Below, in pieces: positions 1 through 64,000 of a stretch of 64,000 bases of DNA (position 1 is its first letter; every line of letters begins with the position of its first letter). The translations under genes were made by a program, and so were the position numbers. The stretch spans positions 558,001-622,000 of the forward strand of contig NW_024881845.1 of the NCBI RefSeq assembly GCF_019059575.1, read 5' to 3'. Below the pieces are notes generated by a model that was given only the letters and a program-made list of their open reading frames with translations, did not search any database and was not told the DNA's origin. The stretch comes from Amphibalanus amphitrite (Eukaryota; Arthropoda; Thecostraca; Balanomorpha; Balanidae).

Positions 1-1265
1 GCAACATATTGTGAAGTAGAAGCAAGCGAACTCACGCCAGTTCATGATCACAAGCACTTTAAACTGTACGCGATTAGTTGAGATTTCATTTCAGCGGGAG
101 GCCATTAAACCAAATATACAAAAAGAAAAATGCAAAAACAAAGAACTCGTTAGAACTAGTTGTGACTTCGTAGAGTTCGAAGCCCTGCTAAATCAAGTCC
201 TATCGTGCGATAATTCCACAGTGCATCAGGTGCGGTAGACGCTAGAAGTTTGTGCTACTGCATAGTGCACACCACTTCTAAAGGTCGGCATTTGCATAGC
301 TATTAAACGATACATGGAACGCATCTTTTCAATTTGAAAAGGTTAGGGCCAGTCCAAGCATTCTTTCGTATTTACGGGCATACGGAAACTCGCTTTGGAT
401 ATCAATTGCGTGGGTGCACCGCATAAATGGCAGTGTCACGATGGGCATGCAAAGGCGAGCGGCAGTCACATTGATCGTCGAAGGTTCCTTAGAACTCTCG
501 GGTATCAACATATCAGCATCGATTGGAGCAACCACTCACCACCCAGCCGTGAAAACCGAGCAAAAACCCAGAGCGTCAGCTCGTCAACCGGGCCGGTAGC
601 CGGCAAAACATTTTTAATCGGATAACGGCAGCTTACCCCGCTCCACGATATCTGATTGATGGGAGTGGATTGGAGCGACAAGACAACAGGCACGCGAGTT
701 TTCAAACTCCACTCCCAAAGTAATGTCCCGACTATGTGTGGTTAGCTGGGACCGTAACACTGTCCAATTCGCATGACAGGCTCCAGGGACTCGACAATGA
801 AGCCATTGATGACATCACCACTCAATGCGCCCAGTCCAACTCCAATGGGATGCATTTATCATCGACCGCAACTCAAAGCAGCACAATTATCTTCAGATCG
901 TGACCTGATGCTTGGATAAGGCTTTTCATATTCCTCTCGATAAGGTCAGCGTATACTCGAGTCAATAATTGCCCAGTCGAGTGGAGAGCGTACTTTCGCC
1001 AAATCGAGACCACCACTCCATCTCAAGATTCTTACCGCATGCGAATAATGCCGGGCGCGCGTGTCATTTCCATTGTGGGAGGGTAGATATGCAAACCGAC
1101 ACGTCAGCAGACGGGAGGACCATCCGGCCAACATTCAAATGGTAGTCGCACGTGAAGTCAGCAGGCCGTATGAGGTATCTGATCAGACGGAACGGACCCA
1201 TACACCTTCCGGGAAACGGGCCCGGCACGGGCCACAGTCGTCCGCTCACAATCGCCCCTAATATA
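1..1265. other. No gene recognised
   Basis: Mixed-composition sequence with only short, unconvincing frames on both strands. No RNA gene, repeat or promoter could be supported. Confidence 0.5.
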
Positions 1266-1413
1266 CCCCGCGTTCGATGTCTCTCGGACGGCGAAGATTC
1301 TACGCCATCCGGCCAATCACGTTCCATAACCGCAGCCGAGCCCCCGCTGACCTTGGATGGGATTGGCCGGACGACGTAGAATCTTCGTCGTCCGAGAGAC
1401 ATCGAACGCGGGG
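1266..1413. mobile_element. Hairpin MITE
   Basis: Arms of about 53 bases (1266-1318 and 1361-1413) are near-perfect inverted copies, starting CCCCGCGTTCGATGTCTCTC. They flank a 42-base loop. The flanks are ATA on both sides, which could be a 3-bp target duplication. Long minus-strand frames through here come from the symmetry and are not genes. Confidence 0.75.
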
Positions 1414-3854
1414 ATAGTGATATCGGGTTGAAACTGCGGAAACGTGACCTAGTCTCATCGATGTATCCAGAACCGTTGACTTTCAAATACATTACAAATC
1501 GTCAAAATCTTAAATGAAATTACAAAATACTGCACCCCAGCTAGTTCGTTTCATCTCTACAACTCGACTGCATGCATCTATCCCGCTCTATCCAAGTGCG
1601 TTACATAGCCGTTACCTCATCCCCGTAAGGATTCCAAAGCGTGGGAGGGGCACGTGCGTCCCGCGGGCCAATTAGTCGACAGCGGCGCTGGGATACGTTA
1701 CAGCCGCAGGGTGCGGGCGGCGCGGCGGGCGGCCCACGCACAGCCGGCACCGACGCCACCTGCGTCCAACGACCAACGGCACCCGGACGCCGCCGCGTTT
1801 AAATCTGGAGGTCAGCCCACTTTCCCAACACCAGAAGCCGACAAGCTGGATACATTGCCGATAGTAGATTACGACGATGACTCAAGTGGTGGGCGTACAC
1901 CGGTTAGTGAGGGTTCAACTCATTCAATGAAAATATCACCTTCAAACAGCTTACAGTTTTGTGCTGATTTTTGCAACACGGCTTAGCAACAGCGAGTGAG
2001 CCGTGCAACACAGCAATACGTCAGGAATTATGACTATTATCAAACAAATATATCGCGTCGCGCCACCTATCAGGCCACGCGATCAAACCCCTCCATCACC
2101 GTCGCGTTTTTCGGCGACAACAAATGGCCAACGTCAAACAAGCGTAAAAACAATCCGTGCCGAGTGTCGCCTCGGCGCGGATTACCGTCCGCCGCTTTCG
2201 CCGCAGACACGCCATCGACAGCTTTGGCGCATCGGACGCGTTCGCCACTCTCGTCGCTCACGCCGCATCCGCGCCCAATTCGCCGCATTACGACAATCCG
2301 CGTTCGGATCCGATTAGGTGCGCACGGCGCGCGACGCGCACGGACGCTTGTTACCCGGCCAGACGCGTGGCTCCCGGGAGGTCATCAGACCGACAACCGT
2401 CGCCGCACGTCGCAGCCGTCGTCGCCGTCGACGTGGGCTCAGCGCCGGCGAGTAATTGGTGTGCGTCTCGTGCCGACCAAAGCTGCCGGCGGCAGCGGAC
2501 GGCGACAATAGTGGCCGCGATTGGCAATCAAAGAGGCGCGCGCCGGCCGCGGCTCGACCAGATGACCAAATCCCACTCCATCATGAGGTAGCGGCAGAGG
2601 CAGCGGCGCCGGCGAGAGAGAGAGAGGTGCACCGGTTTGCCCGACAGTGATTGTCGCAGATCGTCAGACAGCCATTGCAAAGCGCTGAGGATGGGGCTGG
2701 AGAGGGGCGACGAAGGGCTGTACGCTGCCGACTCACCGCGGTGGTTCTGCGGTTTGGTGCTACTTGTAGACAAAAAGCACCACTACATGCTGATTGGTAA
2801 CCACATCAGTGGCTGCAATCACAGCCACTCCCAGCTAAAAACAAACACCCTATCGCAGGCATCGCGCAACCTTGTATGCACATCGGCATTACCATAGCGT
2901 GAGCAAACCAACGCGCGCATGAAGTTGATAACATTTAACAGCCCAAAGAAGGCTACAGCAGTAATGTGTAATCCCTCGCGCAGCGTTTATACCCACGTAA
3001 ACTTCAGCAGACATTACTTAGGTTCACGCCCACGTGTACTTAGCGGTCGATGAAGCTCCCTCTGAGCGCAGACAATGCGTATTGCGTATCAGCCACCAGC
3101 CAACGACATCCAAGTTACCAATTAATTAGATGATGATCACCACGCATATATCTAAAAATAGATGCTGAGCTAGAACTTAGATGCAATAACGCGCTCGCGC
3201 AGGACTAGGTAAGCAATGCCCTCATCAATGTGAAATCGACGACGCTGCCGCCACCAAATGCAGCTCTCGAGCTAGTATCAATCGGGCTGGTAAAGGCCAA
3301 CGGGCCAGAGCCATGACTGAGCGAACTTGCCCAGGCAGTGGAAAAATGATCCTGAATCAAATAAATGAGGCAGGGGTGAGATCATAATGAAGCAATCTAT
3401 AACATGATTTAAGCCTAATATGACTCGGGGGAATGTTCGCCCATAGACTGAAACGCTGACGGGAAAAAGGCTGTCACTATCTACGGCCACAATTCTACTG
3501 GTAGATTTAAAAACATTATTTTTACTTTTTTCAGTCTCCTGGCTCAATATCTATAAGAGACAAACAACACTCTGCATACGGCTCTGCCTCTGCCTGGTAT
3601 GCCTCGGTTCTGAGACTGCTTAGTACCGCCTACAACATACAACCACAGTGGACTACTTAGTACCGTCCAGCTACAGCTTCCACACCTCTGCAGTTCACAC
3701 CTCCACACCTCAGCAAGGCGCTAATGTGCAGAGCGTGCAGCGTGCACCGCTCTGAGCCGGTCTGGCGACCCGCAGACAAATGGCATGTCTCCCGGCAGAC
3801 TTGGATACGGGACTTCAAGACAGGGCTCCGAGCCACGATACGGGGACGGGATTT
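1414..3854. other. Non-coding, includes a GC-rich CpG-dense island (about 2.1-2.65 kb)
   Basis: The island is dense in CpG and keeps several overlapping frames open (up to 171 codons at 1996-2511). They have arginine/alanine/serine-rich, low-information translations in every frame, as expected from GC-rich DNA. A short (GA)n run lies near 2614. The rest is unremarkable. Confidence 0.5.
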
Positions 3855-4040
3855 CGGAGGCACGGTTAAAAGACACTGCAGGCAACGAATGTAAGTACAG
3901 GATTGGAGGCATGGCATGGCGGCACGGAATGGAGGCACAAAATGGAGACACGGTTTAGAGGGACGAGATGGATACATGGGTTGAAAAAATATGAGACGGC
4001 GGCACAAGATGGCGTCACGGGTTGGAGGCACGACTCAGAC
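3855..4040 (+). repeat. Degenerate short-period repeat (GGAGGCACGG)
   Basis: Variants of ATGGAGGCACGG recur at roughly 14-20-base intervals (GGAGGCATGG, GGCGGCACGG, GGAGACACGG, GGCGTCACGG, GGAGGCACGA). It reads as a decayed minisatellite. Confidence 0.6.
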
Positions 4041-4309
4041 ACAAAGGTTGAAATCGTGGGTTGAAAATCCGACCCAGCATGGCCGACGGAGGCAGGGAGG
4101 CCGCTCGGAGACGGGGACAGGGACTGAGAACGGACCTCGGGCGGTGGGCGGTGGGCGGAGGACAGAGAGCGAAGGACGGTGGGCGGTGACGAATGGCGGT
4201 CTACTCCAGGGCCGACCCTCTCTCCCCAATCCCTCTCTCTCTCTCTCCTTCCAGGTTGACTTGACATCCTCTCCCAACCCCTCCCTTCCCAGACCTGTCT
4301 TTTCAGGAC

Positions 4310-4695
4310 ACCAACGAACGACAACTGGCAATGTACAAATTTCTTGTGTCAAATTTCCATGATGTTCCTCCGCATAGCAAATTTTTTGTAAGGTCATGAA
4401 CTTAGTCCCAATTTATCTGCAACACCCTACCATCAGGAAGGCAGTCAGCACCATTGACCAGGACGAGGCCCGGCGCGCGTGCTCCGCTTTCCGGCGCCGT
4501 CTCGAGAGGGTGCGGGACGCCGACGGCGGTCACATCGAGTGACAAGGCTGTGTGTACATGACACAATACATGTGCGAAGTTTCAACTTTATGTGTTTTCA
4601 TTCACCGTATTAATAGCATGTTGAAATTAGGTCTGAAAATTCCCAATTTACCTGCAACACCCTGTACATTGCCAGTTGTCGTTGGTGTGTATGTT
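4310..4695. repeat. Inverted-repeat-bounded element
   Basis: ACGACAACTGGCAATGTAC at 4319-4337 is mirrored by GTACATTGCCAGTTGTCGT at about 4665-4683. Two direct copies of CCAATTTA(T/C)CTGCAACACCCT lie at about 4410 and 4648; the complement (AGGGTGTTGCAG...) resembles a transposon terminus. Probably a small decayed DNA transposon. Confidence 0.55.
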
Positions 4696-7600
4696 GGTGT
4701 GTTCCGCTTGACTGCATGCGACGCGATGGACCGATGCAACGCCAGTTTTGATACATGGTTAGATTCGGCACCGCCCAGGCCGGCCGACACGGCATATGAC
4801 ATATCAATGTACCGCACGTGGCACGTGCGTGCCAACAAACTCGTCGCAGCAGAAATGAGACAGAGAGAGTAGTGAATGGAAAGCTCCGTGAGCCTTCCCG
4901 TGAGCTGTTGAAAGGGTGATTGTCTATCCGCATTGGCGACGTGCCGAATGTTCGCGGAAACCGGCAGTGTTGGAGGAATATGGAGGCGTTTTTAACGTGC
5001 TGAATGGCCAATGACCATGTCACACATGATCCAGACAAGGTGTGTCTTTCCTTCCCGGTCGGCGATACGCCGAAATTCGGATAGCTCTTACCTCCCGCCT
5101 GGCCAGACAGGCGGCAGCGACACGTCATGTCAACAAGCCAAACATGCAAAAGGCTCAGATCTCCGAAACAGGTATGAGCTGCGTTCTCATGACGCCGGGA
5201 GTTACGACATAAAAAGCGCTAACAGTAATTTCAGCTGAGGATAAGCATTCCAAAGGCGCCTAATTACGATAGGGACGTAACGACAAGCGTTAATTTCCTA
5301 TCCAATAACGAGAAATAGAAAAATGAGCGTGCCTGGCATCATAAACATGATTGAATTACGGGAGACACCTGTTCCTAGTCTTGTCAATCGTTATGTCACG
5401 CTCTGTTGCTGGTGATTTCATGAATGATTAGCGGCAGTTGCCTGTTGTGGGTGAACTTTTCAGTCACGATCATCCATTGGAAACGGCATCATTGAGATCT
5501 CGATCGGCCGTCATTCGATCAATGACAGATAATCTCGCGATCCGATACTCACAAGGAATGATCGTGCACAACGAAACAACCAGCTTAACCTCATGAAGGT
5601 TTCGTAAATGCCAAACGGTATCGCCCATGGATCTAAAAGGCTGAAATAAAGTTGTATTCCGTGCCATATCATGTCATTTTCTTTCCGGCACGATCAGGAC
5701 ACGCAAGGACACCAGGCACTGCGGCGGTGGTCAGACAACCGATCGCTTCCCGATATCGACTTTCAACATTGACACGGAAGATCTCTGGCCACCATTGTTT
5801 GTGCAACAAACAAATGAGACCACCAAGACATTGTGCGATTCGTCAAAGACATTTTCCGCTAGGCTCATCGGTCACCTTCGAACTGACACGTAGCACGAAA
5901 CACCTCAAAGGTGAAACGTCGACGGCGATAAAGCACGGGGCGATACTTCGAGCGTCACCACCGCTCATCAGACCTCACTCTTTAGCTCATCCATCAACGC
6001 ACGCGACCGGATATCGCCAAAATAGGCTCCGTTTGCCCTGCATTATCACAACATGCCTCACTTCCAAATGTCCTCAGCAAAGGCTCATACAACTGCGCCG
6101 CGTGCTCCTGATCGCAGCCACTCACGGGAACGTTGCATGGCCTAGCGTTCTCTGCTCATTCTCTGATTCGTGAGCGGTCAGAACTGACCGAATGATGAAT
6201 GGATCATCGCGTGAACCGTAAGATCCTCACCTCACGCGGCGGTTCAGTGAACCCCTGCACATACTGATCCAATTAACCCGTGATCCTGAAATCATCTCCA
6301 CCCTCCCTGGAACTCTCTGCGACAGGCAAATGGGTCTGCCCCAGAGCTCTCAGTGGGTAGAAACTATAAAACCAGTCCGAGTGAAACAACGCTTTGTGAA
6401 CTGTGAAGAGCCTGAGAGACGAAAATTGAAGGGCTTGGAGTTATGAAATTTCCGCTAAGTGATGAGCTTCCTTATGAATAACGCCTTTGATTCGTTGCTC
6501 ACAAGGCGTAGCGTAACAGATTAATTACAAACATCAAACGATTTGAGAGAAGGGAGTGGTATTCATATTCGCCAGCGGAGCCGACAATACGCAGAAAGAA
6601 GAGGCGCTTGAAAGGCATCAAGCTACCTACCCTCAATTTACATGTTTTTTAGCTCGTTTTAGGAGAGCACGGCAGCTGTCGCAAGCTGAGTACTTTCCAA
6701 ACGTGGTGTTTCTAAATTCTACACTACTGGGGAATGAGGAACTACATTTGGAACCACTTACGAAACTGGGAAATGTCATCTAAAAAGCCCGTAACACGCC
6801 GCTAAAAAACGCCCCGTCCACGTTCCTCCGCCTTCCGAATCCAGTCACTGATGTAAACCAGCGACCAATCACTGACAAAAACACCTCTCATCAACGTCCC
6901 CCAGAGCAGAGCTTCTGCATCAGACGCGTCTCTTGCCAGCGCTGCTGGCGTCATGGCTCGGTCCGACCATGAGCGCTGAGCAGCCCGGCGGAGGGCCTGC
7001 CCAGTGTCCAGCCGTGAGCTGAGCAGCGGCGGCGGCGGCTGCGGCGGCGGGTCCGATGAGTAACCACACGGCTGAGCGGATCGCCGGCGGCGGAGCCGGT
7101 TCGGCGGTCGGCCGGACGTGCCCGGCGCTCAGGTACCACCACCACCACCACCACCGCGCGGGCTGAGCTCGGCACAGCGCCGGCGCCGCCAGCTGACCGG
7201 ATGAGGCCCCTTTCGGACACCGCTCGGCCGGCCAGCCCCTTCCGAATTCCGCGACCCGTTACCGCGCGGGTCCGCACGGCCGCCGTGCCCCTTCCGAATG
7301 CCGCCAGTCCGGTCGTCTGGCGAGAGTGACACCGTGCGAGATGGGCGCACAAGATGTGATGTGATGGAAAGAGGTCATGAAACCGACGTAATGTCCGGCG
7401 TATCTGCCGTTGGTTTTCCCCGGGCGGCCCGAGATTCGATTGGATCAATCGATGTCGGTAAATGGTGAAGGCAGGTCGCTCATTAATCAGGATCTGTATG
7501 CAAACGAGACGAGTGGGCGAACAGCAGACGCTGTCCTCGTCACTGCTCCCCGTAATGGTGAACTGCTGGATGAGGGCAGTGATGTGGCGGCGTGCTGCCG

Positions 7601-10600
7601 AGTGCCGAACGGCAGCCATCGCCATACATTGGCGACACATAATGACACCGATGGAACTTTGTAAGATCGTAGAGGTTACCTGGCCCTGTGACTATTGACA
7701 ATGTTAACACCGACGGCAGTTTAAAGCACAACAACACAACTACCGACTGCTATCGCACCACTGGAAGTAACAACCATTTCGAGGAAAAACCACACGAACT
7801 ATCGAGCTGATCGTCGCTGGCGGTGGTTACAACTCGCAGATATCAGCTCAAATCCTGTTATAACCGATGTCAATGCTTAGAAGTCAGGCAATCATCCATG
7901 GAAGAAGAAAAAACGACTCACGGCAGTGTCCACTGTCTACTAAGACACCAGAAATCATTAGCAACACTAGAAGAAGCCATCACAAACGGCAGGTAACCAC
8001 TCCGGCCGGAAATAACCACCAACTTCGCCGGCCACTGGCGCCGGTAACCGCCCACGGTCACCACAATGGCGACCGTTTGGGGTTTCACCGCCCGCGGGCC
8101 CTCGGAATAAGACGGCGCATCGTTATTTATGCGCTTTGCACGCTGCAAGGCATTGCCAGCATTTGCATTTTGGCAGTGGTTCCAAGTCATTACTGCGGGA
8201 TCGAGCCGGGCTTCGTCGATAGAAAGCCGGCCCTGAAATGGTCGACGGACGCCATTAACCGCGCGGTCCATCGCCGGCGAGGTTCGACAAGAACCATCCC
8301 CGGCAGCACACAGTCGTAAAGCGGCGACCAGTTTGGAGGTTTTTAGACGTCCGGACACGGGGGAGAGAGAGGGAAGTCGGTGCAGACAGAGTGCCAGGAC
8401 GAGTATCGAGCGGAATTGCCGTCAGACTCGTCTCGTTCAGTGATATCATTAGCGATATTCAACTGAATAGCGTGACACTGAGGTCACGACAGGGTGCCAT
8501 TGGGCTGTATGCCCACTCATTTCCTTACATGCACCCATTTTTGCCATTGCGAGCCGAAACACAGCCGTCAATTGGGCACATCACGCGCACGTTGGTGTCA
8601 ATAATGGAGCAACATACCTAAACGAGCATGGCACGGTAAGGCACGGGTAAAACGCGGGGAACTCTTCACTGCGAGGACAAGGACGCGAGGACACCGAACC
8701 CCTCACCAGACCAGACCAGAGACCTATGCCAATTAAAGTATCACATTACGGAGTCAAGCTTTGCGAATGCGGATAAACATTGCTCTAAATGAGCTGCGAC
8801 AGGCAAGGTAGGTATGCGGCTCAGCTAATTACGCTGCAAGACAGAGGTCAAACGGAATGAACCACTTCTACAGAAATGTCACAATGTATGTCGAAGATGT
8901 CACGACGAGCACGCAAGAGGAAATGAGGACGATCATATTGCAAATCAAACACAAAATGTACTTGTAAAGCTGCTACCAAAAACAACTCCTTACATAAAAT
9001 GCGACTTTCATACAATATCTTGCGAAATAAGTAATTCAAGGAAGAGAAAACTGCATAGACAACAGAAGGAAATGGGAAGAGAACAAAACAATGTCTATTC
9101 CAGCGCACGACACTCCATTTGACCGCAAATCCAGCAAACTGGAAGCATCTAACTGCTGTTGAAATTGCTTCATGATCAAACACTTAACGTGCGGCTAAAC
9201 TTCATTCCAAAGTAATTTACGTTTAGCGTTGTCATTCACCGTACCCAAATTCGGCCGTTTTGGGGCGATTTAGCTGCGAAATCGTTTCACGGTTGAACGA
9301 TTTCGCTGCACGCGGCTGTCAGGACCCTAGTCGGCCAGCGCACGGACTGAGAAAGACCGCGGCAGCTGCGACTGTTTGAGGGTAGGTGTGACGTATCACC
9401 CAGCAACACCAAACGCGCCGACAGGGTGCCTGGTGATCAAATTAGCGGTAGTTAGTGGTAATTAATCCAAATAGCCTGGTCCATAACTGTGCGAATAGTA
9501 TGACTAATCCGCATATAAAACTCGTGAGCATCACCGTTTTGAGCGGAAAGATTGAAAACAAACGGTACCGACTGACAGAAACTGAATGAAATTGAGGGAA
9601 ACATCTGATTGAAACAGACGGAAACAGACACTTTTCAAGCTACCTGAAAATTGTCGGCACATTTTCCGTTCATTCCAGTGAAACGCTTACAACCTTCCTG
9701 TTTTTGAATTGATGTTTTATAAGAAAAAGATATTCAGGATTTTCCTTTATTAGTTGACTAAGAGTAACACCTTAGGGGTGAGACAGGAACTGATGTATTC
9801 GGCAACTGGCCAGTAAAAATGTCGTGTATTGAATGGAACATCCTCTTTGAAAAGGAACAAACAGTTTCTGGAACACGCCGACAAACCACGCGTAATTGCA
9901 TATAATTACCTAATAGTACGCGGCTGTGGCGATGTGGTGATCAGCAGTGCTGCATATTGGACTTAGCGCTGACAGCCGAGCAGGATTTTTAGAAGTTGAA
10001 TAAGACACAAATAACTGAACCTTTTGCCCGTTTCGGATTTTGTTGTCAAACCCCTGACAATCGAATAAATGAGCTCAAACGCCTATTGCAGAAAACGATA
10101 AATCAAGCATTGGTATCACATTAGAAAACGGCAAGTAGTCATGTCTCTCATCCAAATAGTTCCACGGAGTCATCGAATACTCATTCTCCAAAACCAGCCC
10201 GTAGCTATTCTGAACAAACCTCAGTCACAATCCTGTGACATCGCCGATTCGTCGGGAATGCAAATCGGTTCGCCGACTGACGTGGAATTCAGAGACCAGC
10301 CCCAAGATCAGACGAGCCGACAAATACCACCCGGCAAGGTATGGCTGGACGGGACAGATTAAGGACAACAAAAGCTGCACTTCACTTGAACCATTCAGAG
10401 TATTTTTCCCGGCCACTTTATGAGTCATGCCTAACAATGAAGTTTCAAGAAAAAATGCAAAGGATCATCATCGGAAGGAAAAGATCGCTGTCTTATTGTA
10501 TTGTAACCACGAAGCGAATTTGTCATTGAATGCTCAAGGTTATGTGGTGTTCTAACCATATCGCGATCAACGGGAGATGACGGTAACCATTGGTGCTATT

Positions 10601-13600
10601 TTTGTTGTTGGGTGCACACTAATATAAATGAAGATTCACAGTTATTTTTGTTATTCACGTCCATGTGCGGTCGTGATAAAGTGAAAAAATAGGCAATAGT
10701 GGACAGAGATCGTTCCATGTGATGCCCCCAAAATAAGTGAACACTGATAAGTGAAACAAGCTAAATCGTGCAATGGGAGCAAACACCACACATGATCGAC
10801 TCTCAGGGCAAATCAGTTTCAATCAGTCATTTAAGCTGTCGACCCTCCGTGGAAAATAGAAGCTGACTCCTCTCCGAGGACAAGCCTACGTCTGTGATGT
10901 TACGCAACAGGCTATACTAATCAAGGCCCTAGCCATCAGCCACCCACTTAACCATTTGGACTATATCAATATCCAACATAAATAAATACAAGACAGCACT
11001 GATCTATGTCAGATGGTTGCATGAACAAGATAGGTCATTAGGTCCTTTTCATAAACATTTTAGGTCGGCTGGACTGGTTGCTTTCAGCTCAATTTGATCG
11101 CTAGGTAAGTTCAGTCAATTGATCAGCTTCCTCTTCACTGCCACAGCAATCACCAATGGGCCTCATTTCCCAGTGGAAAATGAACTGTAAACAACTACCG
11201 CATCCGATCATGAAATCTAAACCGCTTACGCAATGCAAACAAGCCCGGGAACATATGCACACCTCCCCAGACGTGTCTGGCTCAGTCTTCAGCAATCACA
11301 TCGCCAACGGCGGCAGACGCAACACCGGCGAACCCCGCGACAGGTTGACTGTTTGAACACGTCCCCATGGCTAAAATCCGCTCCAATGGTACGCCAGTAG
11401 CCGGGACAGGAGCCGCTGCGGGTCGTTATTCGTCATGGCGCTGCCGCATACCGATCCGACCACGGCGCCTGTGCACACAGACCCGCACGCGATGATAGCA
11501 TTCCACGGCGACCGGGGCGACCGGCGCACCGTGTGCCGGACAGTGGTGTGACTGACGGCGGGCGTCCAGCTACCTGTGCCCTTTTCCTCCAACTCCGTCT
11601 CGAACTCGAACAAGTATCTACCAAGAGCTCTAAATACAATGAGCCTGCTACCTTCCTCCAACACCAACGCTACCTTTACCCACACCGCGACCGGAGTTGT
11701 GACCACCGTGACAACAGTCCACCACCGGCCGTGCCCTCCACGACGGCGTCTTCCGGCAGCTCACCTTTCCTCGCTCGTCCCCGCGGCGGCGCTGTGGTCC
11801 GGTCCGTCAGAGACCACTCTGGTCCGGTCTGGTCCGCTCGGCTCGGTCCGCCGCCACACGCGCGGGCCGCCGCCAGGTACACTGGTGAGCTGCCACCGCG
11901 CGTCGGCCGCCGCCGCCGCCGCCGCCCGGTCCCTCTCGCTGCCGCCGCCACCGCCGCGGGCTCTTGGCTGCCTCTCTGACCACTATGGCCGCTCCCAATT
12001 ACGTGTCCGGCGGGGCGCGCGCGGCCGGCCGGCCGGTCGGCTTGTTTTTAGCCGGATAAGGTCGCAGCGCGCGGCGCGCGCGGCCCTTTGTGATGCCGAA
12101 CTGCCGCCGAATTCCGCGGGCGCCGGGCCGTCCGCAGCGCGCTCCTGACGAGTCTGCGCGTCCCGCCGGTCGTGGGAACGTCCAGAGAGTGCCCGCGGCT
12201 ACGGCGCACCTACTTAGTGTGCCGGCCACGGCTCACACTAGACCGGTCACCGATGACCTGATACAGATCCATGTGGAGAGGAGCAGCGTCCGTCAGCGCG
12301 TTCCCAAAGCATAGCGTTCCCAAAGCATAGCGCGGCGCGGATTAGCTCTTGAGCTCCGTATGTTACGCTAACGGACTGTCTACAATACTGACCACAAAGA
12401 AGTGAAAAATACAAGTTCCAGGAACGATGACGAATTCAGGAGAAAATCGCGGCCCTCGATCAGTTGCTTAGATCTCTTGTTTCCATCAGATAATCTCACA
12501 AAGGCAGCCGGGGAGTGACGAAGGTACGAATCGTATCAGTTCAGATCTCCCTTCATCTTGTGCAAAATACACGGAACAAAGGAGCACGACCGTTTCAAGG
12601 ACGAACAAACGATCACAGTATCGGTGGATATCGAAAAAAAGATCGTAACATCTGTGTAATTGAAAAGGCATTACAAAGTTTTGCAGCAAATATACGAGAA
12701 AATCGTTGGCTAATGGTCCATTCAAAGTCATAACTTTTTTTCCGAGTGCGTGTGACGAAGAGGCCAACCCAGACTTCTCAAGTCAGCGCTGTTTTCTGTA
12801 AAACACTGCCCTCCGGGGGTACAAACCACTCTGTGGGCGCACAGGTCTGTTCGCGGTACCGACTGCCACGTAAACATAGCCAAACGACACCATAAACAGA
12901 ACCGGCGACCCGTGCATGAGACGTATACGCCGCCCCCCCCCCCCTCTCGTCAGATGACGTTAGCTGCCCGCAAAGCCTTAGGGGGAGGGGGGGGGGCAGA
13001 GATGGCCTCAGGGCTCTGGCAGGTCTGTTGGAAGCCCATGTATTAGCAAAGAGCACAAGAGCCGACGGTCGACCAGAAGGGTGGGCGAGGGGAGGGGGCT
13101 GGAGCCGGTGCAACAGAGAGAATCGCCCACCAGCAGAGAGAAATCACCAGACTCCTGACAGACACACAGTCGTTTGTTTTGGTTCGGCCGACAACGTCCG
13201 CCGGCAAAAACAGTCGGATCGTCGCTGCATCGGCCGGGCGACCGAACCGGTGCCGATGTCACTGACAGCCAGCCTTCGATCGGAGACAGGAGTTCAGATT
13301 CCGGGCGGAGTTTAATTCGTAAACTTCGCCCGGAATGAAATACACTGACGACATTTCCAGAAGGAGGAAATAATTTCATTCAGCCTCCTCCAAATATCCC
13401 ACCGGTCTCATCAGCTATTTTCACCTTAATGACATCCCACGTTAGCGTGACTTGGTATCACATTAACGATCAATGAGAAATATTTTTTTTAAGGCGAAAA
13501 CCTCTCTACGATCCTGGTCCCTTCCTCCTCGACTGCGGTCCACAGTTTGCAGCCCACAGTCCAACCTCCGAGGACCTGAGTCACACCTGCACAAACCGGC

Positions 13601-16600
13601 CGGTCAGGAAAAATCGGCCGAAATGGAGCGCGCAAACACACCTGATTGGCATTGTTCCGGCCGGTGTCTAATGACAAGGTCACCGGCGACAGTGGAGCCC
13701 GAGCGAGCGGCGCGCACTGCAGGCCGGCGCGCGAGCGAGCGAGCGAGCTCCGCGCTGCAGGAAAACTCAGCCGGGATGCACTGGCGTCACGGGAAACTTT
13801 TTGGCCGGATACACCGGCGACTCCGACAGCTGACTTTCGGGAAACGGCAAACTAAAAACGGCGATGAATACTGAATGGCGCTAAATGAATCACCCAACAA
13901 ACAATATAGGATATGATAAAACAAACGGGATAAACAAACTCTTATCAGACCATTTTTCCTCTGATGTTCAGCTTTGATTTTTGAAACGGCGAAGGTGATA
14001 TTTTCCCGAACCAGTAACCTGGAAAACGCTTTGAATAGCCCAGTATTGTTATCGATGCTTCCTATGTTCTGCTCTAGTTCAATATCAGTCGTTCAATAAA
14101 CCATTTCGCTGCTAATACCAGCAACACATCAAATATTTATAGAGGCATGCCGTCAACATCAGTAGCATATAAGCGATGATGAGCCCAATGGGAAAGGAGG
14201 TTCTGTAACCTCGCCAGTAAATGGCAGGTCAATTGGTCATATTGCAATTTCCAAATAAAATAATCAGCGGCTGAAATTATCTCCTAGAATGAGCTTAACT
14301 ACAAAAACACGCAACTGCGCTACGTTCCTGACAAGTATAGCCATCATCTACGTGCCAGCTACCCCTCTCCTCGGCAAAACTTCAATCACAGGTAAATTCC
14401 GTCCAGCCAGAACGACATTACTAGCATAATCCACGCAAAAGGATCGGGAACGGGCTAATCGCTTTAGTGTGGTATCTGCAAGGACAGCCTCGGAATAATT
14501 TTCTGCAACACTCCGTAATGGCTTCATCAGCTAACGATTACCCGCCACGTCATTTGCGTAATCCTTGCACGCAATATTTACCTTCTCAAACTCACGGACG
14601 AGACATAGCCTGAACTTCCTACCTAGCTACGACTCTCTCGTTTCCATGACATCCCTACACAGGACATCGCCCTTTGTTGCAGGGTCCGCCCTGCCCATGT
14701 CACTTCCCTCCCCCCCTGCATCTTCTCGACTCCCTCCCCCCCCCCTCCTTATGTCCTCGAGAGTCCATCTCGGGGCTCGCCGGAAGCGTCGCTCATCCGG
14801 CGGCGGTGGCGCGGGCTGGAGGTGCGGCCCCAGAACTGGTTTGGCGTCGCCGCCGCCACCACGCCATTTCAGGTTTACCGTTGCCGAGTGCGGTCGCCGG
14901 TCCGCCGCGGGCGGACGCGCTGTCCCCGGGCGGTGGGGGCGTGAGGTTTGGGGGTTGCAACGGCAGAGGGGGCGGAGTTTGGTAGCTCGTGCGGTGTTGA
15001 AGGCATTTTATCGGCCTTTATAGCGTGAGTAGTTTGACTTGATGCGCAATGGCGTCAGACAATGCATGGCGATAGCGGATACGGAATCTGTATCGTCGAA
15101 ATGCGGGGAAATCCCCAGCAAATATTGCGCCTTTGCCGACCTAAATAGATGGCTGACCATATTGAGTGAATCAGAATGTTGCCAAGTTGTTAACAGTGGC
15201 CAGGTATCAACAAAGACGCGGTGTTCGTTCGCGCTCTGGCCATGTTTGGAAGCATCGCGCAATTAGTAAGTTAAATACTTTGATAATGGTTATTTTTGTT
15301 TTTGACGTTTTGTTGGGCAATGCACGCATTAATTTTCAGGTGAATATAAAGATCATTAAGCTTTCCACTTCAAGGCAAACACGATGAAATATATCCTCAA
15401 AAGACCTTTTCCTTCATGGACATTGGACATGAAACCTAGCCCCTCGAGACTTGGCACCAGTAACGACCCCCTAACACGTAAATCATTTCACCACGGAGCA
15501 TCACTGACGCAACGGGCAGTCCCGAGACGTCATCTGGACACTCTCGGAGGCGCCTGATGGTCCTTCCTGTCCATAACAGTCCTGCAGCGACTGATGCAAC
15601 GAACGGCTCGGGCACACCTCGCCCCTCGGCGTCACCACCGCTCATTGTGTGTCGCGGACGCCGCGCGGCCGACGCCCGACGCGAACCAGACTGACTGATG
15701 ATGCCGCGCCGGCCGTCGTCATGACAACCGCCGCGTCCTATGGAGATGGATGGAGCCGCTGCACCGCCTGATGAGAGCGGTTGTGATGGGGCCTCTCGTC
15801 TGCCTCTCTGGCACTGCGGGCGCTTTGCATGGGATCCATGAGTAGAAAAGGATAGTTCAGGGAGATTCAGCAGTTCTACAGTGCTTGTTCAATGTTCATA
15901 GCACACTGTGTCCACTCGACTCACGCAGCAAACCATTTTACCACATCTTCAAGAGAGATAATTAGCTTTTACTTTTAAAGAACAAAGTCAGCTGTCAAAC
16001 ATAACAGAGACACGAAAAACGTCAAAATCATGTAAGAAATAAAAGATAATGTTGAAAATTTTCGCTGAAAAGGTCGATGTTCGCGAAGAAAAATTATCGA
16101 ATGGGAGCCTATAAGCCGCACCTAAACCAGCTTCGCAAAAGGAGACGCTTTGCCATAACGATGATTTCAAAACATTTCCGATATCCAGTTAACTTCGTCT
16201 CGGTATTGATAGCCGAAATGATTCGAATATTCCCGATGCTTGATCCAGCATATGGCCAAAATACTGAGAAGGGCGGCCAGCAACAAAAGCCGGAACCTGG
16301 CGACGGCTTGGAATGAAGCGATTCTCTGCATACATGCAGTGTATGCGACGCATTCGGAGACTGAAACCAAGGACTGAAACGACAAGCATTCTTCAAGTGC
16401 ACCGCATTTGATTGACAAATCCCGAGTCACGAAACGCATCCAATTAGGACTGTGTGTGACAACATCCCGGCTAATACCAGACTAGGAGATCTCCTAATGA
16501 AGATAAGGTGACCAGTAAAACCCATCAGATGAATGAAAATCACTCTAAAATTGATCGAACACTTGTTGCAATAGATTGCTGAAATGAATGTAGCATCTAA

Positions 16601-17689
16601 CTGTGCAATCAACATGATGAAATATTTTGGATAAATGGCATTTCTCACCAATATAATTGCTCATTGCCATGTATGCCTTACTTTTTAACTATCTTTTGGC
16701 TTTTTAAATTACTTTGAACTGTTATTGTATGCCTGCCTTATATAACTGACTAAACTGGGAGCGTAACAAGAGCCACCAGGAAGGGGATGTAATAATTAAC
16801 AGGCGAAGTCGCTTCTTTACCTCCTGAAAAGTCTCCTTCATTCGACTTCAAGCAGTCCTCCGTATAACAATGATGAACATATGCCAGATTATACATTGTT
16901 CCATCCGTGTGGTATAAATGAAGAATAAATATTGTCACATAAGTTCCGGATGTTGACAGCAAATTACCTCAAGCCAAACCCCGCAGATCATTAGGCATAA
17001 GATCAAGTGGAAAACATTTCGCTGGAAGCTGTTGCTACTAACAGGAAACAGTCACACCCTAGCCGTGTCAATCATCAATGAAAAAAATTGGGTACAATGC
17101 TATCGACAATTTTAAATTGGAGGTCATCAGACTTTTCCACTAGTTTGAACTTTGAACATTTTCGCTTAATGACCAAGACAAAGAGCAGTCTCATTTGCAT
17201 AAAATGACAGGGATTTCCGTTTCCTTATCAGCATTTGTCACTAAGCGTAACAAAACGTTTGCATGAAAATCCCAATACAAGTGAAAAATTTATTATACTG
17301 TAGCTGAAGACACAACATTGAACGGGAAGGTTTTCTTGGTTTATGATAAGGTAAACATGAGGGGATGAGCTCAACAATATCTGGTAGCTGTGTAAAATAT
17401 GCGTGACTAGATCCGCAGAGTATTTCAGGGCATATACTATATACATCAACGGATCAAGAGCTATTCACAGTTCCGCGCCGCATCCTGTTAAATTTGCAGT
17501 AGGTAATGTTATGTAAGCTCCATAACGTAAATTTGCTATGCAGGTGGTATTTTGGGCGTTACTTTCGGCATTATAATGGCAGCGATATCGGCATTTTGAT
17601 AAGGTATACATGCGCAGGGTATATTACGCTATTTGTTTTTAGTAGAAACAACCTAGCCAATGAGTCAAATACGATTCGCAGCATAAACG
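4696..17689. other. Long non-repetitive stretch without a recognised gene
   Basis: GC-rich CpG-dense islands lie at about 6.94-7.34, 11.7-12.34, 13.57-13.78 and 14.7-15.0 kb, separated by AT-rich DNA. The widest frames (6951-7640 minus, 11576-12148 plus, 8848-9183 minus) show no domain. Small repeats include a tandem pair of GTTCCCAAAGCATAGC near 12300-12335, (GCGA)n at 13731-13748 and an 11-bp-stem hairpin at 9276-9306. It could hold regulatory DNA of a distant gene. Confidence 0.45.
7133..7158 (+). repeat. (CAC)n microsatellite
   Basis: Eight or so CAC/ACC triplets lie in a GC-rich island (6.94-7.34 kb). One short frame (ATG at 7056) would translate it as polyhistidine, but that frame stops soon after and has no other support. 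Confidence 0.85.
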
Positions 17690-17691
17690 TA

Positions 17692-18876
17692 GGGGAGAGT
17701 GGGGTAAGATGCCCAGGGTGGGAAAGACGCCCCACCCCCTCTAGCGGCGAAACAAAGAATCGAACCTAGAAATTAATGTTCTTAGCGTAAAGCGGAAGCC
17801 TGCCTTGTTAACTGCACAAAAATTTGCGAAGCTCGGTTGGGCAACGGCTGGCTGGTGATTGCATGTTTTTTATTTGCTGTTTTCAAAAAATATTTTGGTG
17901 TCAAAACATTGTAAATATCAAAGAAGGTAGATAATATTTGCGTCCCTTGCTATAGTCGTGATACATCAACATGCGTGCACTGTGTCCCAAACAGTTTGTT
18001 TCAGGGTGTAATTTTATGGCTAACAAATTGTACTGATTTAATGTTACTTCGGTACCTTGGGGTAAGATGCCCCCTGTCCTGATGGGGAAAGACGCCCCCC
18101 TAAATCCGTAGGCTGTCCTTCAAGCAGCCCGTCAAATCATTTATTACATACTTGTGATGAGAGACAAAAGCCGATCTGGGACTATTGAGAGTCCAGTACG
18201 GTCGGGTGCTCCCCATGCCGGTCTCTCGGCCCACACACTCAACACAGCGACTTTTTGGGCGGCATCTGACTCTGAGAGCCCTCACGACGGCCTCTGTGGG
18301 CCCCATTATTGGCTCCAGGACCCCTCACGACATCCTTTGAGGGCTCCCACGTTGGCTCCACGGGCCGCGCTGGCATCTGAGGTCCCCACGATGGGCTCGA
18401 GGGCCCTCAAGCATCATGAAGACCTATAAGGGCCCCACAGTGGTCTCCGAACGCCACCACGGAGGCTTGTGTGGCCGCGCTGGACTATGATGGCCCTAAC
18501 GATGACCTCTGAAGCCCCTTACGACTACTTTTGAGGGCCCTTACGATGACGTTTGGTGCCTACTGCAGGCTCGAAGGGACTACTGATTCGTTCAGGCGAT
18601 TCACGTGCCCATTTATGTCATTTATAGTGCAGGAGGCATCTTCCCCAACGCCAGGGGGCGTCTTTCCCACCCTGTGGGGTAAGATGCCCCTTTTCACTTC
18701 TTCAGGAAAATGCTTAATAGCAAAAAAAGTTATCATATTTCAGGCACGAAAGTGTGATCTTTTTGGAGAAAAATGATGTCGGCTTCCGTTGAAACTCCAA
18801 GTTTTTGCTTTCCGATCGTCATTTTCGAATAATATATGACATAGTAAAACCCTGGGCATCTTTCCCCACTCTCCCC
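17692..18876. mobile_element. TA-flanked TIR element with internal GGCC minisatellite
   Basis: The ends GGGGAGAGTGGGGTAAGATG and (inward from the right) GGGGAGAGTGGGGAAAGATG both continue CCCAGGGT and match at 27 of 28 bases. TA dinucleotides flank it (17690-17691, 18877-18878). Internal inverted copies of the terminus occur near 18060-18103 and 18655-18690, and a related fragment is at about 23.63-23.68 kb. A TA target would suit a Tc1/mariner-type element, but the family assignment is open. Confidence 0.75.
18185..18560 (+). repeat. GGCC-rich degenerate minisatellite
   Basis: About 30-base units close to TCTGAGGGCCCCACGATGG recur across the centre of the TA-flanked element. The consensus is the same as in the arrays at 29.7-30.6 kb and 42.5-43.6 kb. 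Confidence 0.7.
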
Positions 18877-19233
18877 TATGGTATAAACCATCATTTTAGA
18901 AAAATAAAGGCATAAAACAAATGGCATAAGAATGCGTAACAAAAAAATGAAAAGTGGTTGGAATAGGAACCTCAACATATTGACTTGATATTGACGACTA
19001 AACGAGGATAATCATCGGGAAACCAAATAGTACCATTACTAGTTACGCAAATTTAGACCTACATAAGGCTTGCGGTTGGAGTGAATCCAAAAATAGATAA
19101 ACGAGAATTGCGCTCATCATTCGACAATCCGACAAAATAATGAACACCTTCAATGACAGGTCACCTAATCAAACTGAAGACGGCACATAATGAACAGAAA
19201 ACGGCGTAATGTACTTTTGCACTACATATATTA

Positions 19234-19455
19234 TGTACAGTCAATCTTGGAAGTACCGCGCATCGGTGCGGTGGATCCACCAAGCCCGACCGAGGAAGGG
19301 CTGCTAATTTTTAGAGTCACAGAACTATCATAATTGACCTGGAGGATGGATCAGGATGTCAATTGGTTCGGTGACTCAAGTTTAGCAGCCCTCCCTCGGT
19401 TGGGCTTGATGGATCCGCCGCACTGATGCTCGATACTTTCAAGACTGACTGTGCA
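19234..19455. mobile_element. 222-bp Tc1/mariner-like MITE
   Basis: Inverted arms of about 85 bases begin TGTACAGTCAATCTTGG on the left and, inward, TGCACAGTCAGTCTTGA on the right. TA flanks both ends (19232-19233, 19456-19457). The arms include GGTGCGGTGGATCCACCAAG. The short loop holds no ORF. Arm divergence suggests it is not recent. Confidence 0.8.
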
Positions 19456-19516
19456 TAGAATGTAAAACATTCTGCGTAATAAAAGGCTCCGTCACGATTT
19501 TAAGATTGGGGGAGGG

Positions 19517-19682
19517 GGTCCGGACGACGGTGAAAACAGGGCGCCTGGGGCGATTTGATCAAGGTTCGTGAAATTTACACGTGACGTTTGGGATGTAGAA
19601 GGCTCATAAAGGGGGAAAAGTTCCAAATGTCACGTGACTAATATGCCCTCCGGCGCCCTGTTTTCACCGGCGTCCGGGGGTC
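19517..19682. repeat. Hairpin element with 29-bp inverted ends
   Basis: GGACGACGGTGAAAACAGGG on the left is mirrored by CCCTGTTTTCACCGGCGTCC on the right, with a further inner pair (GTGACGTTTGG / CCAAATGTCAC). Total length is about 165 bases. No target duplication was resolved. Confidence 0.7.
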
Positions 19683-19839
19683 CGACAAAAAAAGCAACCC
19701 CTTATCCATGCAGATGCATTACCGAAACGAAAATATTGCGGGTTCCAAAGTCGAACCCCATGACCTCCCCGCACCCGTTGACGGAGTCCCTGGATAACAG
19801 AGAATCTGTCTCTGCAGATGACGAGGATTTCTACGGTTC

Positions 19840-19945
19840 TACCGCAGTAGGTATAAGGGTAATCTGCCGCAGCAGGTAATGGAGATCAGATAAATTTGCC
19901 GCAGCAGGTGAAGGAGTACGTATCTTACCGCAGCAGGTAGGGGTA
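19840..19945 (+). repeat. Short minisatellite, CCGCAGCAGGTA core
   Basis: Four copies of a CCGCAG(C/T)AGGT core begin at 19842, 19867, 19899 and 19928, at spacings of 25, 32 and 29 bases. A weaker remnant follows. Confidence 0.7.
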
Positions 19946-21570
19946 TTCTGCCGTTGCCCCGCTACCGTGCCTGCCGCTCAGACTGCACCAGCCTTTTCGA
20001 ACGGCATGGCCCGTCACGCATGAACGAAGAGCGTGACTCCCGACCGTCGGCCGAGCATGACACATGGACCCACTGCACACGGATATAAAACTGAACGGCC
20101 CGTGCTTCAATACCCGGTAATCGGTATTGTGTGCACATGAGCTCCGACCGTTCCGAAAGTCAAATAAAGTCGATACTGACAGCAGTCGCTGGTCTAAGGA
20201 TGATGAAATATGACTGAGAGACCATCACCAGATGCGCAAATAATACACCTTTCGGTCAATCATCAGACATCTTTTAGATCTTCAGACATCAGTAGATCTT
20301 TTACGGAACGAGGGAGCCTTGAGCTTTCAGGTTACTCCCGGATCGAAATTGAAATACGAGGTCGGTGAGTGCGGTGACCCGATCGACTTTTTCAGGGCTT
20401 TAGACACCCAGTTTATGGGATATCGAATCAGTAAGGAATAGGATCCTGTCCCCTCACCAGCTCGATAGCTTCCACTTCATATCCTGTCCTCAATCTTCCC
20501 AACGCCCCGAAATTCACGCCTAGCGCCGTCAGTGCCACGTGTACCGAGCAACAAACGCACGAGGTTCTGGCATTCCCAGCGACGCTCAACCACCCCTCGA
20601 TATTCCCTTCTAACGCTTCACACCACAGCCAGCGGGGTCACGAGACGAGAACTCACCTTAAACGCGATCCCAGCGATGTCCACAAATGCAGCTTCAAAGC
20701 CACTGGTCGCGCAACTACCCCGTACCCGCCTCCGTGAGGTATGCGAGGAATGGACAAAGAATCCCGGCAACGCGCCGGTCCACTGCGCACCGCGTCTGCG
20801 CACCAACAGAAGGCGAGCCAACGGAAATCGGGTTGGACGGTTCTTATTTTCGCGACATCGTCTCCCAGTCCCAGCAGGGACTTGCGTAGCACATTGCTTA
20901 ACAGATAGCTTCCTTACAACTGATAAAACCCGGTATATTCATTTCCATGCTCGGAAATCACGCTAAGATAGAAAAACCTCGTTTCCGTCGCGAACTTTGA
21001 TTACGGGAGCCGCCTGACGTCATGTGTTCAAATTCAGTCGGCAATAGTTCGTCCCCTGTCCGCAACTGCTCGTGGTGGCGCCACCTACCAGACGTTCCCA
21101 CGGGCGGAGTGCCGTGGGAAGCAGGCTGCTTTGCGTTGGGGCGGGGAGAATGTGAGTGGTAGCAAGGCCCTATATACCAGTGGTAGTATACCATGGGCCG
21201 TGGGGAGAAGAAGCCGTTAGGCAGTATCCGGTATCGGCTTCTCCCGTCAGATTGAGATAAGTGAAGGTCGAAGGACGTTATTTCCGTTTCTAATCTGGGC
21301 ACTACTCGTCGAAGAAGCTGGCTGGGGGAGCAAAAGTTAACCGACACCGTGCCATATATATACCCTACCCATTACCTACCTACCTAGGGCGTCGATAGAC
21401 GGCGAAAGCAGAAGGTAGATAAAGGCAGAAGGAGCCCGGTGAAATTGGGCATATGCCTCTGGGCCCAGGGTGCATCGTCCGAAATCGATGAAAGTGTAGG
21501 TACCGTTTTCCTCAAGGGAAAAGCTTTACTATTAACTACCTCATAAAAACTTGCTTGAAATTGCACATCA
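19946..21570. other. No gene recognised
   Basis: Several frames of 120-145 codons overlap on both strands (20532-20966, 20958-21347) without domain or splice logic. A (TA)n/(CCTA)n simple patch lies at about 21354-21385. Confidence 0.45.
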
Positions 21571-21861
21571 ACGCGTAGCAGGGGCGGATCCAGCCGATCC
21601 GTTTGGGGAGGGCAAAAGTTTAGCCGACCATCGGCGACCCCGACCCACCACCGCGCCAGTGACCAAGTTACTTCACAACGCCAGTTACACTATCTTACCG
21701 TAAGATGGTGTAAAATATCTTATGTTAACCCGTGCCAGCCGCGCTGAGGCTCAGGGATTTTCACGCCCCTGGGGGATGTTTGAACACCCATATCTCTTCT
21801 AACTCGGCTCCTGGACCACGTAGCAACACGCGGTAGACGGCGTTTGAAAGAGTGTCAAACA

Positions 21862-22182
21862 CCGTTCCATGCTTCTATCCTCAGGATGCAGAAATCCTTC
21901 TCCTCCACTCCACAACCCCCCTCCCGGCTGGGCAGGCAACTTTATCTCATGCGGGCTGCTCCCTTGGAGCAGCACCGCTGCTCCCGAGGGAGTGCACCCC
22001 GTAGCCGGGTGCAGTGAGTACCTTGGGGCTGCCCGGCCTGTCCTTCGGGATGGGCTCAGCCCCGGTGACTCACTAGGGTGCCTGCCCAGACCAATGTCTC
22101 CCCCTAATTCCTATCATCCTTCCGGCTCTGAAATGGTCTAATTGGACCGAAAGGGCCTAACCCAACAAACAAACAAACAAAC
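21862..22182 (+). mobile_element. SINE-like retroposon with (CAAA)n tail and 15-bp target duplication
   Basis: The 15-base sequence AAAGAGTGTCAAACA occurs at 21847-21861 and again at 22183-22197, directly after a CAAACAAACAAACAAA tail. That combination (tail plus long target duplication) is the signature of LINE-mediated retroposition. The body is GC-rich with CTGCTCCC/GGAGCAG self-complementarity and no obvious tRNA-type A and B boxes, so the source could be a structural RNA or a LINE 3' end. The insertion falls in a repeat shared with about 31.62-31.72 kb. Confidence 0.85.
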
Positions 22183-23140
22183 AAAGAGTGTCAAACATGA
22201 TGACCAAATTACCCCAGTCACTTTTAAGGTCAGGTCAGATGTCAGATCACCAGAGCCCATCAAAGGCCAAATCCCGATAATATTTAGGTCCAGTTTCGAC
22301 AATTTTTGAAGAACTGGCGCATAACTCGGAAACGAATAGAGCTAGAGCGCCCCAGAAAAGCTAATTTGATAGCACTGTTACTGCTCTTTCTGGATAATTC
22401 GCTCAGATTGGACCTAAGATCAACGGTTTAGCCTCCAGGGGAAACTGCCATAATATATACTATTTTTACGGGAACGGATTTTCTGCGATAACTTTTGAAT
22501 CAAACCTTGTGCGATCTTACTTTTACCGGCATCGTGTTCCTCTCGCGAAGACGCGTCGAATGAGTTATAATTTGATCTTAAAAAGTGAACTTACAACTTT
22601 GACATTTGGTCAAGTCATGACCATGGAAAAGGTCGTGTTGCATATCAGTCGATCCGTATCGTAAAGCTGAACACATCTAAGGTGTTTCTATTGCTCTAGA
22701 ATGCGTCCAGCAGAAGTTATTAGCGAATTGCTGCAAACTATTGCATATCTTTCGTGACCTGAGATGATCTCAGGGACATATAAGGAGGGGTCACGGGTGC
22801 TATTTTCCGGTTCACTGTGTGCTGTTTAGGTCGTAACTCGGTATTGTTAAGAGTGACGTTTCTTATAAATTTAGCACGAATGTTTGAAAGGGCGGATTGA
22901 CGGGAGCCGGAGCCTACGCTAAGCAGAGCTTGTTGCGTAGAGCCCGACCCCTACCGTCCGATCGCGTAATTCCGGGTGACAGGAGAATTCAGTTGAACGT
23001 TTAACAATGCTAATGTTTAACCGTTAACGTGCCCTTCAAAGCCGGACACGGCCTGTCGGCTGTCCCACTCCTGACTTTGACTGGCTGCGGCTGCTCCCAC
23101 CAACCTCAGACCATCCCCGTCAGGAGTCTCAAATATCGAG

Positions 23141-23212
23141 CGCCGGAGCGACTCAAACCCGGGCTCTCACTACCGGGAGTCCATTGCTTTACCAACTGAG
23201 CTACCGGACAGG
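23141..23212 (-). repeat. tRNA-like sequence (tRNA pseudogene or tRNA-derived SINE head)
   Basis: On the minus strand the sequence begins near GTCCGGTAGCTCAGTTGGTA, a perfect pol III A-box region and D-arm, and contains GGTTTGAGTCG close to the B-box consensus. The acceptor core CCGG pairs with CCGG at the other end. The anticodon arm and T-stem do not pair properly, so I do not call a functional tRNA or assign an anticodon. Confidence 0.6.
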
Positions 23213-23690
23213 AGGTTTGCCCAAAAAAAGGTGCCTTTCAATTTTCTCTTATTGACTTATAGTGGAGAGGTCGCAAAAATGGCCTAGCCCTAGGTCATCG
23301 ATATAAAAATCATGTGACTAACATTTTGTACATAGGTACTGTTACCCTTATTAACTGCTGAAAGTTTCAAAGCGATCCGTCACTCGGTTTAGCTATGGCA
23401 AACATTGGAAATGTTTTTAGGTTATGTCACTTGACGTGCAGCTATAGTGACTTCGTGACCTTGAGAGGCCTTGGTCTGACATTTTCAGAACATATGCAAA
23501 AAATAGGTATAAAATGGCGGCTAGGCACGTCGCCGTTTTTTTTTACGCGGAACGCTCCACAGCAATGAGGCTCCCAACAAATGACAAAACTGTGGATTGC
23601 TTAGGTAATTTCGAATATAGGGTGGTGGGCGTCTTACCCGACTGGGCATCTTGCCCCGTGTTACCCCACACCATGGCCATTGGCCACACT

Positions 23691-25528
23691 GCATATGCTT
23701 ATGCATTAGGGTTGTTCAAAAAAACCGAATTTTGGAAAAGTATATGGGCTCATGGCTCAGGTGGTGCGGTATTCTTTTCTGAGACCAATGATGCCCTTTT
23801 TTCTGAAAAGTATTAACTGTTAGGGGCTCCTCAAACGGCTTAAAGAGGACCATGCTACGCCCGCCGACCGGCCGGTGTCAATAAGGGCGAGAACTCGACG
23901 CCGCGCGCCGGCGGCAGCGCCTTATCGGCACCGCGCGCCACGACATCTGCCGGGCGGCCGGCTGGGCGGTGGGAAGTTATAAGTGCGTGGTCTTATTGCA
24001 CACGATCGGGGTGAGCTATCCCATGTTTTCGGGGCGGAAAGTTTCAGTGCAGCATCGGTGCGCCTGCCACGGTGGTCTGTGTCGATGGTATAGAAAATAA
24101 CTCAAGCAGAGCTCAGAAAAGACTGAATGATTCCGAGTAGTTGCCTTGAAACAATCCGTTTTAAGAATACAGCTGCCTTCTTAACGTACCGTATCACTTG
24201 TTAATTCTTCAAAAAACAAACTCTGAGCAATAACACACCTCTTTGCATTGCTGTTGACAATTTACGTTAGTTTTTGACGGTGGCTCGCACCCCCAATATG
24301 CTGCCGCGCAACTTTATTCCAACGGCGAAACGGCAACTTCGCGAGAATCGAAAATTCACGATATACGTACAGCAGGGGCTGGCAATGCAGTATGCACAAG
24401 GACAGAATATGGAGGAGACCCGACAGTCATCGGCCCAAGTTTGGGGGTGGCTTTGACGAGCATAGGCGTCACCAATGTCATTATTCAGATACGTTGATGT
24501 CAGATGCTGGGGCAACAGAATCGACGCCAGGTGTAGCTTAGATTAGCGGGTCGAAAGAAAACATAACATGTCTGGGAATGACAGGGTGGCCACCCTGACA
24601 GTGTGACGAAGTGAGACATGAGTAGAGACATTCGCCGGAGTACCTACTCATATAAATCAAGCGCCGTTTATCCAATCCTTCGAGCATAAGCGACGCCGGC
24701 AGTCTGGCCATGGGGCGGCCGTGCCCACCGATGCCGATCAAGACCCGAATCCAGACCCGGCATAGAACACAGCTCTGCCCTGACGTGACACATTAACCCG
24801 GTGTGTCACTCATGACGGATAGACCAATGCAGGAGCCTTGCCAGCTCCTGTTGTACCTACTTCGTTAAATTTTCGATTCTCGCTACGTTGCCGTTTCGTC
24901 GTTGGAATAGAGTTACGCGGCAGCATATTGGGGCTGCGAGCCACCGTCCAAAAGCAACTTAAATTGTCAACAGCAATGCAAAGAAGTCTGTTATTGCTCA
25001 GAGCTTGCTTTTTGAAGAATTAACAAGTGATACAGTACGTTAAGAAGGCAGCTGTATTCTTAAAACGGATTGTTTCGAGGCAACTACCCGGAATCATTCA
25101 GTCTTTTCTGAGCTCTGCTTGAGTCATTTTCTATACCATCGACAAAGACCACCGTGGCAGACGCACCGATGCTGCACTGAAAATTTCCGCCCCGAAAACA
25201 TGGGATAGTTCACCCCGATCGTGTGCAATAAGACCACGCACTTATAACTTCCCACCGCCCAGCCGGCCGCCCGGCAGATGTCGTGGCGCGTGGTGCCGAT
25301 AAGGCGCTGCCGCCGCCGTGCGGCGTCGAATTCTCGCCCTTATTGACACCGGCCGGTCGGCGGGCGTAACATGGTCCTCTTTAAGCCGTTTGAGCAGCGC
25401 CTAGCAGTAATACTTTTCGAAAAAAGGGGTATCATTGGACTCAGAAAAGAATACCGCACCACATGAGCCATGAGCCCATATACTTTTCCAAAATTCGGTT
25501 TTTTTGAACAACCCTATTATGCATGCAT
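23691..25528. mobile_element. Foldback element with two roughly 700-bp inverted arms
   Basis: The left arm (about 23691-24395) and right arm (about 24828-25528) are inverted copies at high identity. They share, for example, AAAGAGGACCATG, the GGCCGGTGTCAATAAGGGCGA block and the GACGGTGGCTCGCA block. A unique centre of about 430 bp separates them. The outer ends are near GCATATGCTTATGCATTAGGG and its partner CCTATTATGCATGC. No coding capacity is seen. Target duplication is unclear (perhaps the TGCAT-type sequence at both ends). Confidence 0.8.
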
Positions 25529-26214
25529 TCAGTTCAGGGGGTTCAATCTAATATCAGCATATCGACCCAAAATATCAGCAGCAAGTGGTCAGCTCCTTCC
25601 TTCGGAATGGCCGTCACGGACAGAAGCCCTGCTTTTCGTCCATATAGGCATCGACGCCGTATTAGATTTGCTCATCGCTACATGCTTTGGGAGGGGCAAA
25701 AAGATAGTCTTGCCCACACGATTTGGCTTTGGGGAGGGCAAATGCCTATTTTGCCCTCCCCTGGATCCGCCACTGACGCGTAGGATAATGAAATGCGATG
25801 ATTTTTATCTGGACAAACTCTTTTGACGAAGGGATGCCCCAGCCATTAACCCTACAGCATCTAAAGACATAGGCGGCGGAACGGGGGGGGCACCGGGGCA
25901 CCGTGCCCCCCCTTGAATTCTGCAAGGGGGGCACCAATAGCATGGTGCCCCCCTTAAATTTGATGTAGGTATTAGTACTAGGGGCAGATTCGGGGAAAAC
26001 TCCAAGGGGAGGGCCATGAATCGAAGTGGTGCCCCTACCTATGCCCAAAATTAAAACCTCAACGGATTTCGGCCACTTAATTTTGGTGGTGCCCTATTTT
26101 CAGTTTTTTTTTTATTTTCTTTATTTTTGGTTAGTCATGTGATGACTGGTGCCCCTGCACCTGCTAGGCCGCTGATGCCCCTGGAAAGACTGTGGTACCT
26201 ACTACCTACCTACC

Positions 26215-26700
26215 CTGCCCCCTGACAAGCCTACGGTGGGCCCTGACATGACTTAAGTGCCCATGGGCCCTGACAGGCCTGTGGTTTCCTTGCTAAGCCT
26301 GTGGTGTCCCTGGGCCTTGGCAGGTTTGTGGTGACCCTGTTAGAACGCAGGTGCCCTTGACAGGTTTGTGGTGCCTCTGACAATGCTAAATTGCCAACGA
26401 CAGGCTTGTGGTGCCCTTGACAGGCCCATGGTGCCCTTGCGAGGCCGGTGGTTCCCCTGCGAATCCGATAGTGCCCCTGGCAGGCCTCTGGTGCCCCTGG
26501 CAGGTCTGTGGTGCCCCTGGAAGACCTGTAGTGCTTTTGCTAGACCGATGGTGCTCCTGACAGGCCTGTGGTGCCACTGACAGGCCCGTGGTGCCCCTGC
26601 TAGGCCTATGGTACCCCTGGCGGGCCTGTGGTGCCCCTGTCGGCTGTCAGGCCTGTGGTGCTCCTGGCAGGCATGTGGTGACCCCAGGCCCTAAGTCATG
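26215..26700 (+). repeat. 20-bp minisatellite
   Basis: About two dozen imperfect head-to-tail copies of CAGGCCTGTGGTGCCCCTGG lie within the hAT element. Copies vary mainly in the first ten bases. Frames through it on either strand are repeat artefacts. Confidence 0.9.
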
Positions 26701-26864
26701 ACCCATGTGACCTCCACCCTGGGATTCGCCACTGATTAGTACCATGCGATGGCTTCTTGGTAATTTGTTACATGTAGGATTAATGGAATTTATCAAACGA
26801 GAATAAGGAAGAGACAAACACATAGGTACTTGGGGATCAGCTTAAAGTTAACCACACATACGGG

Positions 26865-27731
26865 CAGGGGTGTAATTTTCCTAAAATGATTGTGGGTGCC
26901 CAGCTGTAGGGGCGCCCGGCGCCAGGCCGTTTTGGGGCGCGATAGATATTCTTTATGTGGGAGCCTAAATTAACACCGAATTTGATAACATTGCTAGCCG
27001 AATGGCACTTCAAGTGACGTGTCTGACTAAGCAAATACACGCTTAAAAGTGGAAACTGACCGGAAGGACGTAAAATGCTGTAGAGGGCGCCATCCAGTAG
27101 GAGGGGCACCAAATGTGGAGGCACCAGACGGTTACGACTTACGAGGGCGCCGTGAGACGATGAAAAGGGCGCCATTCTCTTGGGAGGGCGCCGAGTGATT
27201 GAAAACGCTATGTGGTCCAGGGGCGCTAAGAGGCCAGAAGGGCGCCGCACAGTCAGTAGTGCTACGTTGGTGGGGGCGTGGGGACGCCAGATGGTTACGA
27301 GGGCGCATTGAGATCATGAAAAGGGCGCCATTCTCGTAAAAGGGTGCCGAGTGATTGAAAACGCTATATGTGGTTCAGGGGCGCTGAGAGGCCAGAAGGG
27401 CGCCGAACAGTCGAGGGATGCACGGTGAACAGAGACCTAAGGACGCGAGACGGTCAGGAGGGCGCCGTTAGACCATGAGAATGGCGCGGTGCTGTCAAAA
27501 GTGCGCCATTCTCCCAGAAGGGCGCCGAGTGATTAAAAACGCTATATTATCCATGAACGCGAGACGGTCAGGAGGACGCCGTTAGAGCATGCGAAGGGCA
27601 CCGTACTCTCGAAAGGACGCTTGCAGCCTTGTAAAAGACTTGTGGGTGCATTTTCATCATTGTGTGGGCATACATAATTCAGGATTGTGGGTGCATATGC
27701 CCCCACAAAGAGATATAAAATTACACCCCTG
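26865..27731. mobile_element. Nested hAT-type element with CAGGGGTGTAATTTT termini
   Basis: The perfect inverted termini CAGGGGTGTAATTTT are flanked by the exact 8-bp duplication CATACGGG (26857-26864, 27732-27739). It is inserted inside the larger 25868-27915 element, so it is the younger of the two. The interior is a GGGCGCC-based repeat array. Its ends resemble those of the element that disrupts the CUB gene. Confidence 0.9.
27080..27615. repeat. GGGCGCC-based tandem array with higher-order units
   Basis: GGGCGCC recurs every 15-30 bases. Larger blocks of about 170 bases are repeated, each with CCATTCTC, GCCGAGTGATTGAAAACGCT and GAGAGGCCAGAAGGGCGCCG. It fills most of the nested hAT element. 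Open frames here have no coding meaning. Confidence 0.8.
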
Positions 27732-28148
27732 CATACGGGGGTGAACTGCCATTTTCGTTTAGTAAAAAATAAAATTTAAAAAAATCATCGTTTCAGGGCT
27801 GTGACGAAAAATAAGTGGCCTAAATCCGATGAGAAAACAGGATTTGGGGGTACCCTAGGTTTGGCTACTTGAGCCATGGTGCCCCCCCTTGTCTCAAATC
27901 GTTCCGCCGCCTATGTCTAAAGACCGTCTTTCTGGAATGCTCCGCCTGTGTATCGTATGAGCCGTCTTTCGGTAGCTCATGAACAATGAACAGTTGACAC
28001 TGTTTATTCTTCTATTGTCTCTGGCTGATGAGTGATGACACATAAGGAATACTTTAATTTCATTTCACATACCTAACATCTACGGGGTAACCCCAATCAA
28101 TGCCGAGGTCAGACAGTAAAATGACATGACGAAAATAGGTAAAGAGGT

Positions 28149-28550
28149 GCATGGGGCGTTCCACGACAAATCGACAAATAAAAAATTAAATTTGCACCCA
28201 CATATTTTATTCTTCGTTGAAAACTGGTGTAAGGGGTTGTGATGGGCGAGGAAGCCAGCTGTGGCAAGGATTTTTTTCTTCGAACAACGGTTTCCGAGAT
28301 ATAGCCTCGGGCAATTCCTGGAGGTCACGCTGCAACCCTATGTCTGGCGGCTTATAACTCAGAAACTATTGGTTTTCTATGATAAAAACTTTATATGGTT
28401 CAACTCACAATCTACCAACAAACATTTTGGCTATCTCGGATTTTCAATTTTTGAAAATGTTGATCACGTGACCTTTTGACCTATTTTTCAAAGAGTGACC
28501 TTGATATTTTCCCCACTGAAAGTTGCAATTCTGTCTGATGACGATATATA
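28149..28550 (+). repeat. Dispersed 400-bp repeat, copy 1
   Basis: Runs from CATGGGGCGTTCCACGACAA to CTGTCTGATGACGA. It is nearly identical to 33994-34392, differing by scattered substitutions and one-base indels. It contains GTCACGTGAC-type motifs and TGACC. No continuous ORF is conserved between the two copies. Confidence 0.9.
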
Positions 28551-29012
28551 CGCTCATTTTTTGCATAAGGTAAATAGTTTCCGAGAAAAACGCACGTGAA
28601 ATTTCGCTAAATCGAGTTAGACGTGTCATGGAAACGTAGTGACTATGTTCAAATTGCCCCACACGTTCAAATTACCTCACCCTACCCTATTAACACATAA
28701 GACAAGAAGCATATAGTAGGTACCGATACACAAGATAGCATGACTATGCATGGTGTGTCGTTTCGGGAACTAGCGAATGAAGTTTAGTACCGCCGTTCAC
28801 CGGTGGATGGCGCTAGCTGGTAGTTTCGGCGAAAACTCCGTCTGAGATGTTTGAAGGCTTCCCTTAATCCCTTGTTCAAACATGGACCCCGTCAGCCCCG
28901 GCAGAGGTATTTGTCCAGTGTACACCGCACCTGAGGACGGGTCAGCTGAGGGAGGGAGTCACTATTGTGGCCTGAGGAATGCCGCGCCGGTCGGGGGACG
29001 GGGTCGGGAGGA

Positions 29013-29027
29013 GGGGGGGGGGGGGGG
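29013..29027 (+). repeat. Poly-G tract
   Basis: Fifteen consecutive G. A second 15-base run is at 29214-29228 and another near 29271. Such runs are common at transposon ends in this window. Confidence 0.9.
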
Positions 29028-29186
29028 AGGCAGCGCCGTTCTTGCGGTGACGGGCTGGCTTGTCGCCTCAGCCTGGCATACGCTCAGTCGGCGAGGCGCT
29101 GCGCATGACCCGGGAGCAGCTGAGCCATGACTCCATATAGACAATTGGCTCGTTTGTAAGCACGAACACTTGGAATGTTGCTGGTG

Positions 29187-31222
29187 CACTGGCAGTCGCA
29201 GCCGCTAGCTAAAGGGGGGGGGGGGGGGCAAACTCACACTCGCGGGACATGACATTTATCCGTCACCGGAGGGGGGGGGGTGATCGGCTAATGTTTTACG
29301 TCCACGAGGCGCCGCGCAGTTGGCACTACTTATGCCTCAGCCATCTCATTCTTGCGTGGAATCTTTAAGCTAAATTTAAGGCAAAATCACCAGTTCCATT
29401 TCCCGTCACACGGTGTTTCCACCGCGCGGGCCACTGCACCATGGCGACGGATCGGTGTAGCATATACTGGAAGGTCGGGCACGCGGATTCATGACCTTAC
29501 CACTATAAAACAATTCGGAAAAGAACAGAATCAGATACCTACCTCTTGCTTTGAACAAGCATGTGAAACCCAGAGAGCATTTTCAGACTATTATGACATT
29601 TACCCATATAGTTCTGTGTGGCGGCGGGAGAGAGTAGGTACACCGACCTCTGGAGACCAAAAGTTCCTGGCTTTCAAAATTGGCATCTGAGGGCCGCGCG
29701 CGACTCCTGCGGGCTTCGCAGCGGCTCTTTTGGGGCTCACTCAACCTGCCTAGTCCTCATGCTAAAAAGACTGGCCCTGAGCCCTGAGGACTTCATCAGT
29801 CTCTGCCAGCCCCAGGACCCACAACGGCTCATGGGGTCCCGACGTCGAAATATGAGGGAATCTACGCGGGACCAGCAGGACGTAAAGTGATCTCGATCAG
29901 GACCAACGTAAGGCTGTGCAGGTCGCAGGTGTCTGCGTAAGCCCTCTGATCTTTAGAAGCCCACCCATGTATGTTTTCACTTAGAGGCCAGTTAAGGGCC
30001 CTCAGAAACCAGTACAGGGCCTGCCAACTGCAAAGGCCAGTTGTTTGAGACCATCAGAGACCGAGTTGGGCTCTCAGAAGCTAATGTGGGTCCTTACTCA
30101 TTACAGGCCAACGTGGGGCCCTCAGAGGTCAGCGTGGGGCTCTAAAAGACCGGCATGAGCCGTCGTTGGACCCCAGAGGCCAGCAGAGGGCCCTCAAAGG
30201 CCAAGATGGGCCCTCCTCAGAGGCCAATGCAGGCCCTTAGAGGCCGGCATCGGGTCTTTAGCAGCCAGTGCGGGGCCCTCATTGGCACCTAAAGGTTCGT
30301 CTTGGGACACCAGAGACAGAAATAAGGCCACCAGAGACCGGTGTGAGACGCTCAGACGCCGGTTGTGGCCCCTGAGGCCGGTTAGGGGCCCTCATAGGTC
30401 AGATGTGGGGCTTCAGAGGTCGATGTGGGCTCTTAGCGGCCAACGTGGGCGCTTGACCGCCACTGAAGTTCCCTCAGAGGTCAGTGTAGCACGCTCAAAG
30501 GCCGGTGTGGGAGCTATATTAATAGCTGGGAGTGGGTTTTTGAGCCTCGTGACGATCGAATAAGGGCCAGGGCCCCATACACCTATGGGGGCCCATCGGT
30601 TGTTTGAGGGGGACAAATTATATGATGGCCCCCTTTATTGGCCTTTGGGGGATATGGCGCCCCTGATGCTCCCCCCCCCCGCGACCGCCACTGTGTACAC
30701 ATTACACACGGGCCTCTGAGATTGCATACTAGCTCATGCAAACTCTATGCAGGCCCCGGAGGTCCCACGCTAATCCTTAAGAAACCAAGCCGGCATACGG
30801 CGTCACCACCGGGCTTCTGAGGTGCACAGTACCAACCCATGAGGTCTTACTTTAGTGTCGTAGAGCCACGCTCATTTGGCAGGGCCCACCCGCCACTGCC
30901 GAAAAGGGTCTCATGCCAGCCATTGCTGGGCCTACGAGAGCCTCAAGTAAACCCACGCTGATATTCCATATAAGATCCGGCCATACTCGTGAACCGGTGC
31001 CAGCGACGCTGAACGCCAAATTGACAGAATGCGAAACTGAGCCCATTCATGAGTGAAATTTACGTCCTTTGATGGCGCAAGAAAGAAAATGAAACATACA
31101 AAAGGCTTTCTAAGACTTTTGTTCGATCTGAAAGGTGGGGCCAAACGATAGTATGGCCCCACCTTTCAGCACCAAAGGGGGGGCCATGGCCCCCGTGCCC
31201 CCCCCCCCTGGGACCGCCTATG
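29187..31222. mobile_element. hAT-type element carrying the GGCC minisatellite
   Basis: The exact 8-bp duplication TGCTGGTG flanks it (29179-29186, 31223-31230). The left end CACTGGCAGTCGCAG and right end (inward) CATAGGCGGTCCCAG agree at 11 of 15 positions. A second right-type end (inward CAGTGGCGGTCGCGG) lies at 30671-30693, so another element may be nested or an alternative boundary possible. Poly-G runs follow the left end. No transposase frame. Confidence 0.7.
29690..30565 (-). repeat. GGCC-rich degenerate minisatellite, minus orientation
   Basis: Repeats near GGCCAGTGTGGGGCCCTCAGA, the reverse complement of the unit in the 42.5-43.6 kb and 18.2-18.6 kb arrays, run for almost 900 bases. 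Weakly related plus-orientation units appear to continue downstream of 30693, on the other side of the internal transposon end. Confidence 0.75.
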
Positions 31223-31242
31223 TGCTGGTGCAGAATTTAAGC

Positions 31243-31610
31243 ATAGGGACGATGTTTTTTTGTGTGCCAAATTTTGTGTAGGTAGGTACATGTAGGGAAT
31301 TTAAAGAAATTTATTGTGACAAAGTTCAATCGGTCCAATTTTTTTTAAGATATCGAGGTTTTAGTGACGTCATGATTTGAGTTTTCGACAAAAACGACAC
31401 ATGTTTTAAAAAATCATGGGTATAAAATTACAGAATAGACATAGGTACAGACGTGCCGTAAACGTCATTGGACTGCCAATACCTACCATGAACAATCAAA
31501 TTGCCATCTTCGATTTTTGATTACCTATCGTTCTACGGTTTCCAAAATCTTGAATGGAATCTTGGCAATTTCTTGTAGACTACTTCACGACCATGATGAA
31601 TGCATTTCAT
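31243..31610 (+). repeat. Dispersed 350-bp repeat, copy 1
   Basis: Shares with 38845-39180 the blocks GATATCGAGGTTTTAGTGAC, GTCATGATTTGAGTTTTCGA and CTTGGCAATTTCT. Includes short simple insertions of GTAGGTAGGTA type absent from the other copy. AT-rich, no conserved ORF. Confidence 0.85.
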
Positions 31611-31711
31611 AACCCGTACCCCGCTGGGGGTCCTGGAATTACACGCCCTGCTGGTGGGCGGGGGTGTTTGAACACCCCCCTTTTAGCTCGGCTCCTGGGC
31701 CATGTAGCGAT

Positions 31712-32088
31712 TAGTGGTGTCAATTTCAGAAAACGTATGTCCTAAGTCCGTCCAATGTCCAATGCTTACGTCGATTGTCCGTCCGAAAATGTCCAAGCCA
31801 GCCATTTGTCCAAAGATGTCCGACACCTACGCAATAGTTTACACTCAACACTGTTATTTAATTTGCTTTTCATGTACCGTTACAAGCTCAAAAGTGTTAA
31901 TCATATCGAAAGCTGAACTTTTTAATAGCCAATAAATGTTAAACACGACTACTTTTTAAAAATGTTGAGGTGTAGCAAGCGATTGTCCAAAGTTGTCCAA
32001 AGCCTGCTGCCATTGTCCAACCGATTTCCGAATTGGACATAGGACAAAATCGGAATTACGAAGATTTAAGTTCCGATTGACACCACTA
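31712..32088. mobile_element. 377-bp hAT MITE
   Basis: The termini are TAGTGGTGTCAAT and its inverted copy, flanked by the exact 8-bp duplication GTAGCGAT (31704-31711, 32089-32096). The interior repeats GTCCAA/GTCCGA short motifs. The repeat into which it inserted has an uninterrupted paralogue at about 21.80-21.84 kb (GGCTCCTGGACCACGTAGCA), which acts as a natural empty site. Confidence 0.9.
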
Positions 32089-32456
32089 GTAGCGATACGG
32101 GGAAAGCGACGTTCGAAAAAGCGTAAGGAATAATGGCGAAATTTATACTTAGGTCACTTTTTCGGTCAGGTCAGAGGTCAGGTCACCAGAGGTGTTTTGG
32201 ACCCATGCTACTGAAAGCCCAATTTCATGTGTATGATCTGACCTTGACCCGACCTGTGACCTTGAAATTCAACTTTCAGGTGCTCATCGTAAGTGTCTCG
32301 TCGCGTTCTTTCGTTTGCCTTCTCGTCCGGTTTGCTGCGTCTATTGGTTCTTGAGTCGGGTAGCAGCTCTATTGGTTCCCGAGTTGTGCGCCGCTTTTTG
32401 AAGAAAATATGTTGAAATAATCGGCCCACCCGTTCTCGAGATCTGGAAGCGACCCC

Positions 32457-32474
32457 TGCACGTGCGCACGTGCA
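32457..32474. repeat. 18-bp perfect palindrome with two CACGTG E-boxes
   Basis: TGCACGTGCGCACGTGCA reads the same on both strands. A second palindrome, CGTGGCACGTGCCACG, is at 32799-32814. Both could bind bHLH factors, but they sit in repeat DNA. Confidence 0.7.
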
Positions 32475-32629
32475 CTGCACGTCATGCAGTAGCACCTTAA
32501 CCGCAACACATGGGAATGCATAGCCTGGTGGCTGCCTACCTGTATGCCAAGTTTCAGCGAAATCGCCCCAGTAATTACCGAGTTATTGAAATGGGAACAA
32601 ATTTGGCACCTCTTCTTTTTGTATTTTGC

Positions 32630-32937
32630 ACGTGCAGTGGGGGTCACTCACATAGATCAAGAGTATCCGACCTTTGGTAGAAGGGATGCAGCTACTCTAC
32701 AAAAATTACCGCAAGACAATCGCTCAAGCGGCTGCTGAGATACGAGCCTCTCAAAATCACTACTTTTGCAAAACAGCTTGAACACCCTTGACTTTTCACG
32801 TGGCACGTGCCACGACGGTCACTGAGATGTATCAAAAGTAGTCAATTACGGGGTAGAAGGGATGGGGCTACCCAGCAAAAAAGACCGCAGGCCAACCGGT
32901 CTAGCAGTTGCTGAGATATAAGCCTCTCAAAAGCGTT
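32630..32937 (+). repeat. Diverged tandem duplication
   Basis: Two units (about 32630-32755 and 32805-32937) share CACGTGC, GGTCACT, AGAT.(C/A)A.(G/A)AGTA, GGTAGAAGGGATG, GCTGAGATA and GCCTCTCAAAA in the same order. They are diverged but collinear. Confidence 0.65.
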
Positions 32938-32938
32938 A

Positions 32939-32964
32939 CAGGCCGGGCCGGGCCGGGCCGGGCC
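32939..32964 (+). repeat. (CCGGG)n microsatellite
   Basis: Five tandem GCCGG/CCGGG pentamers, followed nearby by CGCTCGCT-type simple sequence at 33001-33030. Confidence 0.85.
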
Positions 32965-33450
32965 GCTCATACTGATATTTTTCCGTTATATGGAAAAGAC
33001 TCGCTTCGCTCGCTGCGCTCGCTCGCTCGTAACTAGGTACTAAGTAAATGTTCAAACGGATGCCAGGAACATGTAAAACTCGAAAAAGTGAATCAAGGTC
33101 CTCAAAGATCAATGACCCTGACCTGACCTTTACGTGACCTTGGCACCCACCGTAATGCATGCAGCATGGGACGAACATCATTTGACATGTTTGGACGTTT
33201 ACAACACAAAAAAAAGACTGGAAACGCGCGGATAATGTGATCTGACATACGCTGAATCGCGATTTCGGTCAAACATGGTCTCGAGAAAAAGGCCAGGGGT
33301 CAAAGGTCATTTGGATTAAGTTCATGAAAGAAAAAGAGTATGTGTAAAATTGATCATTTCTGGGGTACTGAAAGTTTTGTCGCGATCGTCCGCTTTTTGA
33401 GCGAGATTATTCGCGAAAAACCGAGGGGGCGGGACGCGGGTCCATCCAAC

Positions 33451-33986
33451 TATAGTTCGTTTTTTTTTTTTCTTTTCAAAAGGACGCTGGCTCCAATGTT
33501 TTTCGAACAAGCACGTGTTTTAGCGAGCAAAATGAGCAAAAACTGAACCTGAGAAACACGAACGTCGCCTTATTTTAACACGTGAATTATTCCCGATAAA
33601 GTCCATGCCTGCGTTTTGGAACTAGACACGAGAACAGTGGTGACGTCATGCTGTGGAACTTGCATTGCAATGCAACGCACAACTATTATGGAAAGAATCG
33701 ATTACTCGATTCGGGCCTTGGTAAGAGCAAAAAACGAAGTTTTCCCAAAATTCGTTGGCAATGAATGCTTTCGTACGGACATTGGGTGCCAGCTGCCACC
33801 AGTAACGTCATCATAGTATGCTCATTTTTGAAGTCACAATTTCCATGTATTTACCGAGCACAATATGAAATCGATCATTTTTTTCGACAAGAAATTCTTA
33901 GCCAGACGCTGAAGTTGCCAAAACTCACGTGAGAGCTTCGATAATGAACTTTGAGCCAGCGTCCTTTTGAAAAAAAACGAACTATA
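33451..33986. mobile_element. TIR element, TATAGTTCG termini
   Basis: The left end TATAGTTCG(T)n followed by CAAAAGGACGCTGGCTC is mirrored at the right end by GAGCCAGCGTCCTTTTG followed by (A)n and CGAACTATA. The element spans 536 bases with TA at both outer edges. It interrupts a GGTCA-family repeat near its CGCGAAAAACC-type right end. No transposase. Confidence 0.75.
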
Positions 33987-33993
33987 CCCCTAC

Positions 33994-34392
33994 ACATGGG
34001 GCGTTCCACGACAAATCGACAAATAAAAAATTAAATTTGCACCCTCATATTTTATTTTTCGTTGAAAACTGGTGTAAGGGGTTGTGATGGGCGGGGAAGC
34101 CAGCTGTGGCAAGGATTTTTTTCTTCGAACAACGGTTCCGAGATATAGCCTCGGGCAATTCCTGGAGGTCACGCTGCAACCCTATGTTTGGCGGCTTATA
34201 ACTCAGAAACTATTGGTTTTCTATGATAAAAACTTTATATGGTTCAACTCACAATCAACCAACAAACATTTTAGGTATCTCGGATTTTCGATTTTTGAAA
34301 ATCTTGATCACGTGACATCTTGAATTATTTTTCGAAGAGTGACCTTGATATTTTCCCCACTGAAAGTTGCAATTTTGTCTGATGACGATTAA
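33994..34392 (+). repeat. Dispersed 400-bp repeat, copy 2
   Basis: Same-orientation copy of 28149-28550. It abuts the TATAGTTCG-ended element that finishes at 33986. After the shared end the two copies diverge abruptly, so boundaries can be read to within a few bases. Confidence 0.9.
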
Positions 34393-35922
34393 GGCCTTAT
34401 CAATTGTCATTCATCTGCGGTAATAAAAAAAGTGGTTATCACCCTGCGTTGACCTCAGGTCAGGTCATTTTTATGACCTGTCCATTATTACGAGCGGGAG
34501 CATCAGCGAGATCTCGAGAACAAAGCAAGATAGCGACAAGCGGTAAACGGTACAGGGTACACACGGATAAGGTCTATAATTTTTACGCAGTTCATTTTCA
34601 GGTCAGGTCAAAGATGACGTCACAGAAGCAAAAATGAAGTCAAAATAGCGGCACTACATATAAATATGAAGTTTTTCTCGAATAACTTTCAAGGTATCCC
34701 AGCTAGGAACAAACTAATAGCACCATCGTGATCCTCTCGTCAATCCGCATCGAAACATATCTATGTTGACCTCGAAAGGTCGAAAGGTCAGAAGTTGACC
34801 TTAGGTCACGTGACCTAAGGTCAACTTTTGACCTTTCGACCTTTCGAGGTCAACATACATATGTTTCGATGACCCGTGACCCAGCCCAGCCCATGACCGA
34901 TTGGCTGGCCCGGCCCATGGCGAACACTGCCATATAAGTCCACTCGCCAGAAACCCCGTCGTGAAAACGGCTATTTTTCGGCAGACAAGCTTCCGCTTCG
35001 GGTATAACTTTGAGCCATTCAGTTAGCGATGTCGATTCTACTCCGGAGTCGGAGTTAGTAAGATTTTGGTGACTCTGGGCTCAACTCCGATTCTACTGTC
35101 CTGGCTCAGACCCATTCTAATCTTGCTCTACCCCATCATTCAGATCGCAAATTCTAAGATCGATGGAGATCCTATATCGATAAAAACACGCATCGATCTA
35201 ATGCGAAAAGGCTCCAGACCGGTAACACGCATGGAAGAGATTATACCATGGAGCAGTATGTTTTTGGCGGCGTTTCAAGCTAACAGGCCGGTTACCTTAG
35301 TGTTCGTGCAAGTATCTCTAGGGGACGAGAATGGTTGACGACACGTGCGAAACGTCAGAAATTAGTGAAAAGCCTGTGTGAATACCACCGTCACTTATTT
35401 TCCTTCTCAGTAGCAGTAACCTTGGCAGTAACAGCGGGAGGTCTGGGAGAGGGTTAAAGCGTCCAACCCTTCCGGCGTCCGTGCCTTCGCTATCGCTTTC
35501 AGGAACACGCGCGCGGCCGCTATTGTGCGCCCGTCAAACCCAGCCCGCCCTTTGACAGCGGGCGGGTCATCAGCGGTCCTCCCGCGTCCCTTCCTGTGAC
35601 GTCACTACGGTCCTGGAACGCAAGCGAAGCGTAGCCCAGCGGTGCATTGTTGTCATTGTTGTGGGTACATAGGCATTAAAAACAATCAGCTCGGCTAGCA
35701 TCATGTCTCTCTCGTCCAATGGTGTAGAATGGTGTGTAATTTGACCTCGACATCATCCAAAAATGAACATTTTTTAAGGTCGAGCTCATGACCTGACCGG
35801 TAAAACTCATGTGGCATCCCAATCGATTGCCTATTGTAAAACTGAACGCATTGCAGCTGTTTTTACTGCCTTTCCACGTCTCATTCACATGTCAGTTGTC
35901 CAAAAGTGTTTGTTTCGACTGC
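34393..35922. other. GGTCA-rich repeat mosaic, no gene
   Basis: Apart from the palindrome at 34748-34871, this holds AGGTCAGGTCA clusters, a region of ACTCCGA/TTCTACT near-repeats at about 35035-35105, and a GC-rich patch at 35460-35640. The 90-codon frame at 35066-35338 has no domain. Confidence 0.5.
34748..34871. repeat. 124-bp near-perfect palindrome
   Basis: Centred on GGTCACGTGACC (axis between 34809 and 34810). The two 62-base arms match almost completely. Each arm contains three or four GGTCA or GACCT-type motifs. There is no spacer, so the sequence can extrude as a cruciform. Confidence 0.9.
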
Positions 35923-35926
35923 TTAA

Positions 35927-36966
35927 CTCTCGCCGGACCTATTGGCTTTCTACATACGCGCCGGCCGAGGGGGGGGGGGGGGGGGGGCGGGTACGACCCC
36001 CCTCGCCGTTTCGCCCCTGGTGGAGCTAGCGTGTCGCAGAAAAGACGAGCGTGTGCGCCGTTACGAGACGCAGAGATTGGTACCCGATTTTAAGGTCCTA
36101 GGTCAACCGGTGACCTCTGAGGTCAGGTCAAGTGCCCCAAGGTACGGTTCAGTTTTTGGTGAATAACTTCGCAAAAAACGGCCGCAGAGCCGCGATTTTG
36201 GCAGAATCGTGTTCGTTTCGCTCAGGCGCGTCGAATGATATACTTTTTGTCCGGGTAAGGTCAACTTGGGGTGTTGACCTCAGGTCAAGGTCAGGTCAGC
36301 ACCCCCAGGTCACAAAGTTGGTCGAAAGAGGTCATGTCGCATATCATTCGATTCGGCAGGTCTTCCTGAATCCTGAGTCCATTGGTGGCCTTCCCGACTC
36401 GCTAGCTCAATTTGATCAAGAATTTTTGACGAAAAACTAATCTGACCTTGATGACGTCATAAATGACGTCACACTAGGTCAACATTGCAAAAGTGACGCA
36501 TATAACCTTGCAAGGAGTGCATCAAATCACGATTCTGTGTGCTTGAGATACTTGGAGATCGTTCCCGGCGCCAGAATAGCAGTTTTCATTTTCCCCATTG
36601 ACTTATAATAGTGAGGTCACGAAAATGACCTGACCTCATATGACCTTTAGGAAAAATCCGAGATATACAAGTTGTGAGACTCATAATGGATACTAGCCTG
36701 CAAGTTTCAATTCCCTGTGACATCTCCTCTGGCAGTGAGGGCGTTGCGAAGTTGCGACATCTGAAGACCATGCAGAGGCTCACTTATGACGTCATAGGTC
36801 AGTGACCTGACCTGACCCAAAAATGCGGTTGGTTTCAAAAGGTCTGGCTTGAATCAAAGGTCAGGTATGCCAAGTTTCAGCTCTCTATCGCCAGCGTGTT
36901 TGGAGCTATCGCGAAAAAACCCTATGGGGGGGGGGGCGGCACCCGCCCCCCCTCGGCCGGCGAGGG
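35927..36966. mobile_element. piggyBac-like TTAA element A
   Basis: Flanked by TTAA (35923-35926, 36967-36970). The ends CTCTCGCCGG and (inward) CCCTCGCCGG match at 9 of 10. A G-run (35969-35987, 19 bases) and matching G/C tract lie just inside each end. The interior holds many GGTCA/TGACC motifs. No ORF of transposase length. Confidence 0.75.
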
Positions 36967-36970
36967 TTAA

Positions 36971-37781
36971 CCCTTGCCGGACGCCGCCACAGGGGGGGGG
37001 GGGTATGCAACTATCCACTAAGGTTTTTCGCGAATAACTCGCGTAAAAAGCGGCCGATCGCGACGAAACTTTCAGTCCCTCGCATTGATCAATTTTACAC
37101 CTACCCTGAAAATTTCATGACCTTGACCCAAATGACCTTTGACCTGTGACCTACTTTCCGAGACCATGTTTGGCCGGAATCGCGATTCGGCGTATGCCGG
37201 CTCGCATTAGCCGCGCGTTTGCAAGCTTTTTGTGGTTTCGAACGTTCAAACATGTGATTTGATGTTGCTCCCATGCATTTGGATGGATGTCAAGGTCACC
37301 TGAAGGTCAGGTCAGGCCATTGACCTTTGGTGACCTCGGTCCACTTTTTCGAGTTTTACATGTTTCTAGGCTAGTTTTTGGAGCTGAATTCGAATTTAGC
37401 AACCATTTGAACCTATACGAAGTAGTGTTGGTGCCTCCGTAACATGTTACAAAGCTGTCAGAGGCGGTTGACACGTATTACGAATACCCGTCCCCGTGGT
37501 TTAAATGCTTAGAAACATCATCTCTGATCAAAACTAACACGATATTCGTGATCAGCACCCCGGAAAACCCCATAGCAGCCACACATTACGACTTTCTAAC
37601 AGGTCCCGATTTTCCCGATTTTCGGGTAATTGACTTGACCTGGAAGGTCGCCCGATGACCTAGGACCTTATAATTGGATATCACCGACTTCCTCTCGTGG
37701 GCAAACGGGACAAACGCGAGGGGGGTCGTACCCCCCCCCTTGTGCCGTCGAAGGACGCAAAATGGCCTGTGCCGGCGAGGG
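36971..37781. mobile_element. piggyBac-like TTAA element B
   Basis: Begins directly after the TTAA that ends element A and finishes at TTAA 37782-37785. The ends are CCCTTGCCGG and (inward) CCCTCGCCGG. A poly-G tract follows the left end and TTTTTCGCGAATAACTCGCG lies further inside, as in element D. The interior is GGTCA-rich. Confidence 0.7.
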
Positions 37782-37842
37782 TTAAAAAGATTTCGCTTCG
37801 CTTGCGCGGTCCATTCACTCGTATATTTCTCCTTCGTTTTAA

Positions 37843-38169
37843 CCCTCGCCCGTATTCGTGTTTGCCAGCGTCTAACGTATATGGGGGGGGGGGGGGGTCC
37901 GTTGGATTCTCCTTGCCGTTTGGCCTCTGATGGAGCTAGAGCTTCGCAGAAAAAAAAAACAAGCGCGTTGCCCGCAACGAAAGTAAGCCGATGATACCCA
38001 ATTTTATGTTCTTATTTAATCACTGGTTGACCTTCCAGGTCAGGTCAATGACCCAAAAATCGGGAAAATCGGGACTTGCTGGAAGTTCGTAAAGTGAGGT
38101 TGAAAAAGGGATTTTGTGGGGTGCTGAACACGTAGTTCATGTTAGCTTTGATCACATACCTTTGATGTC
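37843..38169. mobile_element. piggyBac-like left end, truncated
   Basis: TTAA (37839-37842) then CCCTCGCCCG, a 15-base G-run, and CTCTGATGGAGCTAGAGCTTCGCAGAA-like sequence that parallels the left part of element A. It runs into element D before a right end is seen, so it is either truncated or interrupted by D. Confidence 0.5.
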
Positions 38170-38173
38170 TTAA

Positions 38174-38749
38174 CCCTCGCCCGACGAGGGGGGGGGAGGT
38201 GGGTGTTGATGCATCCCCGCCTAAGGTTTTTCGCAAATAACGTAAAAACGGCTTCGCATAGCGCCGCCAAATTTGGCATACCCTCTGGGGCAACATATTC
38301 GCACCTTTCCTGAAAATTTGAAGTCCCAGTCTTTTCAGGTCAGGTCACCAGGTCACAAAAACCGGTACAAGGTCAGGGGAAATTGGACTAGCTTAGCGGC
38401 AGCTGAATTCCAGAGTTCACTAAAATTGGTAACAAAGTATATCATTCGATGCGCACAGACGTCCTGAGTTCACTGGAGCTTTTATTTTTTATTTATATTT
38501 ACTAGGTAAAAAGTTATAAGCGAAAAACTTTTAACATGTTTGAGCAAAATTTTTGCACTCATACCCCCAAAAACCCCCCTAAATATTGACTTAGTCACCA
38601 AACTTTCACAGGGGCGAGATCTTCTATGGACCCACCTACCCTGTAAATTTGGCGTTTCTAAGTAGTATAGCAGCCAATCGCGAGAGGGGGGTTCGTACCA
38701 ACCCCCCCTCGCCGTCCGTGTTATGGAAAAGGCCCTCGCCTGGCGAGGG
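38174..38749. mobile_element. piggyBac-like TTAA element D
   Basis: Flanked by TTAA (38170-38173, 38750-38753). The ends CCCTCGCCCGACGAGGG and (inward) CCCTCGCCAGGCGAGGG are each small palindromes able to form hairpins. A G-tract lies inside each. 576 bp, GGTCA-rich, no ORF. Confidence 0.8.
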
Positions 38750-38753
38750 TTAA

Positions 38754-39681
38754 CCCGCGAGTTGCTGGGGGGGGGGGGGGCGTTAAACGCCCCCACTTTT
38801 TCGCGGGGCTATAGCATAAAACGAGGCGCCGCAGGCGCGCCAAATTTTGGGTACCTGTAGGGAATTGTTTGAAGTTTATTGTGACAAAGTTTCAAAAAAA
38901 ATCGGTCGGAAAATTTTTGAGATATCGAGGTTTTAGTGACGTCATGATTTCTGAGTTTTCGACCAAAAACGGCATATGTTCAAAAAATCATATAAAATCA
39001 CAAAATAGACATACAGACATGCCATAAACGCCATTAGACTGCCAATACCATGAACAATCAAATGGCTATCTTCGATTATTGATTATCGAATTCCGCATTT
39101 TCCAAAATCTTGAACTAAATCTTGGCAATTTCTCGTGACTACTTCACGACCATGATACATGCATTTCTTAAATTGAACTTTTTAAGCCAAACACGTACAG
39201 ATATGATAAAATGAATGTCACATTCGTGTTCTACGCCCAAAATTACCCATAAAACATGTGTCACGGGCTGCGAATATCAGTTTTGATTTTCGGGGATAGG
39301 TATGTGCCTACCCGGTTGACCTGACCTTGACCCTGACCTATGCTTGACTGACCCCTACATGAAGCCGACACTCTTGTAGGCCTTATATGATGGATTGTGC
39401 ACCGTTTTGACAGAGTTACTGACGAGAGGCGCCCATTGCGAAGTACTGAAGTCCATGCTACTGAAAGCCCGATTTTAGGTGTTTGACCTGACCTTGACCC
39501 GACCTGTGACCTCAAAATTCAACTTTAAAGTACTCATCTGAAGCGTCTTGTCGCGTTCTTTCGTTTGCCGCCTCCTCGTGCGTTTCGCTGCGCCTATTGG
39601 TTCTCGAGTTATCGGCTGGGGGCGTTTAACACCCCCCCCCCAGCAAACGGTGGGTGGCGAAATACCCCAGCAACTGCCGGG
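38754..39681. mobile_element. piggyBac-like TTAA element E
   Basis: Shares its left TTAA with element D and ends at TTAA 39682-39685. The ends are CCCGCGAGTTGCTGGGG and (inward) CCCGGCAGTTGCTGGGG. The subterminal palindrome GGGGGCGTTTAACACCCCC type (G-tract, GTTAAAC, C-tract) is present near both ends. Contains the 350-bp dispersed unit and TGACCTGACCTTGACC clusters. Confidence 0.82.
38845..39180 (+). repeat. Dispersed 350-bp repeat, copy 2
   Basis: Direct copy of 31243-31610. It lies inside the TTAA element 38754-39681, which suggests the unit is part of that family's interior and that the 31.2-kb copy is a remnant of another family member. Confidence 0.85.
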
Positions 39682-39685
39682 TTAA

Positions 39686-40432
39686 TGTATTTAGGCCAGT
39701 TCGGGTCAGGTCAGGTCAGGTCAACCATTAGGTGACCTGCCGGCCATCCATAGCAGGTGTTGACCACTATTGACAGCTTCGTAGCATACGAGGGCACCAA
39801 AACTATTTCATAAATCTCCAAATGGGAATTCGAAATCAGCCCCAGAAACTACCCTAGAAACATGTAAAACTTGAAATAGTGAAGCAAGGTCATCAAAGGT
39901 CAAAGACTTTGACCTGACCTTCACGGGACCTTGAAGCCCACACAAAAAAAAGATTGGAAATTGCGCGGATAATGTGAGCCTCAGCCGACATACGCCAATG
40001 CGCAATTCCGGTCGAACATGGTCTCGAGAATCAGACCACAGGTCAAAGGTCATTGGGGTCAGGGTCATTAAATTTTAAGAGTATGTGTAAAATTGATTAA
40101 ATCGAGGGTACTGAAAGTTTCGTCGCGATCGGCCGCTTTCTGCGCGAATTATTCGCGAAAAACCGGGAGGGGGTCCGTTCGACCCCGCTATATGTAAGTG
40201 CGAGTGTTAAGTCACTAAAAATCTGTCTTTAAAGTAAAAAAGTTTATTCCTCGAGCTGAGAGGCCAAAGTTGTACAGTTGGAGTAGGTACTTTAACACAT
40301 CATGTAGGTATGTGTTTACATGCATGCATACATTCTCGAATTAAACATGAATAATACCCACTAAAGGCATAGGTATTGCTCTTTGGAACGTCGCTTTCGG
40401 TATGGCGATATCGTGGGTCTGAGCCAGCTGAC
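39686..40432. other. GGTCA-rich repeat mosaic
   Basis: Starts with three consecutive GGTCA pentamers (39705-39722 region) and includes a block at about 40020-40190 shared with 33.28-33.45 kb (same strand) and 37.02-37.17 kb (opposite strand), each with GAAAGTTTCGTCGCGATCGG or its variant. A possible right end (GTTAA) is near 40207-40211. Confidence 0.55.
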
Positions 40433-40744
40433 ATGGGTGACACCCCCTCAGTGGGGTTCTGGCATGGTCTGCGTTGGATCACCCACCACCACAATGGGCG
40501 GTTCCTCAAAACCAGCGTAATTCAGACCGGTGTGAGGCGGCGACGTGAGGCACGCAAGTGCGGGACCGTCCCCATGCCGTGGCGGTCCGGGTCAGGGGAG
40601 CAGCCCCCTCCCCGCGCGGCGGGCGGTCGCCCATTCATCCGCGACCCCAGCCCCATGACTGAGGGGTTGACAGAGGGCAAACATCACGTATTTAAACTGG
40701 GCAAACAGACGGTGTTCTACGCTAGGGACATCTCGCGGCTGTAA
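40433..40744 (+). CDS. Candidate coding exon or short ORF, product unrecognised
   Basis: A 103-codon frame runs from ATG at 40433 to TAA at 40742-40744. It is open further upstream to about 40376, and a potential splice acceptor (GAGCCAG) ends at 40426. The translation is unusually protein-like for this region: aromatic and charged clusters such as GFWHGLRWITHHHNGRFLKT, and a C-terminal stretch ending HVFKLGKQTVFYARDISRL. No signal peptide, membrane segment or known domain is seen. It lies between the GGTCA repeat block and the CUB gene on the same strand. It could be the last exon of an unseen gene, a domesticated fragment, or a chance frame. I assign no function. Confidence 0.25.
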   Translation: MGDTPSVGFWHGLRWITHHHNGRFLKTSVIQTGVRRRREARKCGTVPMPWRSGSGEQPPPRAAGGRPFIRDPSPMTEGLTEGKHHVFKLGKQTVFYARDISRL

Positions 40745-41028
40745 TTCACGATACTGCTTCGCCAAACTGCCTTTAGATGGTGGGTCAGTCGGTGTCCGTC
40801 TGCTGCTGTGCGCCGAGAATTAGCCCTATAAATTACCATGAATTACACCTTCTAGTGTGACGATACAGTCACATTATCATATAGGTCGCGTTTAGATGCA
40901 AATGAAGAAACGACTGCGTTGAAAAAATATGTCATTTCATCGAACGCTGAAATGCTCGAAGTGCTCGCTAAAAAATGAACTCGCTAACTGAGCCCTCAAG
41001 GTCGGCTGCCGTGTTGCATTGCATTTAA

Positions 41029-41345
41029 GCCAAAAACGCGGGCTGGGTGTAAGTTGTCGCGAAACAATTTTTGGCCTGAAGTGTTCTCTAAAGTATTATC
41101 TACATAGATCCAGGGAACATATTTGCTATCTTTGATGGCTTAGGAGATATTGAATCGTAAGTCCTCCAGTGTACCCTGTTTTGCGGCGGCCCACGTGTTA
41201 AAAGCTGCTGAACATTTTTACTTTGACCAAAAAACGCGGGCACAGTTTTGTCTGTACGAAAATGACTTTTGTCCTATCGCATTCCACGTGGGCTGAAAAT
41301 TCAGAAACCAGGGAACATATTTGCTACGACCAGTACTTTTCACGA
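41029..41345 (+). repeat. Diverged tandem duplication
   Basis: Two units (about 41029-41150 and 41222-41345) both contain CCAAAAA(A)CGCGGGC and, about 90 bases later, CCAGGGAACATATTTGCTA. They are otherwise strongly diverged. The following segment at 41428-41454 (CTAGTTCCCGAAACGACACA) has an inverted copy at 28748-28775. Confidence 0.6.
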
Positions 41346-41860
41346 TTTAGACCGAAACGTGAAAAAATAGCCCCAAAACCCTATGGCGGGCACGTCTCCG
41401 CGGCGCCCGGCCGCGGGTCGCTAGTTCCCGAAACGACACACCATGGAGAGCGAAATACAGGGTGGTAAAATGGGACGATGACCCTGACATATGGAACTTA
41501 CTCGTATGTATGTATACCATACCGGTGCATACCTAGACCTACGTCAGGACAATTACTGTACAGTCTTCCAATATACCGTGGAGCACAATATCTTAACACG
41601 TTTACTGTTTTTTTTTTACCGTACATGCAATTTCCACAACTCATGTCATCTAAAACCATCATTTCATGAAGCATGTCTTCATTGCGTGTTGGGTATACAT
41701 CGCAGTAAGATTGGCTCCCGGCTCGCCATTACGGCGCTGTCAGAGGCCACAGCCTTGTACCGGACCTGCGGCAGATGCTGGCTGTCATTGACATTTGTCA
41801 GAACAGATTGGTGATGGTGGCACCGGCACCTGTGCCAACCGGAACACCTCAGGACGGGCC

Positions 41861-41867
41861 TATAAAG
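41861..41867 (+). promoter_or_regulatory. TATA box of the CUB-protein gene
   Basis: A canonical TATAAAG lies 45 bases upstream of the ATG at 41906. Transcription would be expected to start about 30 bases downstream, near 41890, which leaves a very short 5' untranslated leader. Its position directly before a start codon followed by a signal peptide is the main support. Confidence 0.6.
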
Positions 41868-42474
41868 GTCGGCTCCAAACTGCGCCATCCAACCATTCTG
41901 GCATCATGTTCGGCCTCATGGTCTGTTGTCTCGTCCTGGGCACCGCCCTCGCCAAGCCAGCCGAGAAGGTCGCGGGCACCGCAGAGAAATGGGACGATCT
42001 TGCTGTCTCTTCAAGAAAGGGAGTGCTTCACGTGAAGAAGGATTCTATTGCAGTCGAGTCCAGAGTTCCATAAGCGTATCTTTATATCTCTTTGTGGGTG
42101 CTCAAGCACCCCCAATCCTGAGCTCAGCACCCCCTGCCTTCTTAAAGCACCCCCAGCCTCCTCAAAACATTCCCAGCTGACTCAAGGCCCTCAATAATCA
42201 GTATTTTCTTCTCCTAGTACTGTAATGAGCCCAGTGAATCATGCAAATACTCTGCTTACTCAATTCAGTGACTAAGAGAATATACCTACATTGAATAAAT
42301 CACCACAAATTAAGATGCATGATATTTGTGTTAACATTACATCTGATATTATCAGGGGCCCGGGAACGATTTTCAAGTTGAGGGGGGGGGGGCGAGCCTA
42401 AAATACCTGACATGATGCATATGAAACAGTGGCATAGCTAGGGGTCTAAGGGGACACGTACCCCCTCCCCCCAT

Positions 42475-43625
42475 CGAGTTCAAAGGGACCCTCGGGTCCG
42501 AGTGGCCCTGCGGCGCCATTTGACCGCTGAGGGTTAACGATGGCCATATTTCTACTCAGAAGGGCCCCGTGGGGCTCGTTAGAGCACCTCATGGGCCCTA
42601 AATAGCCACACCAAGGTCTCCATAAGGGCCCCACGCCGACTTCTGAGGGCCTCTTGCGGCTTTTAAGGACACCTCGGTGGTCTCCAAAGGCCCGTTAAGC
42701 CTGAAACAGACTCTTTCCGCAGTCAGGAAATCGCATGCGAGAGCCTACTCAAATACATGGAAGCACGCTCGCATCAATCGCACGCACCCCCCGCCAGCGA
42801 TTGATGCGAGAGGAATTACAATGTATTTGAATAGGCTCTCGCATGCGATTTCCTGAACGCGGAAAGAGTCTGCTTCAGCCTTTACTGGCCTCTGAGAGGT
42901 CTTACCGGCCTATGAGGGGACAGTTCTAGGGGCATTTCCCACCTGTGATGGTCCCACACTTATTTTTCTGAGGGCCCCATAACGGCAACTATGGGGCCCT
43001 CGTCGGTGCCTATGAGGGCCCACACCGGTGTCTCTGAGGGTTTCACACCCCCAACTCTGAGTGCCTATACCAGTGCCCATTAAAGCCCTATATCGGCGGC
43101 TCTGAGGGCCCAACAGTCAACACCTGCGCATCTAAAGGCCACCCACTGATGACTTGAGGGCCCCACAACGGTGACCCTGAGGGCCCCACCGGCGTCTGAC
43201 AGTACCATGCCGGTCTCTTAGGACCCCGCAGGACTTCTTCTGCCGGCCTAATAAGGACCCCTTGCCGGTCACTGAGAGTCTGAGACCCCCTGCCGGCTTG
43301 TAGAGAGTTCGCGTCAGCAGCTCTAAAGGTCCCACACCCGTCTGTAACGGCTCTACACCAGCGTCTATGAGGGCCCGGAGCAACGCCTGTAAGGACCCTC
43401 ATCGGCGCCTCTGAGAGAATCACACTAGCACCTCTGATCGCCCACACCGGCACCTGCATGGCGGCCCCACACCGGTGCCTCTCTTGCCGGCGGCTCTGAG
43501 GGCCCTACGCCGGTGATTCTGAGGGTGCCACCGATAACTGAAGGCACCGCACAAGCCCTTAGTGTAGCTGAGATTTAATCCCATACCGGCCCTCCGAGGG
43601 CGCCACGTCAGTGCACTCATTGCCC
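42475..43625. repeat. GGCC-rich degenerate minisatellite inside the hAT element
   Basis: Irregular copies of a roughly 28-30-base unit close to TCTGAGGGCCCCACACCGG recur across more than 1 kb, with much variation between copies. The same consensus appears in the TA-flanked element near 18.2-18.6 kb and, on the other strand, in the hAT element near 29.7-30.6 kb. Open frames crossing the array are by-products of the repeat and not genes. Confidence 0.75.
42694..42887. repeat. Palindromic (hairpin) element within the minisatellite
   Basis: Two arms of roughly 85 bases are inverted copies of each other. The left arm includes CAGACTCTTTCCGC and AAATCGCATGCGAGAGCCTA; the right arm holds their complements. 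They flank a short C-rich loop near 42781-42795. It interrupts the GGCC array and is probably a small inverted-repeat transposon nested in it. Confidence 0.7.
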
Positions 43626-43654
43626 CACATCCCTCCCTCACACCCGGAGCGGGT

Positions 43655-44059
43655 AAACTGTGATATACCTATAGCAACGATTTTACCACCGTTGTACGTT
43701 ATGTATTTCTCAAAGTTGACTCAAAATGGTCCAGTACAAAATCTGGCCTGCCAAACTTATGGCCAAGGTCAGACCCAAACACGTTTTGGGCAATCAGTCT
43801 CAATCCATGACTCCATTCTTCGGCTACTTACGGTGCAAGGCCGATACTGTAGAAACTTGCAATTTGTACCCTTGACCTGACCTTGACCTTGACCTCAAAC
43901 TTTAAATTAAGTTCATGTTTTTAGTTATTCGTGATGAGATCTTTCGATTGGCGTTTGAATTTTCCAAATCGGACCATTAGTTCGGGAGATAACAGGGGGG
44001 TAAAATTTATCCCCCAGCCCCGCGCGTTCGGCTGGAGACCCCAGCCCCGCGCGGGTTAA
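43655..44059. repeat. Partial piggyBac-like, GGTCA-rich repeat segment
   Basis: TGACC/GGTCA motifs cluster here. A G-tract, an AT palindrome (TAAAATTTA) and a C-tract follow, then GCGCGGGTTAA at 44051-44059. This is the same right-end architecture as the TTAA elements at 38754-39681 and 52653-53865. I could not find a matching left terminus, so the copy is probably truncated. Confidence 0.5.
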
Positions 44060-44617
44060 TGGATTGGGTGAGCCAAAATTGTTTTACAGTGGCGCTATTA
44101 AAACAAGCTCTCGAACCGATTTAACATCATTTCTTGCATGATGCCTGATGGTTACAGTAAAAAAGAACAGCTAAAAAAACTACAAAAACTATGGCATGCC
44201 TTTCTGAACGCTATTGAGCACCCCCAATGATTTTTGGAAAACTACACCCATGCAGAGTTCTGAGTGAGGATCCGCAGCAGCTACCGAAGACGGCAACCAG
44301 CCTCATCGATCAAAACGTGTGCGAATACCATTTTATCTACTCCAGCCATTACCACTTCACATCGCCCAACTATCGTCTATCCCAACCTCTATCCGAGTGC
44401 CAGCCTTTGTTACGTGCTGCGAACTAGTTCGCGTCATCAACTGGTGCATCTTGACTGCAACCCATTCTACATCCAGTGCCCTGGCGACCATTTCACCGTC
44501 GACGGTCTTCAGTTCTGCGGCTCCAACGGCCCCAACCTGTACGGAGCAGAGCTCAATGTGGGTTTCTACAGTCCAGGGGGGATGAGCTGGTTCTCCTGCA
44601 CGGCCACTTTGTCGTAA

Positions 44618-47196
44618 AGACATCTGAAACCTACAATCGAAATCGTGGCTTCATTCAAACGCATGAGAACATCACCGAGATTGCGATTTGCGACTTCTTC
44701 TCAGGAATCTTCTCAGGAAGCCGAAGGCCTCACATACCTACACCCCATGTCAGCGCCTATTAGCAAGTTTCTCTTAGTCCAACGGGTGTGTGGTTTGGGT
44801 ATGGTTATTACTTATTGGTTCAAGCGTGTTCATCGTCGGAAAACCTCTATAAAGTTGTTTTCTGACACTGCCACACCGGTTGAACTGAATAAGAAATATT
44901 TTGCTATCATGAATATGCCGGTGTCCGTGTATGTGAATGTTCCTACCAACAAATTTGGAACAAGTCCCGGCCCCTTGATGACGTCTCAGGGTCGATTTTG
45001 TTAGATCCTATCGAGGCAAATTTCGACGTCACAACTCACAGATGACAGACGTGAGTTGTTAGCCACCAACCTCGAATAGCCGCCAAAAACAGAGCTTTAG
45101 AGATAAATGCAAGTTACGACATATATTTTGACATATATTTTGTTTGAAGAAAGTCAAGTTTTGTGTTGACCTCAGTTGACCTCGAGTGACCTTTGGTTGA
45201 CTTCGACATATGAAAGGTATTAGGTACATGCTGTTTTCGTAACCACTGAACACGAGTCTGGCATCCATTTTCCCCTGAGCATTCATTTAGAGCCTCAGGC
45301 TAGCAAAAATGGCTGAATTATCATGGTTGACTTGAATCAGTGAAATAGCCTCTAACAAAGATATTCTTACATAACCTTGACCTCGGGGCAGCCTTGTACC
45401 TATCGTAACAAGAACCACACATATGGACCTTCTTCAAAATATTTCAGAACATTTTAGGCTTAAGCATACAAGATATAGGTACGAAAAATGTAAAGTTTGA
45501 GGTCAATTTTGATTTTTGAGTATGACATTGTCCTTTATCTTGGTTTTCTTGTCCTTTTAAAAGTTCCTTACAGGCAAACGATCTCTCCCCGGATGAATGG
45601 CAGACAGGCAGACGGACAGACGGACAGATGGACTGACGTACTGACGGACAAACATACAGACGGACAGGCAGACAAACCTCAGTAGACAGTGTAAGACGCG
45701 AGCCCTACATTCTGGACTCTGGCCCAGTTCTTCGTTGGTATTGTACAGCGCTGCCATCTACAGCTCTGGTTACTGCTATGCCCAATAGATGGCAGAAGTT
45801 TTACCTGCTGAGTGCCGATCTTGCTAGGAGCTGAGCCACGCAGTTTGGCGGGTCTCTGCGTTAATATCACCCAGTAGCCCAGTCTAGGAGCAGCGTCGGG
45901 CAGTAGCATAGTCAAGGAGCTTCCATCCCTCACAATTATTTCGTCATTTGAGGCATCTGGTAAAAAGAAGCACACTCATAAGACTCGGTGCCTCCCATGC
46001 CCCTTGTTGTCATGTAGCTTATCCGGTTTGTTCGCCTGGTGCCTGGTGGTGGAGTCATGCAGCGACAGTTCAGAGCCTGGTGCTAGGTGGCTCTGGCGCT
46101 CCCTTTCGGCGCACCCCGATTTGACAAACCAGTGGGGGATAGGTAAAGAAACCAAAAGCACAAACCATGCCTTGTAACTTGATGTGTAGGGATCAGATAT
46201 GGCATGTACCATATACCTATGGTAAGAATAATGTTTATTGATATATCGAAACATTTTTCTGTTTTAAATATATTTCACGACTTATTTGACTTAAGATTTC
46301 AGGCATACCCATTTCGTATCAGAATGTTCAAGTAAGGTGGGATAACAGCATTATCCATAAACATAAATAATACGTATTTTTATTATCTGTAGGTACTCTG
46401 TCTAAAGAGGCAAAAATGGCACTATGTAAGCATGTAACGCTATCGATATCGCCAAGGCCGACAAATCTAAAAAAGGATATCGTAATTCGTAAAACGTGGG
46501 ATATGTGCAAATGAAGGATTAACACGAAAGAAAGGTAATAACCGTACAAACAACACTTTACTATGCACGTCAATGCAAAATGTCGTTCACCACGAGAAAA
46601 GGGAATCGGAAGCAGCACAGTGGTAAGATCTGGTAGCCACGGATCAATAATACTGCCGTATACGCTCTAATGGACTCCAGAAAAGCAAATCAACAAATCT
46701 CTTCAGCTTACTTTCCTTTTAGATGCCACCAAGCAACATAAGAACTGATATTACCAAGGTTCTTCTACCCGGTAATTGGGAATTGAAACACAGACGTTTG
46801 CTTACAATGTAATACGCATTGGTTGATTAACTAATTAAATGCAGGCATTCGGCACGCAATGATGACAGCCCCAATGATGACAAAAAAAGACGATTTACGC
46901 GCCATCTCAGCTGTGATTGCGCATGTCTCGTGAATGTGTAGATTTGACCGTGAACACCTTCGTTTTGTCACGGGAACCGACAGAGAAAGAGCCCTGTGCT
47001 TTATCGGTTTGTTTGTGCGGCATTAATAGTGGCATAAATTGTCATGGACGCAGCGCAGCCATGGGTGTCGCCAAAGCCGCAAAAGATAGTTCATTCAACG
47101 CCAGCCATTTGGAGCAATTTAATAGGGATGGTTGGGATCAGACCGGCCATTTGAGAGAAATGATATGCTAATTGGTTAATATTTAGGTGGTGCACA
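44618..47196. other. 3' flank of the CUB gene and GGTCA-containing sequence
   Basis: The first few hundred bases would include the 3' untranslated region; no clear AATAAA is close to the stop. GGTCA/TGACC motifs recur at 45.15-45.52 kb. ORFs here are short and unrecognised. Confidence 0.45.
45594..45677 (+). repeat. (GACGGACA)n-type microsatellite
   Basis: Imperfect tandem CAGA/GGAC tetramers (CAGACGGACAGACGGACAGA and similar) over about 84 bases. Frames across it on both strands are cysteine- or threonine-rich artefacts. Confidence 0.85.
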
Positions 47197-47335
47197 TAGG
47201 CGGCGGAACAGGGAGGGCACCGGGGCACCGTGCCCCCCTTTGATTTTGGCATTTTAACATTAGCCCTATGGGCGTTGCATGGAAAGAATGGAACCAAAAG
47301 TCGGCAGCGCCCCCCCCCCCCCACCTTAATTGAAG
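47197..47335. mobile_element. Truncated or solo hAT end
   Basis: CATAGGCGGCGGAAC followed by GGGCACCGGGGCACCGTGCCCCCC matches the left end of the element at 25868. No matching right end (GTTCCGCCGCCTATG) occurs downstream in the window, so this is a truncated copy. A C-run near 47310-47323 may mark its far side. Confidence 0.7.
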
Positions 47336-50300
47336 GTGTTTCGCCGCTACTGCTGGTGCATCGACACTGTCAGCGTGAGGAACGCTAAGATTCGCTATTT
47401 TGGCTTGGATAAGATGTAAGAATTGATGCGGCGTAAAAATAAGTTGAAGAAGTGAGTAGACAGCTTTGACCATGGCCCTGGCATTGTAAACCATCTTTAC
47501 ACTACATAGAGATGATCAAATATATTTCTAACTTCGGCAAAATTGCTCAAATATCCTTAAAAAAGCATTCTGCTTAAACAAAACACCACTATCATTCATC
47601 ATCATCTTCTCAGCTGTCATGGAGATTTATTTGAGAGAAAGTCTATCATAGTCCCATGGTTTTAATGGTCCTATAAGGTCCCTTATATTCTAGAGAGTCA
47701 ATTTTGGCTGCGCTTTTGTTATACATCCAACAGGTCAGCAGCGGAACTGGTTACTCACGAGAGGCCTCTATTTGATGTTTATTGCTCTCATTATATTAAC
47801 CGAAAAACTTCTCCGCTGTCGTTAGTCATACGAGCTGTTGCAGGCGGCAACCCCCTTCTGAGTCTGCTAATGCTATCCACAGCATCCCATCTTCATCAGG
47901 AAGAGTCCGCCCTCACAGCGGGCCATTCATTAGGGGCCAGGGATTCGGACCGACGCAACGGAGTAAATCGTCTTACGAAGGTTGAGCCTCCAGCCACTGC
48001 AGTTACCATGAGTTGTTTTGTCCTCATTTCGACTACGTCTTTGTGACGATAATATAATTGTTGTCCGTTCTCTCGTCGAAGAGCGCTGCCTCCATGATAA
48101 TGTCAGGTTCCTGATGCCATGTTGATCTGTCATAGCAATCTCACACTGGTGAGCAATCGCTGACTTCTATATGTACAACTGAATCGGAATCATTTTTGTT
48201 ATCTAGCTGAAACAAAATATAATACCTGCCTAACACGTAAGAAGCAAATAGATGTACTTTTTGTGTGCTATAAACTTGTGCTAGCAATACATAACTCGCA
48301 TTGGGGTGCAATCCATTTGACTTAACATAGCTTGGTGGGGTCTATTTTCGCCAGGCCTGAGCAGACGAGTGCGGGGTGAATGAAATTCGATCGAGAACCC
48401 CCGATTACGCAGCGACATTCAGAGGACAGTTCTATTAGCGCCACATATTTAGTGCCACAGGTCTATCAAAGACCAGCAAAGCCCATGCTACTTGCTACGT
48501 AACGCTCAACTTACTACAGGCGCCCTTACGAACCACAAGCCAAGCCACAAGCCATCCCGCCAGAAGTCTTGCCATATCGAACAATGGCTTGAATTTGACT
48601 AATCATCTGGAGTCTGATGCGTACTCGTACATGCGTAATGCATTGTGCACTCTCAGTATATACATTGTGGGTACTGCACCGATTTCCAACAATGTCAGAC
48701 ATGTTAGCACTGCCGTTAGTTAGCACAATTGCGTCAGCATTGCTCGTTCCAAATAGCACAATCTGGAAAATAAGGCCGCCAACAACGCAATTATTACATC
48801 GTTCAATTTCTGTTGATGTTCTAAATTGTTGGTGCAATATTCGAAATGCTACATGTCGCTGTCCCCATATTGTTTAATTATCTCTGTTTTCGACCAGGGG
48901 AATTAAAATGTTTCACGTAAAAAACAAAATTAATTGCAAATTGCAGCATAACACAAGAAATTCCGAGCACCATAATAATGAAGAGCTTCAGAATGTGAGT
49001 TATTGCTACTATATCTGTGCAATGTTATGCAAGTTAGCAGGGTTGTCCCCTACTAGAATAAGTCTTCGGGAATGCCTTCGAAAGCATACCAACACAATAT
49101 CATACCTTGGTAGTTGCAACTGACAACGCAGTACTTACTTACCTCTAAGCATTTCACACTCACATTCCACCACTGATACATAAAGAATGCAGTTACATTT
49201 ACGTCGTTTGTCACAAGCTGCAAATCATTTGGTGCAGAGCGCTAATGTCTAGTGCGACCGGCTCAAACGAACTGCAATGCTCCTCACCCAGCGGCAGACG
49301 TCGGGTCTACACAGTCGGGGCCCAGCCCGAGGACTGGGTACCGATGTCTTAGGTTGTTGAACAGAACGTACATATATGCCTTGTCAGCGGACTGTAACCC
49401 GATCCGTGACGCTACAGGCGACCGATGTACCTACAGCTACTCGAAATGTCGCACTGGTCAACGGAGAAGCGTTTAATGAGGCCGTTAAATGTTCATGCAA
49501 GTTCAACACGTCTTGGTTTCAGTTTGAGTTTTATGCGTACCTGCGTTCAAGGTTGTTTGCGTCGTTAACTCGGTGCTGTTTAATTAGTCACCACAGTTTG
49601 AGTTAGGTATTAAATGCACTTATGCAATCGCGATGGCATGATGAATGGACGAAAAAAAGCAGCGCTTTCATAACTTTATTACATAAGCCATTGCCTATTA
49701 CTGACCATATAAACTCAGTGACATGCTGGACATAATGTCAGTTTGTAGGATTAGTTGGAAACATGAAATCACTCACTTTCCCAAAATTATGGGCTATGTA
49801 CTAAACTTCTATGCTTCATGAACTTTGTTTCATCGTTTGAAGCTGAAGTAATTTGTTGTGAAACAAAGCCAGGCAAAGGAGAGCGGTTCCGTTTCAAAAT
49901 GCAAGTGTTTTCAACATGCAGAATGTTATAATTTTCTAAAAATTCTAACATTGTTCAGCCATGCGTCGTGTAAAAGTCAAAGTAGTACTTAAATTTCTAC
50001 CGAAGTCTTTACTTTCAATTGAATTATGCGCAATAGCAACATAGGGCATATTTCACAGGGAGAGGATGGAAAAGCTAAATATCAGCAATGTGAGAAGTTC
50101 TATATCAGCAGGCGTCGACAATCAGGAATGAGTCGTAGACGTTCTTTTACGATGGGTCTGAAAATGAGAACGTCTAGTATCCCAAGTACGGTGTTTACTG
50201 AAATTTATTACGACATACCACAACTAAAACCCTCGGTCGCAGACGCGTTACCATGGGTCCCTGGTGTGATCAGGGCGCTGGTAATTTCCAAGCTGCAGGG

Positions 50301-52648
50301 TTGGCACTTTCCCGCACATTTACTCCGCCTGGACCGTTTGACTTCACAGTGTAATTAGCCACTGGGACTCATCAGCAATTAGCGGTCCAGTTGTGCAGCC
50401 ACCACGGCGTGTGACACGAAACACCCGGGTCACACGTCACAAGTCCATAACGCCCAGCAAACAGCGCTCGCTTCTCAGCGGCGCATCTGGGGCGTTCTCA
50501 GGAGCGCGCTTAGGACGTTCTCAGGGCGCCTCGGGGACGCTTGGGACTTTCCAGGGGCACTTTCAAGGTGTTCTCCAGTGCGTTACGGTCCGGTCACTCA
50601 TAGGCCATCGCTGCTTTGTGCCAGGACTGTTGGTGAGGGAACAAGTGAGCGCAGTGTGCTCTGTTCTGTTGAAGGCGGGGGCGGCGGGCGGGTACAGACG
50701 GACGCTCTCACCCTCTCGCAGTCCCTCTCAATCTCTCCCAGCCACCCCGGTCGGCCGAGCAATTGAGAGACCGCTGGGGGTCCTCGGCGGCCGCGGGGGC
50801 TCCGGGCGCCGCCAGGAAAACACCGTGATTAGAGCCGATTAAGCATTGGGGGCGCCAATAACGAGCGCGGCCGGCCATTTTTACCGATGATGGACGCGCT
50901 CGGCGGAGACAGACGCTCTCCGAGCTCTGATTGTGTCCGGAGTTTGTTGGTTTCCGGGAATGGGCCCGTTCGGTTTTTGTGCGCGCCCGCGGGCGGCCGA
51001 CGCCTCGCTCCGTGGTGAGAAACTGGTGGGCGCTGCCCGCCTCTGCCGCGGGCCCTGGCGCCGCGCAGTCACTCCTGTGATTAAGTCATTGCCGTCGCCG
51101 TGTGCGCACCGGCCGCGGGCGGCGGCGGTGGCCGGACGCGCGCGCGTGAGGCGTCACCATTGTCATGCAGAGCGATGAGCCTGCGCACGTGCTCATAACG
51201 CGCCGGAAAGGCCGGTTCGGGACGGCTGATGGGCGCTGACTCCTGACCGGGCCGCGGGCGCCGAGTGGGGGAGGTTTTTACAGGTGCTGGTTACCGGTGG
51301 TGTCATTTACCACACCGGGCGCGTTGGACGGTGGTGGTGGAAAAGGTGGTGCTGCTGACCTGACTTGGTTACCAAAATCTCTACCGTCATGAGAGATGGT
51401 GCAAGGTGAAGATGACCTCTTCCCACAACACAAGCCCGCGGTGTCGGACGCGGTGACAATCCCACCGCTTGTCCCCAGATCGTGACGTCACGGTCAATCT
51501 CGGCCGATCGTCCGGAGCGCGGTGCACTTTTTCATCGTCGTTTTTATGGTCATGGAACGCGGCCGATCGGAGCTGTTTGAAGCTGGCCCGTGGCCAGCTC
51601 TGTCCGTGCACAATAGACCCACCCGGGCCAGCGGGCCGGCCACGTGAAATATGGCGACGCCGTTATCGGTGTATCTCTGCGCGCTGCACAGCGTTTACCT
51701 CTGATTGTGTTGACCCGGTGACCTGGGCTGACCCGGCCGGCGATCGGGGCATCTGGTCGCAGTTAGTCACCGCGCCGCCGCTCGCTGACGGCCCGGTGCG
51801 GCCCGTGTGATTAATTCGGCCCGGCCGTGATTACGTGTTAAGTGCGCTCTAATCACGGGTGTGCCGAACTGGTGCCGTGATGGCGTATTGTTCCGTGTTT
51901 ACCGGCGTAATTTGTGTCCGGCGGAGGACGGCGGCGGTTCACTGTGAGTGATGACAGCCGGCGGACGGCGCTCTGCCAAACGCCGTCCGAGAAAACGGTC
52001 AGTGTGCACCCCGAATGCATTGTTCAAACGCACATCATATTGCCTGACATGTGGGTTGGACTAGGCCAGATAGGCTGAAGATACATGGCCAATGTTTCAC
52101 CATATCTCAAACGCAAATGTGCGTCAAGTCAGTAGAGTGAATATTTTAAAGTTTTAGGCTTGCGGGCAATTGGTATTACAATTGCTTCGTCAAATGCTTG
52201 CACGCTTGGTTCATTGTGTCATGCGTGCAATTCGATGTAAACAGATGATTCTGATTACTTTGGAAGAAGATATGCGTACGTTATCGCTGAGATCGCTGTC
52301 TATCATGGCTAACTGACTCTCTTTCACACAAAACTATGCATATTTTCTGCAGGATTAAAAAAAAGATGATTCATGCGCTTCTGATTCACTTTGGGTGCAT
52401 ACTTCGGTAAGAGTAAATTTTGCGTACGTATTTTGATCTAAATTTACCCTACATGAAACGTTTTGTTTGCGAAGTTCTTAAAGTATTCCCAAATTATGAG
52501 AACAAGAGTCATCGATAACAGAATGGGCTTCCAGAAATTGATAGTTATACCGTAGTGTTAGAACTTTTGCTTTCAGGCTATTTTTTGTGTCACAACCCAT
52601 TCGATATAAGTAATCTTATTATTTTGACAAAACTGTCGAAATTTTGCA
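47336..52648. other. Mostly single-copy-looking DNA with a GC-rich island (50.4-51.9 kb)
   Basis: The island is CpG-rich and could be a promoter or first-exon region of a gene outside my recognition; no start codon with convincing protein follows. The 110-codon frame at 50026-50358 and 149-codon frame at 50393-50842 have no identifiable domain. 52.0-52.6 kb is AT-rich. Confidence 0.45.
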
Positions 52649-52652
52649 TTAA

Positions 52653-53865
52653 CCCGCGACCGCCTGGGGGGGGTCGGATCCGACCCCCCCCCCTCCGTTT
52701 TTCTTGAATAACTCATGCACCACTTTCGCTATCTACTTGAAACTTGGCATACCTTCTCCCTTATCAATTTGACGTCTCCTGTGCAATTTTTAAGAAAAAA
52801 TTTCCAATTTTTTTTTAGATATATCGATTTTAGTGATGTAACTACATGGCGTTTTTAGTCAAAAAGTGGTAAATGTTTAAAAAATCGCCAAAAATCAGGG
52901 TTTAAAGCAAATTGCAAATTAAGGACAAGAAAAGACGCAGCTCAACGAGTTCTTTAAGATGGCTATCTCGGATTTTCTATAAAATGCGTTTTATACCCCT
53001 AAAAATTCAAAAAACTATATTTTTTTGAAAACAGCTAATAAAATCCAAAATTTTGGGAATTTCAAAAAAAAACGGAATATATGTTGTAGAGCTCTATTAG
53101 AACATTAGATGCCCCAAATTTCAACTTTCTATCTTGATTTTTGACCCCCAAATTGTAAAAAATAGCTCCAACATGCATAGGGCATGGTGACGTCATAAGC
53201 ATTTTCGTGAATTAGAGGCACTTCTGAACATCGCATGTGAAAACAAATGGCACCACTAGATTCCTGGGACAAAGCTCGTCTAGAAAAGTGCATTTTTATG
53301 TCAAAAATAAAAAGTTGAAAAATTGACTTTTTTTCTTAGCCCTCGTTTAGTTATGTATGGTATAAACGATTTTTTATGCTTTCAATGCACACTTATCACC
53401 AGCACAGTGACTTGGGGTCACATATAACCATTACCATCGGATTCGGCGTGAAAAATAAGCCATAAAACATGTGTCGCACGCCCATGTAGCAGAAATTGAA
53501 AACCGTGACCTTTCGTGACCTGACCTGACCTTGACCCGTACTTAGTATGACCCCTATACGCACATGGTACCTTCACTAGGCCTTTGAGGTCATTTTTGGT
53601 GAGTTTCGAGCAGCAGCTATCGATTCCGCTGTCCGTAAGCCTAATCATGCAAAACCCCTGAATTTGACCTTTAACCTGACCTTGACCCGAAAGTTGACCT
53701 CAATCTTAAAATCTTAAGAGTGCTTTGGGAAGGTCTCGTAGAGACCTTTCGAACGCCGCCTCGCGGGGCTCGATACGACCATTGGTTCTCGAGATAACAG
53801 GGGGGGGGTCGGATCCGACCCCCCCAGGCTGTCGTGGGTACGGAAATAGCCCAGGCGGTGCCGGG
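52653..53865. mobile_element. piggyBac-like TTAA element G
   Basis: Flanked by TTAA (52649-52652, 53866-53869). The ends CCCGCGACCGCCTGGG and (inward) CCCGGCACCGCCTGGG match at 14 of 16. Both ends contain GGGGGTCGGATCCGACCCCC, a hairpin-forming G/C tract. TGACC motifs cluster near 53.5-53.7 kb. No transposase. Confidence 0.85.
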
Positions 53866-53869
53866 TTAA

Positions 53870-56800
53870 AACGCTGCTGCTGTATATAAGCTTCTGTAAC
53901 TTGCAGTTCTGTAACAATTGCTTTGTACCGGGACGAGCGGATGTGTTGGGCTACAGCCTTCTGTACTCATTCAACAGCAGACTGTGTAAGCAATTCTCAC
54001 CGTTACCGCCGCTACTTAGCAGCAAATGTGCCACAAACGGGCTCCGCCCGCATATAAACCACAACAAATGGTTCATTTAAATCACGTTTGATGGCTGGTG
54101 TTAATAGTAAATTGTCTTTATGTTGTGCAGATGGCAGGAAATTGTTCAATTATGTTTAAGGTATATTCTCAAGAGGCTCATCTGACACATGAGACGTAAC
54201 ACAGCTGTTAGATAATGCTTCTTAGCTTAGTGCAAAGTACCGAGAACTGTTGAAAAACTTATAGTGTAATCTTATCTTACATGCCGACGGGGGCAATCAA
54301 CCTAAACACTAAACAGGAATGTGTGTAAATCTACTCTCGCTACTTTGTAGAACATTCAGAAAGTATGTAATCGCAAAATGTAGTTAATCTCAAATCGGCA
54401 ATTATCTATAAAAGATAACCCAAAAGCAAACAACCAAGGTAAGTAGGGAAAACTATGACACGTAACCATGTACTCAGGCCAGAGTCCATATATGCAAAAC
54501 TATATACCTATAGTCAGGGACCCGCTACCCATCACCCCACATGGACCTGAAGGCCGGAGGTGCCGCACAAATTAAGATGAGCATATCTCAGATCACGCGA
54601 GCTACAGAGCGCCTGAGAGTATAGATAGCGCCATATACTTCTGCCAACTGTTGCTATTGCTGCAGTACATATGTGTTCCAAATCATCTTCATTTAAATTC
54701 AAACACCAAAGGCATGGCTGCACAAAAATTGCCTGGAAACTAAGTGCAGCCCGTTCGGCCATATTGAAAATGTAACACCTGCTTTTTTGTCGGTGAACTC
54801 CATGCATTTTTTTTTATAACTATTCAGTGATTACATTTTTTAGCCATCACTCTGAACCTATTCCCATTCTGCACAGCTGATTTGCAAATTATTATTCTGT
54901 CGTTGCAAACCTATGACATAAGGTATTTGACACTAATGCGCCAATAAATTGCTCCCAACCCATCATGAAATCAAATTGTTTTCAACATATCATCATCCTG
55001 TCAGCAGTCATATTTTGTGGAAATATTGAGCTCGTAAACGTAAGGCGTTACTACATAGATCAAGAGCGACAAAATGGCATTTCCCACTTGGACCGTGTTT
55101 TCATGAAGAACGTAACTTATGTTCTAACTTCTATTTCAATGTCTCACGTGTAAAATTTGCATTTTAATTATTGACCTTAAGGCGCTGCACCTTTTTCAAC
55201 AGAAACAAACGCTGAAGTGTGTAAAATGACCTTTGATAGATGTGGGAAACTTTTCAAATGTGTTTGGCACGACATGCGTTCGTCGTGTGAAATGGAATAA
55301 CACCTATGCGGAACATAGCACAGGATGTCTTTTTCTGGCGTGATGACACCATATATCACTGGTTACTGCCCCTGGCGCATTTTGTATGGTTATGTAAGTA
55401 TTCCCATGTATGTACACCTTTTAGCTAATAACGGTAGGGAACGATCGATAAGGTGATTCGCAACAAAAACCATAAACGCAGCAATCCTAGACAATTTCAG
55501 TAGTTTAAAGTGTCCTTTCCGAAAAAAGTCTGACCGAAATGGTGACCACCACTAATAAACGCCCCTGGTCTCCCCCTCCCTCACTGAAGATTCCCTATAT
55601 CAGACTCCGGCTCCCACTATCGCATTCTTCGTCGTCTCAGCTCCACGTCTTCCCTTCCGACGTCTGCCGCAAAATTAAAACTCCGGCAGCCATGTAATAG
55701 AAACGTTGGTACCGCCCCAAATACCAATTACAGAGCGGGGTAATTGTTTAATTTTTGCCCACCGTCGATCGCAGAGTGAGAGAGGTATTTCGCGTTTTTG
55801 TAGGCGTCGCGTCGATGGCGGTCTGTTTTTTGGCGACGCTCTCGACACTCTAATGACAGAGTGTGCCGCTCCGGGGGCGGATCACCGCCTCAGTATCTGG
55901 TGGGGCGCCGTCCGGCAGCATCATCCGCTCAACTGACCTGACCGGTCACCGCGGGTCACGGCAGGGGCACAGAGGTCACAGGGGTCTCCACGGGTCAGCG
56001 ACGGGGTAGTGGGGCTATGTCACAAGGGTTGACGGTGTAGCGTGGGGAATTGAGCGTGGGCGGAGGAGAGCGAGACAGATGTTAGCAGACTGAATTTAAT
56101 TGTTAGCCGCTAGTTTGATTTTGTCTGAAACATTTGACATTTCAGGCTCTTGCTATGTTTCCGCATCCGTTTCCGCCGTTGTTAATGAGTAACATGAGAA
56201 CCACCCTTCTCTCCCACCTAAACACAGCCACAATATCCGTCCTGTCATATTCAACCACTTCCACCCCTCCCCCGCATAGGCCTCTGGTCCACCCCCTAAC
56301 TGGTTCATCCCTCCCCGGGAGCCGACAGAGCGTCAGCCTCAGATCGTGACAGCGCCCCATTTCCCGCCCGGCAGGTTCGTAATGCGACCACCGCCGCTCG
56401 TGATCTACGCACAGCATCGTAACGACTATCAACTTCCAATTACGGAGCGATAGCCGACCGGTGGCGAGGGATGAGTTATATGCCATTGAGACGCCGTGGA
56501 GAGCCGAAAAGTGCCGGTCCCCCGTCGTCGGGGTGGTTGGGAGAACGCTCACTAGATGGCAGGGTGAGCGGAGAGTTTAATAGCTCATGAGGCACGAACC
56601 CGACTCTCCAGCGTTCGTGATCTACCGGAGCGAATTGCAAACTATAAAAGAGCAGCGTGCAACATCTAGATTAACGATAACTCCTGGGACAGTTTTCATT
56701 GCGCGGTCCACTTTCTATTCGTCGGTGAGTTTGCCGGTACGTAACTCGCAGCTAGATCCAATGGAGTTAGCTTGGCGCCCTCTCGGACCTGGCTCGACCT

Positions 56801-57273
56801 AACACCGCTCACGGTGCAATTAGCGATCACTTACTAGCCGCGGGGTATAGCGCAGAGCCTCTGGTTTATGTCTCGGCGTGGCCTGATTAGCTCAGTTTCC
56901 GTCATGGGTCCGTTCACACCGCTCCTCGGAGCAGCGCTGTGGGAACTCACCGGGCGGCGCAGTTCTGCCGCGGAGCGCGCCATTTCCGGTCTGCAATAAT
57001 GGCACGACATGGCAACATCCCGCGGCGGTGTGACGTCACACCCTGCGGGGCAGTGTGCTCCGTGTGTGACGTCACACGCTGGTCCGTTGCCGCCGCTCAG
57101 GGTCGACCTCTGAGGCTCACCACACTCAGTCCTGGGTCACTATGTTCACGGTTGTGAACCATAAATTAGCACTGAAGACTCGGACTTCCTGGCTAGGATG
57201 GTGGCAAACTCTCACGACAGGGCAACTGTGCTGGCACGGAGGCACAACAGTGCAGCTGAATGGTCCATCAGAC
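53870..57273. other. No gene recognised apart from the small ORF at 54965
   Basis: AT-rich to about 55.5 kb, then mixed. The interval 55.55-56.5 kb has CT-rich and CpG-rich patches with TAATTG and AATTAC motifs of homeodomain type, suggestive of regulatory DNA but not proven. Confidence 0.4.
54965..55153 (+). CDS. Possible small secreted peptide ORF, unrecognised
   Basis: A 62-codon frame starts with a hydrophobic leader (MKSNCFQHIIILSAVIFCG) that resembles a signal peptide, followed by a basic, tyrosine-containing stretch and a TAA stop. No cysteine framework, amidation site or family signature is evident, and the surrounding DNA is AT-rich. I see no convincing TATA box directly upstream. 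It could be a chance ORF or the first exon of a secreted protein. Confidence 0.17.
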   Translation: MKSNCFQHIIILSAVIFCGNIELVNVRRYYIDQERQNGISHLDRVFMKNVTYVLTSISMSHV

Positions 57274-57277
57274 TTAA

Positions 57278-58138
57278 AGGTAGTGTGCCAGCTTTCTTGG
57301 ACCGTATGGAGTTAATGGCCCAGATAAGGAGAACCGGATTTTTAGAACTTATCCATACCTTCAAAACTCATGGAAACGTCTTAAATTCTTCAAATTTTGA
57401 GTACCCCAGTGCGAAATTCGCCCCGACGGGTTGTCGGTCGTACCCCAACCACATTTCACACCACTATGAACAATAAATGCACACACTGAAATCGCTATTA
57501 CCGATATGCTCATCCAATCAAGTTTTGATAAACCCGTTCATCATCATCTCCTGCGGTTTCGAACACGCCTGTTAGGTGGCTTCTGATGCTCGTCGAGGTC
57601 GGAATTTCCAAATACGCGTGGTGCGTCGGGCCGCGCGCTCTGACTTCGGCCAAGAAAAATGCGTCAGCTGATCATTGTCATTTCTGCCACTTGCGTGTGG
57701 TGAAATGGGGTCATAACTTATAAGACGGCTTTTTCATATCAATTATTTTACATAAAATCATATTTCAAACCATAAATAATGTTCGACAGCCAAATAAAAG
57801 AAACAATACCAATACGGGCTTACAGTTTAAGGCTCGACATTGTGTTGTCTACGATTAGACAGCTGATAACTCATTCCCGTACGTCGTATGGTCGTAACAC
57901 TATAATGACCTTTGCTTATTGTCACAAGTGCGCCGCATTCGCGATTGTTGCCCGACGCCTGTTTGCAGGTGAGCCCACTACAGTTGTTATACATATCTAA
58001 AAACCGATAAACTTTTAGGCGAAAAAGGCACTATTCCAGGCCCATTTTTGATTTTTTTTTGCGATATTAGGTAAAAACAGAAGCTTCTTATCCTAGGAAA
58101 AATAAAATGGGAAATCTTTCAAAGGTGGCACACTACCT
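57278..58138. mobile_element. TTAA-flanked element, Kolobok- or piggyBac-like
   Basis: Exact 13-bp termini AGGTAGTGTGCCA / TGGCACACTACCT lie between TTAA copies (57274-57277, 58139-58142). TTAA is the target of both piggyBac and Kolobok; the AGG start fits Kolobok better than the CCC start of piggyBac. Short ORFs inside (for example 57779-58000) are not recognisable. 861 bp, non-autonomous. Confidence 0.75.
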
Positions 58139-58142
58139 TTAA

Positions 58143-61100
58143 TGGTGGTAGTGTAGAGTCATCATGAACATGACAACAGCTTTCCAAAAAAAAAACGGAC
58201 ACTCGCCGCACTCAGCAGGCCACATTACTTGATTATACGAACTAGCGGATATTGCTCCTTATTTTCATTATTTACGGAGGAAAACACAAGACTCAAAACG
58301 AAAATCGATCTCACATCATTGCTAACAAAAATGTAGTGAGCCTGCATCAACTTAAGACCTTTGAAAGAGATTAAATTGGTCGTGAATAATGCTGTAACTA
58401 TCCTTTTCACTCGCATGCCCCTTTAATTTTATTTTCTTATGTTAAATGCCCCTGCAAGATAAGAGTGCATAAATACAGCGTGTAATGAATTACCAGCTCT
58501 GCTATACCTTAGCAGCATCTGTGTTTAGGGAAAATTGAAATCCCATTTGTAAAAGGCATATGATCAATCAATCAAGCCCGTAGCATCGCTCTCATTGATG
58601 TCATCTATATGATCACATTTATTTTTGGCAGTTGAATGCTGATGCGAAGACGTTTTCAAAAATCAAAACCAGTCTGCGACTAACATAATCAGCACTCATT
58701 ACGGCCTTTTGGGAAATGAATGCTGAAGATCTGATACAATAACCAGAAAAACTTTGCGGCAACTTTGGGGCATCACCTGTCCCATTTTTACATGCCGCTC
58801 CTTGAAACAGTCTCTTTGAAACAGCGGTATCAAATAACCAATGTAGCAAGATGACTGTACAGTAGGTTGTTCCACGGCAGGGTTCCACGTATAGTATGTT
58901 CTATAATGGTTCCACTGTCTGACAATCGCGCTGCGTTGTGTGTAACAATCAACACCTGGCGTTTACACTGGGGTTGGGGGATGGAGAGACATCTGTACCA
59001 CCCGATCGCACGTCAAAAGACACACAAAGACGTGTCAGCATGTCATCTGACACGTCACTCGACACAGTCCGATACGCCTTTTGATTTTTGACACGTTCTC
59101 TGACATCCGACACGCCTCTCGACAGATCTAGGCAAGTCTTTGACGGCTGGCACCTTGAGACGCCCTCTACGTACTATACAACATGTCGCCTGACGTAATG
59201 TGGGTGTGTATGATGAAAGCAATCTCAGATAGGTGCTTCTCCCCAAACCCCAACGGAAGAACTTTTGTTTAGCGTATAGATATAACACAAACTGGAAGCT
59301 TGAAACCATGGTGACGTGCAGATAATAGCTCAAGATAAACGATACTCTGACAAGTCTAGACAGAACGCCGAAACATAATTTTTGAGTATTTGCTGCTGTG
59401 ACGCTTTGTAAAGAATGTATGTACCTGATCCTGACCCAGCCTATGATATCGAAGATCGTTTCATAACAGATCGATATCTTTGGGCAGATGTTCTCGCTGA
59501 TAGGCAGACATAAAGACAAACTGGCAGATGTGTTTTACAAAAAAGTGAGCGAGCGATTTTGAAAAAAAAAATCTGGGCTGCATCAGACCATTTGCAGCAG
59601 CCGTCTCTGAAAAAAAGCTTCTTAAAAGAACACACATTGCAGCTGCTTCAATGATGTGTGTTGCTTCTATCAATATCATCGCTTCGTAATTCACTTATCT
59701 TCTAACTTGATTAGTACCTACTCCATTGTCTGTCCTGAATTAAAAAGCATACCATCTGGCGCATATGTCACCTTTGCTCAGGGCCAGCATCTGCCCGAAC
59801 CTCACGACTTGCGGTCGGTCTCGGACCTCGCAGTGACCTGGTAAGCACCTGGTTGTCGGTCACACCCGCACACCCAGGCTACGCAGCTGGTCCGGGCCGA
59901 CGTCACCCAGCTGCGCCCAGCACCTCCTCCGTGGCAAACGACCATCGCGCCGTGCACCAGATAGCATCAAACACCCGTCCAGATAGTCATCTCCGCTGGG
60001 AAATGTCGAAATGCAACGGCCGGCCCGACGCCCGCATGAGAAACGGGGGACCTCGCCCGCGCCTCTCCCTCGCCGCGCGGGAACGGCTCTCAGCTCTTGG
60101 CGTTCCCAGCAAATGATACGTTGCGGCGCAGGTCCACTTTGTATGCTAACTGGGGTTTGTGCGGCGTCCCTCCAGCGTCCCCACGACGTTCTGGTGGGGA
60201 GGCGGCGGACGTTTTTGCCACCGGCCGCTGTCCACCGCCGCAATCAGAGGTCACTACTGTGGTCACTCTAATTGCTACTAATCCGCTGCCACTTACCAGG
60301 CGAGGCGCAAAAATGCATCTCGCAGATACTTATGCAGCTGCCGACCACTGCCATCGAGTGGTGTAAAAACGGAGCCACCGAGAGGTCTCTCCCCGCCGCC
60401 ACCGGCAGATGCGACGACACGCGGCGCACCGGCGGCGATGGCGGCGCGGCGTGGCGCGACCAGCGGCCCGCGGTCTCCACAGGTCGTCAGTGGTGCAGCT
60501 CTCTTATCAAATCACCCATTCCGATGTCTATCAGGGGCAGTGAGTGACCCACAGTTGACTCTCATCACGATTGGATCGTTACAGCTCTGAAGACCGTCCA
60601 GCCAGTGGGTCTCTCCGACGGGCGGCCGGTGACGGTCGCGGCTCGAGCGCGGTCGAAAGGCGCCACGAGTGACCTCTGTTGGTGACCTATCCGACTGGAT
60701 CCCTCGGACGAGATGGCCCGGGGTTGCAGTCGATGGCTTAATCACCGTGGTGCTGACGTCAAGCCTGTCATTTCTTGACTGGTGCGCCCACCGACTTACC
60801 TTTAACGTAACACTTTAGTGGCTCATCATGCTATAGCTGGCGGGCTGTAATATTCTGTCGTTACATGACTCAATATCCCATGCATCAATGACCAACAAAC
60901 ACTTAATATGATAACACACTAGTTGTGCTTGTTTATGAATAAGCGGGTCGACAAGGGTCATTGCGTCGTAATTAATGCGGCACTAAGGACAACGTCTGTA
61001 TCCACTTAACACTGTTAATTGGCCAGTCATGCTACATAGATATGTCTGCACAGCTAATCCAACTAGCTCTGCCACCCATTTCGCCTGTGACCCTGCCAGG

Positions 61101-64000
61101 AGCATGCACCAAGGGAATATTTCTTGGCGATATCAGGCGGAGAAAGCCATTCCAGTCGGAACAGCGGTGAGCCTCTGTTGGAACCGCTAAGCAGGAGAGC
61201 TCCAGGGGTCGCTCCGTGGGACGACAGACCCCGAGTCGGACAACGGGAATGGAAACTCTGAGCGGCAGAGAAAGGCAGCCGATGCTGCAAACTGGTGTGG
61301 AAAGAAAACGCTGCAGACAACGGTGATAATTACGGATATTGTTGCAGATAATTACAGATCAATGCAGTTTAACGGCTGATTAGGAGCTTAATTAAACAAA
61401 AGAGCGGGATATGTGGGGGTGAGGATCATTTCTCGTCGGCGTAATTGTCAGGTAGATTTAATGCATGCAACAATCATGACTGCATGAGCATGGTAACTGG
61501 GGATTTTTACGTAATATCATATTACGGCTTCACAAAGGAATGGCGCTAAAGAAGTTCGCAAGGACAGCTGTTGTCAAAACTAAGCGCACTTATTTATCAA
61601 CAATTTCCATCTTACATTACAGGATATAGCAACAAACAGAAACCTGCAGCAGACCCATATCAGAAGACCTTTGTAGACATGTGTCAATCAACAACATATC
61701 GAAACAGAACACCAATAATGTATTCCCCGTCTCCCTGTGCATCTAGCCGCCCGTGATACAGCTGACGGACACGGTCCATCAACGCTTCCGGCGGGATCTC
61801 GTTGCATCAGAGACCGTGCTCGCCGCCGGCACCCCGCTGGGATCCGGACGCTCTGCGAGGTCGGCACGGTTCGGCCAGTCACCGCGCACCGTACCGGCTT
61901 GATTTTCCCGCGGTATGAGCCCGACAAACGCGCTGGATAGACTCTGGGAAGGGCGCTCAATGATGAAAAATGATGGCAATGACGGAGGTAGGGTTGCGTA
62001 GGACACAGAGAAATAAAACAAAACAACATCGTGAGACTTGAAAACCAAGAACAAAATAAAACGTGAGTCAGTTTTCTCAATTACCATTCTCATTCAGCCC
62101 CCAAAGTCAATCCCCTGCCTCCGTCCGGTCGGCGGGCGATGACAAACATTTTCAGCATCCGGCACTCCCGACTCAGCAGAGCTCGGCGTCAGCGTGCTGG
62201 GATAGCTTCCGTCATCCTGCACTGACTCCGTTACCCGCACCGGTGCTGCTGAGCGGCCCGCAGCAGCAGCTCATGGCCCGGGGCGTGGCGCGGCCCGGCC
62301 GGAGTGCTACCCGGACCTTGGTGGCCCCGCGGACCGGACCGAGCCGGGCCGGACGGCACATCTGAAGGCTGCCGGTATCCTGGTGTTGGCCACTCGACGC
62401 ACGCTGTAGGACACGGTGGGGGTGGGGATGGAGGCGGAACGGGATCACAGTCTCTCATGGGGTTGGTGAGGAGGGTGGCTGGATGGAGGGACAGCAGAGG
62501 GATGGCGAAGGGATATGGAAAAGGAGTGCGAGAGTGTAAGAAGTGAGGAGAGTATGTAACTTGAAATGCTGGCGTGTTTAAAAACAATCTGCATATTTTG
62601 GACCCATTGAAAGGCTTTATTGTTTCCCAACATACCAAATATCAGTGTCTTCCAGCAGATGAAGATGCACAATGAAGTTGTGTCTTTGCACGTACTTTAC
62701 ATCTTACTGTCGTGCATGATACGTGTTCACACAATAAATGAGTCCCTTGTCTCAAAGTCCTGAGGCCCCACATGATTGTTCATTGTTCTGAAGGCTCAAT
62801 CGCTCTATTGCAGTGAAGCTGTCGGTCTGTCGGTCAGTTGGTTTACAGCGGCCTGTTAGTCTGTTAGACGGGCAGACCTCTCCACCAGTCTGCCCGTCTC
62901 CTCTCTCACTCTACTCTTCCACTGGTCTACCATCCTCTAACCAGGGCCGGTGATGGGTGTGTCGCTCTCCGTTCCATTTTACATGAGCCGTGCGTTTCTA
63001 GCCGGGGAGAGCAGAGCGCAGGGACGACAGAGACATTCATCTTGGTAACCATTACGCAGCGCCGGTGTCGTATGCAGATTGGTAACGGAGTGGGGACACA
63101 GCTCCGATAACAGCGTCACTGGTTGGGTTTGACGTTGGACCACATGCCGTTCATGTCGTTGGACTATTCTTCTTTTCGAACGAGCCCAATCCTTGACAGG
63201 AGAAGTCAAATGCACGCGTATAAGCACTGAGTTGATTTGCAGCCGCTTGCTGAAATGAATGCATATCCATGCAATTTCTGTCAAAGACTTTTTGAACCTA
63301 TCAAAGTATTCAATACCTTCAAGTTAGAAAAAGTAGCCTGGGTACTGCATCCAAGAAAACGTCAATGGATCAAAGTGGCATGTGAGAGGTAATTGCCAAC
63401 CATATGATGTCACTGGTGGTTGACCATCTTCATTACTGTTCTACGTGCCCCGAGTGATTCCGAAGGAATGTTATTGTTTCTTTTAGCCTAAAATGAACCA
63501 CAATTCCCTACATTTTGTTCATTTTCCACCCACTGCTAAGAATATTGCTTGTTTTATGCCTATAAACGCTATTTAATTTCCAAATGCGCTTGTAAGGCGA
63601 GCTGCTTGAGTTATTCATGAGACGGAGAACGAACGAAATTCGGTAAAGAAGAATAGCATTGACATGCAAAGTCACATTTATTTATATCAAGCCAAGTATC
63701 AAGCAAACTGCCCCGGTCAGCAATAGCCTGCCTCATCACATGCGCATGTATCAACTCGAACATGAGGCAGGCACGTGAAGAATGTCTGTCAGGATGCTCT
63801 GTATTCAGATGAACCCTCCAGGATTACATGTAAAAGTGACGTAAACACTGGCTGCAAAGTTAGATGCTGGCAGGGACTATTTTAAAAACAGGACCCGGCA
63901 CAGGACCCACTGCAGTGCCCTGAAGGCACCGGCTGCATCCGTGTTCAGCCCACACATGTCTCTGGTAGCTGCATTTCCCTATCTGGCGCCGGTCGGAGGT
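58143..64000. other. Mostly non-repetitive DNA, GC-rich islands at 59.85-60.5 and 62.1-62.5 kb
   Basis: Apart from the weak exon candidate at 59782-59840, no coding signal was convincing. A short stretch of repeated GACACG motifs (about 59035-59125) is the only repeat noticed. Long frames in the islands run on several strands at once. Confidence 0.4.
59782..59840 (+). CDS. Possible internal exon with good splice-site context
   Basis: A pyrimidine-containing tract ending in CTTTGCTCAG (59772-59781) precedes 59 bases, and CTG|GTAAGC follows at 59841. One frame is open through it (GQHLPEPHDLRSVSDLAVT). No domain is recognised and no partner exon could be tied to it, so this rests on splice-like signals alone. 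Confidence 0.13.

Follow-up and report, generated by a model that had tools for sequence, protein, structure and literature searches.

Two described systems lie closest to the locus reported here. Mar, a non-autonomous hAT transposon of Drosophila willistoni, has CAG(G/A)GG ends and 8-bp target duplications, and the target consensus of Buster-type hAT elements is nnnTAnnn, as given in the available part of the published description (PMC3517528). Aa-CUB-SP is a CUB-serine protease of the barnacle Amphibalanus amphitrite and, judging from the available part of its description, it resembles the gene studied here in being secreted and CUB-bearing (PMC4593178).

We analyzed a stretch of 64,000 nucleotides from A. 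amphitrite (assembly GCF_019059575.1, contig NW_024881845.1), hereafter the window, together with searches of the genome, covering 807.55 Mb in 2644 contigs. Two primers published for the cp1 gene of Balanus amphitrite (PMC2713238) both have exact matches in this genome, facing each other on C252 at 544103-544193 and spanning 91 bp, the amplicon length given there; this agrees with A. amphitrite as the source, and a single amplicon might also fit a close congener. Our main reading, to which we assign a probability of roughly 90%, is that this locus holds a recently formed pseudogene from an intronless family encoding a signal peptide and a single CUB domain, split by a non-autonomous transposon (probably a hAT element) and carrying a second small indel in the CUB domain. 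Both lesions, the boundaries and youth of the element, and an empty paralogous site are present in the assembly itself.

The interrupted gene and its paralogues

The first-pass annotation of the window had described a secreted CUB gene interrupted by a transposon, and the boundaries of the insert, the CAGAGTTC duplication and the TAA stop were all confirmed in the sequence. The parts of the locus are listed below.

41861..41866, plus strand: TATAAA, a TATA-box-like sequence 39 bp from the start codon; putative promoter element
41906..42068, plus strand: 5' part of the gene, signal peptide (by eye) and linker, translated as MFGLMVCCLVLGTALAKP...VESRV
42061..42068, plus strand: left copy of the target-site duplication, CAGAGTTC; external to the element according to the comparison of copies
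42069..44252, plus strand: non-autonomous DNA transposon of 2184 bp, probably hAT, with ends CATAAGCGTATC...CTACACCCATG; delimited by copies at both ends
42071..42073, plus strand: premature in-frame stop TAA, bases 3-5 of the insert
44253..44260, plus strand: right copy of the target-site duplication, CAGAGTTC; this second copy has no counterpart in the paralogue C317
44261..44373, plus strand: gene back in the reading frame that it had before the insert, covering the linker and the beginning of the CUB domain, SEDPQQLPK...CEYHF...FTSPNY (translation and paralogue HMM)
44371..44380, plus strand: zone of the second lesion, TAT-CGTC-TAT, a net +1 (modulo 3) frameshift in the CUB domain
44381..44617, plus strand: remainder of the CUB domain and native stop (translation and paralogue HMM)

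The interrupted frame starts with the ATG at 41906, and the native stop is the TAA at 44615-44617. The window was translated in six frames and searched with a profile of 11 paralogues from which the window gene was left out. Three pieces of the window matched the profile collinearly, at profile positions 1-49 (the piece from 41906; E 6e-13), 48-93 (the frame ending at 44424; E 3.9e-9) and 87-170 (44264-44614; E 1.2e-15). A profile without C317, the nearest paralogue, recovered the same three pieces with E-values of 2.7e-10, 2.3e-7 and 3.1e-8, respectively. As for background, the next forward match had an E-value of 0.66 (0.70 without C317), and the sole match to reversed sequence had one of 0.91. 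The window pieces contain six Cys residues, two of which align, by eye, with the Cys of C..YDWL and of YCG in the paralogues. The signal peptide, the QPLPK-like linker motif and the CUB domain, which mark the secreted single-CUB family of this genome, occur in the window gene in the same order. Pfam gave no match at E 0.001 for ten long ORFs lying in other parts of the window.

C317 is one uninterrupted ORF of 172 aa counted from its Met. Its codons align gap-free through the insertion site, where it has neither an insert nor a second CAGAGTTC-like copy. Identity to C317 is 68% for the 5' part of the gene and 53% for the piece at 44381..44617; in the 240 bp upstream, 193 of 238 aligned positions are identical, and TATAAA stands at the same position in both. 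The codon-for-codon alignment of C317 across the insertion site, together with the collinear pieces on the profile, upholds the earlier proposal that the two halves are one gene.

The protein search with the signal-peptide half that had been suggested as a check for intact paralogues returned 17 further places at E-values up to 10, the single-ORF C317 included, mostly clustered on C2118, C521 and C1727. All 11 CUB-only paralogues in our alignment are single ORFs (six of the 17 further places lie outside the alignment); with the gap-free alignment of C317, this comparison of sequences suggests that the broken gene was likewise compact and intronless, as had been claimed. Searches of the assembly with both flanks returned no uninterrupted haplotype. 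With the 648 bases of the 3' flank, matches were confined to the window locus and 281 bases of C317; the 629 bases of the 5' flank matched the window locus, 407 bases of C317 and, around the signal peptide, 11 places over 58-76 bases. On C2118 and C521 we observed near-identical CUB genes (L059 and L060) in two clusters, which may be haplotigs or the result of a recent duplication; L059 is without the last Cys and has an unrelated C-terminus.

Four loci (L028, L060, L054 and L015) exceeded the curated cut-off of the Pfam CUB family, PF00431; the first three are CUB-only, and L015 joins a CUB to a trypsin domain by Pfam. C317 scored 17.5 bits, below the cut-off of 21.4, and the window pieces, in which the domain is split by the frameshift, gave no match to PF00431. 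A profile of five family members matched the structures of cubilin, procollagen C-endopeptidase enhancer and MASP. Around the third Cys, the window gene and C317 are without the E-S-H and Y-D residues that are mostly present in the other paralogues and that have a role in calcium binding. A reading of domains by eye, which left out L011-L013, L016, L023, L027 and L032, also revealed long single ORFs in which two CUB-like stretches are joined to a trypsin-like domain at L014, L017, L018, L020 and L038.

The second lesion and the gene before the break

The frame changes between the second and third profile matches, at about 44371-44380 and more than 100 bp downstream of the insert. This frameshift in the CUB domain is a lesion separate from and independent of the transposon insert. 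The statement in the first-pass annotation that the frame was still open on both sides therefore fails for the downstream half, which runs to 44373 and then shifts within the CUB domain. Removal of the insert alone would leave no open frame, because the CUB half has a frameshift of its own.

The same annotation had discounted the insert, one duplicate and seven extra bases to obtain 513 nt, or 171 codons. The sum is correct (41906-44617 spans 2712 nt, and 2712 - 2184 - 8 - 7 = 513); seven is not the only number of extra bases that would do. The stretch that starts with the codon following SPNY and runs to the codon aligned with the next Cys (before YV) is 34 nt long in the window, against 30 nt in nine of the 11 paralogues, C317 among them, and 33 nt in the other two (L054 and L057); at this Cys the aligned residue is Ser or Ala in eight of the 11. 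Only the net +1 (modulo 3) is fixed by the frame, and 513 nt is one among several possible lengths. Judged by length, the sister gene C317 suggests a net change of +4.

It is a real, if minority, possibility that the small indel made the gene a pseudogene first and that the transposon then landed in dead sequence: both lesions lie in one gene and nothing fixes their order. Of the columns invariant in nine outgroup paralogues (L059, with its differing C-terminus, was excluded), 12 are altered in the window gene only, seven in C317 only and 15 in both, and 32 are unaltered in either; these counts hint that the window gene has been changing faster. On the other side, there is no further stop or frameshift in the 167 aligned codons, the upstream region is conserved, and dN/dS against C317 over these codons is below 1, at 0.55 (bootstrap 0.35-0.88, 300 draws; one gene pair, with dS of about 0.55). 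The power of these observations is low; in simulations that let a quarter of the differences be neutral on the window branch, a third of the runs were free of stops. Within that low power, dN/dS and the conserved upstream region are compatible with a gene that was under constraint until lately.

The inserted element and its superfamily

Among the best 40 places in the genome, most copies of the element start matching at 42069, with a few extending 1-10 bases further; among the best 40 places of a second search, most end at 44252 or at most 4 bases away. Eight copies (window, C1705 and L063-L068) were read at both ends. Each is flanked by a perfect 8-bp target duplication and all eight duplications are different in sequence, which shows that the 8-bp duplication is not a chance repeat. 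When up to 3 mismatches were allowed, the 3' 21 bp of the element had 894 matches in the genome, and the reversed control had 11. The insert is non-coding; for the three ORFs of at least 80 aa lying entirely within it, Pfam gave no match. Two further features concern the element and a relative of it in the window.

42685..42894, no strand assigned: inverted repeat within the element, with 74-nt arms, 89% complementary and 62 nt apart
26865-27731: related element of 867 bp with perfect CAGGGGTGTAATTTT terminal repeats and the 8-bp duplication CCCGTATG

Next to the 74-nt inverted repeat lie GC-rich direct repeats, degenerate and about 30 nt long.

In a comparison of six full copies, one substitution and no indel were private to the window copy. 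This copy has 29 derived columns in common with the C1705 copy, from which it is 3 substitutions and 11 gap columns apart. The C1705 copy has 2 private substitutions, and the other four have 13-25, numbers inflated because these four are without a close partner in the set. The insertion is young, and the recent disruption noted in the first-pass annotation stands on that one private substitution. The copies at L063 and L064 hold further insertions inside, and both were rejected as coding partners of the element, their extra length being other insertions. The one nested in L063 (1174-4940) resembles, by eye, an LTR retrotransposon; it is probably also young, because its 231-bp terminal repeats are 100% identical.

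The insert likely belongs to the hAT superfamily, an assignment that the evidence supports in part. In its favor, all eight copies read at both ends have target-site duplications of 8 bp, as hAT elements do. The related 867-bp element has CAGGGGTGTA ends, of the kind found in Mar, and shares 41 bp of subterminal sequence with the insert (87.8%); when up to 2 mismatches were allowed, its 20-bp end had 306 matches in the genome and none in the control. The insert's own ends, CATAAGCGTA and CATGGGTGTA, start with CAT and are identical to each other at 7 of 12 positions. The target consensus of Ac-type hAT elements is nTnnnnAn; the duplications fit it in one of the eight copies, and none of the eight fits the Buster-type nnnTAnnn.

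At least 149 matches to hAT transposase domains were present in the genome. Ends of the insert type were absent from the 3' flanks of the 10 matches sampled; one of these flanks (L078) has a 22-bp internal match to the element in inverse orientation. Element ends and hAT matches were compared by eye among the first 100 ends of each kind. At C329 (G000, 496071-498145) a CAGGGG-type element end was observed about 2 kb from a hAT transposase match, which, judged by strand, lies outside that element; the place is a possible pointer to the coding partner.

The P and KDZ/Zisupton superfamilies also have 8-bp target duplications. We think it unlikely, though worth a place in the argument, that the insert belongs to one of these or to another superfamily with duplications of this length. 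The CAT rather than CAGGG start of its weakly matching ends, the poor fit to both target consensuses and the missing partner in the sampled hAT flanks all point that way. The 867-bp relative, with its perfect CAGGGGTGTAATTTT ends, its own 8-bp duplication and the common subterminal sequence, argues for hAT.

History of the locus and relation to known systems

We propose that a cut-and-paste element, probably a hAT, inserted in the linker between the signal peptide and the CUB domain, moved in trans by a transposase presumably encoded elsewhere. Insertion would have duplicated 8 bp, and bases 3-5 of the element would have supplied the in-frame stop, such that a transcript from the conserved, putative TATA-type promoter would encode no more than 55 aa, a count that takes in the signal peptide. 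The second small indel would independently break the frame within the CUB domain. The gene has probably lost its function, and it may well have been working until lately.

A more elaborate version of this history appears improbable to us. It would take the TAT-CGTC-TAT indel as the footprint of an earlier excision, so that the gene was struck twice by mobile DNA. The present insert, if diversity here reaches the level reported for the related Balanus improvisus, would postdate most differences between alleles and hence be a null allele still segregating in a fouling barnacle, at a gene for a secreted CUB protein.

An assembly or sequencing error behind the insert or the small indel is very improbable. 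The evidence does come from one assembly, and the published A. amphitrite assembly of 609 Mbp, which the available part of its description derives from pooled tissue of two individuals (PMC8270832), is probably not the one used here. Nevertheless, the exact ends of the element, the perfect target duplication and one base absent from the five other full copies are as in real transposition. The small indel lies outside any homopolymer run, yet it is the weaker of the two lesions.

Least credible of all is that the element is a new, introner-like intron that is spliced out so that the gene still works: transposon-derived introns are known in other eukaryotes and the right duplication gives an AG at the junction (ATGCAG), but CAGAGTTC, by inspection, is without an AG-GT arrangement for exact removal, the second frameshift would persist after splicing, and no suitable pair was found among 924 pairs of canonical GT and AG sites, of which five lead to the native stop; these five all lack a GTRAG donor and lose at least part of the second piece.

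Taken as a fresh pseudogene split by a transposon, the locus shows clearly how a member is lost from a multi-copy family of secreted genes: the element, the duplication, the empty paralogous site and the second lesion can all be read. The transposon family has several hundred ends in the genome and has moved very recently, and insertion polymorphism among individuals would be expected. Neither the mechanism nor the gene family is of a new kind, and this is a common type of event. The locus is not named in the published literature that we searched, from which its absence from print does not follow.

Compared with Aa-CUB-SP as set out in the available part of its description (PMC4593178), the broken gene and the 11 aligned paralogues differ in having one CUB domain and no protease domain. 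Other loci of the genome, such as L014 and L017, have by eye the published Aa-CUB-SP layout, being set beside it by description and not by sequence (PMC4593178). Compared with Mar, again within the available part of the description (PMC3517528), the insert is similar in having no coding capacity, short imperfect terminal repeats and 8-bp duplications, and in both cases copies with intact duplications are read as a sign of recent movement. The insert differs from the 610-bp Mar in its length of 2.2 kb, its GC-rich degenerate repeats and its internal 74-nt inverted repeat, in ends that start with CAT as opposed to CAGGGG, and in target sites that are TA-centered in none of the eight copies (PMC3517528).
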